From: Oscillospiraceae bacterium MB08-C2-2
GTDB lineage: Bacteria > Bacillota > Clostridia > Oscillospirales > Ruminococcaceae
Assembly (NCBI GenBank): GCA_035621215.1
Contig: CP141729.1
Coordinates: 642,944 to 706,943, forward strand
Direction of reading: 5' to 3'
Length of the DNA: 64,000 bases
Part shown: positions 1 through 64,000 of the stretch, in pieces
Position numbering within the stretch: position 1 is the stretch's first letter
How the letters are laid out: every line of letters begins with the position of its first letter
Notes under the pieces: generated by a model
Told to the model about the DNA's origin: nothing
The model's input: the letters and a program-made list of their open reading frames with translations, nothing else
Database searches by the model: none
Position numbers and translations under genes: made by a program

Positions 1-36
1 AACAGCGATTCTATTTTCAGCAAAACCAGTTGGTAA
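1..36 (+). CDS. possible 3' end of an upstream gene
   Basis: Frame 1 reads eleven sense codons and then a TAA stop at 34-36, 12 bases before hisG. In Firmicutes with short HisG the gene just upstream is often hisZ, so this could be the HisZ C-terminus. Eleven residues are too few to recognise, and another frame may be the real one. Confidence 0.25.
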   Translation, partial: NSDSIFSKTSW

Positions 37-48
37 AGGGGTGAGGAT

Positions 49-672
49 ATGTTAAGCATTGCGTTGCCTAAGGGCAGACTGAGCGATAAGGTTTATGGGC
101 TGATGTCCCGCATTGGCTATAACTGCGAAAGCTTTTTGGAGGATAGCCGCAAGCTGGTGATTGAAGATACCGCCAACGGCTTCCGCTATTTTCTGGTCAA
201 GCCCTCGGATGTTGCCATTTATGTGGAACGGGGAGCCGCCGATGCCGGTGTTGTGGGCAAGGATATCCTACTGGAAAGCCAGCCAGATGTGTATGAACTG
301 CTCAATCTGGGGCTGGGCCGATGCAGGATGGCGGTCTGCGCTCCCAATGGCTATGAAGAAAACTCCGGGCTGCCTCTGCGGGTGGCCACTAAATACGTGA
401 ACATCACCAAGCAATACTACTCCTCCCAGAATCGGGAAATTGAGATTATCAAGCTGAACGGTTCCATTGAGCTGGCGCCGATTCTACATCTTTCGGATGT
501 CATTGTCGATATTGTAGAGACAGGCTCCACCCTTAAGGAAAACGATATGAAGGTTCTCGGCAGCTTTTTGGATATCAGCGCCCGCTTTATTGCCAACAAG
601 GCCAGCTACAAGTTCAAATACCATGAGATCAACACCCTTGCAGAAAAACTCAGGGAGGTATCGGCACTATGA
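49..672 (+). CDS. hisG: ATP phosphoribosyltransferase catalytic subunit (short form)
   Basis: HisG joins ATP and PRPP to make phosphoribosyl-ATP, the first step of histidine synthesis in the cytoplasm. The 207-residue protein starts MLSIALPKGRL and has the PRPP-binding stretch IVETGSTLKEN near residues 155-165. It stops where short-form HisG proteins stop, without the C-terminal histidine-sensing domain of the long form. In this family the short form works in a complex with the HisRS-like subunit HisZ, which is not in this window but may lie just upstream. A GGGGTGAGG ribosome site precedes the ATG. The stop overlaps the hisD start by 4 bases (ATGA). First complete gene of the nine-gene his run. 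Confidence 0.96.
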   Translation: MLSIALPKGRLSDKVYGLMSRIGYNCESFLEDSRKLVIEDTANGFRYFLVKPSDVAIYVERGAADAGVVGKDILLESQPDVYELLNLGLGRCRMAVCAPNGYEENSGLPLRVATKYVNITKQYYSSQNREIEIIKLNGSIELAPILHLSDVIVDIVETGSTLKENDMKVLGSFLDISARFIANKASYKFKYHEINTLAEKLREVSAL

Positions 673-1955
673 TTCAGCTTATGGAATACCCGGATACGCA
701 GGCTATAGAAGCACTGCTCCGCCGGGATGAAGCCAAAGCGGCTAATGTGGATGAGCCGGTGCGGGCGATTCTGGATACCGTTCGCCGGGAGGGCGATCAA
801 GCCTTGTATGATTATACCCGGCAGTTTGACGGTGCTTCACTCTCCGCCTTGGAGGTTACCCCCGAAGAAATGGATGCGGCTTGGGAAGCGGCTAATCCTG
901 ACTTTATCCGCATTTTGCAGGCGGCTCGGGATAACATTGAATCCTACCACTGCAAGCAGAAGCAGGAGGGTTATATCATGACCCGAGGTGCCGGGGTGAT
1001 TCTGGGCCAGAGGGTTCTGCCTCTTGCACGGGTGGGAATTTATGTTCCCGGGGGTACCGCCCGGTATCCTTCCACTGTGCTCATGAATGCCATTCCCGCC
1101 AAAATAGCCGGGGTTGGGGAGACAGTGATGGTTACCCCCCCCGACCGGGATGGAGGTCTGCCGGTGGATATTTTGGCCGCCGCCAAGGTAGCTGGGGTAG
1201 ATCGAATCTTTAAGATTGGCGGCGCACAGGCGATAGCGGCTCTGAGCTACGGAACCCAGAGTGTCCCCCGGGTGGATAAAATCGTTGGCCCCGGTAACCT
1301 TTATGTAGCCACTGCCAAGCGGATGGTTTATGGCTTGGTGGACATTGATATGATTGCCGGGCCCAGCGAGATTCTGGTGATAGCCGATGAAACCGCCAAT
1401 CCTCGGTTTGTGGCGGCTGACCTGCTCTCGCAGGCGGAACATGACCGGCTAGCCAGTGCCAACTTGATTACCGATGATCCGGATTTGGCCGAAGCGGTTA
1501 GGGAAGAAATCGAAACACAGCTTAGCCGCCTTCCCCGGGAGGAGATTGCCCGTTCTGCCATTGAGAACTACAGCGCCATTTTATTGGTGCAATCCATAGA
1601 AGAGGCGGTCGCTATCAGCAACCGCATAGCACCGGAGCATCTGGAAATCTGCACAGCGGAGCCATTTTCTCTTTTGCCTTTGGTGAAAAATGCCGGTTCG
1701 GTGTTTTTGGGGCACTATGTTCCGGAGGCGCTGGGGGATTATATGGCGGGAACCAATCATACCTTACCCACCAGTGGAACTGCCCGATTCTCTTCGCCCC
1801 TTTCGGTGGAGGACTTCGTGAAAAAATCCTCCTTTACCTACTACGATCGGAAGGCTTTCGGGCAAATTGGGGAGGATGTGGCCGCCTTTGCCCGGCGTGA
1901 AGGGCTTGAGGCGCATGCCAATTCAGTGCAGGTTCGGCTGAGCAGCCAGTCTTAA
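669..1955 (+). CDS. hisD: histidinol dehydrogenase
   Basis: Carries out the last two oxidations of histidine synthesis, L-histidinol to L-histidine, with NAD and zinc. The 428-residue length is normal. Visible family signatures are GPGNLYVATAKR (about residues 207-218), the zinc-binding SQAEHD (about 253-258) and APEHLEI (about 320). The ATG overlaps the hisG stop, which suggests translational coupling. It sits second in the operon, a common position in Clostridia. A clean GGAGG site for hisC follows its stop. Confidence 0.97.
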   Translation: MIQLMEYPDTQAIEALLRRDEAKAANVDEPVRAILDTVRREGDQALYDYTRQFDGASLSALEVTPEEMDAAWEAANPDFIRILQAARDNIESYHCKQKQEGYIMTRGAGVILGQRVLPLARVGIYVPGGTARYPSTVLMNAIPAKIAGVGETVMVTPPDRDGGLPVDILAAAKVAGVDRIFKIGGAQAIAALSYGTQSVPRVDKIVGPGNLYVATAKRMVYGLVDIDMIAGPSEILVIADETANPRFVAADLLSQAEHDRLASANLITDDPDLAEAVREEIETQLSRLPREEIARSAIENYSAILLVQSIEEAVAISNRIAPEHLEICTAEPFSLLPLVKNAGSVFLGHYVPEALGDYMAGTNHTLPTSGTARFSSPLSVEDFVKKSSFTYYDRKAFGQIGEDVAAFARREGLEAHANSVQVRLSSQS

Positions 1956-1969
1956 AGGAGGAGAAGAAA

Positions 1970-3028
1970 ATGAGTCGTTTTTTAAGCAGGGCGGTCGGTG
2001 CGGTTAAGCCCTATGTTCCCGGAGAACAGCCCCAAGATAAGGCTTATGTTAAGCTCAATACCAACGAATGCCCTTATCCGCCCTCACCGGCAGTGGAAAA
2101 GGCGCTGGCCGCTTCTCCTGCACAGCTTCTGCGGCTGTATCCCGATCCGGATTCTGCAAAACTTCGCCAGGCTATTGGGGATTACTACAGCCTGCCGCCA
2201 GAGCAGGTATTGGCCTGTGGAGGCTCCGACGAAGCGCTTGCCTATGCCTTTATGGCTTTCTTTGATCGGGGTGATCCCGTCTGCTTCCCGGATATTACCT
2301 ACGGTTTTTACCAGGTTTATGCCGATTTGTTTGGGCTGGATGCCAAAACGATTCCCTTGCGAGGCGATTACGCCCTTTGCCCGGAGGATTTCTGCGGCTT
2401 GCCGGGGAATCTGTTCATTGCCAACCCCAATGCACCTACCGGCCTTTGTCTGGAGCCGGAGCAGATCGAGCAGATTTTGCGAGGCGACCCGCATCGCTTG
2501 GTGGTGGTGGATGAAGCCTATGGGGATTTTGCCCCAGGAAAAAGTGCGGTTCCCCTTCTAGGAAAATACGATAACCTCCTTGTGGTGCAGACCCTTTCCA
2601 AATCCAGATCCCTTGCGGGGATGCGCATCGGCTTTGCTTTGGGAAGTGCCGAGCTGATCGGCGATATGAACCGAGTTCGCTGTTCTTTTAACCCCTACAA
2701 CCTGAGTCGTCTTTCCATGCTTTGCGGCATTGAGGCCATGGCAGACCGGGAATACTTTGAGGCGACAGTGGCAAAGATTATGGATACCCGGAAAAAAACA
2801 CAGCAGGCGTTGGCGAAGCTGGGCTTTGTTTATCTGGATTCCAGCACCAACTTTATTTTTGCCCGCCATCCTGCACTGGAGGGAAAGCAGCTTTATCTGA
2901 GCCTGAAAGAAAGCGGCATCTTAGTACGGCATTTCGATCTGCCCAGAATACAAGATTTTGTGAGAATCACCATCGGCACCCCGGATGAAATGGAGTGCCT
3001 GCTAAAAACAATCAGGAGGCTGTTATGA
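1970..3028 (+). CDS. hisC: histidinol-phosphate aminotransferase
   Basis: PLP-dependent fold-type I aminotransferase that converts imidazole-acetol phosphate to histidinol phosphate using glutamate. The protein has 352 residues. The N-terminal KLNTNECPYPPSP is typical of HisC, and the PLP lysine lies in TLSKSRSLAGMRIG near residue 210. The start follows AAAGGAGGAG by a short spacer, 14 bases after hisD. The TGA stop overlaps the hisB start (ATGA). Aromatic or cobalamin-pathway aminotransferases look similar, but the his context settles the assignment. Confidence 0.96.
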   Translation: MSRFLSRAVGAVKPYVPGEQPQDKAYVKLNTNECPYPPSPAVEKALAASPAQLLRLYPDPDSAKLRQAIGDYYSLPPEQVLACGGSDEALAYAFMAFFDRGDPVCFPDITYGFYQVYADLFGLDAKTIPLRGDYALCPEDFCGLPGNLFIANPNAPTGLCLEPEQIEQILRGDPHRLVVVDEAYGDFAPGKSAVPLLGKYDNLLVVQTLSKSRSLAGMRIGFALGSAELIGDMNRVRCSFNPYNLSRLSMLCGIEAMADREYFEATVAKIMDTRKKTQQALAKLGFVYLDSSTNFIFARHPALEGKQLYLSLKESGILVRHFDLPRIQDFVRITIGTPDEMECLLKTIRRLL

Positions 3029-3612
3029 GAGAAGCAACTGTTATTCGCAATACTTCTGAAACCCAGATTTCCCTCACCCTTGGTCTTGATGGAACCGGGC
3101 GGTATAGCGGGAGCACCGGCGTTGGCTTTTTGGATCATATGCTGGAGCTGTTTATTCGCCACGGGCATTTCGATTTGGAACTGAACTGCAACGGGGATGT
3201 ACAGGTGGATTTTCACCATACAGCAGAGGATATGGGCATTGCTCTTGGGCAGGCTTTTGCAGAGGCCTTGGGAGAAAAGCGTGGTATTTACCGCTATGGG
3301 CAGATGCTGCTGCCTATGGATGAAGCACTGGTGCTGGTGGGAATCGATCTTTCCGGAAGAGCTTTTCTGGGCTGTGATTTACAGATTCCTGCCCAAAAGG
3401 TGGGCGATTTCGATACCGAGCTGGTGGAGGAACTTTGGCTGGGCTTTACCCGTTCGGCAGGTGCCTGCCTGCACTTTAAGCAAATGGCGGGGCGCAATTC
3501 TCACCACATCATTGAAGCAGCCTTTAAGGGAGCTGGTAGGGCATTGGCACAGGCAGTTGCCATTCAGCCCGAATATGCCAATGAGATTCCTTCAACCAAA
3601 GGGATGCTGTAA
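3025..3612 (+). CDS. hisB: imidazoleglycerol-phosphate dehydratase
   Basis: Dehydrates imidazoleglycerol phosphate to imidazole-acetol phosphate; a manganese enzyme. It is the monofunctional 195-residue form, without the phosphatase domain fused to HisB in enterobacteria. The two metal-binding blocks are visible: VDFHHTAEDMGIALG (about 62-76) and GRNSHHIIEAAFKG (about 155-168). The ATG at 3025 overlaps the hisC stop and begins MREATVIRNTSET, the usual HisB start, so I prefer it to an in-frame ATG 30 bases upstream. The phosphatase step is probably done by the PHP protein at 6429. Confidence 0.96.
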   Translation: MREATVIRNTSETQISLTLGLDGTGRYSGSTGVGFLDHMLELFIRHGHFDLELNCNGDVQVDFHHTAEDMGIALGQAFAEALGEKRGIYRYGQMLLPMDEALVLVGIDLSGRAFLGCDLQIPAQKVGDFDTELVEELWLGFTRSAGACLHFKQMAGRNSHHIIEAAFKGAGRALAQAVAIQPEYANEIPSTKGML

Positions 3613-3641
3613 AAACAATTTAGCGCAAGGAAGTGGTAAAA

Positions 3642-4253
3642 ATGGTGGCAGTTGTGGATTATGGCGTAGGGAATTTGTTCTCCCTTTGCTCCTCTCTGGC
3701 ATACATAGGGGTGGACTGCCGGGTAACCGGAAAGGCCCAGGAGCTGGAACAGGCCGATAAAATCATTCTGCCCGGTGTGGGTGCCTTTGGGGATGCGGCG
3801 GCCAAGCTAAAGGCAACCGGGCTGGATGAACAGGTTATACATCAGGCTGAGAAGGGCAAGCCTCTGCTTGGCATCTGTCTTGGAATGCAGCTTCTTTTTG
3901 AGCGCAGTCTTGAGCTGGGGTTTTATACCGGGCTGGGTCTGATAAAAGGAGAGATACGCCCCCTTGCCGGCCGAATTGACAGCCGCCTCAAGGTTCCCCA
4001 TATGGGCTGGAACACACTGGATTTTCACCGGGAAAGCCCCCTTTTAAAGGAGACCGCACCCGGGAGTTATGTATATTATGTGCATTCCTACTATGCCGCC
4101 GATTGCGACCGGGCTGTGGTAGCATCCTCCCATTATGGTGTGGAGGTTCCCGGTATTGTGCAGGCAGGGAATGTATATGGTACACAGTTTCACCCTGAAA
4201 AAAGTGGCCCGGTAGGGCTTGGCATCCTGCGGGCATTCTGTGAGCTGGGCTAG
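3642..4253 (+). CDS. hisH: imidazole glycerol phosphate synthase, glutamine amidotransferase subunit
   Basis: Class I glutamine amidotransferase that frees ammonia from glutamine and passes it to HisF. The nucleophile cysteine is in LGICLGMQLLF near residue 79, and the His/Glu of the triad lie in QFHPEKSG near residue 184. The N-terminal VVDYGVGNL is the standard HisH start. I chose ATG 3642 because AAGGA lies at a good distance upstream; a GTG at 3633 directly abuts that site. The partner hisF is encoded after hisA. Confidence 0.95.
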   Translation: MVAVVDYGVGNLFSLCSSLAYIGVDCRVTGKAQELEQADKIILPGVGAFGDAAAKLKATGLDEQVIHQAEKGKPLLGICLGMQLLFERSLELGFYTGLGLIKGEIRPLAGRIDSRLKVPHMGWNTLDFHRESPLLKETAPGSYVYYVHSYYAADCDRAVVASSHYGVEVPGIVQAGNVYGTQFHPEKSGPVGLGILRAFCELG

Positions 4254-4275
4254 CGGAGGGAAGGAGACATAATAA

Positions 4276-4986
4276 ATGGAGATATTTCCGGCAATTGATT
4301 TAAAAGGCGGGCAGGTGGTGCGCCTGACCCGGGGAGATTACGATCAAGTTCAGGTCTATTCCCAAAGCCCAGCACGGATAGCGGCTGAATTCAAAAAGGC
4401 GGGGGCAGGCAATCTGCACGCTGTGGATTTGGAGGGAGCCAGAGACGGGGTTTCCCAGAACTTTGAGGCCATCGGGGAGCTGGCGGGCTGTGGGCTGTTT
4501 TTGCAGGTGGGCGGTGGTATTCGGGATGAAGCCGCTATTGTTCGCCATCTGGAGGCCGGGGTAAAGCGGGTGATCTTAGGCACCAAGGCGGTGGAGGACC
4601 CTGCTTTTTTGAAGGCTATGGTCAAGAAATACAGCGGTGCCATTGCTGTTTCGGTGGATGCCCGAGACGAAAAGGTAGCCGTGGAAGGCTGGACAAAAAC
4701 TAGTGGGCTTTCTTCTGTAGATTTTTGTAGAAAGCTTGAGCAAATAGGGGTTCAGACGGTGATATACACCGATATTTCCAAGGATGGGGTGCTGGGAGGC
4801 ACCAATCTGGAGATATACCAGCGCTTGAGCCGGGAGGTTTCTCTGAATATTATCGCTTCGGGCGGAGTCTCCTTTCTGGAGGAGATTGCGGCACTCAAGG
4901 AGTCGGGAGTCTACGGCGCTATTATCGGAAAAGCTCTGTATGCAGGCAGCTTGAATCTAAGGGAGGTGCTGGAAAATGCTCACTAA
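4276..4986 (+). CDS. hisA: ProFAR isomerase (phosphoribosylformimino-AICAR-P isomerase)
   Basis: A TIM-barrel enzyme that opens the ribose of ProFAR by an Amadori rearrangement to give PRFAR, the substrate of HisHF. At 236 residues it has normal size. The two catalytic aspartates are in PAIDLKGG (about residue 8) and SVDAR (about 129), and the phosphate-binding loops QVGGGIR and IASGGVS are present. It is a paralogue of the next gene, hisF. Its 3' end overlaps the hisF start by 11 bases. Confidence 0.96.
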   Translation: MEIFPAIDLKGGQVVRLTRGDYDQVQVYSQSPARIAAEFKKAGAGNLHAVDLEGARDGVSQNFEAIGELAGCGLFLQVGGGIRDEAAIVRHLEAGVKRVILGTKAVEDPAFLKAMVKKYSGAIAVSVDARDEKVAVEGWTKTSGLSSVDFCRKLEQIGVQTVIYTDISKDGVLGGTNLEIYQRLSREVSLNIIASGGVSFLEEIAALKESGVYGAIIGKALYAGSLNLREVLENAH

Positions 4987-5731
4987 GCGAATCATTCCCT
5001 GTTTGGATGTGCGGGATGGCCGCGTGGTTAAGGGAACCAACTTCACTCAGTTGCAGGATATCAGCGATCCTGCCCAGCTTGCTTCCTTCTATAATGAAAG
5101 CGGAGCGGATGAGCTGGTGTTTTATGATATTACAGCCTCTGCCGAAGGCAGGCGAATGTTCACCAATATTCTCGAAAAGGTTGCCTCTCAGATTTTTATC
5201 CCTCTGACTGTGGGTGGAGGCATCAACATAGTGGAGGACTTTGACCGGGTTCTCAAATGCGGGGCAGATAAGGTGAGTGTCAACTCCGGTGCCATTGCTG
5301 ATCCCTCCATGATTGGCAAAGCGGCAGAAAAATATGGCAGTCAGTGTGTGGTGCTTTCCATGGATGTCAAGCGGGTGGATGGTTCCTTCCATGTTTTTGC
5401 CAAGGGAGGCCGACTGGATACCGGGCTGGATGCTATAGAATGGGCGAGGCAGGGGCAGCAGAGCGGGGCCGGGGAGGTTGTGCTCAACAGCATTGATACC
5501 GATGGAGTGAAACAGGGCTTTGATCTGGAAATGCTGCGGGCCGTGGGAGAGGTTTTGCATATCCCTCTGATTGCGTCAGGCGGAGCAGGCGGCAAAGAGG
5601 ATTTCGGTCAGTTGTTCCAGCAGACAGGTGCAGATGCCGGGCTGGCCGCTTCTATCTTTCATAGCCAGCAGGTGCCCATCGGCGATTTGAAGCAATATCT
5701 GCACGGTATAGGGATTCCCGTGCGCCGGTAG
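4976..5731 (+). CDS. hisF: imidazole glycerol phosphate synthase, cyclase subunit
   Basis: TIM-barrel cyclase/lyase that uses ammonia from HisH to form imidazole glycerol phosphate and AICAR; AICAR returns to purine synthesis. It has 251 residues. The catalytic aspartates lie in [14 protein letters not shown] (about residue 11) and SMDVK (about 130), with phosphate loops TVGGGI and IASGGAGG. It overlaps hisA by 11 bases. The usual partner gene hisH lies two genes upstream. Confidence 0.97.
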
Positions 5732-5756
5732 CCTCATTATAGAAAGGAAGTATCAC

Positions 5757-6398
5757 ATGGAATTGAATCTCAAATTTAACAGCGATGGCCTGATACCGGC
5801 CATTGTGCAGGATTATTACTCCAAAAGAGTGCTCATGATGGCGTGGATGAACAGTGAAAGCCTTGCCATCACCCTTGAGGAGAAAATGACCTGCTTTTAC
5901 AGCCGCAGCCGCAAGCAGCTTTGGCGCAAAGGGGAAACCTCCGGGAACCGCCAGCATGTTGTTTCGGTAATCACCGACTGCGACCAGGATACCCTTCTCA
6001 TCGAGGTCATCAAGGATGGTCCAGCCTGCCATTTGGGAAACGAAAGCTGCTTTGAATTTCCTCTGTGGAGGGATGAAAGCAAGCCAGAGTTTTCAGCGGG
6101 GGAGCTGTATGCGCTTCTTAAGGGACGCAGGGAGCAGAAGAAGGAAGGCTCCTATACCACCTATCTCTTTGAAAAAGGCGAGGATAAAATTCTCAAAAAA
6201 ATTGGTGAGGAATGCACCGAGGTGATCATCGCCGCCAAAAAGAACGATAGGGCAGAAACGATTTATGAAATTGCCGATCTTGCCTATCATGTTATGGTGC
6301 TCATGGTGGAAAAGGGAATCTCTATGGAGGAGCTGGCTGATGAGTTGGCAAGCCGGCATGTGGTTGATCAAAAGACCAAGCAGGAATACATGAAATAA
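5757..6398 (+). CDS. hisI: bifunctional phosphoribosyl-AMP cyclohydrolase / phosphoribosyl-ATP pyrophosphatase
   Basis: A HisI-HisE fusion of 213 residues covering steps two and three of the pathway. The N-terminal cyclohydrolase part (about 1-112) shows [25 protein letters not shown] and the zinc cysteines of [10 protein letters not shown] and [10 protein letters not shown]. The C-terminal pyrophosphatase part (about 115-213) has an MazG-like helix block with [15 protein letters not shown]. The ribosome site is AAAGGAAG. Fusion of these two domains is common in bacteria. Confidence 0.96.
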
Positions 6399-6428
6399 AT
6401 CCTTTGATAAGCAGGCGGGAGGGAAATT

Positions 6429-7247
6429 ATGGAATTTTTATCAAATCTTCATACCCACACCTTTTACAGTGATGGAACCAGCACCCCGGAGCAGTACATA
6501 GAAGCCGCACTGGAAAAAGGTTTTGTTAGCCTGGGCTTTTCCGAACATGCTTATTCCCCTTATGATATCGACAGCTGCATCCCTCTGGATAAAGTGGAGC
6601 CTTACAAGGAACATGTGCAGCGGCTTAGGGAGCAATATGCCGGTAAACTTGAAATTTATACAGGCATTGAAAGCGATTGGCTCAATCCTGCTTCACCGGA
6701 TGAATATGATTTTATCATCGGCTCGGTGCACTGTCTGAAATTGGGCGAGAAGTTTGTTCCCGTAGATGCCAGACCTGCTATCTTAGAGGCGTTTTTGGCC
6801 AATTCGGAGGAGTCTTTTACATGGCAGACTCTGGTGGAGCAATATTACCGGCAGGTAGCCGATATGGTCAAGGCCACCAAGCCCACTATTGTGGGGCATC
6901 TGGATTTGATCACTAAGTTCAATGAGGGTAACCGGTATTTTGATGTGAACAGCGGGTGGTATCAGGAGCTTGCGGCTTGGGTGGTGGAGGAGATCGCCAA
7001 GACCGACTGTATTGTGGAGGTTAACACGGGCGCAATTTCCCGTGGGTACACAACAGTGCCTTATCCCAGCGATTTTTTGTTGGGCCGCTTGCGGGATAAA
7101 AGCATTCCTCTGACTGTTTCTTCCGATGCTCACTCTGCTGCCCATCTGGATTACCACTTTGATCAAACGGTGGAGTTACTCAAAGCCGCTGGCTTTTCGA
7201 GCCTGATGAGAATGCAGGGTGGAAGCTTCGAGAGGTGCAGATTGTAG
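6429..7247 (+). CDS. hisJ: histidinol-phosphatase, PHP family
   Basis: A 272-residue PHP-superfamily phosphoesterase. Metal ligands are visible in LHTHTFYSDG near residue 7, in FSEHAY, in IGSVHC, in VGHLDLI and in the C-terminal SSDAHSAAHL. Its position as the last gene of a complete his operon, together with a monofunctional HisB, makes it the likely histidinol-phosphate phosphatase (HisJ/HisK type). A second PHP protein at 27612 lacks this context. The stop is followed by a weak 6-bp hairpin at 7246-7263, so the operon probably ends here. Confidence 0.9.
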   Translation: MEFLSNLHTHTFYSDGTSTPEQYIEAALEKGFVSLGFSEHAYSPYDIDSCIPLDKVEPYKEHVQRLREQYAGKLEIYTGIESDWLNPASPDEYDFIIGSVHCLKLGEKFVPVDARPAILEAFLANSEESFTWQTLVEQYYRQVADMVKATKPTIVGHLDLITKFNEGNRYFDVNSGWYQELAAWVVEEIAKTDCIVEVNTGAISRGYTTVPYPSDFLLGRLRDKSIPLTVSSDAHSAAHLDYHFDQTVELLKAAGFSSLMRMQGGSFERCRL

Positions 7248-7291
7248 CTCTTTTAAGCTACTTCGATCTATGATAGCTTTCTTTTTATCTC

Positions 7292-7320
7292 TTGTCATTT
7301 GGCCTAACAGGTTGTATAAT
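7292..7320 (+). promoter_or_regulatory. sigma-A-type promoter for the diguanylate cyclase gene
   Basis: TTGTCA at 7292-7297 and TATAAT at 7315-7320 are separated by 17 bases, close to the consensus. The predicted start near 7327 gives a leader of about 130 bases before the GGDEF gene. Confidence 0.7.
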
Positions 7321-7365
7321 GGCTGTAGTTATATTGCTTTTCAATATACTGAATAATTCCTGTAT

Positions 7366-7416
7366 CCAACGCAGTTCATTCTGACTCTCTCGAAAAATCA
7401 AAATGAACTGTGTTGG
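7366..7416 (+). other. 15-bp stem in the leader of the GGDEF gene
   Basis: CCAACGCAGTTCATT at 7366-7380 can pair with AATGAACTGTGTTGG at 7402-7416 (one G-U pair), with a 21-base loop. It lies in the inferred leader between promoter and start codon. No U-run follows, so it is not a simple terminator. It does not look like a c-di-GMP aptamer. Confidence 0.45.
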
Positions 7417-7457
7417 GAAAGCCAGATTTGTAGATACTGTTAAAATACGAGGAAAAG

Positions 7458-8555
7458 ATGAAAAAGCTTATCCGGATTGTATTGGGAGATCGTTCCTGCT
7501 TTGCCAGCAAAAAGGAAATGGCCGAGTGCGCCACAGTATCAATCTTTGCTGTGGCATTTTTGATTGTACATCTGGCATTCATTCCTTTCTTTTTTATATC
7601 CAGTATTTGGCAGCTTGGGATTGTGAATGCTTTCAGCATGCTGATCTATGCTGTCGTTGTTTTGATCAATGTGAGGGTGAAAGGTGTATTATCCAGCCTG
7701 TTGATTGTGCTGGAGCTTTGCGCCTACAGTGTGGCCAGTGTATATATTGTGGGGTGGGAAGCCAACACCCAGTGGTTTTTGCCTTTCATGATTATTCCTT
7801 GTTATCTTTCCTTTCCTATTTCAAGACGCCGGGCGTGGGTTTACATTGCACTTTTATGCGCTGCACTTTTTTATTGCTATTGGGTTTATCTTTTTACCCC
7901 GCCTTTGTATCACATCAATTTGCAATATATTATATTGCTGAACCTATTTTTCTGCACAGTATGTGCTATTGTGGTCATACGATCGACCCATTTTGCCCAT
8001 CATCTCAGTGAAACCTCTTATCGTGAACGCATTCAGAAGCTGGCCAGCGATGCTGCTATCGATCCACTCACGAAGTTGGGGAACCGCCGCTATGCTGAAA
8101 GCAAGCTTCAGGGATTGATTAACGCCCAAAACAGGTCAACCACCTGTTTTGCCATGATGGATATTGACTATTTCAAAAAAATTAATGATACCTATGGTCA
8201 CAGCTGTGGTGATGAGGTGCTCAAGATTTTAGCGGAACAGATTTCCCTGCGTTTTCGCAAGAGCGATATTGTGGTTCGGTGGGGCGGGGAAGAATTCCTA
8301 TTAATTTTAACCAATACCGGAGGGGATGCCGCTCAGCGGGTGCTCAGTAATTTTCGCAGAATTGTGGAGCAGATGCCCTTTGTTGTGGATGGCAGGATTT
8401 TACGTGTAACTATAACCATTGGCTACTATGAGTGCAGTGGTCACATTGGAGTGAGCCAGGCCATTGATTTTTGTGATCAGGCACTGTATTACGGGAAAAA
8501 CCACGGGCGAAACTGTATAGTGCGTTTTCATGAAACTGGAATGCGGATTAATTAA
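7458..8555 (+). CDS. membrane-bound diguanylate cyclase (GGDEF domain)
   Basis: The 365-residue protein has an N-terminal half (about 25-185) made of roughly six hydrophobic segments and a C-terminal GGDEF domain from about residue 195. The domain starts at DPLTKLGNRRYAE, has MMDIDYFKKINDTYGH for metal and substrate, and an active-site RWGGEEF. An RKSD sequence five residues before GGEEF matches the RxxD inhibitory site, so product feedback is likely. It should make cyclic di-GMP from GTP. The membrane part resembles no sensor domain I can name. It is a single-gene unit with its own promoter and a strong downstream terminator. No PilZ or EAL partner is nearby. Confidence 0.9.
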   Translation: MKKLIRIVLGDRSCFASKKEMAECATVSIFAVAFLIVHLAFIPFFFISSIWQLGIVNAFSMLIYAVVVLINVRVKGVLSSLLIVLELCAYSVASVYIVGWEANTQWFLPFMIIPCYLSFPISRRRAWVYIALLCAALFYCYWVYLFTPPLYHINLQYIILLNLFFCTVCAIVVIRSTHFAHHLSETSYRERIQKLASDAAIDPLTKLGNRRYAESKLQGLINAQNRSTTCFAMMDIDYFKKINDTYGHSCGDEVLKILAEQISLRFRKSDIVVRWGGEEFLLILTNTGGDAAQRVLSNFRRIVEQMPFVVDGRILRVTITIGYYECSGHIGVSQAIDFCDQALYYGKNHGRNCIVRFHETGMRIN

Positions 8556-8560
8556 AGAAA

Positions 8561-8606
8561 AGAAGGGTGCCGGCTCTCTGATTTGCAGAGTTGCCGGCAC
8601 CCTTTT
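8561..8606. terminator. bidirectional terminator between convergent genes
   Basis: AAGGGTGCCGGC pairs with GCCGGCACCCTT around an inner CTCTG/CAGAG stem. A-rich and T-rich flanks serve both the GGDEF gene and the GNAT gene. Confidence 0.85.
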
Positions 8607-8610
8607 CATC

Positions 8611-9387
8611 TCAAATATGCGCTGTTTTGACTGCGTATACAGTGTATTCTCCGTCTGATATGTACCCAAGCTTTTGGGCTAAAGAGGCAGATTCCTTATT
8701 GGCAGCATCCCAGCTGGGATAAAGCCTCTGCTCAAGGCATTTCAGAATCAGGTTGGCGGCGCAGACTGTTGCAAGACCCCTTCGCCGATATTCCGGATGC
8801 GTATCAATTTCGATTTCAATGCCATCCCGGTATACGGTGTAGGAGGATGCGCCGCAGATAATCTTCTCACCCTCCATGATTACAAAGCCGAGGCCTCGTT
8901 TTTCGTAGTCCTCGTAGGTGGGGAACTGTGAACATAAATCCCTTGACCATGGTTCCAGAGAAGTAACATGATATTGCTTTTCGTCAATGGGCAGCAGCGA
9001 GTAATGGGAGGGGAGATTGTTGGCATACCTTTGGAGCTGCACAGTATCAAAACCTTGGGTATCTTTTTTAAAGGCATAGCGTATACTTTTTTCTGCCCGC
9101 TGGGCATACTGCTGCTCAATAAGGGGGAACCACTGTTCTGTTGTGGCCGCCATCAGCAAGCAAGGAGACGGAAAGGATGTGGGGATATTTTTAACCAGCT
9201 CCATGTTAGGCTTTCCCGAAAAAAAGCAAAAGTCTCCGGTTATGATTTGCGCAGATTGGGGAGATACCAAAGAATCGACCCAAGCATTGCCCATATATCC
9301 TTGCAGGCAAGACCAAATCATGGTTTCATTCCACCCCTCAAAAAGAGGGGCAATTTTATGCATTTCTTCTGTTTTTAGATGGTACAT
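8611..9387 (-). CDS. GNAT-family N-acetyltransferase
   Basis: A 258-residue protein with a C-terminal GCN5-related acetyltransferase fold. The acetyl-CoA loop is seen as EIEIDTHPEYRRRGLATVCAA (about residues 188-208), where RRRGLA is the Q/RxxGxG/A-type motif, followed by the typical YPSWDAANKESASLAQKLGY block. The N-terminal half has no recognised motif; this two-part layout occurs in GNAT proteins of unknown substrate. It is transcribed convergently with the GGDEF gene. The acceptor molecule cannot be told from sequence. Confidence 0.85.
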   Translation of the reverse strand: MYHLKTEEMHKIAPLFEGWNETMIWSCLQGYMGNAWVDSLVSPQSAQIITGDFCFFSGKPNMELVKNIPTSFPSPCLLMAATTEQWFPLIEQQYAQRAEKSIRYAFKKDTQGFDTVQLQRYANNLPSHYSLLPIDEKQYHVTSLEPWSRDLCSQFPTYEDYEKRGLGFVIMEGEKIICGASSYTVYRDGIEIEIDTHPEYRRRGLATVCAANLILKCLEQRLYPSWDAANKESASLAQKLGYISDGEYTVYAVKTAHI

Positions 9388-9423
9388 TTGGTTTTCTCCT
9401 TCGCAAATTCGTGTTACTCTTAC

Positions 9424-9472
9424 GATAAAAACCGGGCGGCAAACAGATAGTGTTCGCTGCCCGGTTTAAAAT
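9424..9472 (-). terminator. terminator of the asd-dap operon
   Basis: On the minus strand AAACCGGGC(A)GC pairs with GC(C)GCCCGGTTT and is followed by TTTTTATCG. It lies 30-80 bases past the stop of the ACT-domain gene. Confidence 0.8.
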
Positions 9473-9503
9473 GATCGGGAAGAAAGCAGAAATACCTTTT
9501 TCT

Positions 9504-9974
9504 TTACTCAGAGATTCCGAAAGCCTTTTCCAGCGCTCCAGAAGCCTCTGCAAAATCACAAGCGGCAACTAGCAGGCTGATGTCAATTTCCGAGGTGGTA
9601 ATCTGCTGGATTTCAACACTAGCTTCAGCCAGAGTAGAAACAGCCTTGGAAAACACACCCGAAAAATCTCGCATTTCTTCGCCATAAATTTGGAGCTTAC
9701 AGTTGCTGCTGCTCACCATGGGCTTGAGAGAAGGATTTTTTTCGCCCATACTGCGGGCAATTTCCAATACCTTAATCATGTCGGCATCCGAGCAAGTAAA
9801 GGAAATACTGACACTGCCCCGCACAGGAGAGGTTTGGGAAATCATATCAATGTTAATTTGATGATCGGCAAACTTTCCAAAAATATCCGCAATCAGAGAA
9901 AGGCTGGCCGGAATGTCATTAAAGGTTACGAGAGTAACATCCTCTGTGGTATACAACTTGAAATTTCCATTCAT
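9504..9974 (-). CDS. ACT-domain protein, aspartokinase-regulatory-like
   Basis: A 156-residue protein made of two ACT-like repeats (about 8-75 and 88-155) with no kinase domain. The first repeat shows LVTFNDIPASLSLIADIFGKF and INIDMISQTS, and the second VSTLAEASVEIQQITTSEIDIS; both match the amino-acid-binding regions of aspartate kinases. It is the last gene of the lysine-riboswitch operon, so a role in sensing lysine or threonine, perhaps by binding a separate aspartokinase, is plausible. That role is inferred. GGAGGT lies 9 bases before the ATG. A dispersed repeat separates it from dapB. Confidence 0.8.
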   Translation of the reverse strand: MNGNFKLYTTEDVTLVTFNDIPASLSLIADIFGKFADHQINIDMISQTSPVRGSVSISFTCSDADMIKVLEIARSMGEKNPSLKPMVSSSNCKLQIYGEEMRDFSGVFSKAVSTLAEASVEIQQITTSEIDISLLVAACDFAEASGALEKAFGISE

Positions 9975-10045
9975 ATTCGATTTACCTCCGTTATGTTACA
10001 AAACGAAATCGGGGCAGAAAAATACTGTGATAGAATTGTCCATGC

Positions 10046-10102
10046 CATAGGCCGGGCATTAAGAATGGAACGTATAGTAAACGCTCTGCGGTTATTATAT
10101 CA
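10046..10102 (+). repeat. dispersed repeat, copy 1
   Basis: 57 bases beginning CATAGGCCGGGCAT match 26400-26455 at about 49 of 57 positions. The right half is an imperfect inverted repeat (GTATAGTAAACGC / GCGGTTATTATAT). It overlaps the 3' end of dapB, so the dapB stop codon lies inside it. Confidence 0.75.
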
Positions 10103-10844
10103 TGTCGGACATACCATAGAGGCCTGCCGGTTTACCAGCAAGAAACAGAGCGGCGTTGATGGAACCTGTGGCGAAAACCTCCTTAGAGGTTGCGCTGTGG
10201 CTGATGGTGATAACCTCATCATGCCCTGCAAAGATAATATCATGCTCACCTACAATGGTTCCACCCCGAATGGAGTGAAGTCCAATCTCTTTTTTAGGCC
10301 GTTTTTCCAACCGGTTGTGGCGGTCATAGACAAACTCATAGGGCTCATCCAGCACCGATGCCACTTCCTTAGCTAACATGACAGCCGTTCCGCTGGGAGC
10401 ATCCACCTTTAAGCTGTGGTGTTTCTCCAAAATTTCGATATCAAAATCGTATTGGAGAAATTTAGCAGCCTGTTTAGCCAAAGCGGCCAGCAGATTGACA
10501 CCCAATGACATATTGGAGGAATGAAATACCGGAATAATCTGACTTGCTTGATCAATATGGGCCAGCTGCTGCTGTGAAAGGCCGGTGGTGGCGATCACAA
10601 CGGGAAGCTTGCGGGCTACTGCCATTTTCAGCAGGGAATCCACTGCGGCCGGATGGCTGAAATCCACCAGTACATCGGCTTCTACTGTGCATTCATCGGC
10701 TCTGGCAAAAACCGGAAAGCCGCCGGTCATATCCGTGGTCAGATCAATGCCTGCCACAATGGTGCAATTTTCCCGCTGGCGAACGTTTTGAGAGATAACC
10801 TGCCCCATTTTGCCGTTGCAGCCGGACAGTATCATTCGGATCAT
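10095..10844 (-). CDS. dapB: 4-hydroxy-tetrahydrodipicolinate reductase
   Basis: Reduces hydroxy-tetrahydrodipicolinate with NAD(P)H on the way to diaminopimelate and lysine. It has 249 residues. The Rossmann start ILSGCNGKMGQVI (about 5-17), the FHSSNMSLGVNLL block (about 107-119) and the catalytic ILEKHHSLKVDAPSGTA (about 138-154) are all present. It follows dapA by 68 bases in the same operon. Its last codons run into a dispersed repeat. Confidence 0.96.
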   Translation of the reverse strand: MIRMILSGCNGKMGQVISQNVRQRENCTIVAGIDLTTDMTGGFPVFARADECTVEADVLVDFSHPAAVDSLLKMAVARKLPVVIATTGLSQQQLAHIDQASQIIPVFHSSNMSLGVNLLAALAKQAAKFLQYDFDIEILEKHHSLKVDAPSGTAVMLAKEVASVLDEPYEFVYDRHNRLEKRPKKEIGLHSIRGGTIVGEHDIIFAGHDEVITISHSATSKEVFATGSINAALFLAGKPAGLYGMSDMI

Positions 10845-10912
10845 AATTTAACATCCCCTTCTACTAACAAAATCAAAAACCAAGGGTTCCTAATCGCTGC
10901 ATGAAACACCGA

Positions 10913-11800
10913 CTAAAGCAGCTTTTGCTTGGTCATCTCTTCAATCAAAACCTTTTTAGCCCCAGCTCCCAGCTCAATTAAAGGCATGCGGCAGGGGCCT
11001 GCGTTAAAGCCCATCAGGTTGAGGGCTTCCTTGACAGGAATAGGATTAACCTCAAGGAACAGGGAGTTGATCAAGCCGAAAAGCTCCACCTGCATAGCAG
11101 TGGCCCTTTTCAGATCTCCGCCAGCATAGGCGGCGCACATATCGTGAGTTTGCTGAGGCATGATGTTGGCCAGAACCGAGATAACACCTTTTCCGCCCAA
11201 GGACATGAGGGGAATAATTTGATCATCGTTGCCGGAATAAACATCCAGATCATCGCCGCAGAGATGCTTTGTTTCGGCAACAGCGGAAATGTTGCCGCTT
11301 GCCTCTTTGGTGGCTACAATATTCGGGTGCTTGGAAAGCTCTTTATAAGTAGCAGGGGAGATGGAAAGCCCGGTACGCCCTGGAACATTGTAAAGGAAAA
11401 CCGGCAGATCGGTGGCGTCGGCAATCATATTAAAATGGCGCACAAGGCCAGCCTGTGTAGTCTTGTTATAATAAGGTGTAACGTGAAGCAGAGCATCGGC
11501 ACCAGCCTGAGCCGCTTCCTTAGACATCCAGATGGAGTAACGTGTATCGTTGCTGCCTGCGCCGGCCATAACCGGGACACGGCCAGCGGTTTTCTCCACC
11601 GCATAGCGGATGCATTCGATATGTTCATCATCGGTCATGGTGGTGCTTTCGCCGGTGGTTCCGCAGATTACAATGCAATCGGTGCCGTTGTCAATCTGGA
11701 AATCAATCAGCTCGCCCAGCTTATCGTAATTGATGGAAAAATCATCGTTCATTGGGGTTACTATGGCTACACCGGAACCGGTAAAAACAGTCTTTTTCAT
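10913..11800 (-). CDS. dapA: 4-hydroxy-tetrahydrodipicolinate synthase
   Basis: Class I aldolase that condenses pyruvate with aspartate semialdehyde, the first step committed to lysine and diaminopimelate. The protein has 295 residues. The Schiff-base lysine is in VATKEASGN near residue 164, the catalytic tyrosine in FLYNVPGRTG near residue 136, and the GTTGEST loop lies at about 47-53. An AAGGAGG ribosome site precedes the ATG. The substrate is made by the upstream gene asd. Confidence 0.97.
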   Translation of the reverse strand: MKKTVFTGSGVAIVTPMNDDFSINYDKLGELIDFQIDNGTDCIVICGTTGESTTMTDDEHIECIRYAVEKTAGRVPVMAGAGSNDTRYSIWMSKEAAQAGADALLHVTPYYNKTTQAGLVRHFNMIADATDLPVFLYNVPGRTGLSISPATYKELSKHPNIVATKEASGNISAVAETKHLCGDDLDVYSGNDDQIIPLMSLGGKGVISVLANIMPQQTHDMCAAYAGGDLKRATAMQVELFGLINSLFLEVNPIPVKEALNLMGFNAGPCRMPLIELGAGAKKVLIEEMTKQKLL

Positions 11801-11859
11801 GAGGAAAGGCCTCCTTCATTAAAAGGGTTGTGTGTTGACGTATATTGTTGGGGAAGGAA

Positions 11860-12939
11860 TTAGTCCATATAGCCCTGCGCGGTCAGCAGCTCAGCCATGA
11901 GCACCGCACCGCCGGCAGCACCGCGGACTGTGTTGTGGGAAAGGCAGATAAATTTAACGTCATACTGGCTGTCGGGCCGCAGGCGGCCAATGGAAACAGC
12001 CATACTGTTTTCAAGGTCTCTGTCCAGCTTAGCCTGAGGGCGGTTATCCTCCTCAAAATAGTGGAGGAACTGCTTGGGAGCAGAGGGGAGAGCGAGCTTC
12101 TGAGGCTCACCGGCAAACTGGGCCCAGCGTTTTTTGATCTCTTCCAGAGAAGGTTTGTTTTCAAAGGATACAAAAACGGCAGCGGTGTGTCCGTTGCTTA
12201 CAGGTACACGTAGGCATTGGGTGGTGATCGAAGGGCCTTCGGCGTTTACGATTTCATCGCCTTCGATTTTGCCCCAGATTTTCAGAGGCTCCCGCTCGCT
12301 TTTTTCTTCTTCGCCGCCAATAAAGGGGATCACATTATCCACCATTTCCGGCCAGGTCTCAAAGGTTTTGCCTGCTCCCGAAATTGCTTGGTAGGTACAG
12401 GCAAGCACTTTCTCCACACCAAAATCCATCAGAGGATGCAGGGCAGGCACGTAGCTTTGAAGAGAGCAGTTGGATTTGACAGCAATAAAGCCTCGTTTGG
12501 TTCCAAGGCGGCTGCGCTGCGCATGAATAATCTCACCATGATCGGGGTTAATTTCAGGAATGATCATGGGAACATCCGGTGTGCCGCGGTGTGCGGAATT
12601 GTTGGAGATAACAGGGCATTCTGCCTTGGCATAGGCTTCTTCCAGTTTTTTGGTTTCCTGTTTATCCATATCCACTGCGCAAAAAATGAAATCAACCATT
12701 CCTGCAATTTTTTCTACATCTGCCAAAGCGTCCAGCACAATCATTTTCGCAGCACTCTCCGGCATGGGGGTATCCATTGCCCAGCGTGCGCCTACAGCAT
12801 CTTTATACTGCTTTCCGGCGGAGCGGGGGGAGGCTGCCAGAGCGGTAACGGTATACCACGGGTGATTCTCCAGCAGGGAAATAAAGCGCTGGCCAACCAT
12901 TCCGGTGGCTCCTACTACCGCAACTTTGTACTGTTTCAT
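11860..12939 (-). CDS. asd: aspartate-semialdehyde dehydrogenase, archaeal/fungal-type
   Basis: Reduces aspartyl phosphate to aspartate semialdehyde with NADPH. The N-terminal VAVVGATGMVGQRF is the NADP-binding loop; the catalytic cysteine lies in KSNCSLQSYV near residue 157, and the histidine in SNGHTAAVF near residue 247. The SNCS-type active site and the 359-residue length fit the archaeal/fungal ASADH branch rather than the usual Bacillus-type enzyme. The ATG at 12939 has AAAGGAG upstream and starts MKQYKVAVVGA; an in-frame longer reading would run into the riboswitch terminators. First gene of the lysine-riboswitch operon. Confidence 0.95.
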   Translation of the reverse strand: MKQYKVAVVGATGMVGQRFISLLENHPWYTVTALAASPRSAGKQYKDAVGARWAMDTPMPESAAKMIVLDALADVEKIAGMVDFIFCAVDMDKQETKKLEEAYAKAECPVISNNSAHRGTPDVPMIIPEINPDHGEIIHAQRSRLGTKRGFIAVKSNCSLQSYVPALHPLMDFGVEKVLACTYQAISGAGKTFETWPEMVDNVIPFIGGEEEKSEREPLKIWGKIEGDEIVNAEGPSITTQCLRVPVSNGHTAAVFVSFENKPSLEEIKKRWAQFAGEPQKLALPSAPKQFLHYFEEDNRPQAKLDRDLENSMAVSIGRLRPDSQYDVKFICLSHNTVRGAAGGAVLMAELLTAQGYMD

Positions 12940-12975
12940 TGGAAGAACTCCTTTCGTATTAAAGCCATTTAAAAT

Positions 12976-13002
12976 ATGAAAAAAACCGGTTGAAAACCGG
13001 TC
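12976..13002 (-). terminator. second terminator in the asd leader
   Basis: On the minus strand ACCGGTT-TTC-AACCGGT (7-bp stem, 3-base loop) is followed by seven T residues. It lies between the riboswitch terminator and the asd ribosome site. Confidence 0.75.
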
Positions 13003-13014
13003 GTCATTGCAATA

Positions 13015-13071
13015 TAATAAAAAGGTATGGGTGCGGCAAGTGCTCAGCACAAAAGAAGCACTTCTTGCACC
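13015..13071 (-). terminator. riboswitch-linked terminator hairpin
   Basis: GGTGCAAGAAGTGCT pairs imperfectly with AGCACTTGCCGCACC on the minus strand, followed by CATACCTTTTTATTATA. It starts right after the P1 3' strand of the lysine aptamer, the place expected for the expression platform. Confidence 0.65.
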
Positions 13072-13252
13072 GATAGCTCTTCATCAATAGCAATGATGAC
13101 AGTCACAGGCCTATTCGGCTTTGCAACCAGGCAACCACCCACCGCTCTGGGGTTAGTTCCTTCGGCGGCTCACCCTTTCACCAGAGACAATTGCTTGCGG
13201 TAAGCTGTCTTTCCGGTTACTATTGAGAGTCGCACCTCTATCCAGTATATGC
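13066..13252 (-). ncRNA. lysine riboswitch (L box)
   Basis: The minus strand carries the conserved L-box blocks in order: GGATAGAGGTGCGA, then AGTAA, then GAAAGGGTGAGCCGCCGAAGG, then GACTGTCA, and a closing GAGCTATC that pairs with GGATAG to form P1. Lysine binding should favour the terminator hairpin just downstream and shut off asd-dapA-dapB. I identified it by matching these blocks to my memory of the Bacillus lysC leader; a covariance search would fix the exact ends. Confidence 0.93.
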
Positions 13253-13271
13253 AACCTATTCATTTTATTAT

Positions 13272-13300
13272 ATATTATCATTGCGTATTTGGTCTGTCAA
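13272..13300 (-). promoter_or_regulatory. sigma-A promoter of the lysine-riboswitch operon
   Basis: TTGACA (13300-13295) and TAATAT (13277-13272) on the minus strand are 17 bases apart. The start near 13265 lies just upstream of the aptamer. It overlaps the queA promoter on the other strand. Confidence 0.75.
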
Positions 13301-13309
13301 TTGTATTAT
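13281..13309 (+). promoter_or_regulatory. likely promoter of queA
   Basis: TTGCGT at 13281-13286 and TATTAT at 13304-13309 with a 17-base spacer. The start near 13316 is 30 bases before the queA ATG. It overlaps the divergent asd promoter. Confidence 0.5.
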
Positions 13310-13345
13310 GCTACGAATTTCACCTGATAAGGGAGCTTTTTCTAT

Positions 13346-14371
13346 ATGAAAACATCTGATTTTTGGTATAATCTGCCCCAGGAGCAGATTGCCCAACAGC
13401 CGCTGGAGCCGAGGGATTCCTCCCGGCTGATGGTAATGGAACGCAGTTCCGGCCAGTGCAGTCATAAATTTTTCCGGGATTTATCGGAGCTGTTGGCGCC
13501 GGGGGATTTGTTGGTGCTCAACGATTCGAGAGTGCTTCCTGCCCGGCTGTTTGGCACCAAGGAGGGCAGCGGGGGCAGTATGCAGTTCCTCCTGTTGGAG
13601 CAAAAGTCGGCCGATTGCTGGGAGATACTGGTCAAGCCCGGCAAGCGGGCCAAGCCGGGAGCCCGCTTTATTTTTGGCGAGGGGCTTCTTGTAGGAGAGA
13701 TTCTGGAGGTGCTGGAGGGCGGAAACCGTTTGGCTCGTTTTGAGTGGCAGGGGGATTTCTTTCAGGTGCTGGATCAGATTGGCCAGATGCCGCTGCCGGA
13801 ATACATCACCCAGCGCCTGACCGACAAGGAGCGTTACCAGACTGTGTATGCCCGTGAACCCGGTTCGGCTGCCGCACCCACTGCCGGACTTCATTTTACC
13901 CCCCGGCTCTTAGAGGAACTGAAGAACATGCAGGTGGATATTGCCTTTACTACCCTGCATGTGGGTCTTGGAACCTTCCGCCCTGTTAAGGAAACGGAAA
14001 TTACCAACCACAAAATGCACAGCGAGCATTACAGCCTTTCGGCGCAGGCCGCGGAGCAGATCAACGCCGCCAAAGCAAGGGGAGGGAGGGTGATCGCTGT
14101 GGGGACAACCTCCTGCCGTACATTGGAGTCGGTTTTTGCCAAGGAAGGCCGCATCACGGCAAGTGAAGGGTATACGGACATCTTTCTGTATCCCGGGTGT
14201 ACCTTCGGTGTTTTGGATGGTCTGATTACCAATTTTCATCTGCCGGAAAGCACGCTGATTATGTTGGTTAGTGCCTTTGCCGGTTACGATAATACTATGG
14301 CGGCTTACAGGCTGGCAGTGGAGGAAAACTATCGATTTTATAGCTTGGGGGATGCCATGGCTATTTTGTAG
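13346..14371 (+). CDS. queA: S-adenosylmethionine:tRNA ribosyltransferase-isomerase
   Basis: Transfers the ribosyl group of SAM to preQ1-modified tRNA to make epoxyqueuosine at the wobble base. The 341-residue length is typical. The opening [21 protein letters not shown] and the later [11 protein letters not shown] and [12 protein letters not shown] are QueA signatures. GGGAGCTTTT serves as a ribosome site. No tgt or other queuosine gene is next to it, although queA-tgt pairs are common elsewhere. Confidence 0.97.
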
Positions 14372-14811
14372 CCTGTTTCTATAATTGAATTGCGGCATTA
14401 GAGGATTTGACTTCTTGTGCCGCTTATTTTTGTTGCTTTTTTGGTATAAAATTGTTCCACAAGAAAATGCAGGAGGAATTCAAAAAGCCTTCAACAATGT
14501 TCTTTATTTTGCAAGCGACTTAAAAACGACTTGCAAAACTCTTTTAAAAATCCCCAGAGGTACTTGCAATTTGGGCCGATTTTGTTTAAAATCAGGTGAG
14601 ATGCTTAATAACTGGCCCAGCAGCAGGGGGGCTTTGTTCACTATCCCGGAAAAGGATATGCTTCTTTATGCATAGTCAACCATATTCGGCGGTGTGCCAG
14701 GAGAAGTGCTGCGATCCAAAAAGGTTTTATTTAATTTATAAACTGATCGATTATATGGGGAATAATTAACTATACTTAAGATATTTTATCGCAATTTTAG
14801 GAGGTGCCTTC
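14372..14811 (+). other. 440-base intergenic region with TTGCAAG repeats
   Basis: No convincing gene. A 96-codon open frame at 14385-14675 has no family resemblance. A 9-bp inverted repeat TTTTGCAAG / CTTGCAAAA occupies 14507-14538, and a further CTTGCAA lies near 14562, all AT-rich. An AGGAGGTG ribosome site for the RpiR gene ends the region. I see no clear promoter. Confidence 0.4.
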
Positions 14812-15690
14812 ATGGGGAAGGATGTTCTGGCTTTGATAGAATCTACAATGCCCAGTTTCTCCAAAGGACAAAAGCGAATCGGAAATTATATTAAAGAAAA
14901 CTATCAAAAGGCCGCCTTTATGACAGCCTTAAAGCTAGGCGAGACAGTTGGAGTCAGCGAATCCACCGTAGTGCGCTTTGCCACGGAAATTGGCTTTGAG
15001 GGGTATCCTCAGCTTCAGAAAAATTTGCAGGAGATGACCCGCAACCGTTTGACCTCGGTGCAGCGCATGGAGGTTACCAATGAACGCATTGGAAGCGACG
15101 ATGTTCTCACCCGGGTTCTCCAGACCGATATTGATAAAATCAAAAACACCATGGAAGAAATCGATAAATCCGCTTTTGATGCAGCAGTTGCCAGCATCAT
15201 CGCCGCACGGAAGATTTTTATCATCGGTATCCGCAGTGCCGCGGTGCTTTCCGGCTTCCTTAACTACTATTTCACGCATATTTTTGATAACGTTCACACC
15301 ATTGATACAGCCAGCACCAGCGGCATTTTTGAACAGATGATGCGCATTGGGCCTGAGGATGTATTTTTGGGTATTACTTTTTCCCGGTATTCCAAGAGAA
15401 CGGTTAAGGCGGCAGCCTATGCCCGGGATTGCGGAGCCAAGGTGATTGCCATCACCGATTCTTACTCGGCGCCTATCTGTGCCGTGGCGGATCATGTATT
15501 GATTGCCAAAAGCGATATGGCCAGTTTTGTGGATTCTCTCGTGGCGCCTTTGAGCTTGATCAATGCTTTAATTGTGGCGATCGGCCTGAAAAAGAAGGAT
15601 GAAATTTCCGCAACCTATCAGAAGCTGGAAACCATCTGGGAGGAATACAGCGTTTACGAAACTGGAGAGGGTCAGCTGGATGGCGAATAG
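14812..15690 (+). CDS. MurR/RpiR-family transcriptional regulator
   Basis: The 292-residue protein has an N-terminal helix-turn-helix (about 1-77; LGETVGVSESTVVRFATEIGFEGYPQL is the recognition region, split here as the HTH core at 43-69) and a C-terminal SIS domain (about 110-265) that in this family binds a phosphosugar. Regulators of this family control sugar or amino-sugar genes. The next gene, a flavoprotein, overlaps its 3' end by 11 bases, so the two are probably co-transcribed, although a regulatory link is not evident. AGGAGGTG precedes the ATG. Confidence 0.9.
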   Translation: MGKDVLALIESTMPSFSKGQKRIGNYIKENYQKAAFMTALKLGETVGVSESTVVRFATEIGFEGYPQLQKNLQEMTRNRLTSVQRMEVTNERIGSDDVLTRVLQTDIDKIKNTMEEIDKSAFDAAVASIIAARKIFIIGIRSAAVLSGFLNYYFTHIFDNVHTIDTASTSGIFEQMMRIGPEDVFLGITFSRYSKRTVKAAAYARDCGAKVIAITDSYSAPICAVADHVLIAKSDMASFVDSLVAPLSLINALIVAIGLKKKDEISATYQKLETIWEEYSVYETGEGQLDGE

Positions 15691-16924
15691 GGCGGATGTC
15701 ATTGTCATTGGGGCAGGAGCGGCCGGTATGCTGTGCGCCGGAATGGCTGCCAAGGGTGGGAAGTCGGTTTTATTGCTGGAGAAGATGGAGCGCCCCGGAC
15801 GCAAGCTACTGATTACCGGCAAGGGCCGCTGCAATGTAACCAACAACTGCGATAACGAAGAATTTTTACAGGCTGTGCGAACCGGTTCCAAATTTCTCTA
15901 CAGTGCCATTGATGGTTTTTCATGCCGGGATACCATGGCTTTTTTTGAGGGTTTGGGTGTTCCTTTAAAAACCGAAAGGGGAAATCGAGTATTCCCAAAA
16001 TCCGATCGTTCCATGGATGTTGTGGAAGCTCTTTCACAGTTCGTGAAGGATAAGGGCACTCCTGTGCTGACCGGTAACAACGTTGATCAACTGCTTTTAG
16101 ATGGTGTAAAGGTAAAAGGCGTTACACTCTCGGATGGCTCTGAATTGCTGGCCGATGCAGTGGTTGTGGCTACCGGCGGAAGGAGCTATCCATTGACCGG
16201 CTCTACTGGGGATGGATATCGTTTGGCTCGCAGTGTGGGACATACTGTAACAGCCCTCAAGCCCTCTTTAATCCCTATCATTTCCCGGGAAATTTGGTGC
16301 AGTGACCTGATGGGTCTCTCTTTGCGGAATGTAACCCTTTCACTGTGGGATAGCCGGAAGAAGTCTCCGGTTTTTCAGGAACTGGGAGAAATGCTTTTTA
16401 CGCACTATGGGATATCCGGCCCGCTGGTTTTGAGCGCTTCGGCCCATATGGGAACCGATTTAAACCGATACCGCATTACCCTCGATTTGAAGCCGGGCTT
16501 AGATGAAGCCCAGCTGGATACCCGTCTGCTGCGGGATTTTGAGGCTTTTGCCAACAAGGATTTCCGACACAGTCTTGATGAATTGCTGCCCCGCAAGCTG
16601 ATTCCAATTATTGTGGAGCTTTCCGGTATTCCGGGGGATCAAAAAACCCATCAGATTACCCGGGAGCAGAGGAAAACTTTGATTCAATTGCTCAAGGCTC
16701 TCCCCATAACGCCCAAGGGTCTGCGGCCGATTGAGGAGGCTGTGGTTACCTCCGGAGGGGTCTCTCTCAAGGAGGTTAACCCGAAAACCATGGAATCCAA
16801 GCTGGTGCAGGGGCTCTATTTTGTGGGGGAACTACTGGATTTGGATGCCTATACAGGGGGCTACAACCTGCAAATTGCCTTTTCTACAGGGGTATCTGCG
16901 GCAAGAGCCATTGCAGGTGCGTAA
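15680..16924 (+). CDS. BaiN/HI0933-family flavoprotein
   Basis: A 414-residue FAD enzyme. The dinucleotide-binding loop VIVIGAGAAGMLCAGMAA (about 7-24), the HI0933 signature KLLITGKGRCNVTNN (about 47-61), and the C-terminal GGVSLKEVNPKTMESK and GYNLQIAFSTG blocks are all visible. Members are annotated as aminoacetone oxidases or, in one gut species, bile-acid reductase BaiN; the function here is not known. The ATG at 15680 lies after GGAGAGGG and inside the end of the RpiR gene. In many Clostridia this gene lies just before cmk, as here. Confidence 0.9.
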   Translation: MANRADVIVIGAGAAGMLCAGMAAKGGKSVLLLEKMERPGRKLLITGKGRCNVTNNCDNEEFLQAVRTGSKFLYSAIDGFSCRDTMAFFEGLGVPLKTERGNRVFPKSDRSMDVVEALSQFVKDKGTPVLTGNNVDQLLLDGVKVKGVTLSDGSELLADAVVVATGGRSYPLTGSTGDGYRLARSVGHTVTALKPSLIPIISREIWCSDLMGLSLRNVTLSLWDSRKKSPVFQELGEMLFTHYGISGPLVLSASAHMGTDLNRYRITLDLKPGLDEAQLDTRLLRDFEAFANKDFRHSLDELLPRKLIPIIVELSGIPGDQKTHQITREQRKTLIQLLKALPITPKGLRPIEEAVVTSGGVSLKEVNPKTMESKLVQGLYFVGELLDLDAYTGGYNLQIAFSTGVSAARAIAGA

Positions 16925-16963
16925 CGACTTATGTAGCAGAATAATCAAACGGAGTGAACAAAC

Positions 16964-17632
16964 ATGATTTCCATTGCCATAGATGGCCCTTCCGGGGCTG
17001 GGAAAAGCACAATTGCCCGTATTGCGGCCACGAAGCTGGGCTATATTTATGTGGATACAGGTGCTCTTTACCGTGCCATTGGCCTTGCGGTTCACCGGGC
17101 AAAGATTGACTGCCTGGATGAGCAAGCCCTGGCACAGCTTTTGAGCGTCACGCAGCTCTCTCTTGTTTACCGAGAGGGGGTTCAGAGGGTTCTGCTCAAT
17201 GGCGAGGATGTTTCAGAAGAAATCCGCTTGCCGGAAATGTCTATGGCCGCCTCTCAGGTATCGGCTATTGCCGCTGTGCGGGAATTTTTGTTTGATCTCC
17301 AGCAGAACATGGCTCGGGAGAACAATGTGGTCATGGATGGCCGGGATATCGGTACAGTGGTTCTGCCTTGTGCCAACGTTAAAATTTTTCTGACCGCTTC
17401 TCCTGAGGATCGGGCCTCCCGACGGCTGGATGAACTGCTGAGCAAAGGCATGAAGGCGGAATACGAGCAGGTGCTGGCTGAAATGATTCAGCGGGATTAT
17501 CAGGATGCAAACCGGGAGGTAGCCCCTCTGTGTCAGGCACCGGATGCCATTTTGCTGGATACCACAGGCAATGAATTGGAACAGTCTGTGGAGCTGGTGC
17601 TAAAAACAATTAAGGATTGTGGTATTGAATGA
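16964..17632 (+). CDS. cmk: cytidylate kinase
   Basis: Phosphorylates CMP and dCMP with ATP. The P-loop GPSGAGKS is at residues 8-15, followed by GYIYVDTGALYRA and the later MDGRDIGTVVLP. The 222-residue length is normal. The TGA stop overlaps the plsC start by 4 bases (ATGA). Together with plsC and the ispH/S1 gene it forms a cluster known from Clostridia. Confidence 0.96.
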   Translation: MISIAIDGPSGAGKSTIARIAATKLGYIYVDTGALYRAIGLAVHRAKIDCLDEQALAQLLSVTQLSLVYREGVQRVLLNGEDVSEEIRLPEMSMAASQVSAIAAVREFLFDLQQNMARENNVVMDGRDIGTVVLPCANVKIFLTASPEDRASRRLDELLSKGMKAEYEQVLAEMIQRDYQDANREVAPLCQAPDAILLDTTGNELEQSVELVLKTIKDCGIE

Positions 17633-18216
17633 CCTTTTATACATTTGCAAAAAATCTTACCTATATCTGGGTAAGGCTGGTTTTTAATATGAAATATGAG
17701 GGGCTGGAAAATGTCCCCAGTGATCAGGGATATATACTGGTCAGCAACCATAGGAGCAATTACGATCCTTTGTTCATTGTCCAGAAGCTGAAAGCGCAGA
17801 TGCATTTTATGGCCAAGGCAGAGCTTTTTCGCAATCCTTTTTTCGGGTGGATACTGCGCATGGTGAATGCGTTCCCCATTGAACGTGGAAAAGGGGATAC
17901 CGGTGCCTTGGAATGGGCAACCAGAATTACCCGTGAAGGGAGAATTTTAGTTATGTTCCCCGAGGGTTCCCGCTCCAAGGATGGCAAACTGGGGCGGCCT
18001 CGTTCCGGTGCGGCGGTCATTGCTTCTCAGACTGGGGCGGATATTCTGCCCTGTGCGGTTTCTTTTGGCTCTAAACTGGGCTTTCGTTCTAAGGTTGTTG
18101 TGCGGTATGGGCCGCTGATTAAGAACAGTGAACTGGCTCTTGATCCGCAGGTACCTTCCTCTGTCAAAAAGGCCAGCCAAATGATTATGGAGCGGATTGC
18201 CTCTCTGTTAGACTAA
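17629..18216 (+). CDS. plsC: 1-acyl-sn-glycerol-3-phosphate acyltransferase
   Basis: Adds the second acyl chain to lysophosphatidic acid at the membrane. It is a compact 195-residue form. The acyltransferase motifs are NHRSNYDP (HX4D, about 41-48), FPIERGKGD and FPEGSRSKDG (about 107-116). A hydrophobic stretch around 62-75 could sit in the membrane face. Translation is probably coupled to cmk. Confidence 0.94.
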   Translation: MTFYTFAKNLTYIWVRLVFNMKYEGLENVPSDQGYILVSNHRSNYDPLFIVQKLKAQMHFMAKAELFRNPFFGWILRMVNAFPIERGKGDTGALEWATRITREGRILVMFPEGSRSKDGKLGRPRSGAAVIASQTGADILPCAVSFGSKLGFRSKVVVRYGPLIKNSELALDPQVPSSVKKASQMIMERIASLLD

Positions 18217-18225
18217 AGTAATAAA

Positions 18226-18256
18226 GCCGCTGTTTGATCGCTAAACAGCGGCTTGT
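18226..18256 (+). terminator. hairpin between plsC and ispH/rpsA
   Basis: AAGCCGCTGTTT pairs with AAACAGCGGCTT across a 7-base loop. The sequence after it (GTTGAAATAG) is not a good U-run, so it may be a weak terminator, an attenuator or an mRNA processing or stability element. Confidence 0.5.
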
Positions 18257-18293
18257 TGAAATAGAATTAATTTAGAGAAAAAGGGGAGAAGAA

Positions 18294-20285
18294 GTGGCGG
18301 TTCATGTTGCGAAAAGTGCAGGCTTTTGCTTTGGAGTCAAACAAGCAGTTGAGATGGTGGAGCAGCAGCTGCAGGGTGGGGTGAAAATTGCAACACTCGG
18401 GCCTATTATACACAACCCCATCATGGTTGATCGATTGGCGCAGCAGGGTGTGTTGGTTATTGATGATGTTGCTCAAACCCCGGCTGGCTATACAGTGGTC
18501 ATTCGTTCTCATGGTGTGGCTCCTTCGGTTTACCGGCAGCTTGAAGAAAAAAACATTCCCTATATTGATGCTACCTGCCCCTTTGTAAAGAAAATTCACA
18601 GGTTGGTAGAGGAGCATTCCGGGCAGGATTCTCTGGTGCTTTTGGCAGGGGACCCGGCACACCCCGAAATCCGTGGGATTGTGGGATACTGCAAGGGCGA
18701 TTGCCTTGTGTTTCAATCGGAGCAGGAGCTGCGGGAAAAGCTCCATTCTTTTCCAGATCGTGGTGCTAAAACAGTCATTTTAGCCGCCCAGACCACCTTT
18801 TCTGTAAAAGAATGGACTAAATGTGTAGAATTCGCAAAAAATGGGTGTACAAATTTAAGAATATTTGATACAATATGTATTGCTACGATGTTAAGGCAAA
18901 AGGAAGCGGAAGAACTCGCCAAAGCATCTGACATTATGATTGTGGTAGGGGGGCAAAACAGCTCCAACTCCACCAAACTGGCAGATATTTGCCGTGCGGT
19001 CTGCAAGACTGTTTTTGTTCAGAATGCAGATCAGCTGTCCTTAGAAGATTTTGCCAGGATTCGTATTGTCGGCATAACTGCTGGGGCTTCCACACCGGCT
19101 TTTATAATTAAGGAGGTACAAAAGGTAATGAGCGACGTTATCAACACCAACCAGACAGATGAGCTGAGCTTTGAGGAGATGCTGGAACAATCCTTTAAAA
19201 CTATATATTCGAAGGAGAAAGTGACTGCTGTTGTCACCAATGTGTCACCCAATGAAATTGCGGTTGATATTGGAACCAAGCATGCAGGCTATGTGCCGTT
19301 TAATGAGTTCACCGAGGACCCCAACGCTAAGCTGGAAGATCTTGTCAAGGTGGGCGATGAAATTGAATTGATGGTTATGCGGGTCAATGATGTAGAAGGA
19401 ACCGCAATGCTTTCTAAAAAACGCTTGGATGCCATTGCCGGCTTTGAGAAGATTGTTGAGGCTGAGGAATCTGGTGCTGTTTTGGATGGTGTAGTTGTGG
19501 ATGTTGTAAAGGGCGGCGTTTTTGCTGTTACCAACGGTGTCCGCGTATTCATTCCTGCATCGCAGGCAACTGCTTCCCGGAATCAGCAGCTTGAGACTCT
19601 CTTGAAGCAGCCTGTTCAGTTTACTATTTTGGAAGTCAATCGCCAGCGCCGCCGTGCTGTTGGCTCCATTCGTGCCGTACTTAAAGAGCAGCGCAAGGTT
19701 TTGGAAGATAAGTTCTGGGAAGAAGTGGAAGTTGGCAAGCACTACAAAGGAACTGTTAAATCCCTCACCAGCTACGGCGCTTTTGTCGATCTTGGCGGTG
19801 TGGATGGTATGGCTCATATTTCCGATCTTTCTTGGTCTCGTATCAAGCATCCTTCCGAGGTTGTCAGTGTGGGCGATCTGTTGGAGGTTTATGTTCGTGA
19901 TATTGACCGTGAGAACAAAAAGGTTTCTCTGGGTTATAAGAAAACAGAGGACAACCCTTGGGAAGTTCTCAAACGCGACCATCAGGTCGGTGACAGCATT
20001 AAGGTCAAGGTGGTTTCTCTCACTTCCTTTGGTGCCTTTGCCCAGTTGATTCCCGGTGTGGATGGCCTGATTCATATCAGCCAGATTGCCAACGAGCGTA
20101 TCAACAAGCCTTCGGATGTACTTTCTGTAGGGCAGGAAGTTGATGTTAAAATTACCGATATTGATTTTGATAAAAAACGCATCAGCCTTTCCATTCGTGC
20201 TTTGCTTGCTACCGAGCCTGAGGCCACAGCGGATAATGAAGCTCCTGCTGTTTATGAGGCTGCTCCTCCCGAAGCTGCCGAATAA
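18294..20285 (+). CDS. ispH: IspH - ribosomal S1 fusion (HMB-PP reductase / S1 RNA-binding protein)
   Basis: The 663-residue product joins two proteins. Residues 1-280 are HMB-PP reductase, which forms IPP and DMAPP in the MEP isoprenoid pathway; the three iron-sulfur cysteines are C12 (AGFCFGV), C95 (DATCPFV) and C195 (DTICIAT). Residues about 300-640 hold four S1 OB-fold repeats, the best being VKSLTSYGAFVDLGGVDGMA and VVSLTSFGAFAQLIPGVDGL. Such fusions are known in Clostridia. The start is GTG after AAAAAGGGGAG. An in-frame ATG at codon 279 lies between the two parts and has AGGAGG 11 bases upstream, so a separate S1 protein of 385 residues is possible. A terminator follows. Confidence 0.95.
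   Translation: MAVHVAKSAGFCFGVKQAVEMVEQQLQGGVKIATLGPIIHNPIMVDRLAQQGVLVIDDVAQTPAGYTVVIRSHGVAPSVYRQLEEKNIPYIDATCPFVKKIHRLVEEHSGQDSLVLLAGDPAHPEIRGIVGYCKGDCLVFQSEQELREKLHSFPDRGAKTVILAAQTTFSVKEWTKCVEFAKNGCTNLRIFDTICIATMLRQKEAEELAKASDIMIVVGGQNSSNSTKLADICRAVCKTVFVQNADQLSLEDFARIRIVGITAGASTPAFIIKEVQKVMSDVINTNQTDELSFEEMLEQSFKTIYSKEKVTAVVTNVSPNEIAVDIGTKHAGYVPFNEFTEDPNAKLEDLVKVGDEIELMVMRVNDVEGTAMLSKKRLDAIAGFEKIVEAEESGAVLDGVVVDVVKGGVFAVTNGVRVFIPASQATASRNQQLETLLKQPVQFTILEVNRQRRRAVGSIRAVLKEQRKVLEDKFWEEVEVGKHYKGTVKSLTSYGAFVDLGGVDGMAHISDLSWSRIKHPSEVVSVGDLLEVYVRDIDRENKKVSLGYKKTEDNPWEVLKRDHQVGDSIKVKVVSLTSFGAFAQLIPGVDGLIHISQIANERINKPSDVLSVGQEVDVKITDIDFDKKRISLSIRALLATEPEATADNEAPAVYEAAPPEAAE
19111..19130 (+). promoter_or_regulatory. 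possible internal translation start for a free S1 protein
   Basis: AGGAGG at 19111-19116 precedes an in-frame ATG at 19128-19130 exactly at the junction of the IspH and S1 parts. The spacer of 11 bases is slightly long. The same bases encode the IspH-like KEVQK, so chance is possible. Confidence 0.4.
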
Positions 20286-20308
20286 TATCTTTATTTGACT
20301 TTGTCATT

Positions 20309-20344
20309 GCCGCTTTGCCTTTCAACAGGGAAAGCGGCTTTTTT
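20309..20344 (+). terminator. terminator of the cmk-plsC-ispH/rpsA cluster
   Basis: GCCGCTTTGCCT pairs with AGGGAAAGCGGC and is followed by six T residues. Confidence 0.85.
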
Positions 20345-20393
20345 ATACTGAATTTGTCTGTCTAAAGTGTTTGTATTATGATGTGTCAATACG

Positions 20394-20429
20394 CAAAAAA
20401 CCACGGAGACTCTGTTCCGTGGTTTTTTA
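20394..20429. terminator. bidirectional terminator (serves glmS)
   Basis: AAAAAACCACGGA pairs with TCCGTGGTTTTTT around an 8-base loop. It lies 39 bases after the glmS stop on the minus strand. Confidence 0.85.
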
Positions 20430-20467
20430 TAGCAACAATTCGTTTATGTGCGGCGATCCTTAATGGA

Positions 20468-22291
20468 TTATTCCACTGTAACCGATTTAGCAAGATTACG
20501 AGGTTTATCCACATCACATCCCCGAATAACTGCGATATGATAAGCGAAAAGCTGCAAAACAATCACAGCAGCCACCGGCATCATACTGTCGGGAATGTTG
20601 GGAAGGACAATGGTCTTATCGGCAATGTCTGCGTCAATTTCCAGGCCTTCTTTGGTGATGATCAAGGTATAGGCACCCCGGGATTTAACCTCTTTAATGT
20701 TGCTTACAATTTTCGGCAGGAGGCTGGATTGGGTTACCAAGGCAACCACAGGCACTCCCGGTGTAATCAGAGAAATGGTGCCGTGCTTAAGCTCGCCGGC
20801 AGCATAAGCCTCTGAGTGGATATAAGAAATTTCTTTCAGCTTAAGAGAACCCTCCATGGAGAGAGCATAATCCAACCCACGGCCGATATAGAAAAGGCTG
20901 GAGGTATCCTTATAATGCTCGGCCATATCGGTTAGCTCTTCATTATAGGCAAGAATCTGCTGCGTTTGCCCAATAGCAGCCAAAAGCTGTTCGGTTAATT
21001 CCTTGGCTGAGGTTTCGGTCAGACTGCCTGAGGCCCGCCCAAGTTCTATGGCAATAAGAGCAAGGGTTGCGATTTGCACAGAGAAGGCTTTGGTGCTGGC
21101 TACTGCAATTTCCGGCCCTGCAAAGGTGTGAATAACCCGGTCTGCCTCTCGGGCAATGGAAGAACCGGCTACGTTTACCACAGCAAGGGTATCCACCCCA
21201 CTGGCCTTGGCAAGGCGCAGAGCAGCTAAAGTATCGGCGGTTTCACCGGATTGAGAAATAACAAGCATCAAATCGGTATCATGGAAAATAGGATTGCGAT
21301 ACCGGAACTCGGAGGCCATATCCACCTCAACCGGAATCCTGGCCCATTGTTCAATGAGGGATTTTCCCACCATGCCGCTGTACATAGCTGTACCGCAGGC
21401 TACCATGTGGATGCGCTTGTATTTTGCAAAATAGCCATTCGGGAGGCTGTCAAAGGAAGCAAAATCGGGCAAAGAATTGCGGATGCGGGGATGAATGGTA
21501 TCCCGGAGAGCCTTGGGCTGCTCAAAGATTTCCTTGAGCATAAAATGGGGATATCCATCCTTTTGAGCCTGTGCAATGTCCCATGTTGCTGTGAGCCTTG
21601 GCTTCTCAATGAGGTTTCCATCCATATCCCGGATTTCCACCTTTTCCTGAGTAACACAAGCAATTTCCAGCTCATCCAACAGGTGATACTGCCGGGTATA
21701 CTGCAAAATAGCCGGTACATCCGAGGCGATAAAGTTTTCGCCTTCGCCCAGCCCAATAATGAGAGGGCTATCCTTGCGGACGGCATAGATGGTGCCCGGG
21801 TGGTCTGCGAACAGTATGCCAAAGGCATAAGCACCTTCAAGCTGTTTGAGTGTCTCAACCAGTGCAGCAAAAGGATCGCCGTTATAATGGTAATCCAAAA
21901 GCTTTACAGCTACTTCTGTATCGGTTTGCGATGTAAAGGTATATCCCTTGTCGGTCAAGAATGCTTTTAATGAAAGGTAATTTTCTATAATCCCATTGTG
22001 CACCAGAGAAATCCGATCGGTGCCATGGGGATGTGAATTGATATCTGAGGGTTCACCGTGGGTAGCCCATCGGGTATGACCAATGCCGCAGCTTCCATCG
22101 GGTGTTCCCACTTGTTCCATGAGTTTGGTCAGATTGGAAAGCCGTCCCTTAGTTTTGCATACCTGCAGGTTCCCCTGATTCAAAACCGAGACACCGGCTG
22201 AATCGTAGCCTCTATATTCCAGCCCTGAAAGCCCGTTGATCAATATATCGCAAGCGCTTTTTTCACCGGAATAGCCAACAATTCCACACAT
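20468..22291 (-). CDS. glmS: glutamine--fructose-6-phosphate aminotransferase (isomerizing)
   Basis: Makes glucosamine-6-phosphate, the first step to UDP-GlcNAc and the cell wall. It has 607 residues. The N-terminal nucleophile cysteine is residue 2 (MCGIVGYSG), and the glutaminase domain fills about 1-220. Two SIS domains follow (about 280-420 and 455-590) with CGTAMYSG, ISQSGETADT and the C-terminal PRNLAKSVTVE. A glmS ribozyme sits in its leader, so expression should fall when glucosamine-6-phosphate rises. AGGAG lies 8 bases before the ATG. Confidence 0.97.
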   Translation of the reverse strand: MCGIVGYSGEKSACDILINGLSGLEYRGYDSAGVSVLNQGNLQVCKTKGRLSNLTKLMEQVGTPDGSCGIGHTRWATHGEPSDINSHPHGTDRISLVHNGIIENYLSLKAFLTDKGYTFTSQTDTEVAVKLLDYHYNGDPFAALVETLKQLEGAYAFGILFADHPGTIYAVRKDSPLIIGLGEGENFIASDVPAILQYTRQYHLLDELEIACVTQEKVEIRDMDGNLIEKPRLTATWDIAQAQKDGYPHFMLKEIFEQPKALRDTIHPRIRNSLPDFASFDSLPNGYFAKYKRIHMVACGTAMYSGMVGKSLIEQWARIPVEVDMASEFRYRNPIFHDTDLMLVISQSGETADTLAALRLAKASGVDTLAVVNVAGSSIAREADRVIHTFAGPEIAVASTKAFSVQIATLALIAIELGRASGSLTETSAKELTEQLLAAIGQTQQILAYNEELTDMAEHYKDTSSLFYIGRGLDYALSMEGSLKLKEISYIHSEAYAAGELKHGTISLITPGVPVVALVTQSSLLPKIVSNIKEVKSRGAYTLIITKEGLEIDADIADKTIVLPNIPDSMMPVAAVIVLQLFAYHIAVIRGCDVDKPRNLAKSVTVE

Positions 22292-22311
22292 TCAATATAC
22301 TCCTATTCAAT

Positions 22312-22453
22312 TTGCTCCACAGGCCGGAATTTGTGCTGGGGTTGCCCCACAGATTTGCCCGACCCTGACGCTTTGGAGAAAACGGAGAGGCATCCGCCGA
22401 ATTTTCGATTCACCTCTCACCTCGTCAACCGGTTTTTGCCGGTTCTGGCGCTT
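22312..22453 (-). ncRNA. glmS ribozyme-riboswitch
   Basis: The minus strand reads AGCGCCAGAACCGG, then GTTGACGAGG, then ATCGAAAATTCGGCGGATGCC, which are the conserved catalytic-core blocks of the glmS ribozyme (the last block is 21 bases at 22388-22408 with key parts TCGAAA, TTCGGCGG and GATGCC). Cleavage would fall between A (22452) and G (22451). A G/C-rich P3-P4-like part ends near 22312. In this class glucosamine-6-phosphate acts as cofactor for self-cleavage of the glmS mRNA. The 3' end is approximate. Confidence 0.93.
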
Positions 22454-22538
22454 TGCTTTGATACAGGTATTTTTCGATCACCTCCACCAATAAAAATTGC
22501 GCTTTTTGATCCTCCCTTCTTTTAGTATATTCGAATTC

Positions 22539-22567
22539 ATTGTATCAGTTTTTTAAATTGTTTACAA
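22539..22567 (-). promoter_or_regulatory. sigma-A promoter of glmS
   Basis: TTGTAA (22567-22562) and TACAAT (22544-22539) on the minus strand with a 17-base spacer. The start near 22532 lies about 80 bases upstream of the ribozyme cleavage site. Confidence 0.65.
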
Positions 22568-22615
22568 GTTTATTCCCTTTACTTTATGTAAAATATAAGA
22601 AAAAGGTTCCATTTT

Positions 22616-22656
22616 CAAAAAATCGGCCTTTCAGGTAAAATCCCCAAAAGGCCGAC
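22616..22656 (-). terminator. terminator of murC
   Basis: On the minus strand TCGGCCTTT pairs with AAAGGCCGA across a 15-base loop, followed by six T residues. Confidence 0.8.
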
Positions 22657-22698
22657 AAGTATTATTTTATTTGGAAGGCGGGTGTTTTGCCAAAAGGA

Positions 22699-24063
22699 TT
22701 ATTTTAGCATCAGCTTGGCGCATTTATATACATCTCCGCAGCCAAGGGTGAGCACAAGGTCACCGGGGGAGGCGTTCTCCATCACATAGTTTGCCATTTC
22801 CTCAAAGCCGGGATACCAGACAGAACCGGGAATCTTATCCGCCAAATCCTTGGTGTAGATGTTGTAGGTGTTTTTCTCACGTGCGCCCATAATTTCTGAC
22901 ATGACCACCCGGTCTGCAATAGCCAGCACACGGGCAAAATCATCCAACAGCAGAGCGGTGCGGGAATAGGTGAAGGGTTGAAATACGGCCCAAACCTTGT
23001 TGTAGCCCATCTCTTGAGCCACTTCCAGTGTTACACCCAGTTCGGCCGGATGGTGGGCGTAGTCGTCGGCAATGGTGACACCGTTTTTGGTGCCTAGAAT
23101 TTCGAAACGGCGGCCTGCACCTTTAAACTGGAAAAGATGTTCTGCAATCTGCTCCGGGGTGGCTCCTACCTCCAAAGCCGCCGCAGCCGCTGCCAAAGCA
23201 TTCAGGACATTGTGTTTTCCAGGAACGCTCAGGGCAATATCGGTGAGCTTTTCACCGGCCCGCCACAATTCAAAGCGGTGTAAGCCTTTTTCACGTACAA
23301 TGCTGCGGGCCTGATAGGTGTTGCCTTCGCCCAGACCAAAAGTAATGGTTCTCTTATCCAACCCTTCCACAGCTTTAAGGGAATTGGCGTCATCGCCGTT
23401 GACGATTAAAAGACGGGTAGTCTTTTCTGCAAATTTCCGGAAGGATTTTATAATGTTTTCCAGAGTACCAAAATAATCCAGATGATCGGCATCCACATTT
23501 AAAATAACCGAAATATCGGGGGAGAGATGCAGAAAGGTATCGACAAACTCACAGGCCTCACAGGTCATAATGGAGGAGCTTCCAGCCCGACCATTTCCGC
23601 CGATGAGGGGGAGCTTTCCGCCGATTACAGCAGTGGGGTCCAGCCCGGCGCTGACCAGAATCTGGGTGAGCATGGCAGTGGTGGTGGTTTTTCCATGTGT
23701 TCCGCTGACACAGATACAGTCATCATACTGCTCTGTAATATAACCCAGCACAGCAGACCGCTCATAGGTGGGGATGCCCCTCTCTTTGGCCGCTACCAGC
23801 TCGGGGTTGTCCTTCATAAGGGCGGCGGTATAAACAACCATATCGGCTCCGCTCAGATTGTCCGGGTCATGGCCTATGGACACATCAATCCCCATTTTGC
23901 GTTCCAGCTCAATGGTATCACCGGGGTTGTTATCTGACCCTGTAATGTGATAGCCTCTGGATTTAAGGATCTGCACAATTGGGAACATGCCTGATCCGCC
24001 TATGCCGATAAAATGGATATGTTGAACCCCTTGCCATACGGTATTCTCCATCTCACTGCTCAT
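22699..24063 (-). CDS. murC: UDP-N-acetylmuramate--L-alanine ligase
   Basis: Adds L-alanine to UDP-MurNAc in the cytoplasm, the first peptide step of peptidoglycan. The N-terminal IHFIGIGGSGM is the UDP-binding loop (about 16-26); the ATP-binding VSGTHGKTTTTAML lies at about 118-131; IADDYAHHPAE is in the C-terminal domain. I chose ATG 24063, which follows TTTAGGAGA; longer in-frame starts have no ribosome site. The resulting 454 residues match the family. It is a single-gene unit outside a dcw cluster. Confidence 0.96.
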   Translation of the reverse strand: MSSEMENTVWQGVQHIHFIGIGGSGMFPIVQILKSRGYHITGSDNNPGDTIELERKMGIDVSIGHDPDNLSGADMVVYTAALMKDNPELVAAKERGIPTYERSAVLGYITEQYDDCICVSGTHGKTTTTAMLTQILVSAGLDPTAVIGGKLPLIGGNGRAGSSSIMTCEACEFVDTFLHLSPDISVILNVDADHLDYFGTLENIIKSFRKFAEKTTRLLIVNGDDANSLKAVEGLDKRTITFGLGEGNTYQARSIVREKGLHRFELWRAGEKLTDIALSVPGKHNVLNALAAAAAALEVGATPEQIAEHLFQFKGAGRRFEILGTKNGVTIADDYAHHPAELGVTLEVAQEMGYNKVWAVFQPFTYSRTALLLDDFARVLAIADRVVMSEIMGAREKNTYNIYTKDLADKIPGSVWYPGFEEMANYVMENASPGDLVLTLGCGDVYKCAKLMLK

Positions 24064-24546
24064 ATCAATTCTCCTAAACATCAAAGTCATATAGTCAATC
24101 CGGTTTGGATAAAAAACTCTGTGATGTAAAAACAGGTGCATCTCCTAACTATTAGTTTATGCCCTGTAATACAGCATAGTCATAATAGCACGATCGTGTT
24201 ACAAAATCAAACAAATCCCCTTGAATTTTGGCGAATACATGGTGGTTTTCAGGATTTATCTTCAAAATCTATAAGACAATCCAAGTGAATACCAAAATGA
24301 CTTCTGCATCGAGAATTTTATTGTTCACTTGTTATTATAGAGCGCAAAAGGGATAAAATAAACAAAAACATGGCAAATAATTTTCTCTGGACGCATAAAT
24401 TCTTTCAGCCGCAAAATACTACTAAAGGAATATTGGCTCCCGTATCAGTAGGTAAACACCATGGGCTTGTACATAGCCGACATTGCCAAGTATGCAATTT
24501 GTTGGCTGTATCTGCGCTAAAGACAATTGCAGGAGGGAAACCACCA
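24064..24546. other. 483-base divergent intergenic region
   Basis: Lies between murC (leftward) and spoVG (rightward). It holds a 10-bp palindrome CACGATCGTG at 24189-24198 and a possible extended -10 (TGTTATTAT, 24330-24338) facing spoVG. The open frame upstream of spoVG from 24370 does not look coding and runs in frame only by chance. Confidence 0.4.
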
Positions 24547-24837
24547 TTGAACATCACAGATATTCGGATTCGCAGAACCTATCAGGATACTCGGCTCAAG
24601 GCGCTGGTGTCGGTTACTATAGATCATGATTTGGCTGTGCATGATATTAAAGTGATCGAAGGTCCGGAAAGGTTATTTGTGGCTATGCCAAGCCGCAAGG
24701 ATGATAGTGGCACCTTCCGGGATATTGCGCATCCCATTACAGCGGAGGCACGTTCGGTGCTGGAAAATTCCATTTTAGAAGCTTATCATCAATATATAGA
24801 GGCTGCCGCACAGGAATCCGCACAACAGCCTGAATAA
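24547..24837 (+). CDS. spoVG: SpoVG family regulator
   Basis: A small RNA/DNA-binding protein that affects septation, sporulation and other traits in Firmicutes. With the TTG at 24547 the product has 96 residues, the normal family length, and begins MNITDIRIRRTYQDTRLKA, matching SpoVG. A strong AGGAGGG lies 10 bases upstream. The conserved FVAMPSRKD and DIAHPI blocks follow. It stands alone, with a long hairpin after it. The TTG start is supported by length and ribosome site; an ATG start would add about 59 residues unlike the family. Confidence 0.93.
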   Translation: MNITDIRIRRTYQDTRLKALVSVTIDHDLAVHDIKVIEGPERLFVAMPSRKDDSGTFRDIAHPITAEARSVLENSILEAYHQYIEAAAQESAQQPE

Positions 24838-24921
24838 AAACCGTGAGATTTCTTTTTTGCAAGAGCTGGCAAGCCTTTGACGGCAATTTTTAATAGGACT
24901 CAATTCTTATATGATACAACA

Positions 24922-24970
24922 AGTGCTGTTCCGGCAGGCTATATGAGCCTGCCGGAACAGCACTTGTTTT
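24922..24970. terminator. long bidirectional terminator hairpin
   Basis: AAGTGCTGTTCCGGCAGGCT pairs perfectly with its reverse complement across a 5-base loop, a 20-bp stem. TTGTTTTGC follows on the plus strand. It separates spoVG from the convergent glycosyltransferase gene. Confidence 0.8.
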
Positions 24971-25012
24971 GCATTTCAATCAAGCCATGACGGATAATTT
25001 GTTGGATAGGGT

Positions 25013-26242
25013 TTATTCATCCTTGGGTTTGGGCTTAATGCGCAGCTTGATTCCAGAAACAGAAGCCGGCTTGGCACTCTTCTGAATGATCGCTTTATTG
25101 TAAACTCCCAACATATAAGAGGCAAGATCCACCGAGCCCCGGGCTACTACAGAGCCGACCACAGAACGATGCAGGCTTTCCAAGGTTTCTTTGGGCATAT
25201 CCCGCATACCGCGCAGTTTCTGTGCCATTTGCTCTGCACTGTGGAAGTAAAAACCGTTGATGCCCTCTTGAATCTGATCTGCATTGAGCTTGTCAAATCT
25301 TTGGAATACCGGCAGCCCGGTAGCCATTCCCTCCAGCATGGAGATGGAGTTCATCTCGGAGAGGGAGGCACTGATATAAGCATCGCAGGCGGCAAAATTG
25401 GCGGGCATTTCAACATGGGGGATCATCCCGGTAAAGGTAACCATAGAGCTGATTTCCAGCGTCTGCGCCAGCTTTTCAAGTGCCGGTCTTTCAGGGCCTT
25501 CGCCAATCACGGCCAAATGCATTTTATCCGCAGGAGAAATGGTAGAAGCCCAGTATTCCAACAGGGTATCCACGCTTTTTTCCTGCCCAAGGCGGCCTAC
25601 AAAGCAGGCAAGCATAACATCTTTAGATATCCCGTATTTTTCACGGAAGGCATCTTTCTGTTCCTGCGTGATTTTATCCAGATTGAAGGCATCCAGGTCA
25701 ACCGAATTGGGGATGAGGCTCATATCCTTTTTAATACCGATTTGCTTGAAATACTCACCACATTTTAGGGAAGGCCCGGTCAGCTCGGTGGCGCTTTTTG
25801 CAATGAATCGGCTGTAGGTATGAGAAAAACGGGTAGCCGCCCGCAGGAATGGACGGGGAGCAATGTAATAAATGTATTGATCATACATGGTGTGGAGCGT
25901 GTATACCAGAGGCTTTTTAAGAAGTTTGGCAGCCAAAATACCGGAAAGGCCGATTCCAAACTCATGGTGAATGTGGATGATATCAGGGGCGAAATCAGCA
26001 ATCAGCTTTTGCCGGCGATAGCTGATCGGCTGGGAGACACCAAAGCTGTAAAGCCGCTTGACCTCCTTAGCCGGGCAGTGGAGGACGCCATCCTCGATAA
26101 AATGATGGCGGGTATATTTATCGGCGGTTACAACCATGACCTCATGGCCCAGCTTTTCCAGCCCGTCTTTGAGGGTCTTAACATGAGCGACAACACCATT
26201 GACATAAGGCACATAGGTTTCGGTAAACAATGCAACTCTCAT
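25013..26242 (-). CDS. glycosyltransferase family 4 protein
   Basis: A 409-residue GT-B glycosyltransferase with two Rossmann-like halves. The N-terminal half shows MRVALFTETYVPYVNGVV and IIHIHHEFGIG; the second half shows CFVGRLGQEKSVD, VIGEGPERPAL and the donor-binding ASLSEMNSISMLEGMATGLPV. It resembles diacylglycerol glucosyltransferases and other lipid GT4 enzymes of Firmicutes, so it probably glycosylates a membrane lipid at the inner face, but the acceptor cannot be fixed from sequence. The C-terminal tail is basic (KLRIKPKPKDE). Transcribed from an extended -10 promoter near 26349. Confidence 0.85.
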   Translation of the reverse strand: MRVALFTETYVPYVNGVVAHVKTLKDGLEKLGHEVMVVTADKYTRHHFIEDGVLHCPAKEVKRLYSFGVSQPISYRRQKLIADFAPDIIHIHHEFGIGLSGILAAKLLKKPLVYTLHTMYDQYIYYIAPRPFLRAATRFSHTYSRFIAKSATELTGPSLKCGEYFKQIGIKKDMSLIPNSVDLDAFNLDKITQEQKDAFREKYGISKDVMLACFVGRLGQEKSVDTLLEYWASTISPADKMHLAVIGEGPERPALEKLAQTLEISSMVTFTGMIPHVEMPANFAACDAYISASLSEMNSISMLEGMATGLPVFQRFDKLNADQIQEGINGFYFHSAEQMAQKLRGMRDMPKETLESLHRSVVGSVVARGSVDLASYMLGVYNKAIIQKSAKPASVSGIKLRIKPKPKDE

Positions 26243-26297
26243 AACAGTTTATCTCTTTCCTTTAAATTTAAGAGGTTTTGGGTGGAGCCAAAAAGAA

Positions 26298-26326
26298 TTG
26301 AATCCAGCGGAATTCTAGGGTATAAT
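26298..26326 (+). promoter_or_regulatory. distal sigma-A promoter reading toward hprK
   Basis: TTGAAT at 26298-26303 and TATAAT at 26321-26326 with a 17-base spacer. A transcript from about 26333 would carry the dispersed repeat in its leader. Confidence 0.6.
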
Positions 26327-26343
26327 ATTTACATGTGATTATT

Positions 26344-26352
26344 AGTATACCA
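26344..26352 (-). promoter_or_regulatory. extended -10 promoter of the glycosyltransferase gene
   Basis: The minus strand reads TGGTATACT, an extended -10. No good -35 lies at the right spacing. The same ATGGTATACT occurs in the recombinase promoter at 39753. Confidence 0.5.
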
Positions 26353-26399
26353 TAAATGCAGGCTGGGTGTTAGCAATAGAACGTATAAATACCAAGGGA

Positions 26400-26455
26400 C
26401 ATAGGCCGGGCATAAAAATGGGACGTATAATAAGCGCTTTGCGCTTATTATACCA
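26400..26455 (+). repeat. dispersed repeat, copy 2
   Basis: 56 bases beginning CATAGGCCGGGCAT, about 86% identical to 10046-10102 and in the same orientation. Its right half is a near-perfect inverted repeat: GTATAATAAGCGC / GCGCTTATTATAC (13-bp arms, 3-base loop). A partial echo (ATAGAACGTATAAATACC) lies just upstream. It sits in the hprK leader. Confidence 0.75.
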
Positions 26456-26473
26456 CAAAATTCATTCTTTTTA

Positions 26474-26482
26474 TGGTATAAT
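26474..26482 (+). promoter_or_regulatory. proximal extended -10 promoter of hprK
   Basis: TGGTATAAT at 26474-26482 is an extended -10 with no clear -35. The start near 26489 is about 57 bases before hprK. Confidence 0.5.
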
Positions 26483-26545
26483 CTTTGTAAAAGCTTATAT
26501 TACTCAATAATGTTTGTAAAAAATATAGCAGGAAGTGGTGGTACT

Positions 26546-27514
26546 ATGCAGCAAAGAACCTTTTCGGTCAAGCTTTCCAAGCTAATCAAGCTTCATGGGC
26601 TGGAGCCTGTTTATCTGCCTCGGGATGCCGAAGAAATTGATATTACCCAAGTGGAGGTCAACCGTCCGGGGCTTCAGCTTGCGGGCTTTTATGAGTTTTT
26701 TGATAACCAGCGCATCCAGATTTTTGGCAAAAGCGAATTTACCTATCTGGAAAGATTCGATGCCGAGCAGCTCAGCCGCTGCTTTGAAAACTATTTTGCC
26801 TTGTGCCCGGTGATTGTGGTGGTAGCCCGTAATCTGCCTATTTTCCCACAAATGCTGGAAGCCGCCAAAAAATATGAATGTGCCCTTTTCACCTCTGAGC
26901 TGGGAACTTCCGAGCTGACTTCCAACCTGATTTCTACTTTGAATGTAGAGCTTGCACCCCGAATCACCCGCCATGGTGTTTTGGTGGAAGTGCATGGTGA
27001 AGGAATCCTGCTGTTGGGTGAAAGCGGCGTTGGTAAGAGCGAAACTGCCGTGGAGCTGGTCAAGCGGGGACACCGCCTCATTGCCGATGATGCAGTTGAA
27101 ATTCGCCGTGTTTCTGCTAAAACGTTGGTGGGCACTTCGCCCGAAAACATCCGGCACTTTATTGAGCTGCGGGGTGTGGGCATTGTCAATGTCCGGCGCA
27201 TCTTTGGTATTGGTTCGGTTAAGGTCACTGAAAAGCTGGATATGGTCATTCAGTTGGAGCAATGGGATTCCAAAAAGGTTTATGACCGTATGGGCCTTGA
27301 AAATGAGTACATTGAGATTCTGGGCAATCGGGTGCCTTCTCTAACCATTCCGGTCAAGCCGGGGCGCAACCTTGCCATTATCATTGAAATTGCCGCTATG
27401 AACAACCGCCAGAAAAAGATGGGCTATAACTCCGCCCACGAGCTGCTCAATAAGCTGGGGATGGCCCATGACTCCCCGGGCAATGCCATGGAAACCGACG
27501 ATTGGCCTTACTGA
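26546..27514 (+). CDS. hprK: HPr kinase/phosphorylase
   Basis: Phosphorylates HPr on a serine and reverses the reaction, controlling carbon catabolite repression in Firmicutes. The N-terminal domain (about 1-130) is followed by a kinase domain with the Walker A GESGVGKS at 158-165, then LIADDAVEIRR, and the HprK signature ELRGVGIVNVRRIFG near 205-220. I chose ATG 26546, giving 322 residues beginning MQQRTFSVKLSKL, with GGTGG upstream; an earlier in-frame ATG at 26510 adds 12 unlike residues. It opens a run of sugar and wall genes (glucokinase, murB, rapZ). Confidence 0.95.
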   Translation: MQQRTFSVKLSKLIKLHGLEPVYLPRDAEEIDITQVEVNRPGLQLAGFYEFFDNQRIQIFGKSEFTYLERFDAEQLSRCFENYFALCPVIVVVARNLPIFPQMLEAAKKYECALFTSELGTSELTSNLISTLNVELAPRITRHGVLVEVHGEGILLLGESGVGKSETAVELVKRGHRLIADDAVEIRRVSAKTLVGTSPENIRHFIELRGVGIVNVRRIFGIGSVKVTEKLDMVIQLEQWDSKKVYDRMGLENEYIEILGNRVPSLTIPVKPGRNLAIIIEIAAMNNRQKKMGYNSAHELLNKLGMAHDSPGNAMETDDWPY

Positions 27515-27611
27515 TCCTTTAGGGGAAAGCACAGGCTGTCTTTAGCATACCCTGCCGCAGAGCGGGGATGCATGGACGGCCGACTGTGCATGGGGAAGGG
27601 AGAAAAGGGAT

Positions 27612-28337
27612 ATGAAGATTATTGCCGATACACACACCCACACATCGGCCTGTAGCCATGGTTACAGCACCCTGTGGGAGAACATACAGCATGCCCGTAA
27701 AATTGGGCTGAAATTTTTGGCATACACAGAGCATGGGCCAAGTTTGGAAGGCTCCCCCAATGACATGTATTTCCGCAACTTTTCCATGGTACCGGATTGC
27801 GTTGACGATATTGTAATATTAAAAGGCGCCGAAGTCAACATATTGGATTTTGACGGCGCTTTGGATTTGTCGGATAAAATCTTGGCTAAGCTGGATTGGG
27901 TTATTGCATCCTTTCACACGATGTGTATTGAACCGGGAACCCGAGAGGATCACACCCGAGCATGGCTCAGTATTGCCCGCAATCCTCTTGTGGATGTGAT
28001 TGGCCATTGCGGCGATGAGCGGTATTGTTTTGATCATGAAGTGGTAATAAAGGAATTTGCTCAATATAATAAGATTGTGGAGGTTAATGCACATTCCTTT
28101 GATTGCCGCCCCGGCTCGGAAACCAACTGCCCGGCTATTATGGATTTATGCCAAAAATACAATGTTCCTGTTGTAGTTAGCTCTGATGCTCATTTTTTCA
28201 CCCATATCGGGGAGTTTGATAAAGCACTTGAAGTGCTGAAAAGCATCGATTTCCCTCAAGAGCTGGTGCTCAATGCGGATTACAACCGCTTTTTAGAAGT
28301 CGCCCGCAGAATCACAGGCAAAAAACTGGTGGACTAA
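27612..28337 (+). CDS. PHP-domain phosphatase, YcdX-like
   Basis: A 241-residue PHP-fold metal phosphoesterase. Metal ligands are visible in ADTHTHTSACSHG (about 5-17), YTEHGPS, GAEVNI, VIASFHT, IGHCGD and SSDAHFF. The pattern fits the YcdX-type subgroup; its physiological substrate is unsettled. It resembles hisJ only in the shared fold. It lies between hprK and a glucokinase gene and is probably in the same transcript. AAGGGAGAAAAGG is the ribosome site. Confidence 0.88.
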   Translation: MKIIADTHTHTSACSHGYSTLWENIQHARKIGLKFLAYTEHGPSLEGSPNDMYFRNFSMVPDCVDDIVILKGAEVNILDFDGALDLSDKILAKLDWVIASFHTMCIEPGTREDHTRAWLSIARNPLVDVIGHCGDERYCFDHEVVIKEFAQYNKIVEVNAHSFDCRPGSETNCPAIMDLCQKYNVPVVVSSDAHFFTHIGEFDKALEVLKSIDFPQELVLNADYNRFLEVARRITGKKLVD

Positions 28338-28411
28338 CGCCGGAGGCGCCGCCTCTGAGAATTTCAAATAGACCTAAACCTAAAAATCCAGCTTTTTGGA
28401 GGCAGTAAAAA

Positions 28412-29365
28412 ATGAATTATTACTTGGGTGTTGATTTGGGCGGTACCAACATAGCGGTGGGGGTCGTAGACGAGGATATGCGCATTCTCGGCCGGGGTAA
28501 GAAGAAAACAAATGCCCCCCGACCTGCACAGGAGATTGTAGAGGATATCGTTTCTGCGATTTCCATGGCATTGGAGCAGGCAGAACTTTCTATGGAGCAG
28601 ATTCAGTGGATCGGGGTGGGTACCCCCGGCAGTGTGGACATTGTGGCCGGTGTGGTGGGTTATGCCGCCAATCTTGGCTTTTTAAATACACCGCTTGCTT
28701 CTATGATCGGTGAGCGCACTGGTAAACAGGTCTACCTTGGCAACGATGGCAACGCAGCCGCCTATGGCGAAGCTTTGGCCGGGCATGCTAAAGGTGCCAA
28801 GGATGTGGTCATGGTGACTTTGGGCACAGGCTTTGGCAGTGGAATCGTTATTGATGGCAGAATCTATACCGGCTATCAAAGCAAGGCGGGTGAGATTGGC
28901 CACGCAGCAATGGTGTATAACGGCCGGCCCTGCACCTGTGGGCGCAAAGGCTGTATTGAGGCATATTGCTCGGCTACCGGGTTAATCTCCACCACCCGGG
29001 AATATATGGAGCGTTTTCCCCAGTCTCAGATGTGGGAGCTGGCCAAAAAAGAGGGCGATGCTGTCAGCGGGCGCACTGCGTTTGATGCTATGCGTTCGGG
29101 CGATGAAGCCGGAGCCGGTGTGGTTGAGGAATACATAAACCATCTGGGCTGTGCCCTCGCCAATATCGTGGATATCTTTGCCCCTGAATACCTTGTAGTG
29201 GGGGGCGGTATCTGCAACGAGGGTGAAACCCTGATGGCACCTCTACGCAGGGTAGTGGAGCAGGAGATTTTTGATTATGATCCCCAGAAAGCCACCAAGT
29301 TGGTAACGGCGGCTCTGGGGAACGATGCCGGCATTCTGGGTGCGGCCTTTTTGGGAAAGGCCTAG
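28412..29365 (+). CDS. ROK-family glucokinase
   Basis: Uses ATP to phosphorylate glucose or a related sugar. The 317-residue protein opens with the ATP loop GVDLGGTNIAVGVVD (about 5-19). It has GNDGNAAAYGE (about 108-118) with the catalytic aspartate and the ROK zinc motif CTCGRKGCIEAYCS (about 175-188). The C-terminal VGGGICNEGE and LGNDAGILGAAFL match glucokinases of Firmicutes (GlcK). No HTH domain is present, so it is a kinase and not a ROK repressor. TTTGGAGG precedes the ATG. Confidence 0.92.
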   Translation: MNYYLGVDLGGTNIAVGVVDEDMRILGRGKKKTNAPRPAQEIVEDIVSAISMALEQAELSMEQIQWIGVGTPGSVDIVAGVVGYAANLGFLNTPLASMIGERTGKQVYLGNDGNAAAYGEALAGHAKGAKDVVMVTLGTGFGSGIVIDGRIYTGYQSKAGEIGHAAMVYNGRPCTCGRKGCIEAYCSATGLISTTREYMERFPQSQMWELAKKEGDAVSGRTAFDAMRSGDEAGAGVVEEYINHLGCALANIVDIFAPEYLVVGGGICNEGETLMAPLRRVVEQEIFDYDPQKATKLVTAALGNDAGILGAAFLGKA

Positions 29366-29408
29366 GCTTAGAACCGGTAATACTATGAAACAGGAGGCAG
29401 GCAGCCCC

Positions 29409-30335
29409 ATGAACTTAACACAACTGCTGGAGTTTTGCCGGACAGAGGGCGTGACCTTTGCAGAGCAGGAGCCTTTAAAAAAGCATACTACCTTTCAAAT
29501 AGGCGGCAATGCCGATTTGATGGTGTGGCCGGAGGATGAAGAAGGCCTGGCGGCTTTGCTGGCCTTGGCAGAAGAAAGTGCCGTTCCTGTCATGGTGATC
29601 GGTAAAGGCTCCAATCTCTTGTGCTCCGATGAGGGCTTTCGGGGAATGGTGGTCTGCCTTTCTCAGAATTTTTCGGGAGTGCAGCTGCTGGAGGATGGCG
29701 TTAGCCTGTATGCCAAGGCGGGAACCCCGCTTAGTCAGCTCTGCTTTTTTGCCTTGGAGCACTCATTGGAAGGCTTGGAATTTGCTTATGGAATCCCCGG
29801 AACGGTAGGGGGAGCGGTGTTTATGAATGCCGGAGCCTATGGCGGTGAAATGAAGGATGTGCTTTCGAGGGCTTCCCATCTTGACCCTCAGCATAAGCCG
29901 GGCACCTTCAACCGGGAACAGCTTGATCTGAGCTACCGGCACAGTGCGTATTCAGATGGAGGCTATATCATCACAGGTGCGGCGGTAACCCTGCAAAAAG
30001 GTGATGCACAGGCTATTCATGCCCGAATGGAGGATTTTATGTCCCGCCGTCGGGAAAAACAGCCGCTGGAATGCCCCAGCGCAGGCAGTACCTTTAAGCG
30101 TCCGGTAGGCGGGTATGCCTCTGCACTGATCGATCAGTGTGGCCTGAAGGGCTGCTCTGTAGGCGGAGCGTTGGTCAGCCCCAAGCATGCTGGTTTTGTG
30201 GTGAGTGATGGAACTGCCACAGCTGCTGATGTTTTGGCTTTGGTGGCAAAGATACAGCAGGAGGTAGCCGAAAAAACAGGCTTTCATCTGGAATGTGAAA
30301 TTCGCAGAGTGGGCCAAGGATTGTGTGAGAAATAA
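29409..30335 (+). CDS. murB: UDP-N-acetylenolpyruvoylglucosamine reductase
   Basis: FAD enzyme that reduces UDP-GlcNAc-enolpyruvate to UDP-MurNAc with NADPH. The FAD-binding blocks KHTTFQIGGNADLMVWP (about 22-38), VIGKGSNLLCSD and GIPGTVGGAVFMNAGAYGGE (about 124-143) are clear, as is the C-terminal SAGSTFKRP with the catalytic serine. ATG 29409 is preceded by AGGAGG and gives 308 residues; an upstream in-frame ATG at 29385 includes that ribosome site within its coding part. It lies 12 bases upstream of rapZ. Confidence 0.96.
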   Translation: MNLTQLLEFCRTEGVTFAEQEPLKKHTTFQIGGNADLMVWPEDEEGLAALLALAEESAVPVMVIGKGSNLLCSDEGFRGMVVCLSQNFSGVQLLEDGVSLYAKAGTPLSQLCFFALEHSLEGLEFAYGIPGTVGGAVFMNAGAYGGEMKDVLSRASHLDPQHKPGTFNREQLDLSYRHSAYSDGGYIITGAAVTLQKGDAQAIHARMEDFMSRRREKQPLECPSAGSTFKRPVGGYASALIDQCGLKGCSVGGALVSPKHAGFVVSDGTATAADVLALVAKIQQEVAEKTGFHLECEIRRVGQGLCEK

Positions 30336-30347
30336 GGGGAGATCAAG

Positions 30348-31214
30348 TTGGAATTCATCATTATAACGGGTATGTCCGGTGCAGGTAAAAGTCAGGCAGT
30401 GGGGGCTCTGGAGGATATAGGCTATTTCTGCGTGGATAATGTTCCGCCCCATCTGCTCACCAAGCTGGCGGAGCTGCCGGTGCAGTCCGGCGGCTGTATG
30501 CAGAAGGTTGCTGTGGTTATGGATGTGCGCAGCCGGGATATGTTTGCAGACTTTGAATCCAGTCTGGATGCTTTAAAAGAAAACCAATGCCCTTTTCAGG
30601 TTTTGTTTTTGGATTCCTCCGATGAGGTTCTGCTGCGCCGCTATAAAGAAACCCGGCGCAAGCATCCTCTGCTGGAGGATGAATCCATGGATTTGGCCGC
30701 CGCCATCCGGGAGGAGCGCCGGATTCTCTCAAAAGCCCGGGAACGAGCGGATTTTGTGGTGGATTCCTCGCTGCTTTCCACTGCCAAGCTGAAAGAACGC
30801 ATCCGGAGCCTGCTGATGCAGGAAACCAACCAAGCTATGGTGATTACCTGTATGTCCTTTGGCTTCAAACATGGAACGCCTTCGGATGCAGACTTAATGT
30901 TTGATTTGCGGTGCCTCCCCAATCCTTTTTACATACCCGAGCTGCGGGAGCAGACCGGGCTGGATCAGGCGGTAGAGGACTACGTTCTCCAGTTTAAGGA
31001 GGCAAAAGGCCTGATCCCCAGAATTCTGGATTTGATTGATTATTTGCTTCCCCTCTATCAGGAGGAAGGAAAAAGCCAGCTGGTTGTGGCCATAGGCTGC
31101 ACCGGGGGCAAGCACCGCTCGGTGGTGTTTACACAGCTTTTGGCCAAGCACCTTACCGATAAGGGGTGCCCGGTGGTGATAACTCATCGGGATATTCAGC
31201 GAAAAAACCAGTAG
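30348..31214 (+). CDS. rapZ: RNase adapter / nucleotide-binding protein RapZ (YvcJ)
   Basis: A 288-residue P-loop protein of the RapZ/YvcJ family, with Walker A GMSGAGKS at 8-15 and the C-terminal signature CTGGKHRSV near residue 250. In enterobacteria RapZ controls the GlmZ small RNA and so GlmS; in Bacillus YvcJ binds nucleotides and its job is less clear. The start is TTG at 30348 after AAGGGGAG. Usual neighbours in Firmicutes are yvcK and whiA; here whiA follows directly and yvcK is missing. Confidence 0.95.
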   Translation: MEFIIITGMSGAGKSQAVGALEDIGYFCVDNVPPHLLTKLAELPVQSGGCMQKVAVVMDVRSRDMFADFESSLDALKENQCPFQVLFLDSSDEVLLRRYKETRRKHPLLEDESMDLAAAIREERRILSKARERADFVVDSSLLSTAKLKERIRSLLMQETNQAMVITCMSFGFKHGTPSDADLMFDLRCLPNPFYIPELREQTGLDQAVEDYVLQFKEAKGLIPRILDLIDYLLPLYQEEGKSQLVVAIGCTGGKHRSVVFTQLLAKHLTDKGCPVVITHRDIQRKNQ

Positions 31215-31228
31215 AAACGGAAGATAAA

Positions 31229-32122
31229 ATGGAACCTTCCTTTGCATATCGGCTCAAAAATGAAATGGTAGAAAACAAAGCCTTTCGTCTGCGGCAAAAA
31301 ACAGCCCAGGCCCATGGCTTTTTCCTGTTTGGCCGCCGCTTTTCCCGTGAGGAAATCTCCCTTCATACAGAGGATGAAGAAATAGCCCGCTTGTTTGGGT
31401 GGTTTGTGATCTCTTTAGCGGGTAAAAAGGCAGTGGTTACCCGCACTCGGAAAAAGGGAATTCTGCGTATGGAAGTGCCTGCTCAGTCGGATCGGGATAA
31501 GCTGGTTGAGCTTTTTGGAGATGGTGAGCAGCTGGATATCGGCAAGCTTGCCCGCCCGGAAGAGAAGGGTGCATTCCTGTGTGGAGCCTTTCTGGCCTGC
31601 GGCAACATCACCGATCCGCAAAAAAGCTATCATTTGGAATTTGTGGTGCGCAATGAGGCTCTTTGCCAGCCTTTAGCCGATTTGCTGGAGGAATGCTGTG
31701 GTCAGTCTCGCCTTTCGAAGCGCAGGGGCCTGCCGCTTGTTTATTATAAGGACTGCACTCAAATTGAGGATTTGCTGGCTTTTATGGGGGCGGTGAAAGG
31801 CTCGCTGGAAATTGTGGATATTGAGATTCTTAAAAATGTTCGCAATCAGGCTAACCGTGCCACCAACTGCGAAACCGCCAACATTGATAAAACCGTTAAC
31901 GCCGCTGCCACTCAAATTGCGGATATTAGCTACATTTTGGAAACAGCAGGAGAGAATGCCCTGCCGGAGGCTTTGCGGCAATTGGCTCATTTCCGGCTGG
32001 AAAATCCGGAAATGTCCCTGCGGGATTTGGCAGCACTTTTCCCCGGGGGGCTTAGCCGCTCGGGCATTCACCACCGCCTTGCAAAGATCAGCGCCATCGC
32101 CGAGGAGCTTCGGCAAAAATAA
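31229..32122 (+). CDS. whiA: WhiA-type regulator
   Basis: The 297-residue protein has an N-terminal LAGLIDADG-like domain (about 1-190), here without obvious endonuclease acidic residues, and a C-terminal helix-turn-helix (about 215-295) with NPEMSLRDLAALFPGGLSRSGIHHR, split in the family as the HTH core at about 258-282. WhiA controls sporulation genes in Streptomyces and affects cell division in Bacillus. ATG 31229 starts MEPSFAYRLKNE, the usual opening; a longer frame runs back into rapZ. Fourteen bases separate the genes. Confidence 0.94.
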   Translation: MEPSFAYRLKNEMVENKAFRLRQKTAQAHGFFLFGRRFSREEISLHTEDEEIARLFGWFVISLAGKKAVVTRTRKKGILRMEVPAQSDRDKLVELFGDGEQLDIGKLARPEEKGAFLCGAFLACGNITDPQKSYHLEFVVRNEALCQPLADLLEECCGQSRLSKRRGLPLVYYKDCTQIEDLLAFMGAVKGSLEIVDIEILKNVRNQANRATNCETANIDKTVNAAATQIADISYILETAGENALPEALRQLAHFRLENPEMSLRDLAALFPGGLSRSGIHHRLAKISAIAEELRQK

Positions 32123-32140
32123 CCACTGGGAAGTGAAACG

Positions 32141-35100
32141 ATGTCTTTTGTCCATCTCCATTTGCACACCGAATACAGCCTTTTGGATGGCGCCTGTCGT
32201 ATTGCGCCCCTGATTTCCCGTGTAAAGGAGTTGGGTCAAACAGCAGTCGCCATCACCGATCACGGTGTTATGTATGGTGCCATTGAATTCTATAAGGAAG
32301 CCAAAAAGCAGGGGATTAAGCCCATTATCGGTTGTGAGGTCTATGTGGCGCCCCGCACCCGCTTTGATAAACAGCACGGGATTGATAAATCCCCTTATCA
32401 TTTGGTGCTTCTCTGCAAAAATAACATAGGTTATCAAAATCTGATCAAGTTGGTTTCCGCAGGCTTTGTGGAGGGCTTTTATTCCAAGCCCCGCATTGAC
32501 CGGGAGCTGCTTTCTGCCCATAGCGAAGGGCTGATTGCTCTTTCCGCCTGTTTGGCCGGGGAGGTTCCTCGTGCGCTGACAGCGGGGGACTATAACCGCG
32601 CCAAAGAGGCGGCTCTCTTTTATAAGGGCATTTTTGGAGAGGATTATTACATTGAGCTGCAAAACCACGGTATTCAGGAGCAGATCGATATTCTGCCCCG
32701 GTTGGCACAGCTTTCGGAGGAAACCGGAATCCCACTAGTGGCAACCAACGATTCCCACTATCTTTTAAAAGAAGATGCAAGGGTTCAGAATGTGCTCATT
32801 TGCATCCAGACCAACCGCACCGTGGCGGAAGGCAGTGACATGGAATTTGCCACCGAGGAGTTCTATGTTAAATCCGAGGAGGAAATGGAAGCTCTCTTTG
32901 GCCGATATTCAGGCGCCATCGAAAATACCCAGCAGATTGCCGATCGCTGCGAGGTTGAATTTGAATTTGGGAAAACCAAACTTCCGCTTTTCGTTGCTCC
33001 CGGCGGAGTGGATAATGTATCCTATTTCCGGGATAAGTGCTACGGGGGGCTGTATGAAAAATATGGCCAAGCTCCACCGCCCTCTGCGGTGGAGCGCTTG
33101 GAATATGAACTTGGGGTTGTCGCTTCCATGGGGTATGTGGATTACTACCTTATTGTTCACGATTTCATTGACTATGCCCGAAAAAATGGCATTAGTGTCG
33201 GCCCCGGCCGAGGCTCGGGAGCAGGGAGCCTTGCGGCTTACTGCATCGGCATCACCGGCATCGATCCCATTCAATATAACCTTTTGTTTGAGCGGTTCCT
33301 TAACCCCGAGCGGATCAGCATGCCCGACTTTGACATTGATTTCTGCTACGAGCGCCGCCAAGAGGTCATCGACTATGTAGTGGAAAAATATGGTGCCGAT
33401 CATGTGGCCCAGATCATCACCTTTGGAACCATGGCCGCCCGGGCGGCTGTTAAGGATGTAGGCCGTGCCTTGGGCATGAGCTATCAGGCGGTGGATGCTG
33501 TTTCTAAGGCCATTCCCTTTGAGCTGAACATGACTTTGGAACGTGCATTAAAAGTCAGCGCCGAGCTCAAAGGAATGTATGAGGGTGACCGGCAGAACCG
33601 GGAGCTTATCGATATGGCCAGAAAGCTGGAGGGTATGGCCCGCCATGCTTCCACCCATGCCGCCGGCGTGGTTATCACCCGTGACCCGGTGGATAGCTAT
33701 GTGCCGCTGGCTAAAAACGATCAGTCCATTGTCACCCAATATACCATGACTATTTTAGAGGAGCTGGGGCTTCTCAAAATGGATTTTTTGGGTCTGCGCA
33801 ACCTGACGGTCATTCAGGATGCTACGCTGATGATTCGGCGGCACACCCCCGATTTTTCCATTGAAAAAATCTCTCTCACTGATAAAAAAACCTTTGAGAT
33901 GCTTTCCAGAGGCCAATCCAATGGGGTGTTTCAGTTTGAATCTGGCGGTATGAAGCAGGTACTTTCCAGCCTCAAGCCGGAGCATTTTGAGGATTTAATC
34001 GCTGTTATTTCCCTCTATCGTCCCGGACCTATGGATTCCATTCCCACCTATATCCGAAACCGGCACAACCCCGCTTTGGTTACCTATAAGCACCCCTCTC
34101 TCAAGCCAATTTTGGAGGTTACCTACGGGTGCATTGTTTATCAGGAGCAGGTTATGCAGATTTGCCGGGAGCTGGCGGGCTACTCCTATGGCCGGGCGGA
34201 TTTGGTGCGCCGGGCTATGTCCAAGAAAAAGGTCGATGTGATGGAAAAGGAGCGGCAGGCTTTCCTATATGGTGTACCCGGGGAATGCCCCGGTGCTATT
34301 GCAAATGGGGTAGAGGAAAGCATAGCTATTCAAATTTTCGAGGAAATGAGCTCCTTTGCCTCCTATGCTTTCAATAAATCCCATGCGGCGGCGTATGCTA
34401 TGGTTGCCTACCAGACCGCTTATCTGAAATGCCACCATGCTCAGGAATATATGGCGGCCCTTCTGACCAGCGTTCTGGATAACACCAACAAAGTGATTGA
34501 TTACATTACCGAATGTAAAAAGCTGGGGATCACTGTTTTGCCGCCCGATGTAAATGAAAGCGGAATGGGTTTCAATGTGACAGAAAAGGGGATTCGCTTT
34601 GGCCTTTTGGCTGTCAAGAATCTGGGCCGAGGCTTTATTACCGAGTTGATTGCCCAGCGGCAGAAGGCCCCCTTTAAAGGCCTTTATGATCTGCTGGAGC
34701 GGATGTATGGCCGGGAAACCAACAAGCGTGTGGTCGAAAACCTGATCAAATGCGGGGCGCTGGATGGCTTTGGCAGTAACCGCCGCCAAATGGATAAAGG
34801 CTATGAAGCAATGATGGATGGCATTGATAAGCGCCAGAAAAACAACCTTTCCGGCCAGATGGATTTTTTCTCTACCCAAACCACTGAGCCGGGGGAGGAA
34901 AGCTTTCCACTTCCACCAGCCGAGGACTATTCACCGCTTCAGCGCATGGCTATGGAAAAGGAAACCACAGGCCTTTATATTTCCGGGCACCCTCTTTCGG
35001 AATATGAAAGCATCGTCAAAAAAATGAAGGCACCGCCTATTAGCCGATTTAGTGCCAAGGATGAAGGCCGTCGGGTGGAGCTGATTGCCATTGTGAGCCA

Positions 35101-35674
35101 CAAGCGAACCATGACCACTCGCAACAACGATATGATGGCCTTTGTTCAGCTGGAGGATATGACTGCCGGGATTGAGATGATTGTGTTCCCTAAGATATAC
35201 AGCAGCTTTGCGCATCTTCTGCAAGAGGGAACTGCGCTTGCAGTGCGGGCTCGGGTAAAAAGTCAGGATCAAGATGAAGAAAGCGTCCAGCTTATCTGCG
35301 AGGATATTTGTTTGCCTGAAGAGGCGCTTTCCCGTTTTGCAAAGGATAGAGCACCTTCCTATGGGAAAAACTATAATACTCCAGCGGAATCTCCCAAATC
35401 ACCCGGAGAGGAAAAAAAGACTGTGAGCGAAGAAAAAAAATCCGCCGGCAAAAAAGGCCTCTACTTAAAGATTCCCAGTTTTGAAAGCCCACACCGCTTG
35501 CGGGCAGAAAAAGTGCTTCGCATTTTCGATGGCACCATGCCGGTGATCTGGTATTGTGAGGATTCCAAAAAGTATACCCGGGCGCCTCAAAGTGATTGGG
35601 TCTTAGTGAATGAGGTTATGCTGAATGAATTGCGCCGTCTGTTGGGGGCAAATAACGTTGTTTATATTGACTAA
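32141..35674 (+). CDS. dnaE: DNA polymerase III alpha subunit (DnaE)
   Basis: A 1177-residue family C polymerase. An N-terminal PHP domain starts with HLHLHTEYSLLDGACR (about 4-19). The palm has GPGRGSGAGSLAAYC and the catalytic aspartates in MPDFDIDFCYERR (about 397-409), followed by HASTHAAGVVI. The helix-hairpin-helix and OB-fold (about 970-1060, VELIAIVSHKR) follow. It lacks the exonuclease domain of PolC, as expected for DnaE. The tail (about 1085-1177) ends in WVLVNEVMLNELRRLLG and is preceded by a charged K/E-rich linker. It follows whiA by 18 bases and is probably co-transcribed. Confidence 0.97.
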   Translation: MSFVHLHLHTEYSLLDGACRIAPLISRVKELGQTAVAITDHGVMYGAIEFYKEAKKQGIKPIIGCEVYVAPRTRFDKQHGIDKSPYHLVLLCKNNIGYQNLIKLVSAGFVEGFYSKPRIDRELLSAHSEGLIALSACLAGEVPRALTAGDYNRAKEAALFYKGIFGEDYYIELQNHGIQEQIDILPRLAQLSEETGIPLVATNDSHYLLKEDARVQNVLICIQTNRTVAEGSDMEFATEEFYVKSEEEMEALFGRYSGAIENTQQIADRCEVEFEFGKTKLPLFVAPGGVDNVSYFRDKCYGGLYEKYGQAPPPSAVERLEYELGVVASMGYVDYYLIVHDFIDYARKNGISVGPGRGSGAGSLAAYCIGITGIDPIQYNLLFERFLNPERISMPDFDIDFCYERRQEVIDYVVEKYGADHVAQIITFGTMAARAAVKDVGRALGMSYQAVDAVSKAIPFELNMTLERALKVSAELKGMYEGDRQNRELIDMARKLEGMARHASTHAAGVVITRDPVDSYVPLAKNDQSIVTQYTMTILEELGLLKMDFLGLRNLTVIQDATLMIRRHTPDFSIEKISLTDKKTFEMLSRGQSNGVFQFESGGMKQVLSSLKPEHFEDLIAVISLYRPGPMDSIPTYIRNRHNPALVTYKHPSLKPILEVTYGCIVYQEQVMQICRELAGYSYGRADLVRRAMSKKKVDVMEKERQAFLYGVPGECPGAIANGVEESIAIQIFEEMSSFASYAFNKSHAAAYAMVAYQTAYLKCHHAQEYMAALLTSVLDNTNKVIDYITECKKLGITVLPPDVNESGMGFNVTEKGIRFGLLAVKNLGRGFITELIAQRQKAPFKGLYDLLERMYGRETNKRVVENLIKCGALDGFGSNRRQMDKGYEAMMDGIDKRQKNNLSGQMDFFSTQTTEPGEESFPLPPAEDYSPLQRMAMEKETTGLYISGHPLSEYESIVKKMKAPPISRFSAKDEGRRVELIAIVSHKRTMTTRNNDMMAFVQLEDMTAGIEMIVFPKIYSSFAHLLQEGTALAVRARVKSQDQDEESVQLICEDICLPEEALSRFAKDRAPSYGKNYNTPAESPKSPGEEKKTVSEEKKSAGKKGLYLKIPSFESPHRLRAEKVLRIFDGTMPVIWYCEDSKKYTRAPQSDWVLVNEVMLNELRRLLGANNVVYID

Positions 35675-35705
35675 AAATTCCTAAACCTTATATCGTTTTT
35701 TTTAC

Positions 35706-35735
35706 TTGAAGCGAGGGAGACATCTGTACTATAAT
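35706..35735 (+). promoter_or_regulatory. likely promoter of pfkA
   Basis: TTGAAG at 35706-35711 and TATAAT at 35730-35735 with an 18-base spacer. The implied leader of about 225 bases holds several small hairpins (GGCCT-GA-AGGCC near 35761) but no aptamer I recognise. Confidence 0.6.
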
Positions 35736-35969
35736 TGGTAGAGTAATTTGTCATATTTTGGCCTGAAGGCCTTGCGGACCGCGGTGATCTTATGATTCCA
35801 GCAATGGAATTTATCAGCCAATAGTCCGTTAATTATATACCAATTTTTTGAGATCAATGGTATACTGTTTATTGTGCAGAAAAAATAGCTGTACCTTTAG
35901 AGCAGGTTTGCCTGTTTTGAAGTCAAGCGGGGATAAAATATGCTCCAAATTCTGGGAGGTAAAGGTAGA

Positions 35970-36965
35970 ATGGGTAAGGAAATCAAAACCATCGGTATTT
36001 TGTCAAGCGGCGGCGATGCCCCCGGCATGAACGCTGTTATTCGTGCGATTACACGCACAGCGCTGTATAACGGCATGAAGGTGATCGGTATTCGCCGTGG
36101 CTTTGCTGGGCTGATGAAGGGCGATATGTTTGAAATGAACATGCGCAGTGTCAGCGATATTCTTCAGCGGGGAGGCACCATGCTCCATACAGCCCGCAGC
36201 CCTGAATTCGTTGAGGATGCCGGCGTTGAACTGGGCAAAGAAAAGTGCCTTGAAATGGGCATTGATGGCATTGTTGTTTGCGGTGGTGACGGTTCCTTCC
36301 GCGGTGCCCGTGATCTGGCTGCGAAGGGTATTCCTTGTGTTGGCGTTCCCTGCACCATTGATAATGATATTCCCTGCACTGAATATACCATCGGTTTTGA
36401 TACGGCTGTTAACACCGTTACCGAAAATATTGACCGTATCCGTGATACCTCCCAGTCTCATGAGCGCTGCTCGGTGGTAGAGGTCATGGGCCGCCGCTGT
36501 GGCGATATCGCCCTTCAGTCGGCCATTTGCTGTGGTGCTGTGTCTGTTCTGATTCCCGAAGTCCCTTACGATTTGGAGCGGGATGTGGTTGAGAAAATGC
36601 AGCGCACCATCCGCACCGGCAAACGGCATTTTATTGTAATTGTAGCTGAGGGTGTTACTCTCTATTCAAAGGATGCCAAATCTTCTGCGGAAATTGCCGA
36701 TTATATTGAAAAGAGAACCGGCTTTATTACCCGTTCCACCATCTTGGGCCATATCCAGAGAGGCGGCACACCTACTGCCAGAGAGCGTGTTATTGCGGCA
36801 CGCATGGGGCATCACGCTGTCGAAGTATTGGCAAGAGGCATCGGTAACCGTATTATTGCCATGCAGGCCAATAAGATTGTAGACCTTGATCTGGAAGAGG
36901 CTCTGAAAATGACCAAGGAGCTGGATGTGGATATGCTCCGCACCGCTCATGAGATTTCTCTGTAA
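35970..36965 (+). CDS. pfkA: ATP-dependent 6-phosphofructokinase
   Basis: Phosphorylates fructose-6-phosphate, the committed step of glycolysis. The nucleotide loop ILSSGGDAPGMNAVIRA (about 10-26), GGDGSFRGA (about 111-119) and the catalytic TIDNDIPCTEYTIGFDTA are present. A GGDGS loop, not GGDDT, points to ATP rather than pyrophosphate as donor. A PCTIDND replaces the usual PGTIDND. ATG 35970 follows GGGAGGTAAAGG and gives 331 residues; an upstream ATG at 35940 overlaps that ribosome site. Confidence 0.96.
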   Translation: MGKEIKTIGILSSGGDAPGMNAVIRAITRTALYNGMKVIGIRRGFAGLMKGDMFEMNMRSVSDILQRGGTMLHTARSPEFVEDAGVELGKEKCLEMGIDGIVVCGGDGSFRGARDLAAKGIPCVGVPCTIDNDIPCTEYTIGFDTAVNTVTENIDRIRDTSQSHERCSVVEVMGRRCGDIALQSAICCGAVSVLIPEVPYDLERDVVEKMQRTIRTGKRHFIVIVAEGVTLYSKDAKSSAEIADYIEKRTGFITRSTILGHIQRGGTPTARERVIAARMGHHAVEVLARGIGNRIIAMQANKIVDLDLEEALKMTKELDVDMLRTAHEISL

Positions 36966-36984
36966 AAGCTTTTAGAAATTCATA

Positions 36985-37020
36985 TGCGGGGGGTGCAGCA
37001 AAAGTGCCTCCCGTTGTATT
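36985..37020 (+). terminator. probable terminator after pfkA
   Basis: CGGGGGGTGC pairs with GTGCCTCCCG (three G-U pairs) across a short loop, followed by TTGTATTTTATATT. Confidence 0.5.
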
Positions 37021-37082
37021 TTATATTCAGGATTGCTGATAGCTCTGGCATTTAGAAAAGGGTAAGGAAATGGAGAACAGAA

Positions 37083-38579
37083 ATGACCACTGACTGGAAG
37101 ATTAACCGTAATTTAACGATGCTGACCGATTTCTACGAACTGACCATGTCCAATGGATATTTTGAAAACGGTTTGCAGGATAAGATTGCTGTTTTTGATA
37201 TGTTTTTCCGTGGTATCCCGGATCGAGGCGGCTTTGCTATTTTTGCCGGTTTGGAGCAGCTTGTGGAATATCTGGCGGGCCTGCATTTTACACAGGAGGA
37301 CATTGAATTCCTGCGTACAAAGCAGCTTTTCAGCGAGAATTTTTTACAGTATCTTTTGGATTTTGAGTTTAAATGTGATGTATGGGCCTGCCGTGAAGGA
37401 ACCCCCATTTTTCCCAATGAGCCTATTGTGGTGGTGCGGGGCCCTGTCATTCAGGCCCAGCTTGTTGAAACAATGATCCTGCTCACCATCAATCACCAGA
37501 GCCTGATTGCCACCAAGGCCAACCGTATTGTGCGTGCGGCGCAGGGGAGGCCCGTATTTGAATTTGGTTCCCGCCGGGCTCAAGGATATGATGCCGCAAT
37601 ATTGGGCTCTCGTGCCGCTTATATCGGGGGCTGTGCCGCAACCGCTTGTGTGCTTTCTGACCGGGATTATCAGATTCCGGCGGTGGGCACCATGGCACAT
37701 AGCTGGGTTCAGATGTTTAACAGCGAATACGAGGCCTTTGAAAGCTATGCCAAGCTGTATCCCAACGACTGCACTCTGCTGGTGGATACCTACAGCGTTG
37801 TGAAATCCGGTATTCCCAATGCTATTAAAGTATTTGATACTGTCCTCAAGCCTCTGGGCTGCCGCCCTAAGGGTGTGCGCATTGACAGCGGCGATATCGC
37901 TTATCTTTCAAAAAAAGCCCGCAGACTGTTAGACAGCGCAGGCTATTCCGATGTGCAGATTATTGCATCCAATTCTTTGGATGAAAATATTATTCGTGAT
38001 TTGCTCATTCAAGGGGCACAGGTTAACAGTTTTGGGGTAGGGGAAAGCCTCATCACCAGCAAATCCGAGCCCGTTTTTGGTGGGGTTTATAAGCTGACTG
38101 CTATTCAGGAAGGCGAATTCTACCTGCCAAAAATGAAAATCAGCGAAACCCTTGCCAAGATTACGACCCCCGGCTTTAAAAAGCTGTATCGGTTTTATAG
38201 CCGTGAAACCGGACAGGCTATAGCCGATTATGTAACCAAGTTTGATGAAGAAGTGGACGATAACCGGCCTATTGTAATCTTTGACCCCATGGCAATTTGG
38301 AAAAAGAAGAAGGTAACCAATTATATTGCAGATTCTCTTTTGGTGCCCGTTTTCGAAAAAGGGAAGCAGGTCTATGAGTTGCCCAACCTGCGGGATATTC
38401 AGGCCTATTGCTTGGCTCAAGTGGATCGTTTGTGGGATGAGGTCAAGCGTTTTGAGCATCCGCACACCTATTATGTCGATCTCTCGCCCCGGCTTTGGGA
38501 GACAAAGCAGCAGCTATTGGCTGAGATCAGCCGCTTTGAAGAGCGGGGCAGTCCGTCAGAGTCTGCTGAAAAAAATTAA
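37083..38579 (+). CDS. pncB: nicotinate phosphoribosyltransferase
   Basis: Joins nicotinic acid to PRPP in NAD salvage. The 498-residue length fits the longer bacterial class. The N-terminal LTMLTDFYELTMSNGYF is typical, the phosphorylated histidine lies in VGTMAHSWVQMF near residue 204, and VRIDSGD contributes to the PRPP site. Its TAA stop overlaps the convergent recombinase gene: both stops sit in the same TTAA at 38576-38579. Confidence 0.95.
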   Translation: MTTDWKINRNLTMLTDFYELTMSNGYFENGLQDKIAVFDMFFRGIPDRGGFAIFAGLEQLVEYLAGLHFTQEDIEFLRTKQLFSENFLQYLLDFEFKCDVWACREGTPIFPNEPIVVVRGPVIQAQLVETMILLTINHQSLIATKANRIVRAAQGRPVFEFGSRRAQGYDAAILGSRAAYIGGCAATACVLSDRDYQIPAVGTMAHSWVQMFNSEYEAFESYAKLYPNDCTLLVDTYSVVKSGIPNAIKVFDTVLKPLGCRPKGVRIDSGDIAYLSKKARRLLDSAGYSDVQIIASNSLDENIIRDLLIQGAQVNSFGVGESLITSKSEPVFGGVYKLTAIQEGEFYLPKMKISETLAKITTPGFKKLYRFYSRETGQAIADYVTKFDEEVDDNRPIVIFDPMAIWKKKKVTNYIADSLLVPVFEKGKQVYELPNLRDIQAYCLAQVDRLWDEVKRFEHPHTYYVDLSPRLWETKQQLLAEISRFEERGSPSESAEKN

Positions 38580-39592
38580 TCCTTCCCTGAATCTTTGGGC
38601 GCTTTCTTCTTGAGCTTTACATTGGCAAGAGGGGAGCGCTGTGCTGCTTTTTCGATCTGTGTATCCGAAACATGAGTGTAAATTTCGGTGGTAGAAAGAT
38701 TTGCATGCCCCAAAATCTCTTTGAGCACCCGGATATCCACCTCTCCATGCTGGTACATGAGGGTAGCTGCTGTATGGCGCAGTTTGTGAGGGGAGTAGCC
38801 CTTACCAGATAGTCCTGCTTGCCGAAGACACTGCTCCACAATTTGCTCCACCCGCCGGGCAGTCAGCCGGGTGCTTTGCCGGGAAAGAAACAAGGCATTC
38901 TGGTGTTCCTTGTGGGTAGGCTGAGGCCTTACCTTTAAATATTCTCCCAAGGCAAACAAACAGGCATCATTGAGATAAACCACCCGCTCTTTGTTGCCTT
39001 TACCCAGCAGCTTGAGAGTGTTTTCACGGATATCCTGTACATTGATTCCCACCAGCTCTGAAACACGCATGCCGCAATTGAGAAACAGTGTGATCATACA
39101 ATAATCTCTTGCCGAGAAAGCTGTATCTACATTGGAAACCAGCTCGAGACTTTCCTCAAGGGTCAAATATTTTGGCAGAGCCTTTTTGGAGGCCGGCATT
39201 TCCAAATCCTTGACCGGGCTTTCTTCTAAGAGATTGGTTTTGGTGGTGATATACTTATAGAAGCCGCGCAGACTGCTCACCTTGCGGGAACGGGCTTTTG
39301 TATCGTTTCCACGGCTGATCATAGTATAATTCAGGTATGTATACACATCCGAAAGCGTGATGCTTTGCATAACCTCCACCGGCAAATCATCAATGGCAAG
39401 GTCATGGCCTTGGTCAATGTCTTTTTCTAAATAGCCTAAAACCTTGACCGCTTTGATGTAGCGGAAAAAAGTCCGCAAATCGGTAGCATAGGCTTCGACT
39501 GTGCGGGGAGAGCGCCCGCGTATCGTTAACATATAAAAGAGATAATCCCGCACATAGCCGGGGAAGTCCTGATAGAGAGATTTCTTTGACAT
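38576..39592 (-). CDS. XerC/XerD-like tyrosine recombinase
   Basis: A 338-residue integrase-family recombinase. An N-terminal SAM-like DNA-binding domain (about 10-115) precedes a catalytic domain with all six expected residues: R in NCGMRVSELVG, K in KGNKERVV, HxxR in SPHKLRHTAA, H in LGHANLSTT and the nucleophile Y in EIYTHV. Length and layout fit Xer-type chromosome resolution enzymes, but a role in a mobile element cannot be excluded. ATG 39592 (MSKKSLYQDF) has AAGG upstream; an earlier ATG has none. Its inferred leader holds a 32-base palindrome. Confidence 0.92.
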   Translation of the reverse strand: MSKKSLYQDFPGYVRDYLFYMLTIRGRSPRTVEAYATDLRTFFRYIKAVKVLGYLEKDIDQGHDLAIDDLPVEVMQSITLSDVYTYLNYTMISRGNDTKARSRKVSSLRGFYKYITTKTNLLEESPVKDLEMPASKKALPKYLTLEESLELVSNVDTAFSARDYCMITLFLNCGMRVSELVGINVQDIRENTLKLLGKGNKERVVYLNDACLFALGEYLKVRPQPTHKEHQNALFLSRQSTRLTARRVEQIVEQCLRQAGLSGKGYSPHKLRHTAATLMYQHGEVDIRVLKEILGHANLSTTEIYTHVSDTQIEKAAQRSPLANVKLKKKAPKDSGKD

Positions 39593-39629
39593 TGAGCTAT
39601 ACCTTAACCTACCCATTTTTAGAATAGAC

Positions 39630-39661
39630 TAATTTCGCTAAATTAAAATTTAGCGAAATTA
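39630..39661. repeat. 32-base perfect palindrome in the recombinase leader
   Basis: AATTTCGCTAAATT and AATTTAGCGAAATT flank a 2-base centre; with one further T-A pair the arms are 15 bp. It lies 38 bases upstream of the recombinase ATG. It can be read as two 11-bp arms (AATTTCGCTAA / TTAGCGAAATT) around 8 bases, the layout of a Xer core site, but it does not match the dif consensus I know. Confidence 0.7.
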
Positions 39662-39669
39662 AGGGGAGG

Positions 39670-39693
39670 GGTTCTCACAAGAACCTTTTCCTT
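39670..39693 (+). terminator. small hairpin with T-run
   Basis: GGTTCT-CACA-AGAACC followed by TTTTCCTTT on the plus strand. No plus-strand gene ends nearby, so its role is unclear. Confidence 0.35.
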
Positions 39694-39752
39694 TCTGTCG
39701 CTTCATTCATATAAGTATGTATGCGACATTTGTGCAACTACAATTTAAAATG

Positions 39753-39781
39753 AGTATACCATAAAATACTTAGCCGAACAA
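39753..39781 (-). promoter_or_regulatory. promoter of the tyrosine recombinase gene
   Basis: On the minus strand TTGTTC (39781-39776) and an extended TGG-TATACT (-10 at 39758-39753) are 17 bases apart. The start near 39746 puts the palindrome in the leader. Confidence 0.6.
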
Positions 39782-39809
39782 TCATACTTGAATAAGGAAG
39801 TGCTCTGCT

Positions 39810-40637
39810 ATGGAAATATCACCCGCTTTTTACGCACCATTTTATAGAATCACGCTTGTTGGAATACTGCTATTTTTGCTTATAGGAATTGTGATTATTA
39901 TTGTTGCGATTGTTATGCGAAAAAGAACCGGGTCTACTGTAAGAAAAGTTACGGAGTATAGACCTATTGATCAAAGCAATAAGAGGTTTTCTGGTCAAAT
40001 TCTACCTGCTCCCTTTTTAGATAAAAAAGAAAATGCAGATGAAATAGGTGCCAGAGGTGAAAAAATAGCGTTTTTCCACTCTATTCCCATATATGGATAT
40101 GGCAAACAGGTGCGCAATATATATCTGCCCCTTTCAAATGGACGAACTACTGAAGTTGATGTTGTGCTTATACATACCAATGGTATCTTTGTTATTGAAA
40201 GTAAGAATTATAGAGGATGGATTTTTGGTAAGGATACCGATAAGAATTGGACAGTAACATATTCCAAAAGTAAAAGATATACTTTTTATAATCCCATTAT
40301 GCAGAATGCAGCACATGTAAAGAAAATATGTGAGCTTACTGGAATATCTCCGGATAAGGTGTTTTCAGTGGTGGTTTTTGCTCGGGAAAGTGAACTGAAA
40401 AAAATCGTGAATCAGCAGCCCAATACCTTTGTTATTCGATATACAGGGCTGGGCAATAAATTAAAGCTGACCATGGAGCGTAATGGAGAAATACTGGATT
40501 TTCAAACTGTAAATCGCATCTATGAGCAATTGAAGGTTTATGAAAATGCGGATGATGAAACCAAGAATGCGCACATCCAGTTTGTAAAAGGGCTGTCTTT
40601 AAAAGATAAAAACAATCGTGAAGATATTTTGATATAA
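39810..40637 (+). CDS. membrane-anchored NERD-domain protein
   Basis: The 275-residue protein has one strong N-terminal membrane segment (about 14-37, rich in L/I/V) and a NERD domain at about 75-190. NERD is a nuclease-related fold; the PD-(D/E)XK-like residues are visible as GARGEK, TEVDVVLI and FVIESKNYRGWIFG. The C-terminal part (about 195-275) is charged and unassigned. No helicase, zinc-finger or kinase domain is fused. The sequence is visibly more AT-rich than its neighbours, a hint of recent gain. The next gene encodes a second membrane-anchored nuclease-fold protein. Substrate unknown. Confidence 0.85.
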   Translation: MEISPAFYAPFYRITLVGILLFLLIGIVIIIVAIVMRKRTGSTVRKVTEYRPIDQSNKRFSGQILPAPFLDKKENADEIGARGEKIAFFHSIPIYGYGKQVRNIYLPLSNGRTTEVDVVLIHTNGIFVIESKNYRGWIFGKDTDKNWTVTYSKSKRYTFYNPIMQNAAHVKKICELTGISPDKVFSVVVFARESELKKIVNQQPNTFVIRYTGLGNKLKLTMERNGEILDFQTVNRIYEQLKVYENADDETKNAHIQFVKGLSLKDKNNREDILI

Positions 40638-40709
40638 TATTGCCTTTGGCTTTATTTTAATGGTATGATTAAAATAGGGATATTTTGGATACAGGAAAGG
40701 ATCGCAACT

Positions 40710-41387
40710 ATGGGTTTGGATTTTTTTATGACTGCGCCGTTATGGCTGCTGATTGGAATATTAGGTGCAGCGCTGTTTCTTTTGATTACAGTGCTGGTTA
40801 TTGTGATAGCCACGAGAAATGTTGATCCGGCTCAGTACTCCTACACAAACGAGCCCGATTCTGCTGATGACGACGATGATTTTTCTTTGGGCGGTTCGGT
40901 GGAGGATTTTGAACGTTTTAAAAAGTATCTCTATAAAAAAAGAGAGTTTCTTTCCCCAAACGAGCTTTCTTTTTATTCTGACCTCCTTAAGGTGGGCAGG
41001 CTGTTGGAATTGACAGTCTTTACCAAGGTTCGGCTTGCGGATGTAATTGAGCCCATAACCGGGCAGGATAATTGGATGGGGAGTTTCAATAAAATCAAAT
41101 CTAAGCATGTGGATTTCGTGCTCTGCAATTCTGTGGCCGATCCGGTATTGGTTGTTGAGCTGGATGATTCCAGCCATAACCGGGAAGACCGCATTGAACG
41201 GGATCATTTTGTGGATTATGCCCTTAAAAGCTCAGGTGTTCCGGTTCTTCATGTATTCGATAGTTTTGAATTGGCTGATAAAATTCGCCAGAAGCTTAAT
41301 TATACAGAAAGCTCCCCCTCCCCTTCTTCTAAGCTCGAGGGAAGCTATTCCGACATATCGTCTACTCCACAATTTCAGAAGGTCTAA
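40710..41387 (+). CDS. membrane-anchored DUF2726 protein
   Basis: The 225-residue protein has one membrane segment (about 7-33), an acidic linker (DDDDD-like, about 45-55) and a DUF2726 domain (about 75-195). Likely nuclease-fold residues lie in KHVDFVLCN and VVELDDSSHN, followed by RDHFVDYALKSSGVPVLHV. DUF2726 is related to restriction-endonuclease-like domains, with no settled function. ATG 40710 follows AGGAAAGG; an upstream ATG at 40665 has no site. It lies 72 bases after the NERD gene on the same strand and is probably co-transcribed. The tail is Ser/Pro-rich. Confidence 0.82.
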   Translation: MGLDFFMTAPLWLLIGILGAALFLLITVLVIVIATRNVDPAQYSYTNEPDSADDDDDFSLGGSVEDFERFKKYLYKKREFLSPNELSFYSDLLKVGRLLELTVFTKVRLADVIEPITGQDNWMGSFNKIKSKHVDFVLCNSVADPVLVVELDDSSHNREDRIERDHFVDYALKSSGVPVLHVFDSFELADKIRQKLNYTESSPSPSSKLEGSYSDISSTPQFQKV

Positions 41388-41454
41388 TTGCAGGATTCTC
41401 CCTTGTCACTCCAATTAATCGGGCTGTATTCTGATACGAAAAGGAGCTGTGATT

Positions 41455-42438
41455 ATGCAAAAAGCAATTCAATGGGGCTTGGTTGGCACCGGGCGCATAA
41501 CGCATCGGTTTATGGCAGGTTTTCGGCAGGTTTCGGATGCCCACATGGCTGCGGTTTGCTCCACCTCTATGAGCAAGGCGGAAGCTTTTAGTCAACAGTA
41601 TGGGGTTGGGCAAGCCTTTGATAGTATCGAACAATTTATCACCCGAGGCAAAATAGATGTTGCCTATATTTCGGTAACCCATCCCCACCACCTTTATTTT
41701 GCTAAAAAGTGTATTGAAGCAGGTATACCGGTCCTTTGCGAAAAGCCATTGACCCCCAATAGCATGCAGGCCAGCGAACTGATCCAAGCGGCGAAAATCA
41801 ACAACACTTTTTTGATGGAAGCCTTTTGGACCCGTTGTTTCCCTGTGGCCTTGGAGGTTCAGGAATGGATTCGAACGGGGAAAATCGGCAAAATAACCGC
41901 TATTCGTGGGGTAATGGGCTTTAAAGCCACCACCGACCCTACTGACCGTCTGATCGATCCCCATGAGGCAGGCGGCGCTTTGCTGGATATAGGGGTGTAT
42001 CTAATCAATTTCACGCAATTTGTTATGGGAAAACAGCCTGCCCAATTGATGATCAGCGCCAGATTGGGAGAAACCGGCGTTGACCGTACCGATGGAATTG
42101 TTTTGCGGTATGATACGGGAGCCATCGCTTCTCTGCTTTGCTCCTTTGATTGCGAAACCGGAAATACTATAGATATTATGGGCACAAACGGTTCGATTCA
42201 TGTTGATGAGAAGTTTTATTGCCCCCAGAGGGCACAGTTGATAACAGGCACCCAGACCATTACACTGGAATCCCCTTGTGAAGGTGAAGGGTATCAATAT
42301 GAAATTCGGCATGTAAACGAGTGTATCCGGGCTGGTCTTAAGGAATCGCCTCTAATGCCTCTTGCTGATTCTCTGGCGAACCTACAAACTTGTGATCTTC
42401 TTCGTCAACAGATTGGGTTGCGGTATCCTTTTGAATGA
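41455..42438 (+). CDS. Gfo/Idh/MocA-family oxidoreductase
   Basis: A 327-residue NAD(P)-dependent sugar or polyol dehydrogenase-like protein. The Rossmann domain starts WGLVGTGRITHRF (about 7-19), with the family CEKPLTPN block near residue 98 (the lysine of EKP is conserved) and a C-terminal beta-sheet domain with EAGGALLDIGVY. The substrate cannot be told. ATG 41455 follows AAGGAG by 8 bases. It stands between the NERD/DUF2726 pair and a terminator, with no sugar genes beside it. Confidence 0.88.
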   Translation: MQKAIQWGLVGTGRITHRFMAGFRQVSDAHMAAVCSTSMSKAEAFSQQYGVGQAFDSIEQFITRGKIDVAYISVTHPHHLYFAKKCIEAGIPVLCEKPLTPNSMQASELIQAAKINNTFLMEAFWTRCFPVALEVQEWIRTGKIGKITAIRGVMGFKATTDPTDRLIDPHEAGGALLDIGVYLINFTQFVMGKQPAQLMISARLGETGVDRTDGIVLRYDTGAIASLLCSFDCETGNTIDIMGTNGSIHVDEKFYCPQRAQLITGTQTITLESPCEGEGYQYEIRHVNECIRAGLKESPLMPLADSLANLQTCDLLRQQIGLRYPFE

Positions 42439-42445
42439 AGAATTG

Positions 42446-42490
42446 AAAAAGAGCTTCACATTGCCTGCAAAGGCTGTGGAGCTCTTTTTT
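42446..42490. terminator. bidirectional terminator
   Basis: AAAAAGAGCT(T)CACA pairs with TGTG(G)AGCTCTTTTTT across a 14-base loop. It separates the oxidoreductase from the convergent lipoprotein gene. Confidence 0.8.
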
Positions 42491-43390
42491 CTAGTTTGGT
42501 GTAATGAGTACCGGGGGCTCAATGTTAAGCGGTATGGATTCCAGTGGCCCCGCCTGCTGACGTTCTTTCTGGATGCTCGCCTTTACGGTACTGCGATCGG
42601 GTTGGCTGGAAAGAACCACCTGGATAGGTGCAAGGGTAGGATAAGAAACAATACAGGCAGGGGGTGTGAATTCTGAGCGGATACGCTGTGTATCCTCCGG
42701 TGTTATGCCCGGCCAAAAAGCAATCAGGTTTTCTCCCCACTTGTGATCCGCCAGCATATGCTCATCGGATTTGAGAAAGAAGCGAAAGGCGGTGGTTCCA
42801 TTGCGGACTATATTCTGCTCCAATTGGGGGTCGAGATGGTACCAATTCTCCCCAAGGTGTACCACTGCCCATGCATGATCCACATATTCCCCCTCTACGG
42901 AAAGGGTATATCCCGCCACATACTGAGCCTCAAAGCCCATTTGCTCCAGCAACACAACCAATGCAGCGGCAAAATCCTCGCAGGAGCCGATTCCAAAGGC
43001 TAAAGGGCTGATCGCACGGTTTTCCACATAGGTTGGCGGCTCTGTCTGGCTGCTGCGCCATTGCCATACATCCAGCCCTACAGGCTCTGCAAAATAAACG
43101 TTATCAATCAAATAGAGATAGACTTTCTGAATGCTTTCCTCAGGGTTCATATCCGATGCAATCAGCTCCCCGATTAACTGGTCAGCCAGCTCTCGGACAT
43201 AATTAACAGGTGGTATCTGCTCCGGTATGGAAGAGATATCTTTAAAAGGTTCTGGAACAGAAGGCTCCGGTGATAAAGAAACTTCCATCTCCTGCGTTGA
43301 GGATGGTGAAACAGCAGGTGAAGCTGGAGGTTGTGCGCAACTGGCGAGAAGCAACAAACTGGCCATCAACCATACCATCAGCTTTTTCAT
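42491..43390 (-). CDS. transglutaminase-like lipoprotein
   Basis: A 299-residue secreted lipoprotein. The signal peptide MKKLMVWLMASLLLLASC ends in an LLASC lipobox (cysteine about 18), followed by a Ser/Pro-rich linker (about 20-55). A transglutaminase-core domain occupies about 75-220: the cysteine is in GIGSCEDFAAAL, the histidine in DHAWAVVHL and the aspartate in HLDPQ. Such domains act as cysteine proteases or crosslinking enzymes at the cell surface; the target is unknown. ATG 43390 has GGGGAGG upstream. It may be read together with the ABC permease gene upstream, although a terminator lies between. Confidence 0.85.
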   Translation of the reverse strand: MKKLMVWLMASLLLLASCAQPPASPAVSPSSTQEMEVSLSPEPSVPEPFKDISSIPEQIPPVNYVRELADQLIGELIASDMNPEESIQKVYLYLIDNVYFAEPVGLDVWQWRSSQTEPPTYVENRAISPLAFGIGSCEDFAAALVVLLEQMGFEAQYVAGYTLSVEGEYVDHAWAVVHLGENWYHLDPQLEQNIVRNGTTAFRFFLKSDEHMLADHKWGENLIAFWPGITPEDTQRIRSEFTPPACIVSYPTLAPIQVVLSSQPDRSTVKASIQKERQQAGPLESIPLNIEPPVLITPN

Positions 43391-43450
43391 TCTCGTTGCC
43401 TCCCCTCTCGTGTCCATAAAAAATAGTATACTCATTTTACAGACAAAACA

Positions 43451-43495
43451 CAAGGCCGCTTCTCCCGTGTGCTGCGGTAAGAAGCGGCCATATAT
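43451..43495 (-). terminator. terminator of the permease/adaptor unit
   Basis: GGCCGCTTCT pairs with AGAAGCGGCC across a 16-base loop; on the minus strand TTGTGTTTTGTC follows. It lies just after the permease stop. Confidence 0.65.
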
Positions 43496-43504
43496 ATTTT
43501 TATT

Positions 43505-44701
43505 CTATTCGTGGCGCAGAGCATCCACCGGCTTGAGCCCTGCCGCCATAGAAGCAGGATAAACACCAAAGATAACGCCGATAACAACGGTAAGCAACAC
43601 ACAAAAGACAATCAGCTCTGTATTCAGCTGAGGATGGATTTGCAGGGGTATGCATCCGATCAGGGTAATGCCGGTTCCGATAACCGTTCCAATAATGCCA
43701 CCCAGAAAGGATATAGTAAACGCTTCCACCAGGAACTCCCAGAGGATATCCCGCCGACTGGCCCCGATGGATTTCTTAATCCCGATTTCCCGGGTTCGTT
43801 CATTAACAGATACCAGCATAATGGTCATAATGCCCAGACCCGCTACAACCAGCGAAACAGCAGCAATGGCTGAAAGCACTAAGGTGACAATATCCAGCAC
43901 TGTATTGAGCTTTTCCTTTTGGGCGAACATATTTTCTGCCTTATAGCCCGAGGTGGTTCCCGAAAGCTGATTCAGTGCCGTTACAAGCTGACTGCTCACA
44001 ACATCGCTGTCGATTCCCTCCCCTGTTTTTACAGCAATTTGATCAAAGGTGACCCGCCCGGTCATATCCTGATAGGTTGTATAAGGCATATAGATAAAGG
44101 AAGGAATATAGTTCCCGATCAGGCCCTGTAAAATGTTGCCTCCGGAATTAACCACGCCCACAATTTCAAAGTCCTCGTATCGGCTTCCAATTTGAAGGGT
44201 TAGGGTCTTCCCCACAATGTTATCCCTTTTATAATAGGCCTTGGCCAGATTCTGATCCACCACGCAGACAGGATTTTTACCCGCTACATCTCCGCTGGAA
44301 ATGACCCGGCCATAAAGAGCCTCCATAGGGATAACCTGATTGGCTCCCGAATCCACGCCCCACACAACAGCATCCATCATGAGCCCCCGCATGTAGCTGC
44401 GCAGATAATCCACCGTTATAGGAATTGCCCGTTCCACAGCGGCACTTTCACGGATGACCTCCAAATGTTTGTGCGTTAAAACGGTTTGGGAATTCTGGCT
44501 GCCTCCGCTGACCATCAAGCCGCCCATACCCAGACTGTTCAGCTCTTGGTTGATGGTTTCTTTGCCAATATCGCCAATGGAGGTAATCAGAACCACCGAG
44601 GCCACGCCAATGGAGATGCCCAGAATGGTCAGCCAGCTTCGAAACTTTTTTCGGCCCAGGTTCTTAAACCCGGCAAGCAACGTATCAAGAAGCATCTGCA
44701 C
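43505..44701 (-). CDS. MacB/FtsX-type ABC transporter permease
   Basis: A 398-residue permease with the MacB_PCD plus FtsX layout: a membrane segment near 20-45, a large extracytoplasmic domain (about 50-265) and three C-terminal membrane segments (about 275-385). The coupling region VSVNERTREIGIKKSIGASRRDIL is seen at about 291-314. Relatives export peptides, antibiotics or lipoproteins, or transmit mechanical force, together with an ATPase and often an HlyD-like adaptor. The adaptor gene overlaps its 5' end by 17 bases. No ATPase gene is adjacent. Confidence 0.9.
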   Translation of the reverse strand: MQMLLDTLLAGFKNLGRKKFRSWLTILGISIGVASVVLITSIGDIGKETINQELNSLGMGGLMVSGGSQNSQTVLTHKHLEVIRESAAVERAIPITVDYLRSYMRGLMMDAVVWGVDSGANQVIPMEALYGRVISSGDVAGKNPVCVVDQNLAKAYYKRDNIVGKTLTLQIGSRYEDFEIVGVVNSGGNILQGLIGNYIPSFIYMPYTTYQDMTGRVTFDQIAVKTGEGIDSDVVSSQLVTALNQLSGTTSGYKAENMFAQKEKLNTVLDIVTLVLSAIAAVSLVVAGLGIMTIMLVSVNERTREIGIKKSIGASRRDILWEFLVEAFTISFLGGIIGTVIGTGITLIGCIPLQIHPQLNTELIVFCVLLTVVIGVIFGVYPASMAAGLKPVDALRHE

Positions 44702-45851
44702 GCCCCCTTAGCCCCACATAATTGCTTTTTTCAAGCAGTTTTTCTGGGTTATAGGCAATTACGTCACTGGGAGAAACGCCTTCCAAGATTTCCACCTCGT
44801 TGAGCATTTCACGGCCAGTGAGAACGACTCTTTTTTTCAGAGTACCGCCTGTATACACATAAACAAATTCGTTGTTGCTTTCATCCTGGCGAATGGCCTC
44901 ATAGGGCAAGGTCAAAACATCCTGACTTTCATCTCCCAGAATTTCCACCTTGGCGGTGAAGCCGGATTTCAGGCTGGGGCTTCCTTGATCCAGTGCTATT
45001 TCCACATCCACCACAGTCTCCGAGGTGGTTCCCCTCAGAGCCTTGCGGGCTGTCGGGTATATTTTGGAGATGGTTCCATTGAACACCTGATTAGGAAAAG
45101 CTGTTCCGCTTATACGGGCCCGGTCCCCCACCGTTACCTCCCCTATATCCGCTTCACTCACCGTAGCCATTACATTGAAATTTTCGCTGTCTGCAATGGT
45201 GATGACCGGCACACCAGTGGAGGCCGGGGCCTGCCTCTTTATATTCAGTGCGGTTATAATGCCGGAGATGGGCGCACGAATCTCCTGCACTGCCTCTTCT
45301 GTTACCATATAGGGAACCGATTCGCTGATGGGAGTATCAAAGGAACTTGAAACCATCTGGCTGTCTCCCAGCAGTGCTCCCAAAGCGCTTAAATCGGCAT
45401 TTCCACTGTATTGGCTGATCGCCGCCGTCAAACCATAGGCCGAGGCCAGCTCCAGCCATTCTTCCCCCTGGGCTGACCCACTAAGCTGTGGAAGGCTGGC
45501 AGGGATTCCTTCAGGCAGTCCCTGCATGGTAAGGCTATCCAGAAAATCATAGCCCTTATTTTTTAGGCCTTGGGTGAGCTGTGTATCCACCCGAACCAGC
45601 AGCTCATTTTCCCGCACGGTATCCCCAACCGAAACCAATACTTCTTCCGGTATCAGAACAGATTGGAGATAGACCTCCTGAACCTGAGCAGACTGAACCA
45701 CGCCGGTGCAGGAAATAGAGTTTTCGTAGGATTTGATTTGAGGCGAGGTATAATAAACAGAAGGAACGGAAGATTGCACCATTCCCGGAACTGCCGCAAA
45801 ACCGGCTATAATAAGTAGTGTCAGCACCCATATGAATACCCTTTTTTTCAT
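44685..45851 (-). CDS. HlyD/MacA-like membrane-fusion adaptor
   Basis: A 388-residue adaptor protein with one N-terminal signal/membrane segment (about 5-25). A biotinyl/lipoyl-like half (IPEEVLVSVGDTVRENELLVRVDT, about 72-95) comes first. After a helical-length insert comes VRAPISG-like EIRAPISGIITALN, then a beta-barrel domain (GDRARISGTAFPNQVFNG) and a C-terminal domain typical of MacA. It starts a two-gene unit with the permease. In monoderm bacteria such adaptors sit outside the membrane beside MacB-type permeases. Confidence 0.88.
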   Translation of the reverse strand: MKKRVFIWVLTLLIIAGFAAVPGMVQSSVPSVYYTSPQIKSYENSISCTGVVQSAQVQEVYLQSVLIPEEVLVSVGDTVRENELLVRVDTQLTQGLKNKGYDFLDSLTMQGLPEGIPASLPQLSGSAQGEEWLELASAYGLTAAISQYSGNADLSALGALLGDSQMVSSSFDTPISESVPYMVTEEAVQEIRAPISGIITALNIKRQAPASTGVPVITIADSENFNVMATVSEADIGEVTVGDRARISGTAFPNQVFNGTISKIYPTARKALRGTTSETVVDVEIALDQGSPSLKSGFTAKVEILGDESQDVLTLPYEAIRQDESNNEFVYVYTGGTLKKRVVLTGREMLNEVEILEGVSPSDVIAYNPEKLLEKSNYVGLRGRADAS

Positions 45852-46099
45852 AAAGAAGCCCCTCCCGTATATTCTGTATACAGGCCGAAAATTCCGAGGT
45901 CATTAAACAAAGCCCCGGAATTCGGCAAAATTCAAAAGTCTGGTTTTAGTGTTGCTGTTTCACAGGAATTTATACCCACTGCCCATACTTTTAAAACTTT
46001 AATTTATTCGGTGAATGCATCTTTCAAAAGGTGCAAAATTCTGGGGCAATGCATATTCCCGTTAGCATGTATTAGAATAGCAAGAAGGAGGGGATCGCA

Positions 46100-46309
46100 T
46101 TGAATTTGATTACCTGTGATCAATCTTGCCGACATCAGCAAGATGGTTACTGTACCTTGAACCATATTTCCAATTTGACCAGTGATACCAGCTCCGCCTG
46201 CGGCTATTACGAAACCATAGTGCTCCCCAAGAAAGGCCCTAGCAAGGGTCATAAAAATGCGGCAGTATCACCGGAGTCTATGGGCTCAATCCCCCAAATC
46301 AAGACCTGA
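46100..46309 (+). CDS. small four-cysteine protein
   Basis: A 69-residue protein from a TTG start with a very strong site, AAGGAGGGG, 6 bases upstream. Cysteines at 6, 10, 18 and 34 (C-x3-C-x7-C-x15-C) suggest a bound metal. I recall short proteins of similar pattern, starting MNLI-C and with an EGYC-L block, being widespread in Clostridia and usually carrying a misleading 'hydroxymyristoyl-ACP dehydratase' label; the function is not known. The C-terminal third is basic and looks unstructured. A terminator follows. Confidence 0.7.
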   Translation: MNLITCDQSCRHQQDGYCTLNHISNLTSDTSSACGYYETIVLPKKGPSKGHKNAAVSPESMGSIPQIKT

Positions 46310-46360
46310 AAAAACACAGAGATTTGCTGATCATCCAGCGAATCTCTGTGTTTTATTTTG
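46310..46360. terminator. bidirectional terminator
   Basis: AAAACACAGAGATT(T)GCTG pairs with CCAGC(G)AATCTCTGTGTTTT, followed by ATTTTG. It lies between the small cysteine protein and the convergent radA. Confidence 0.8.
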
Positions 46361-46380
46361 TATGCTTGCTTGTATGTATT

Positions 46381-47766
46381 TCAGCCCAACAGGGCCAGTG
46401 CCTGCCGGATTCCCTTGACCCCTACAATCTCGATGCTGTCTGAGCCGGAGGAAAGGGAAAGCCCCTTTAGACAGGCATGAGGTATAATCACCTTAGAAAA
46501 ACCGAGGCGTGCGCATTCATTGATACGCAGGGCGGCGTGGGAAACACTCCGCACTTCACCTGCCAAGCCGATTTCACCAAAAGCGGCCACATCATCACCC
46601 AAGGGCTTGTCCAAAAGATTTGAAACCAGTGCGATGGCAACTGAAAGATCGGCCGCCGGTTCATCCAGATGCAGGCCGCCAATGATGTTGATATAAGCAT
46701 CCATGTTGCCAAAGAAAAAACCGCCCCGCTTTTCCAGAACCGCCATCAGCAGGGCCGCACGGTTATAATCAAAGCCGGTGCTCATGCGGCGGGGTGTACC
46801 AAAGCCGGTTTTGCTCACCAGCGCCTGTACCTCAGCCAAGATTGGGCGTGAGCCCTCCATTACACAGGCTACACAAGTGCCGGAAATACCCACAGGGCGC
46901 CCGGAAAGCAGCATCAGCGAGGGGTTTTCTACATTGACAAGGCCAGATTCCCCCATTTCAAAAACGCCAATTTCATTGGTGGAGCCGAAACGGTTTTTAA
47001 CTGCACGCAGAATGCGATAAGTGGAATGGCGCTCCCCTTCAAAATAGAGAACCACATCCACCATATGCTCCAGAACCTTGGGGCCAGCAATGCCGCCATC
47101 CTTGTTTACATGCCCCACAATGAACACGGGGATTTCCATGGATTTCGCTGCGCGAATCAGCCATTGGGTGCACTCACGCACCTGGCTGACACTGCCGTTG
47201 GAAGAGCTGAGCGTTGCCAAATTCATGGTCTGAATGGAATCCACCATCACCATATCCGGGTTTACATATTCAATGGTGCTGACAACCTTTTCAATGTCGG
47301 TAACAGCCGCCACAAACAGGTTTTCGCTGTCAATCCCCAAGCGGATTGCCCGCATTTTGATCTGCCTTGGGCTTTCCTCTCCGGCTATATACAGCACCTT
47401 CTTGCCCTGACACAATGTGTTGCAGATTTGCAGAAGAAGGGTGGATTTTCCGATTCCCGGGTCACCGGCCAGAAGCATCACCGAACCATCCACGATACCT
47501 CCGCCCAACACCCGATCCAGTTCGGAAAGGCCGGTTTGCTGGCGGATTTCATCCGAGGCATCCAGCACCGTGATTTTGGAAACCGCCGCATCCAACTGAC
47601 CGGGAGAAGCCACTGTGGCACGCAGCTTTTCCTTGGGGGAAGGCGGCAAACGTGTTTCTTCCACAAAGGTGTTCCACTCACTGCATTCGGGGCATTTGCC
47701 ATACCAGCGGGGGGATTCAAAACCACATTGTGAACAAACATGAACTGTTTTTGCTTTAGCCGCCAT
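46381..47766 (-). CDS. radA: DNA repair protein RadA
   Basis: A DnaB-like motor that extends branches during recombination. The 461 residues have all landmarks: an N-terminal zinc finger CSQCGFESPRWYGKCPEC (about 11-28), Walker A GDPGIGKSTLL (about 101-111), the RadA-specific KNRFGSTNEIG (about 253-263) and a C-terminal Lon-like domain (about 280-455). It is followed by a terminator shared with the convergent small gene. AAAGGATG precedes the ATG. Confidence 0.97.
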   Translation of the reverse strand: MAAKAKTVHVCSQCGFESPRWYGKCPECSEWNTFVEETRLPPSPKEKLRATVASPGQLDAAVSKITVLDASDEIRQQTGLSELDRVLGGGIVDGSVMLLAGDPGIGKSTLLLQICNTLCQGKKVLYIAGEESPRQIKMRAIRLGIDSENLFVAAVTDIEKVVSTIEYVNPDMVMVDSIQTMNLATLSSSNGSVSQVRECTQWLIRAAKSMEIPVFIVGHVNKDGGIAGPKVLEHMVDVVLYFEGERHSTYRILRAVKNRFGSTNEIGVFEMGESGLVNVENPSLMLLSGRPVGISGTCVACVMEGSRPILAEVQALVSKTGFGTPRRMSTGFDYNRAALLMAVLEKRGGFFFGNMDAYINIIGGLHLDEPAADLSVAIALVSNLLDKPLGDDVAAFGEIGLAGEVRSVSHAALRINECARLGFSKVIIPHACLKGLSLSSGSDSIEIVGVKGIRQALALLG

Positions 47767-47846
47767 ATAAACATCCTTTCCGCTCCAGCTGTACAGATTT
47801 TGAAACCGCCGGGATTACCTGCACAAGCTGTATACATCGCAAAGCG

Positions 47847-48608
47847 CTACTGTGTTATTTCGGTCATCGTATTGTATTGCTGGGTTTCCATGTCGGGCGG
47901 AATTTCCACTTGCAGGTATTCCAGCACCGAGCACAAGGTGACAAAAGCAAGCTTGCTTTGGTATTCTGGATCAGCCAGCTTATAAGCCTCGGTACGATTG
48001 GATAAAAATCCGCATTCGATAAGCACAGCAGGGCATTGTGCTTCGTACATCAAAAAAAGGTTTTTGCCTGCGGATTTTTGCAGCCTCTTATTTTCCGGCT
48101 GAAGCATCTCCACCATATTCTGTTGGATGGTAGAAGCAAGCTCTTTGCTTTCCTCATTGTTTGGGCTGTAAAAAATCTGTATCCCATTGGAGCGGGAATC
48201 ACCAAATTGATTCTGATGAATGCTGAGGAATAAGGCGTTGGGGTAGCTGTTCATAATAGACAGACGGTTATGCAAATCAGAGGTTTTCTGTTTCTTCGCA
48301 CCTTTAATGCCCTCATCGTGGATAGAGCGGTCATCCTCACGGGTCATAACCACTGTAAAGCCGGAAATTTCCAGTTGATCCCGCAGCATAAGGGCGATGG
48401 AAAGGTTTATATCCTTCTCTACGATTTTATCTACCCCCACGGCTCCCCCATCCTGTCCCCCGTGGCCCGGATCTAAAATAATTACAGGCAGGTTGCTGAC
48501 TGTTCCTATGGCAGGCAGAGCCCCACCCACCCTCTGAACGGAAAACACCATAGCCAACGTGCAAAGCAGGCCGACCAACCCTAAAAGAAGCCGTTTGTGC
48601 ATCTTCAT
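47847..48608 (-). CDS. cwlD: N-acetylmuramoyl-L-alanine amidase, CwlD-like
   Basis: A zinc amidase that cuts the MurNAc-L-alanine bond. An N-terminal membrane anchor or signal (about 4-22) is followed by an Amidase_3 domain: IILDPGHGGQDGGAVG (first zinc histidine), EKDINLSIALML (zinc glutamate), LFLSIHQNQF (second histidine) and the catalytic ALIECGFLSN-like VLIECGFLSNRTEA. The TREDDRSIHDEGIKG segment with a K-rich stretch resembles CwlD, the germination-specific amidase that makes muramic lactam in the spore cortex. The start is uncertain: ATGs at 48614, 48608 and 48602; GAGG fits 48608 best. Confidence 0.82.
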   Translation of the reverse strand: MKMHKRLLLGLVGLLCTLAMVFSVQRVGGALPAIGTVSNLPVIILDPGHGGQDGGAVGVDKIVEKDINLSIALMLRDQLEISGFTVVMTREDDRSIHDEGIKGAKKQKTSDLHNRLSIMNSYPNALFLSIHQNQFGDSRSNGIQIFYSPNNEESKELASTIQQNMVEMLQPENKRLQKSAGKNLFLMYEAQCPAVLIECGFLSNRTEAYKLADPEYQSKLAFVTLCSVLEYLQVEIPPDMETQQYNTMTEITQ

Positions 48609-49028
48609 CCGCATCGCCTCACATTCAACAGCTTCTGCGGAGCTTCCTCCCCTGCCCATTGGCGGCTGAGAAACAACAACTTCTATATTATCACCGCAGA
48701 TTAGTATAGGGTATGCGAGACAAGGCTTTGGTTATGCCAAAATGTATCACTATAAAGTGCAAAGGAGCCGCTGCTGAGAGCGTAGACTTAAGTCTACGCT
48801 CTCTATGGGGGGCATCCAATGCCCCCCATATTCCCCCCGGATTGTGCCGACTCGGCACATAAAGTGGTATTCCTGCGTCAAAATCAATTTAACGCAGGAA
48901 ATATTACGAATCAAAACTACAGTATCTTTTTTGGTTGATTAAAGGCCTTATATCTACAGCCTAAGCCGCTATTTGATATCCGGAAAGGAGCGGCTCCAAA
49001 TTATGCATTTCTATTTTTGCCTAGCAGA
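48609..49028. other. intergenic region with clustered hairpins
   Basis: No gene is seen. On either strand it holds, in order, GAGAGCGTAGACTT/AAGTCTACGCTCTC (48776-48803), ATGGGGGGCAT/ATGCCCCCCAT (48805-48829), TGTGCCGA/TCGGCACA (48843-48859) and TTCCTGCGT/ACGCAGGAA (48870-48900). GGAGCCGCT at 48764-48772 can pair with AGCGGCTCC at 48989-48997 and would enclose all four. No terminator U-run follows any of them on the minus strand. Confidence 0.6.
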
Positions 49029-49844
49029 TCAATCCTCACAAATGCTCTCCAGATATTCCACCAAATCGGCTAAGGCTCCGTCCTGACAGGTTCCCACCAC
49101 CAAATCAGCGGCATCCTTTAAATCCTGCGGAGAATCCTTCAAGGTAACGCCAATACCGGCCAACTTGATCATTTCCATATCGTTATAGAAATCCCCGATG
49201 CAGACCAGATTTTGCAGCGGGACATTCTCCATTTTAACCAGCTCAGTCAAAGCTGTTGCTTTGGAACAGCCCTCGGGAAGCATCTCCTGAAGGCGGTAAT
49301 TGGTGGCGACAAAGCGCACACCGGGGTAATTGCCGTTGTTTACATGCTCATAAAAGGCATCAAACTGGGATTCATCAATAAAGAAAAGCCCTTTACGCCA
49401 CGGCAGAGGGATTTTATCCAGATCGGGGCAGAAGGCATACCGGCGGCCCTTGTCATTCTGCTGATCCTTTAGGGTGGTATCCTCTCGGATTATGTAGTAA
49501 TTATCCGATACAACCAAAGCCTCACAGGTGGGCACGGCTTCTTCCACCATGCGGAAATAAGGGCGGGCCTGTTCCGGCAAAACCCAATCCTTGAGAATCT
49601 TTCCGGTGTTGTAATCGTAAATCATGCCGCCGTTATACATAACGCAAGGGAAGTTGATGGGCAGATGCCCGAGCAGCTCCTTTAGTTGAATGGGAACCCG
49701 CCCGGTGGAAAGACCAAACCGGCCTCCCTTGGCAATAAAGCGGTTGAGGGCTTCAACGTTTCGCGCAGAACGCTTATGGTCTCTGGTTATCAGAGTGCCA
49801 TCCACATCGCTCATAATCACCATATCCTGTATTCTGCGTTTCAT
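49029..49844 (-). CDS. Cof-type HAD hydrolase (paralogue A)
   Basis: A 271-residue HAD-superfamily phosphatase with a Cof-type (C2) cap. The nucleophile aspartates are in MSDVDGTL (about 11-18), the threonine/serine motif in LSTGR, and the acidic motif in CIGDFYNDMEMIKLAG (about 219-234). Substrates of this group are sugar phosphates, FMN or similar. Its C-terminal GALADLVEYLE and overall layout match the next gene upstream, so the two are probably a tandem duplication. Confidence 0.88.
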   Translation of the reverse strand: MKRRIQDMVIMSDVDGTLITRDHKRSARNVEALNRFIAKGGRFGLSTGRVPIQLKELLGHLPINFPCVMYNGGMIYDYNTGKILKDWVLPEQARPYFRMVEEAVPTCEALVVSDNYYIIREDTTLKDQQNDKGRRYAFCPDLDKIPLPWRKGLFFIDESQFDAFYEHVNNGNYPGVRFVATNYRLQEMLPEGCSKATALTELVKMENVPLQNLVCIGDFYNDMEMIKLAGIGVTLKDSPQDLKDAADLVVGTCQDGALADLVEYLESICED

Positions 49845-49910
49845 AGTACCTTACTCCTCTCAGCTGCTGGTTTTCTATTCTATCCTTCATGCCACTTCCC
49901 TTTTAAACAA

Positions 49911-50723
49911 TCAACTGGGAAGTTTCTCCAAATATTCGACTAAATCGGCCAAAGCACCGTTTTCACAGCTGCCCACCACCAAATCCGCCGCTTTCTTCAT
50001 TTCATCGGGGGCATTTTCCACTGTAACCCCCAGCCCGGCCATTTGAATCATTTCAAGATCATTAAAATAATCCCCGATGGCCACAACCTTTTCTGGCTCG
50101 ATGTTTTTTTCTTTTGCCAGAACGCTCAGAGCTTCTCCTTTGGAAAGGTGCAGAGGCATCATTTCCACCAAGGTCTCCATGGTGGTGACAAAGCGAACAT
50201 TGCTATAGCCAAGGGTATTTACAAATTCCTCAAAAACAGGAACCTGCTCCGGCTTCATCGAAAACAGCACCTTATACCAGTTGCTGTCCTGATCAAAGTC
50301 AATACCACTGTTCCGGGGGAAAAAAGAGGTCATATCGTTCTTGGGATAAGAGAAAAAAACCTCGCTTTTCAAGTCATCTCCGCCATTGTGGAGCGGCAGC
50401 ACCCCAGTATCGGGAAATTTTTGGATGATCTCTTTTATATAAGCGCCGCAGCCTGGCGGCAGCAATACCTCTTGGCTGCGCTCCCGAGTGGTATAATCGT
50501 AAACCAACCCGCCATTGAATATGATACAGGGCATATTAATGGGGATTTGGCTTGCCACCTGATGTGCGAAAGAAACAGAACGGCCGGTGGCAATGGCTAG
50601 ATGCCCACCCTGCTCCACAAAGCGTTTCAATGCAAGAATGTTACGCTGGGGAATTCCTTCTTTCGTAACCAAAGTACCATCCAAATCGGTTACAAGGAGG
50701 GTACCAGAAAAATCTTTTTTCAA
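49911..50723 (-). CDS. Cof-type HAD hydrolase (paralogue B)
   Basis: A 270-residue HAD phosphatase when started at TTG 50723, which follows AAAGGA by 9 bases and lies 5 bases after the rluD stop. Motifs are VTDLDGTLV (about 10-18), ATGR and AIGDYFNDLEMIQMAG (about 222-237). The open frame extends further upstream into rluD but that part has no family match. It is clearly related to the gene at 49029. It may be read as the end of the ileS-lspA-rluD unit. Confidence 0.85.
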   Translation of the reverse strand: MKKDFSGTLLVTDLDGTLVTKEGIPQRNILALKRFVEQGGHLAIATGRSVSFAHQVASQIPINMPCIIFNGGLVYDYTTRERSQEVLLPPGCGAYIKEIIQKFPDTGVLPLHNGGDDLKSEVFFSYPKNDMTSFFPRNSGIDFDQDSNWYKVLFSMKPEQVPVFEEFVNTLGYSNVRFVTTMETLVEMMPLHLSKGEALSVLAKEKNIEPEKVVAIGDYFNDLEMIQMAGLGVTVENAPDEMKKAADLVVGSCENGALADLVEYLEKLPS

Positions 50724-50728
50724 CCAGT

Positions 50729-51664
50729 TCAATCCTTTCCGGGAAGGGTTCTTAAAAAAGCGGTGTAATATTCGGGCAGCTCCGAAGAAAATTCCATGTT
50801 CTGACCGCTTCTGGGATGGATAAAGCCAAGCATTTGGGCATGCAAACACTGACCGCCCAGTTGGGTAATCACTTTGGCAGGGCCATAGACCTCATCCCCC
50901 GCCACTGGGTGGCCAAGATAAGCAAGATGCACCCGAATCTGATGGGTTCTGCCGGTTTCCAGCCGAACCTCCAAATCAGAAAAGCCACGATAGCGGTCGA
51001 GCACCCGATAATGGGTCACCGCTTCTCTGGAGCCTCGATCGGTTACACACATCTTCTTGCGGTCTTTGGGATGTCTCCCAATGGGCGCATCCACTGTACC
51101 GGAATCGGTTTTAAATCCGCCGTAAACCACCGCACGATATTGACGCAAAAAGCTGTGCTCGCTGATTTGAGCAGAAAGCCCTTGATGGGCAAAATCGTTC
51201 TTTGCCACCATAAGAAGGCCGCTGGTATCCTTATCGATCCGATGCACAATACCCGGCCTTGTTACCCCGCCGATACCGGAAAGCTCCTCCCCGCAGTGAT
51301 AAAGCAGAGCGTTGACCAAGGTACCATCCGAGTGACCGGGAGCCGGATGCACCACCATGCCCTTGGGCTTGTTGACCACCAACAAATCGGCATCCTCATA
51401 GACAATATCCAGAGGGATATCCTGTGCTTCCACCGATGAAGGTGCGGGAGCGGGCAATATAACCTCCACTGTCTCATTACCCAGTATGCGGTAGTTCTTC
51501 CCCACCGCCTTGCCTTCCACCAAAACCAGCCCATCGTCACAGAGTTTTTGGGCCATGCTTCTGGAAATATCGGGGAGCTGATCGGAAATCCACTTATCCA
51601 TACGGCAACCGCTGTCTTTGGCCTGGGCAGCCAACCACAGCGGTTTTTCATTAAATCTGTTCAT
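50729..51664 (-). CDS. RluD-family pseudouridine synthase
   Basis: A 311-residue enzyme that isomerises uridines in rRNA (RluD/YlyB type). An S4 RNA-binding domain (about 20-75) precedes the catalytic domain with PGIVHRIDKDTSGLLMVAK (about 130-148; the catalytic aspartate is the D of RIDKDT) and LETGRTHQIRVH. The exact target uridine is unknown. The ATG 51664 overlaps the lspA 3' end by 14 bases; a GTG/ATG choice 12 bases upstream is also open. Confidence 0.92.
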   Translation of the reverse strand: MNRFNEKPLWLAAQAKDSGCRMDKWISDQLPDISRSMAQKLCDDGLVLVEGKAVGKNYRILGNETVEVILPAPAPSSVEAQDIPLDIVYEDADLLVVNKPKGMVVHPAPGHSDGTLVNALLYHCGEELSGIGGVTRPGIVHRIDKDTSGLLMVAKNDFAHQGLSAQISEHSFLRQYRAVVYGGFKTDSGTVDAPIGRHPKDRKKMCVTDRGSREAVTHYRVLDRYRGFSDLEVRLETGRTHQIRVHLAYLGHPVAGDEVYGPAKVITQLGGQCLHAQMLGFIHPRSGQNMEFSSELPEYYTAFLRTLPGKD

Positions 51665-52163
51665 GTGGGGGAACATCCTTGGGTTCAGAGGGCAAATCAG
51701 GATTGTGGGAAGAAATCTCGCTGGAAATCAGGTACCAAGCAAGAAGCCCCGTGCCGATTACCACACAGCAATCGGCGAAATTAAACACAGGAAAAGAAAT
51801 TAGGGGGCTTACATCCAGATAATCCACCACAAAGCCCTGAGAGGCACGATCAATCAAATTGCCTACGCCGCCTGCTAATATAAGCACAGCACCGCTGATC
51901 AGGCGTCTGCCCTTGAGACGGCCGGCAAACAGCAGAAAAGCCATTACAGCTAGAATCGCACCGGTAAAAACAGCCAGAATACCAGCCCGGCCCTGCAAGA
52001 ATCCAAAAGCGGCTCCCCGGTTTTCTACATAGGTGAGAGAAAACACACGAGGTATAACAGGGATGGTTATTTTGGAGGCAAGAGCCTCTACCGCCCATTT
52101 TTTCAGGAGTTGATCGATCCCGATCAGTGCCGCTGTAATCAGCAGCAAGATGCTTTTTTTCAT
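51651..52163 (-). CDS. lspA: lipoprotein signal peptidase (signal peptidase II)
   Basis: A membrane aspartyl protease that removes signal peptides from lipidated prolipoproteins. The 170-residue protein has four hydrophobic segments. The catalytic aspartates are in GNLIDRASQGFVVDYLD and FNFADCCVVIG. The upstream YVENRGAAFGF block is also typical. The lipoprotein at 42491 would be one client. It sits between ileS and rluD, the order seen in Bacillus and many Clostridia. Confidence 0.96.
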   Translation of the reverse strand: MKKSILLLITAALIGIDQLLKKWAVEALASKITIPVIPRVFSLTYVENRGAAFGFLQGRAGILAVFTGAILAVMAFLLFAGRLKGRRLISGAVLILAGGVGNLIDRASQGFVVDYLDVSPLISFPVFNFADCCVVIGTGLLAWYLISSEISSHNPDLPSEPKDVPPHEQI

Positions 52164-52208
52164 AGAACCTCCATTGTGGCAACTAAAAGTGCAGGCCGAT
52201 TGTGCCGT

Positions 52209-54974
52209 TTATACGATATCAGCGCACCGGCTGCAAAGAGTGGGATGCTCAGCATGTTCACCCACTGTTTTATCAAAGGTCCAGCAGCGCTCGCATTTTT
52301 CGCCTTCTGCCTTTTCCACCAAAACAGCCAGATCACCTTCGCCCTTGAGAAGCTCCACCTGAGAGACAATAAACAGCATGGGCAGCATTTCAAAGGATGC
52401 AGAAAATGCTTCGTATTGTTCAGCACCGGCAGTGAGAACAACCTTGGCTTCCAAAGATTTACCGATTACCTTATCGGCACGGGCAATCTCCAAGGCCTTG
52501 TTAACCTCATCACGCAGGGCAATGAGAGTATCCCACTTGGCCATAAAGTCCTCAGAAGCTTTCGGCCCGATTGAATCGGGAATGGTGTTGAAGGTGACAG
52601 AATCGGCGTCGTATTCCTTGGAAGCAGGCATAAAGCCCCAAATTTCCTCAGCGGTAAAGGGAATGATGGGTGAAACCAGCAAATCCAGTGCCCGCAGAAT
52701 TTTGTAGATGGCGGTCTGGGCCGAGCGGCGAAGAACACCGTCAGTGGCCTCAATATAAAGCCTATCCTTGATCACATCCAAATAGAAATTGGACATATCA
52801 ATGGTACAGAAATTGTGAATGGCATGGAAGATGATATGGAAATCAAACCGATCATAAGCGGTCTTAGCCTTTTGCAGCAGATTATCCATCCGGGCCAGTG
52901 CCCAGCGGTCAAGCTCCAATAGCTGATCATCGGCTACACAGTCGGTATCCGGGTTAAAGCCATCCAAATTGCCCAGAATATATCGGGCCGTGTTGCGGAT
53001 TTTACGGTAAATCTCGGAAAGCTGCTTGAGAATATCCTTGGAGATACGGATATCCGCATGATAATCGGAAGAGGCAACCCACAGGCGAAGAATATCCGCA
53101 CCGAAATCCTTGATGATATCCTCGGGAACAACACCATTGCCCAAGGATTTGGACATTTTACGGCCTTCACCGTCCACAACCCAGCCATGGGTGCACACTG
53201 CTTTATAGGGGGCCTGCCCTCTCCACGCAACGGAGGTGAGCAGCGAGGACTGGAACCAGCCACGGTACTGGTCGGTACCCTCCAAATAGAGGTCACAAGG
53301 CCACTGCTGATCCGGCCAGCGCTCCAGCACAGCAGCATGGGAGACACCGGAATCAAACCAGACATCCATAATGTCTTTTTCCTTGGTAAAGCCCTTGGAA
53401 CTGCCGCAGTGTGGACAGCTAAAGCCCTTGGGAAGAATCTCAGCGGCATCCTTAATAAACCAAGCGTCGGAACCTTCCTCACGGAAGAGATCGGAAACAA
53501 CCTTGATGGTTTCATCGGTTACAATGTATTCACCGCAATCATCGCAGTAGAATACCGGGATGGGGACACCCCATACACGCTGGCGGGAAATACACCATGC
53601 GTTGCGATCCACAACCATGTTGGTCATACGGTCACGGCCCCATTCAGGGATAAACTGAACCCCTTCAATGGCCTTGATGGTTTCATCTTTAAAGTCTTCC
53701 ACATTGCAGAACCACTGCTCGGTGGCACGGAACAGAATGGGCTCCTTACAGCGCCAGCAATGAGGATACTGGTGAACAATATGAGAAACAGCCAGCAGAT
53801 GGCCGGTTTCTTTGAGGTGCTCGAGAATGGCCTTATTGGCCTGCTTGGTGGTCAGGCCCGCAAACTGCCCAGCCTCTTCGGTGAGAACACCATGAGCATC
53901 CACAGGAACAACCACACCCACCTCGGGATAGAAGCGAGCGCAAACGTCAAAGTCCTCCACACCGTGGCCGGGAGCAGTATGAACACAGCCGGTGCCGCTT
54001 TCCAGTGTGACATGATCGCCCAGAATCACCGGAGAAATGCGGTCAAGGAAGGGATGGGAATACTGAATGTATTCCAACTCTTTGCCCAAGGCAGAGCCCA
54101 GCACAGTATAATCGGAGATACCGGCCGCTTTCATAACCGAATCGACCAATTCCTTGGCCATGACATAGTATTCATCATCGGCCTGCACAACCACATACTC
54201 AAACTCAGGCCCAAGGCAGGTAGCCAGATTGGCGGGCAAAGTCCAGGTGGTGGTGGTCCAGATTACCACATAGGTTTTGGAAAGATCCTTGGCACCCATT
54301 TTTGTCAGGACACCTTTATCGTCTGTAACCTGAAACTTCACATAGATAGAATCGCAGGGATCATCGGCATATTCAATCTCCGCTTCTGCCAGTGCGGTGA
54401 CACACTCAGGGCACCAGTAAACGGATTTAAGATCCTTATAAATATAGTTTTTCTTAGCCATTGCGCCAAACACTTCGATTTGGGTAGCCTCAAATTTAGG
54501 ATCAAGGGTCAAATAAGGATGGTCGTAATCCGCCATAGTGCCCAGCCGCTTAAACTGCTTTTTCTGGTTCTCCACATGATAGAGGGCGAACTCTTTGCAG
54601 TGCTGGCGCAGCTTGACAGGATCATTGGTAATTTGAACGCCCGCAGCTTTAATGGCTTTCAGCTCAATGGGCAGGCCATGGGTATCCCAACCGGGAACGT
54701 AATGGGTTTTAAACCCATTCATATTTTTATAACGGACAATAATATCCTTCAGCACCTTATTGAGCGCTGTGCCCAGATGAATATCGGCGTTGGCATAGGG
54801 AGGGCCATCGTGGAAGGCAAAAACAGGCTTACCCTCGTTATGCTCCATCATTTTTTCATACAGCCGCTCGTTTTCCCATTTTTCCAGCATGGCTGGTTCT
54901 CTCTGAGGAAGGCCGGCCCGCATAGGGAAATCAGTTTTGGGAAGGTTTAGAGTTTTGTTGTAATCCTGGGACAT
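52209..54974 (-). CDS. ileS: isoleucyl-tRNA synthetase
   Basis: A 921-residue class I synthetase. The HIGH-type motif is PYANADIHLGTALNK (about 58-72), and KMSKSLGN (about 590-597) is the second signature. The editing domain lies between them with GTGCVHTAPGHG. The C-terminal zinc finger has CERCW and CSRC (about 895-917). The CERCWT tail type fits the bacterial mupirocin-sensitive-like group. CAAGGAGAG precedes the ATG. No T-box leader is visible upstream, although many Firmicutes have one here. Confidence 0.97.
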   Translation of the reverse strand: MSQDYNKTLNLPKTDFPMRAGLPQREPAMLEKWENERLYEKMMEHNEGKPVFAFHDGPPYANADIHLGTALNKVLKDIIVRYKNMNGFKTHYVPGWDTHGLPIELKAIKAAGVQITNDPVKLRQHCKEFALYHVENQKKQFKRLGTMADYDHPYLTLDPKFEATQIEVFGAMAKKNYIYKDLKSVYWCPECVTALAEAEIEYADDPCDSIYVKFQVTDDKGVLTKMGAKDLSKTYVVIWTTTTWTLPANLATCLGPEFEYVVVQADDEYYVMAKELVDSVMKAAGISDYTVLGSALGKELEYIQYSHPFLDRISPVILGDHVTLESGTGCVHTAPGHGVEDFDVCARFYPEVGVVVPVDAHGVLTEEAGQFAGLTTKQANKAILEHLKETGHLLAVSHIVHQYPHCWRCKEPILFRATEQWFCNVEDFKDETIKAIEGVQFIPEWGRDRMTNMVVDRNAWCISRQRVWGVPIPVFYCDDCGEYIVTDETIKVVSDLFREEGSDAWFIKDAAEILPKGFSCPHCGSSKGFTKEKDIMDVWFDSGVSHAAVLERWPDQQWPCDLYLEGTDQYRGWFQSSLLTSVAWRGQAPYKAVCTHGWVVDGEGRKMSKSLGNGVVPEDIIKDFGADILRLWVASSDYHADIRISKDILKQLSEIYRKIRNTARYILGNLDGFNPDTDCVADDQLLELDRWALARMDNLLQKAKTAYDRFDFHIIFHAIHNFCTIDMSNFYLDVIKDRLYIEATDGVLRRSAQTAIYKILRALDLLVSPIIPFTAEEIWGFMPASKEYDADSVTFNTIPDSIGPKASEDFMAKWDTLIALRDEVNKALEIARADKVIGKSLEAKVVLTAGAEQYEAFSASFEMLPMLFIVSQVELLKGEGDLAVLVEKAEGEKCERCWTFDKTVGEHAEHPTLCSRCADIV

Positions 54975-55029
54975 TATCTCCGTTCTCTCCTTGTTGCTTA
55001 TGATTTTGGACCCAGCGGCCCAATCAGCG

Positions 55030-55069
55030 CCAAAGTATTTTCCTGCAAAAATGTTTGCATAGACTTTGG
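55030..55069 (-). other. nested hairpin upstream of ileS
   Basis: On the minus strand CCAAAGT / ACTTTGG encloses an inner TGCAAA / TTTGCA. It lies about 55-95 bases upstream of the ileS ATG. No T-box motif, aptamer or terminator run is associated with it. Confidence 0.4.
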
Positions 55070-55217
55070 CTTGGTGATGCTGTTTTTATGATTATTTACG
55101 CATAAAACATCTCAAATGACCATAAAGAACGAATTCTACCTGCACGGATACATGTTCATATCAGCGCTTATACATGATCTGGATTCTATATGGGAAAATG
55201 CCCCATTTTTGAAAACC

Positions 55218-55949
55218 TTATTCGTGGCGGGTTAAATCATAGCCTTCGCCAAAACGCAGGTTTCCGAATTTTTGGGACGAATTGCCTTTTTTGCGGTGTG
55301 GGAACTGAACGGTCTTTTTAGAGGCATCTTCCTCTGCTTTTATATCAGCCTCATCTTCCATTTCATCAGCGGAAATTTCTTCAAACCGAAGAATGGGTTC
55401 ATCCTCCACAGTGGCGAGAAACTCAGCTGTATCAACTTCCAAGGCTTCGGTTTCTTTTTCACGCTCTAAGGGCAGCGGGGCCTCCACAGGCAATTCCGGT
55501 TGCGGCGCCTCATTGGGAATGGTGTTGATTAGCTCCAGATGCTGCTTATACATCGCCATCAGCTTGGTTTTAAATTTAGAAACTTCACGCTGAATGGTGG
55601 TCAGCGCCATGGCTTCCTTATCAATCTGGGTTTTGGCCCGGGTGATAATCAGCTCGGATTTTTGATTGGCCTCTGCCAGAATGGCCTCAGCCTTTTTCTT
55701 GGATTCCCGCACAACGGTATCCCCAAGCTTTTGTGCACCAATGAGAGCCGCCCGCAGGCTATCCTCATCTTCCTTGTATTCCTCCAGCTTTTCAGCCAGA
55801 ACCACAAGCTTCTCCTCCAGCTCCTGATTCTTTTCTGTAAGGCTTACCACATAATCGTATACTTCATTCAAAAAAGCATTGACATCGTCGGCCTTATAGC
55901 CGCTCATGCCCCTGTCAAATTTTTTGTCCAGAATCATATTTGGAGTCAT
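55218..55949 (-). CDS. divIVA: DivIVA-family protein
   Basis: A 243-residue protein that binds curved membrane and places polar or septal factors. The N-terminal membrane-binding domain has the DivIVA signature KKFDRGMSGYKADDVNAFLNEV, split here as FDRGMSGYK and DDVNAFLNEV at about 11-32. A long coiled coil follows (about 35-145), and the tail is acidic. ATG 55949 follows AAGGGGG and gives the family start; a longer frame extends into the ylmH gene. The neighbours ylmH, sepF and yggS are its usual division-cluster partners. Confidence 0.94.
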   Translation of the reverse strand: MTPNMILDKKFDRGMSGYKADDVNAFLNEVYDYVVSLTEKNQELEEKLVVLAEKLEEYKEDEDSLRAALIGAQKLGDTVVRESKKKAEAILAEANQKSELIITRAKTQIDKEAMALTTIQREVSKFKTKLMAMYKQHLELINTIPNEAPQPELPVEAPLPLEREKETEALEVDTAEFLATVEDEPILRFEEISADEMEDEADIKAEEDASKKTVQFPHRKKGNSSQKFGNLRFGEGYDLTRHE

Positions 55950-55971
55950 GCTGTAACTTCCCCCTTGTAGC

Positions 55972-56736
55972 TTAGAGATATTTTCTGCACTGGATATGGA
56001 GCCTGCCTTTTTTGGAAAGGCCCCCAATATCATCCAATATAAATTTGCCAATTCCCCGGATGGAAATGCTTTCACCCGGCAGGCATTCCCGGGTCAGCTC
56101 CAAGCAGGGAGCCCCTGCCACGGAAACCTGACCGGCTTTGATTAAATCGGCGCTTTTCCCCCGGCTTTGCCCAGTGAGCAGTGCCACCATACTATCCAGC
56201 CGTGGCGATTTTACTGTCCCGGAAACCGGCATAAAAGAAGGCTCAAAGGCAACAGAGCCCGCCAAAGCAGGCTTGCACTTTACCCCTACCCGGCCCACCT
56301 TATCCAGCTCAGAAAGCACAGTGGGGGCCACCGATTCCAAAACGAAAAGAGTACATTCCCCGGTCCCCGGCAAAATATCGCCCACCGATTCCCGGCTTAT
56401 CTTCAGCCCCATAAGGGAGCCGAGAAAATCCCGGTGTGAAAGGCTGAATTCTTTTTTGTAGGTTATCTGGATTCCCTGAATGGGAAAAAGACGATCCTCA
56501 GGCTCCTCATACGGAGAAAAAGCGCCCAGCATTACTCGCCCGGCGCCTTCGTATCCGCCATAAAGCCGGAAGGTATCACACTTTTGCTGCCCAGCTGCTT
56601 CTGCCGCCAGCAGCACCTGCCGCTCTGTGAGAAAATGGGAAAACCGTGCCCGGCCGCTCTCAGAGGAAAGCCGGATAATATCCCTGATTCTGGCGACAAA
56701 CAGCTTTTCATCGCCCTCTAAATTTGCAAGATTCAT
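55972..56736 (-). CDS. ylmH: YlmH-type S4-domain RNA-binding protein
   Basis: A 254-residue protein with an N-terminal YlmH domain (about 1-170) and a C-terminal S4 RNA-binding domain (about 175-245; SPRLDSMVALLTGQSRGKSADLI is the S4 helix region). YlmH homologues act in rescue of stalled ribosomes and lie beside divIVA in Gram-positives. The gene follows sepF with only 9 bases between them. The membrane gene ylmG (YggT family), usual between sepF and ylmH in Bacillus, is missing. Confidence 0.92.
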   Translation of the reverse strand: MNLANLEGDEKLFVARIRDIIRLSSESGRARFSHFLTERQVLLAAEAAGQQKCDTFRLYGGYEGAGRVMLGAFSPYEEPEDRLFPIQGIQITYKKEFSLSHRDFLGSLMGLKISRESVGDILPGTGECTLFVLESVAPTVLSELDKVGRVGVKCKPALAGSVAFEPSFMPVSGTVKSPRLDSMVALLTGQSRGKSADLIKAGQVSVAGAPCLELTRECLPGESISIRGIGKFILDDIGGLSKKGRLHIQCRKYL

Positions 56737-56745
56737 AGGGTTCTC

Positions 56746-57171
56746 TTAAAAGAAAACGCCGCTGTTTTCAAGCTCGTCCAAAAGATCGCCCATAATATCC
56801 ACGTTATAAGGCGTGATGATATAGGTGCTGTTGGCCACTCTTTTGATCTGGCCATTGTTGGCGTAAGCAACACCGCTCAAAAAATCAATAAGGCGGCGGG
56901 TTACATCCTTGTTGGCCGATTCAAGATTCAAAACAACGGTACGCTTGGCATTGAGATGGTCGGCAATGCCGCTTGCATCTTCAAACCGCTCGGGTTTAAC
57001 CAAAATGACCTGAAGCTGGGTGGTAGCATGAATGTTAACCACCTTGTTGGAGCGCTTGTCCACACTACTGATGGGTATATCAATGCCATCATCCGCGGGA
57101 GCATCCGCTTCGTCGTAATAATCATCCTCAGGGTATCCTATAAAGTTTTTGAATTTCTCGACAATCCCCAT
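56746..57171 (-). CDS. sepF: cell division protein SepF
   Basis: Links FtsZ filaments to the membrane during septation. The 141-residue protein starts MGIVEKFKNFIGY, the amphipathic membrane-binding helix of SepF. An acidic linker (about 15-30) follows. The SepF domain (about 50-138) includes VVNIHATTQLQVILVKP, NLESANKDVTRRLIDFLSG and ITPYNVDI. ATG 57171 has GGAGG 5 bases upstream. Its usual partners yggS (upstream) and divIVA (downstream) are present. Confidence 0.95.
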   Translation of the reverse strand: MGIVEKFKNFIGYPEDDYYDEADAPADDGIDIPISSVDKRSNKVVNIHATTQLQVILVKPERFEDASGIADHLNAKRTVVLNLESANKDVTRRLIDFLSGVAYANNGQIKRVANSTYIITPYNVDIMGDLLDELENSGVFF

Positions 57172-57219
57172 GGTAACCTCCAAAAATCTTTAAACAGTAA
57201 TATTAGAAAAGCAGTAGCC

Positions 57220-57936
57220 TTATTGAACGTGACGGCTGCCAAAAAGGGCGGTACCCAGACGGATCATGGTTGAGCCCTGCCGTATGGCGGGAACAAAATC
57301 CCCCGACATGCCCATAGATAAAATATCCATTCTCATATTATCTCTGTTTTTTGCCCCTATGTCAACCGATAGTTGGCGTATCTCTGAAAAATAATGCTCA
57401 ATTTGGTGTATTTCACCGCAAATGGGAGGAATTGCCATAAGCCCCCGTATGCGCAGAGCGGGCAGGCCTGCGATTTCCTCCGCAAGCCCCTCGGCCTGCT
57501 CCAGTGGCATTCCGGATTTAGAAGCCTCATCCCCCACATTGATTTCAAGCAGGATATCCATGGTTTTACCCAGTTCCTGAGAGCGCCTGCTGATTTCTTT
57601 GGCAAGGCTGAGGCGGTCCACCGAATGAATCATGGTGACCTTATCTACAATCTGGCGCACCTTATTGGTTTGCAGATGCCCGATAAAATGAACCTCGGCC
57701 TGATTCAAGTGGTAATCCGGGTATTTTTCCAGAAGCTCTTGGGCACGGTTTTCACCCAGCAGGGTGATGCCGCCTGCTATCGCCGCATTCACCAGAGGAG
57801 CCGGAACTGTTTTGGTAACGGCCATAATTTGAATGGAATCCGGGTCTCTCCCCGCCTCCAAAGCGGCCTCTTTAACCTGCCGGCGCAAATCTGCCAGGTT
57901 TTGAAGAACCTGCTCAGGAGATGATTTTTCCATCAT
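57220..57936 (-). CDS. YggS/YlmE-type PLP homeostasis protein
   Basis: A 238-residue single-domain alanine-racemase-fold protein that binds PLP without known catalysis. The PLP lysine is in MAVTKTVPAPLV (about 37-48). LLGENRAQELLEKY, HFIGHLQTNKV and the C-terminal LSMGMSGDFVPAIRQGSTMIRLGTALFG (family blocks at about 196-225) are clear. It sits just upstream of sepF, as ylmE does in Bacillus. The start is one of two adjacent ATGs. It overlaps the 3' end of the HlyD-like gene by about 20 bases. Confidence 0.93.
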   Translation of the reverse strand: MMEKSSPEQVLQNLADLRRQVKEAALEAGRDPDSIQIMAVTKTVPAPLVNAAIAGGITLLGENRAQELLEKYPDYHLNQAEVHFIGHLQTNKVRQIVDKVTMIHSVDRLSLAKEISRRSQELGKTMDILLEINVGDEASKSGMPLEQAEGLAEEIAGLPALRIRGLMAIPPICGEIHQIEHYFSEIRQLSVDIGAKNRDNMRMDILSMGMSGDFVPAIRQGSTMIRLGTALFGSRHVQ

Positions 57937-59134
57937 GGAGATCGTTCCCCCTTATGATTTGATCAAACTTTTTTACAGCGTTTGGTTCCAACGAGTTGGG
58001 ATTGGAAAGAATAAATCCCTGATCCTCATAGATGGGATCAATTACACGGAAGCAAACGGTGTTTTCATCCAGAATATAAACCCCTTGCCGGTTATCAACA
58101 AAGCGGATATCGGCTGTATCGATTTTAAGCCCCTCATGGTTGCGGAAGTTGATTTCCACTTCTGCCTCCCGCAGATTGATCAGATCAGAGGTAACATAGT
58201 TACAGCGCAGCACCAGAATGGCGGTGGGATTCTCCCGCTGGCTGATTACATCCTTTACCACAGCCGGAATCGGCGTATTGCCGATTACATCAAAGCGCAT
58301 AGAGACATTCTGCCCAAGAGTGACCCACTCCACCGTATCCCGCGGAATGGCACAGATAAAATACCAGTTGGCATTGGTGACCATTTTGCCTACGGCATCT
58401 GTGGGTGCAGGCGGAACATCGCCCTCAACAAAGCCGATCAGTGTTTCAATGGTGCCGCTATCCACCATTTGGGGATTGAGCATGGTTTCATAACCATCCA
58501 CATTCTTTACAAAATAACCGGCAACCGGCGTGGTTACTGTACGTGTGGAATCCGGAACCTGATTTTGCGCCAGTGCATCATATTCAGCCTGCAAAACGTG
58601 AATTCGGCTCTCAAAGCTGCTTACTTTGCCGGTTGCGATCTGCTTTTTGTTTATGAGAGCGGTCAGCTGACTGCGCAGCACACCGGCATCGCTATACCAG
58701 CCGGAGGTGGTCATTTTAGTGAAGTTGGTCAGCTGCACCTTAATCTCCCGGTTGAGCGCCTCGGTGTTGGAATAGTTATTGATGGTTTTATCCTGTGCAT
58801 TTTGCAGCATTTCAATTTCGGATTTCAGCTGATTCAGTTCCCGGATATTGCGGCTGCCCACGGGATCGTTGTAGCATTCGGCTACTACCTGCCCAATGGC
58901 CATTTTGGTGCCATCCTCATACAGAAAATTTTCAGAGCCATCCACCGGCTCTAAAAGGGTTTCCTGCCGAACAGCAACTCCCTGAGCGGTGGTGTTCTGC
59001 GAGACTGTATAGGTGAACACCGTTTCAGTTTTATAGGGATTGTAGTAATAGTTGTAGGCCTGATAGCCAATGTAGGAAATGGACATGAGGGCAACAGCCA
59101 AAGCGATAATGTGATCACTTATGTTTTTTTTCAT
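57914..59134 (-). CDS. HlyD-like membrane-anchored adaptor protein
   Basis: A 406-residue protein with one N-terminal membrane segment (about 8-28) and an extracytoplasmic part. The barrel-sandwich-like halves are near 45-90 (SGSENFLYEDGTKMAIGQVVA region) and near 195-220 (TVTTPVAGYFVKNVDG), with a helical hairpin between them (about 95-195). A C-terminal beta domain follows. It looks like a membrane-fusion protein, but no exporter is next to it. It lies between hfq and yggS, overlapping yggS, a position I have seen for similar proteins in Clostridia. A link to cell division or envelope work is inferred from context only. Confidence 0.8.
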   Translation of the reverse strand: MKKNISDHIIALAVALMSISYIGYQAYNYYYNPYKTETVFTYTVSQNTTAQGVAVRQETLLEPVDGSENFLYEDGTKMAIGQVVAECYNDPVGSRNIRELNQLKSEIEMLQNAQDKTINNYSNTEALNREIKVQLTNFTKMTTSGWYSDAGVLRSQLTALINKKQIATGKVSSFESRIHVLQAEYDALAQNQVPDSTRTVTTPVAGYFVKNVDGYETMLNPQMVDSGTIETLIGFVEGDVPPAPTDAVGKMVTNANWYFICAIPRDTVEWVTLGQNVSMRFDVIGNTPIPAVVKDVISQRENPTAILVLRCNYVTSDLINLREAEVEINFRNHEGLKIDTADIRFVDNRQGVYILDENTVCFRVIDPIYEDQGFILSNPNSLEPNAVKKFDQIIRGNDLHDGKIIS

Positions 59135-59155
59135 AGGGCCTCCATAACGCTTGGA

Positions 59156-59389
59156 TTACTGAATTTCCTCAGCCTCACGAGGCGGCTTGGTGGCAATAGG
59201 CTTCAGCGGATTGATGGTGGAAATTGCATGCTTATAGACTAAACTCTGCTTTCCCTCGCAATCCAGCAGGACTGTGAAGGGATCAAAACCAATCACCATA
59301 CCACGGATTTGATAGCCATTGGTGAGATAGATGGTGACCGGAATCTTTTGCGCACGCACCTGATTGAGAAAAGTATCCTGCATGTTCAT
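59156..59389 (-). CDS. hfq: RNA chaperone Hfq
   Basis: A hexameric Sm-like RNA-binding protein. The 77 residues contain both Sm motifs: the first is [19 protein letters not shown] and the second shows [10 protein letters not shown] (the YKHAIST form of the YKH signature). The ATG at 59389 has AAGGAG 9 bases upstream; a TTG three bases earlier is also possible. It lies between miaA and the HlyD-like gene; the miaA-hfq order is conserved in many bacteria. Confidence 0.95.
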
Positions 59390-59419
59390 CAAAAAGCGCT
59401 CCTTCCACGAGCTTGTGCC

Positions 59420-60379
59420 TCACCTGCCCGGTAAGGCTGGGGTGATTGCTTCCATTGCCGCATCAAAAAGCTGCTGTGAACTTTTGTAATCCTCCCGGAA
59501 CAGCCACTGAACCCGGGAATCCCGGCGCAGCCATGTCATCTGGCGCTTAGCATAGCGGCGGGAGCCCAGCTTGACCGCCTCCAACGCTTCTTCCAAACTG
59601 CACAGCCCCCGGTGGTAATCAAACAGTTCTTTATAGCCGATAGCCTGAAAAGCGGTGGTGCCATAGCCCATTTGCATCAGGGATTTCACTTCTTCGGCAA
59701 GCCCCTGCTCCGCCATTTGATCCACCCTCTGATTAATTCGCTGGTTGAGGGTTTCCCGCTGCCGCCAGCATAAAGCCAGCATAACGGGGTTATAAGGTGA
59801 AGGCTCCAATCGGGAACGGCGCTGATGCTCGCTCATGGGAATCCCGGTCAGCATAAAAACCTCTAGGGCACGGACAACCCGCCCCAGATTGTTGGGATGC
59901 AGCCCCCGCGCCAAAACGGGGTCAGCCTGTTCGAGTTTCTGCCACAATACCTGGTTGCCTTCACGCTGAGCCTGTTCATACAGCTCCCCGCGAAGCTGCT
60001 GATCTTCTGCAATGGGAGTGAAAGCAATGCCGTCGATCAAAGAGGAAATATAGAGCCCGGTTCCCCCGGCCACAATGGCTCGCTTGCCTCGGCTCACAAT
60101 ATCCTGTATGGCATCTCCTGCCAGCTCCACATACCGGGCTACCGAAAAGCTCTCACTGGGCTCAAGAAAATCCATCAAATGATGGGGAATCCCCTGCCGC
60201 TCTTCTTTTGAGGGCTTGGCGGTTCCCACATCCATATACTTATATATCTGCATGGAATCGGCCGAAACAACCTCACCATCCAGTTCCTTGGCCAGCTGAA
60301 TAGCAAGCTCGGTTTTACCGGTGGCGGTGGGGCCGGTGATTACAATGAGGGGTATTTTTTCGTTTTCTGCCATGGTCAT
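59420..60379 (-). CDS. miaA: tRNA dimethylallyltransferase
   Basis: Transfers a dimethylallyl group from DMAPP to A37 of tRNAs reading U-starting codons; the DMAPP comes from the MEP pathway that includes the IspH fusion. The protein has 319 residues, with the P-loop GPTATGKTELA (about 15-25), the DMAPP-binding ADSMQIYKYMDVGTAKP and the later YAKRQMTWLRR. Its ATG overlaps the mutL stop by 4 bases (ATGA). Confidence 0.96.
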   Translation of the reverse strand: MTMAENEKIPLIVITGPTATGKTELAIQLAKELDGEVVSADSMQIYKYMDVGTAKPSKEERQGIPHHLMDFLEPSESFSVARYVELAGDAIQDIVSRGKRAIVAGGTGLYISSLIDGIAFTPIAEDQQLRGELYEQAQREGNQVLWQKLEQADPVLARGLHPNNLGRVVRALEVFMLTGIPMSEHQRRSRLEPSPYNPVMLALCWRQRETLNQRINQRVDQMAEQGLAEEVKSLMQMGYGTTAFQAIGYKELFDYHRGLCSLEEALEAVKLGSRRYAKRQMTWLRRDSRVQWLFREDYKSSQQLFDAAMEAITPALPGR

Positions 60380-62340
60380 CCCAATCTGCCAAACATTTTT
60401 TCAATTTCGCTCCGCCCCAGACGAATGAAGATAGGCCGCCCGTGGGGGCAATGTGTGATGTGCGGATTTTCCTGCAAGAGTTGGATCAGGGCTTCCAGCT
60501 CGAATCTGCTGCTCTTATCGTGAGCCTTGATGGCACTGCGGCAGGCGATGGATTCATAGAGGCTGTCCAGCACCGAAGGGGTCAAGTTACGGCGATTTTG
60601 TGCGATACCGGCGGCGATCTCCTCCACAATGGAACGGATATTCTCCTGTGAAAGCTCGATGGGTACTTCACGCACCACCAAGGTGCCTCCGCCAAAATCC
60701 TCCGCTAAAAAGCCCATTTCCTCAAATATGGGTAGATTCTCAAGAGCTGCCGAATAATCCTCCGCGGAGAGAGACACCCGAACCGGCACCACCAGCAGCT
60801 GCCGATTCCCCGGCTGAGCAGCACGGCGGATTTCCTCATACAGCAGCCGTTCATGGGCAGCGTGCTTGTCCGCCATGAGCAGCTCATCCCCCGATTGGAG
60901 CAGGATGTAGGTGCCGAACAGTTCCCCAATCAGGCGCAAAGCCTCTCTTTTGGGATCAAAGGTAACATGCTCTGTGGGAGATGGATGTGCTTCCATTGTA
61001 ATAGTACCCAAAACCTGTTTTTTTCCTGCATCTTCCTCTAAAATATTACAGGAAGAAGCTGGTATTATTTTATCATAAACAGTCGTATTGTCCATATTTC
61101 CCCCAAAGGAGGCCCGGAGGTTCTGGGAACGAAGTTCCATAGGTGTGCTGAAAAAGGAGGTCTCCCTGACCGGAATGCCTTCATCCTTTGGAGAAAAAGC
61201 GGTTCTGTACTCCGCGGCAGACATCCGGGAAACCGGTGCTTCCTGCGCCGAAGGCGGCATAGAAAAGTGTCCTTGAGGTGCCATATCGTCGTTGGGAGCC
61301 AGCTCGAAGGGAGTCAGTTTGGGCGGTGGGGGCTTGGGGACGCTGCTCTCACCTGCTTGGGCCAAGGTGGACTGAACCGCAAAATACAGTGCGCCGAAAA
61401 CCGGCCGTTCGTTGACAAACCGCACCTCAATTTTAGCCGGGTGCACATTCACATCCACCAGCTCGGGGGCCATTTGCAAATCCAACACACAGCAGGGGAA
61501 CTTGCCCACCATGATTTTATGCTTAAAGGCTTCCTCCAAGGCGGCGGAGCAGGTTCTGGAGCGAACATATCGGGCGTTGATGAAGAAATTTTGCCAGCTC
61601 CGGGTGGCTCTGGTCAACTGAGGGGAACCGATATACCCGGCCACCCGAATGCTGTCGGCAGTATAATCCACCGGGAGCATGCCCCGGGCGGTTTCCTTTC
61701 CGAAAACGGAATAAATCACCGAAAGCAGTTCGCCGTTCCCGGAGGTTTGGAGCTTAAGCTGGCCATCCCGAATGAACTTAAAGGCTACATGGGAATTGGC
61801 AAGAGCGCATTTTTCCACCACAGCGGCCACGCTGTTTCCCTCGGTAATATCCTTTTTAAGGAACTTCATCCGGGCGGGGGTGTTATAAAAGATATCTTTC
61901 ACCACAATGGTGGTGCCGGTGGGAGCGCCGATGGGGATACAGGCCTCCCCTTTTCCGCCCTGAATGCGATAGAAAGTACCTTCGCTTTCCTCGGCGGTCT
62001 TGGTGGTCATTTCCACCCGGCAGACAGCGGCAATGGAGGCCAGTGCTTCCCCCCGAAAGCCCATGGTGAGGATGCTTTCTAAATCGGTTGAGGTTTTCAG
62101 CTTGCTGGTGGCGTGGCGCAAAAAGGCTTTGGGAAGCTCCTCACGGGGAATGCCACAGCCATTGTCGGTGATGCGCATGAGGCGTATGCCACCACCCTGA
62201 ATCTCCACCGTAATGGCGGCGGCACCGGAATCCACGGCGTTTTCCACCAGCTCCTTGATCACAGAGGAGGGGCGCTCCACCACCTCACCGGCGGCAATCA
62301 GCTGGGCAACCTTTTGATCCAATATATTGATTTTTGCCAT
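60376..62340 (-). CDS. mutL: DNA mismatch repair protein MutL
   Basis: A 654-residue GHKL ATPase with endonuclease activity. ATPase motifs are ELVENAVDSGA (about 31-41), DNGCGIP and GFRGEALASIAAV (about 94-106). A proline-rich linker covers about 330-450. The C-terminal dimer domain has DKHAAHERLLYE (about 500-511), matching the endonuclease motif DxHAxxExxxxE with K in place of Q, and a CxH-like CPHGRP block. The motif implies a strand-nicking MutL, as in most bacteria without MutH. Confidence 0.96.
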   Translation of the reverse strand: MAKINILDQKVAQLIAAGEVVERPSSVIKELVENAVDSGAAAITVEIQGGGIRLMRITDNGCGIPREELPKAFLRHATSKLKTSTDLESILTMGFRGEALASIAAVCRVEMTTKTAEESEGTFYRIQGGKGEACIPIGAPTGTTIVVKDIFYNTPARMKFLKKDITEGNSVAAVVEKCALANSHVAFKFIRDGQLKLQTSGNGELLSVIYSVFGKETARGMLPVDYTADSIRVAGYIGSPQLTRATRSWQNFFINARYVRSRTCSAALEEAFKHKIMVGKFPCCVLDLQMAPELVDVNVHPAKIEVRFVNERPVFGALYFAVQSTLAQAGESSVPKPPPPKLTPFELAPNDDMAPQGHFSMPPSAQEAPVSRMSAAEYRTAFSPKDEGIPVRETSFFSTPMELRSQNLRASFGGNMDNTTVYDKIIPASSCNILEEDAGKKQVLGTITMEAHPSPTEHVTFDPKREALRLIGELFGTYILLQSGDELLMADKHAAHERLLYEEIRRAAQPGNRQLLVVPVRVSLSAEDYSAALENLPIFEEMGFLAEDFGGGTLVVREVPIELSQENIRSIVEEIAAGIAQNRRNLTPSVLDSLYESIACRSAIKAHDKSSRFELEALIQLLQENPHITHCPHGRPIFIRLGRSEIEKMFGRLG

Positions 62341-62380
62341 GGCGGTTCTCCTTGCTGTGAAGGGTTAATCAGACAAAATT

Positions 62381-64000
62381 CTATTTCACCAGCTCTTTGA
62401 GGCCGTAAAGGATGTTCAGGGCTTCGAGAGGAGTTAATGTGTTGAGATCGATATCCTTTAGCTGAGCTTCCAGCTGCACAAGCTTTGGATTCTCAAACTG
62501 AATCTGCATTTCGTCGGGCATGGATTCTGTGGCTGCCTTCACTGGACGGCTTTCCTGCATGGGCTTATCCGATTCCAGCTGCTTGAGGATTTCCTTGGCA
62601 CGTTTGATAATCCAATCGGGAATGCCTGCCAGCTTGGAAACTTCAATACCATAGCTTTCATCCGCCCCACCCCGCACAATCTTGCGCAGGAAGGTGATGT
62701 CGTCTCCCCTTTTCTTGACACAGATGTTGTAGTTCTTCACACAGGGGAGCCGCTCCTCCATCTGGGTCAGCTCGTGGTAATGGGTGGCAAACAGGGTTTT
62801 TGCTCCCAGGCGACGCTTATCGGCAATGAATTCCAGCACACCTTGGGCAATGCTCATGCCATCGTAGGTGGAGGTTCCCCGGCCGATTTCATCCAGAATC
62901 AGCAGGCTGTTGGCGGTGGCATCCTTAAGAATCTTGGCTACCTCCACCATCTCCACCATAAAGGTGGATTGGCCGGCGCTCAAATCATCGGAAGCACCCA
63001 CACGGGTGTAAATACCGTCCACCACGCCGATTTGGGCGCTGGCGGCGGGGACAAAGCTGCCGATCTGCGCCATAAGCACAATGAGGGCAGTCTGGCGCAT
63101 ATAGGTGGATTTACCAGCCATGTTGGGGCCGGTGATAATGGCAATCTGATTCTCCCCCGGCTCCAACAACGTATCGTTGGGGACAAAAGGCGCACCGGTG
63201 AGCAGCTGCTCCACCACTGGGTGGCGGCCGTCTGTAATGGCAATACGCTGGGATAAATCCACATCCGGGCGTACATATTGGTTCATAAGGGCGGTTTGGG
63301 CAAAGGAGCAGAAAACATCCAGCCGAGAAATAGCGGAGGCAGACTGCTGAATCCGGTGCAGCTGTTTGGCAACCGATGTGCGCACCTGCTCGAAAAGCTG
63401 AGTTTCCAGCGAAATAGCCTGATCGGTGGCGGAAAGGATTTTCTCCTCCAGCTCCTTGAGCTCCTGTATGATATACCGCTCGCAGTTGGCGAGGGTTTGC
63501 TTGCGTATGTAATGCTCCGGCACCTGCGAAAGGTTGGAGCGGGTGACTTCAATATAGTAGCCAAAGACTTTGTTGTAGCTGATTTTGAGATTGCGGATGC
63601 CGGTGGCCTCCCGCTGCTCGTTTTCCATCCGGGTGATGTAATCCAGCGCATGATCCATCAGGTCACGCAACTGATCCAGCTGATCGCTGTAGCCCTTGCG
63701 GATTACACCGCCATCCTTGAGGGTGGTGGGTGGCTCCTCCTGAATGGAGGCTTCCAGCAGCTGTGCCACATCCTCCAACAGGTCAATTTGGCTGTCAATT
63801 TCCTTGAGATAAGCTGAGCGGCAGTCTGCCAAATGCCCTTTGATGCCGGGGAACTGCCGGATGGTCTGTTCCAGCGCCTTGTATTCACGGGGCGTAGCGT
63901 TGCCGTAGACAATGCGGGTGATCATGCGCTCGATATCAAAAATACCGCCCAGCAGATCGATGATTTCAGAGCAGCGCAGCTGATTCCCCACCAGCTCCTC
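62381..64000 (-). CDS. mutS: DNA mismatch repair protein MutS (5' part outside the window)
   Basis: The frame is open to the right edge, so this is the C-terminal 539 or so residues of MutS; the mismatch-binding and connector domains lie beyond. The core and clamp are present up to EKILSATDQAISLE. Then comes the ATPase domain with Walker A GPNMAGKSTYMRQ, LILDEIGRGTSTYDGMS (Walker B) and ATHYHELT. A C-terminal tail ends at ALNILYGLKELV. It precedes mutL by 40 bases and is probably the first gene of the mutS-mutL-miaA-hfq unit. Confidence 0.96.
   Translation of the reverse strand, partial: EELVGNQLRCSEIIDLLGGIFDIERMITRIVYGNATPREYKALEQTIRQFPGIKGHLADCRSAYLKEIDSQIDLLEDVAQLLEASIQEEPPTTLKDGGVIRKGYSDQLDQLRDLMDHALDYITRMENEQREATGIRNLKISYNKVFGYYIEVTRSNLSQVPEHYIRKQTLANCERYIIQELKELEEKILSATDQAISLETQLFEQVRTSVAKQLHRIQQSASAISRLDVFCSFAQTALMNQYVRPDVDLSQRIAITDGRHPVVEQLLTGAPFVPNDTLLEPGENQIAIITGPNMAGKSTYMRQTALIVLMAQIGSFVPAASAQIGVVDGIYTRVGASDDLSAGQSTFMVEMVEVAKILKDATANSLLILDEIGRGTSTYDGMSIAQGVLEFIADKRRLGAKTLFATHYHELTQMEERLPCVKNYNICVKKRGDDITFLRKIVRGGADESYGIEVSKLAGIPDWIIKRAKEILKQLESDKPMQESRPVKAATESMPDEMQIQFENPKLVQLEAQLKDIDLNTLTPLEALNILYGLKELVK

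Follow-up and report, generated by a model that had tools for sequence, protein, structure and literature searches.

Hairpins and fold of the region

What is the run of hairpins that has a cwlD-like amidase gene on one side and a HAD hydrolase gene on the other, and why does it appear to be closed by a stem formed by its two distant ends? The region lies in a 64,000-nt stretch of the genome of Oscillospiraceae bacterium MB08-C2-2, which we call the window. A preliminary description had considered a structured non-coding RNA, a leader of the cwlD-like gene, or a miniature mobile element with 9-bp inverted ends. That interpretation as a whole is partly supported. We believe that positions 48776-48963 are very likely a non-autonomous MITE of the IS1182 family, moved in trans, which targets hairpins and duplicates them.

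A direct check of the window sequence found all four of the separate inverted repeats described within 48764-48997, with arms of 14, 12, 7-8 and 9 bp (Table 1). The reported 9-bp complement is also there and exact: GGAGCCGCT (48764) pairs with AGCGGCTCC (48989). A perfect 9-bp pairing between 15 nt on the left and 40 nt on the right of a 188-bp stretch occurred at 6 of 4000 random window places, so the outer pairing is unlikely to be chance. The 281-nt region has a folding energy of -115.3 kcal/mol vs a shuffled mean of -67.3 (z -10.1, with 0 of 200 shuffles as low), and its opposite strand folds about equally well (z -9.7). The loop region of hairpin 4 is GAAATCAATTC/GAAGTGAATTC-like. The ORF list holds no ORF of at least 60 aa within 48776-48963.

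With Rfam 15 there was no match at or above the gathering score in the region, nor was there one over the element in related loci. Elsewhere in the window, a lysine riboswitch (13066-13248, -) and a glmS ribozyme (22312-22463, -) score well above their Rfam gathering scores. We rejected the idea that the internal hairpins are intrinsic terminators because on the + strand no T run follows any of the four; the terminator-like parts are the flanking target hairpins.

Table 1. Coordinates of the element, its parts and its surroundings in the window.
Feature	Positions	Strand	Remarks
cwlD-like N-acetylmuramoyl-L-alanine amidase gene	47847-48659	-	PF01520
Left flank, best read as remnant of the duplicated target hairpin	48764-48775		
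Miniature IS1182-type element (very likely MITE copy)	48776-48963	+	188 bp; dispersed homologues number at least 40
Left terminal inverted repeat GAGAGCGTAGACTT	48776-48789	+	Alignment A1; compared with IS ends
Hairpin 1	48776-48803		14-bp perfect arms GAGAGCGTAGACTT/AAGTCTACGCTCTC; contains left inverted repeat
Hairpin 2	48804-48830		12-bp arms, loop CCA; family signature GGGGGGCAT-CCA-ATGCCCCCC
Linker CCCCCCGG	48833-48840		Near-invariant in alignments A1 and A3
Hairpin 3	48843-48859		7-8 bp; counterpart in the wider family, assigned by order and preceding linker, is P4, a G+C-rich hairpin
Hairpin 4	48870-48900		9 bp; counterpart is hairpin P5 of the wider family
Right terminal inverted repeat	48950-48963	-	Alignment A1; reverse complement TAGGCTGTAGATAT
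Right flank, intact target-hairpin copy AGCCGCT...AGCGGCT	48964-48997		-11.2 kcal/mol; downstream of HAD gene
HAD-type hydrolase gene	49029-49844	-	PF08282; target hairpin just behind 3' end

Copies in the host genome

A whole-genome search found the element in about 40 places including the window's own, besides self-complement matches, and on both the 3.2-Mb and the 72-kb contigs. The others share 76-88% identity with the window copy, and the matches mostly span query positions ~34-178. Allowing at most one mismatch, the hairpin-2 signature occurs 45 times in the host genome (22 forward and 23 reverse) and 0 times in the reversed control. We count at least 45 copies in all. Against the 185-bp consensus, many copies have 92-97% identity; the window copy, at 80%, is among the more diverged.

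The two ends of the ~185-bp consensus element are related inverted sequences, GAGGGTGTAGACA and CAGACTGTAGACA, and the terminal inverted repeats are imperfect (GAGGGTGTAGACAAAAG / CAGACTGTAGACATAAA, 12/17 alike). At the window copy, the right end TAGGCTGTAGATAT is slightly decayed relative to the consensus right end CAGACTGTAGACAT, which is found genome-wide. Sequence similarity among copies ends at the element boundaries, which we set from flush target duplications in other copies. Since these boundaries lie inside the outer 9-bp stem, that stem is not part of the element, and it is probably not the closing stem of an RNA.

Simple ORF calls put the host's copies between genes, with one questionable ORF overlap (L049) as the exception, and just three of them between divergent genes. 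They show no orientation preference. The window copy is in reverse orientation to both flanking genes and more than 40 unrelated sites carry the element, so a leader of the cwlD-like gene is not supported. One host locus (L012 of G000, the host genome) holds two complete same-orientation copies, at 1500-1684 and 2227-2410, within ~0.9 kb, and each has a hairpin duplication of its own. Another (L183; G000:C1 ~540294 and ~543563) holds two inverted copies of one coding sequence ~3 kb apart, which by eye resembles the N-terminus of an IS21-type transposase. We did not find a prior description of the repeat in the literature searched, which was open-licence papers only.

Target hairpins and their duplication

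In many copies a direct repeat abuts both ends of the element and is itself a hairpin, for example AAGGCCGCAGGATATTTTCCTGCGGCC (L004) and AAACACCGCACAACCCAAGTGGCTGTGCGGTGTTT (L012). For the host's own copies we took 1640 mismatched flank pairs as the control, and in 20 of 41 copies the flanking direct repeat exceeded its 99th percentile. The remaining 21 had no duplication above control; the window copy, which scores at the threshold, is one of these. Copies in related genomes had a direct repeat above control in 29 of the 33 measurable cases. These repeats are 15-36 bp long, 23 of the 29 are flush at both ends, and their mean internal stem is 10.5 bp vs 3.8 bp when shuffled. The duplicated repeat is usually a complete terminator-like hairpin. 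Taken with the intergenic and rarely divergent sites, the abutting hairpin repeats tell us that the element targets hairpins, typically terminator-like ones, at gene ends, and that the whole hairpin is duplicated.

The flanks of the window copy can be read in the same way. The left flank AAAGGAGCCGCT (48761-48772) is 11/12 like AAAGGAGCGGCT (48984-48995), a score that equals but does not exceed the control threshold; the target duplication of this copy is decayed. For the 9-bp pair at 48764-48772 and 48989-48997, the best reading is a decayed host hairpin into which the element inserted. When a target is palindromic its two flanks stay complementary, and the result is an apparent 9-bp closing stem. 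The suggestion of a miniature mobile element was thus right as to the kind of object, but the supposed 9-bp inverted ends are host target sequence, and the true ends are at 48776 and 48963.

Probable IS1182 partners

We found neither a PF13751 transposase nor any IS1182 transposase in the host genome. A search of that genome for an autonomous partner by end motif returned only further decayed copies and no IS, and a regex search for paired ends around ORFs in the fetched loci returned none. MITEs can outlive their partner transposase or be apart from it.

Partners are present in related genomes. In one Butyricicoccus genome and in bin54, IS1182-type transposase genes have TTTGACAGTCTGA or CCTGACAGTCTGA, together with a hairpin, immediately behind them. 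The C-terminal sequence of the transposase has relatives in 24 of 295 genomes of the order, and within the genus 3 of 11 genomes have the partner transposase. Complete IS elements from Oscillospirales are 1500-1571 bp long with ends CAGNCTGTCRAAAAA; the ends of complete IS1182-family ISs in this order (CAGNCTGTC...) match those of the element, and these ISs are flanked by the same kind of hairpin duplication. Eight of the ten complete ISs have exact palindromic (hairpin) repeats of 20-35 bp at both ends (e.g. AACGGCCATTGCTTATAAATAAGCAATGGCCGTT), and one complete IS in the same genus (G004) has a 24-bp hairpin repeat. Against NCBIfam NF033551, the IS1182 transposase model with a cut-off of 270, their transposases reach 400-424 bits; they also match PF13751 and PF05598.

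The elements and the ISs share the end pattern CAG/GAG-N2-TGT; copies in bin54 have GAGCGTGTCGAAAAAG vs CAGCCTGTCGAAAAAG in the IS. The host family has 7-10 of the first 13 bases in common with the IS ends; for the same-genus IS the figure is 7-9, a likeness of the outer bases only. IS1272, a member of the IS1182 family, has been reported to insert into terminator hairpins (PMC4923244; PMC5678879), which fits the target seen here.

The many independent copies and the autonomous partners are the basis on which we read the element as a MITE. Most likely, an IS1182-family transposase places it into gene-end hairpin terminators and duplicates the terminator each time. Four points count against this reading: the partner transposase was not found in the host genome, the likeness to the ends of the same-genus IS is confined to the outer bases, 21 of the 41 own copies show no duplication above control, and the internal covariation (below) is strong, more than mobility obviously needs. 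As for mechanism, a transposase supplied in trans would recognize the CAG/GAG-N2-TGT ends and insert the element into a hairpin, usually an intrinsic terminator behind a gene. The two strands would be cut on either side of the whole hairpin, perhaps at the base of the extruded hairpin, and repair would then duplicate the hairpin on both sides of the element. The long closing stem in the window would be what remains of such a target.

Relatives in other genomes

Among GTDB genomes, at least 120 stretches carry the hairpin-2 signature, nearly all of them from Oscillospirales. Within the order its distribution is patchy, with 13 of 394 genomes having it, and 5 of 398 other genomes across the phylum have single one-mismatch matches that are plausibly chance. 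The conserved core recurs across Oscillospirales, with many gut bacteria among the hosts. By a covariance model, Angelakisella massiliensis has at least 137 copies and bin54 has 93; genomes of Agathobaculum, Flavonifractor and Butyricicoccus have 6-19 each. Angelakisella massiliensis also has two near-identical tandem arrays (L267:455-1936 and L268:418-1915), each of about ten 150-bp units, which are the same core with hairpin 1 included (98-99% matches). Several contigs of bin54 and bin70 start or end inside the element (L065, L083, L085, L099, L160; MAG contig ends), so the repeat probably breaks metagenome assemblies.

Most of the copies examined in Flavonifractor, Agathobaculum and Butyricicoccus have no hairpin 1 and hence no left end. 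These copies start ~10 nt after a same-strand stop codon in 21 of 26 cases vs 15% in a random control, and in 16 of 19 cases in five named genomes. The 21/26 count comes from an in-frame stop test, which replaced greedy ORF context because the latter is unreliable in G+C-rich genomes. Judging names by eye from the translations, the operon neighbours include rpmJ-rpsM, purH-purD, serC-serA and rplI-dnaB (copies at L061:543-682, L055:1089-1228, L111 near 2755 and L076:2858-2997) as well as a carA operon, and some copies occupy the same place in different species.

Random insertions are not expected to keep a fixed position behind stop codons, which suggests that the core was domesticated or was captured by the transposon. 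One tentative possibility, to which we give somewhat less than an even chance, is that a domesticated core acts in operon mRNA (in segmental stability, processing or read-through), or that IS1182 MITEs captured an element of operons.

Covariation and alternative explanations

Following up homologues for compensatory changes had been proposed in the preliminary description. Dispersed copies turned up in the host and in related genomes, and the changes are found among the own copies as well as across genera. Double compensatory changes occur at 17 of 44 pairs in the host's own copies vs 2-8 in slid controls, with 28 compensatory cells vs at most 9. In hairpin 1, both sides changed in 8 of 12 pairs across copies. 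Across genera there are 127 compensatory cells vs 29-38 in slid controls, and all 8 measured pairs of the P3 stem vary compensatorily. Such changes in the hairpins indicate that the structure is maintained.

The structure could have been kept by mutation and not by selection, with template switching in palindromes correcting imperfect stems to perfect ones. The P3 stem has few wobble intermediates relative to complete pair exchanges, and both strands behave equally in the host genome, which speaks for template switching. However, it leaves unexplained why conservation across genera extends to the hairpin 2 loop, the CCCCCGG linker and other unpaired positions, and we put it at about one chance in four.

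A second alternative is that the core is a structured non-coding or cis-acting RNA that works in transcripts (in mRNA 3'-end stability, processing or attenuation), with dispersal being secondary. The very strong compensatory change in both data sets speaks for an RNA, as do the relatives without a left end that sit sense-oriented behind stop codons in core operons. However, the own copies have neither an orientation preference nor a wobble strand bias (28 G-U vs 32 A-C cells, favouring neither strand), A-C exceeds G-U on the sense strand across genera, mostly at recurrent positions, and Rfam has no match. The G-U vs A-C test gave no support for the + strand in the own genome or across genera, and we consider this alternative unlikely, at around one chance in five.

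We rejected a switch in which the G run pairs with the second C run (48833-48838), because the distal GATACCCCC does not follow the Y/R change of hairpin 2. In two host copies (L019 and L032) the runs around hairpin 2, one of G and two of C, have shrunk together from six to five; this is only suggestive, either as a subfamily trait or as a sign of alternative pairing.

Dispersed extragenic palindromes near gene ends could also belong to a REP/REPIN-like family mobilized by a REP-associated tyrosine transposase, but this is very improbable given the terminal inverted repeats, the long target duplications and the DDE-transposase partners with the same ends. Group IIC introns insert behind terminator hairpins, but a degenerate one is just as improbable here: the element has inverted ends and no group II match in Rfam, and its target hairpin is duplicated on both sides, which group IIC introns are not known to cause.

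Significance and comparison with known systems

If our reading of the element as an IS1182-family MITE is right, its dozens of copies and their autonomous partners amount to naturally replicated evidence for transposition that recognizes the shape of a DNA hairpin. By duplicating terminators, one small element can rewire gene ends genome-wide. The analysis also exposes an unannotated superfamily of structured repeats in common gut bacteria, and the copies fixed inside core operons are candidates for a regulatory role.

Intercistronic REPs are hairpin units found behind stop codons in operons. The operon copies described here recall such REP/BIME units in being sense-oriented hairpin units behind stop codons, but they are longer, have several hairpins, and are related to an IS1182 MITE rather than to a tyrosine transposase.

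ERIC, Correia/NEMIS and BOX are dispersed, intergenic, MITE-like repeats with stable stem-loops, some of which alter the transcripts that contain them (PMC10969869). Our element is likewise a dispersed, intergenic, MITE-like repeat with stable stem-loops, and it differs in sequence, host group, mobilizer and target rule.

IS1182-derived MITEs are already known: the ISMac2 derivatives of Methanosarcina acetivorans are IS1182-family MITEs of 160-169 bp (PMC3852290), and the repeat described here is a variant of this kind of element. Like them, it is short, non-coding, multi-copy and attributed to an IS1182-family IS. Unlike them, it has another host group and sequence, duplicates a whole hairpin (~15-36 bp), and has a conserved multi-hairpin core inside.

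The closest parallel in targeting is IS1272/TnSha1 of Staphylococcus, which shares the IS1182 transposase family and targets hairpins, often terminators, without a primary sequence preference (PMC4923244, PMC5678879). IS1272, the best-studied relative, reportedly deletes or replaces a part of the hairpin and does not duplicate it (PMC4923244, PMC5678879), whereas the element described here duplicates the hairpin in its entirety.
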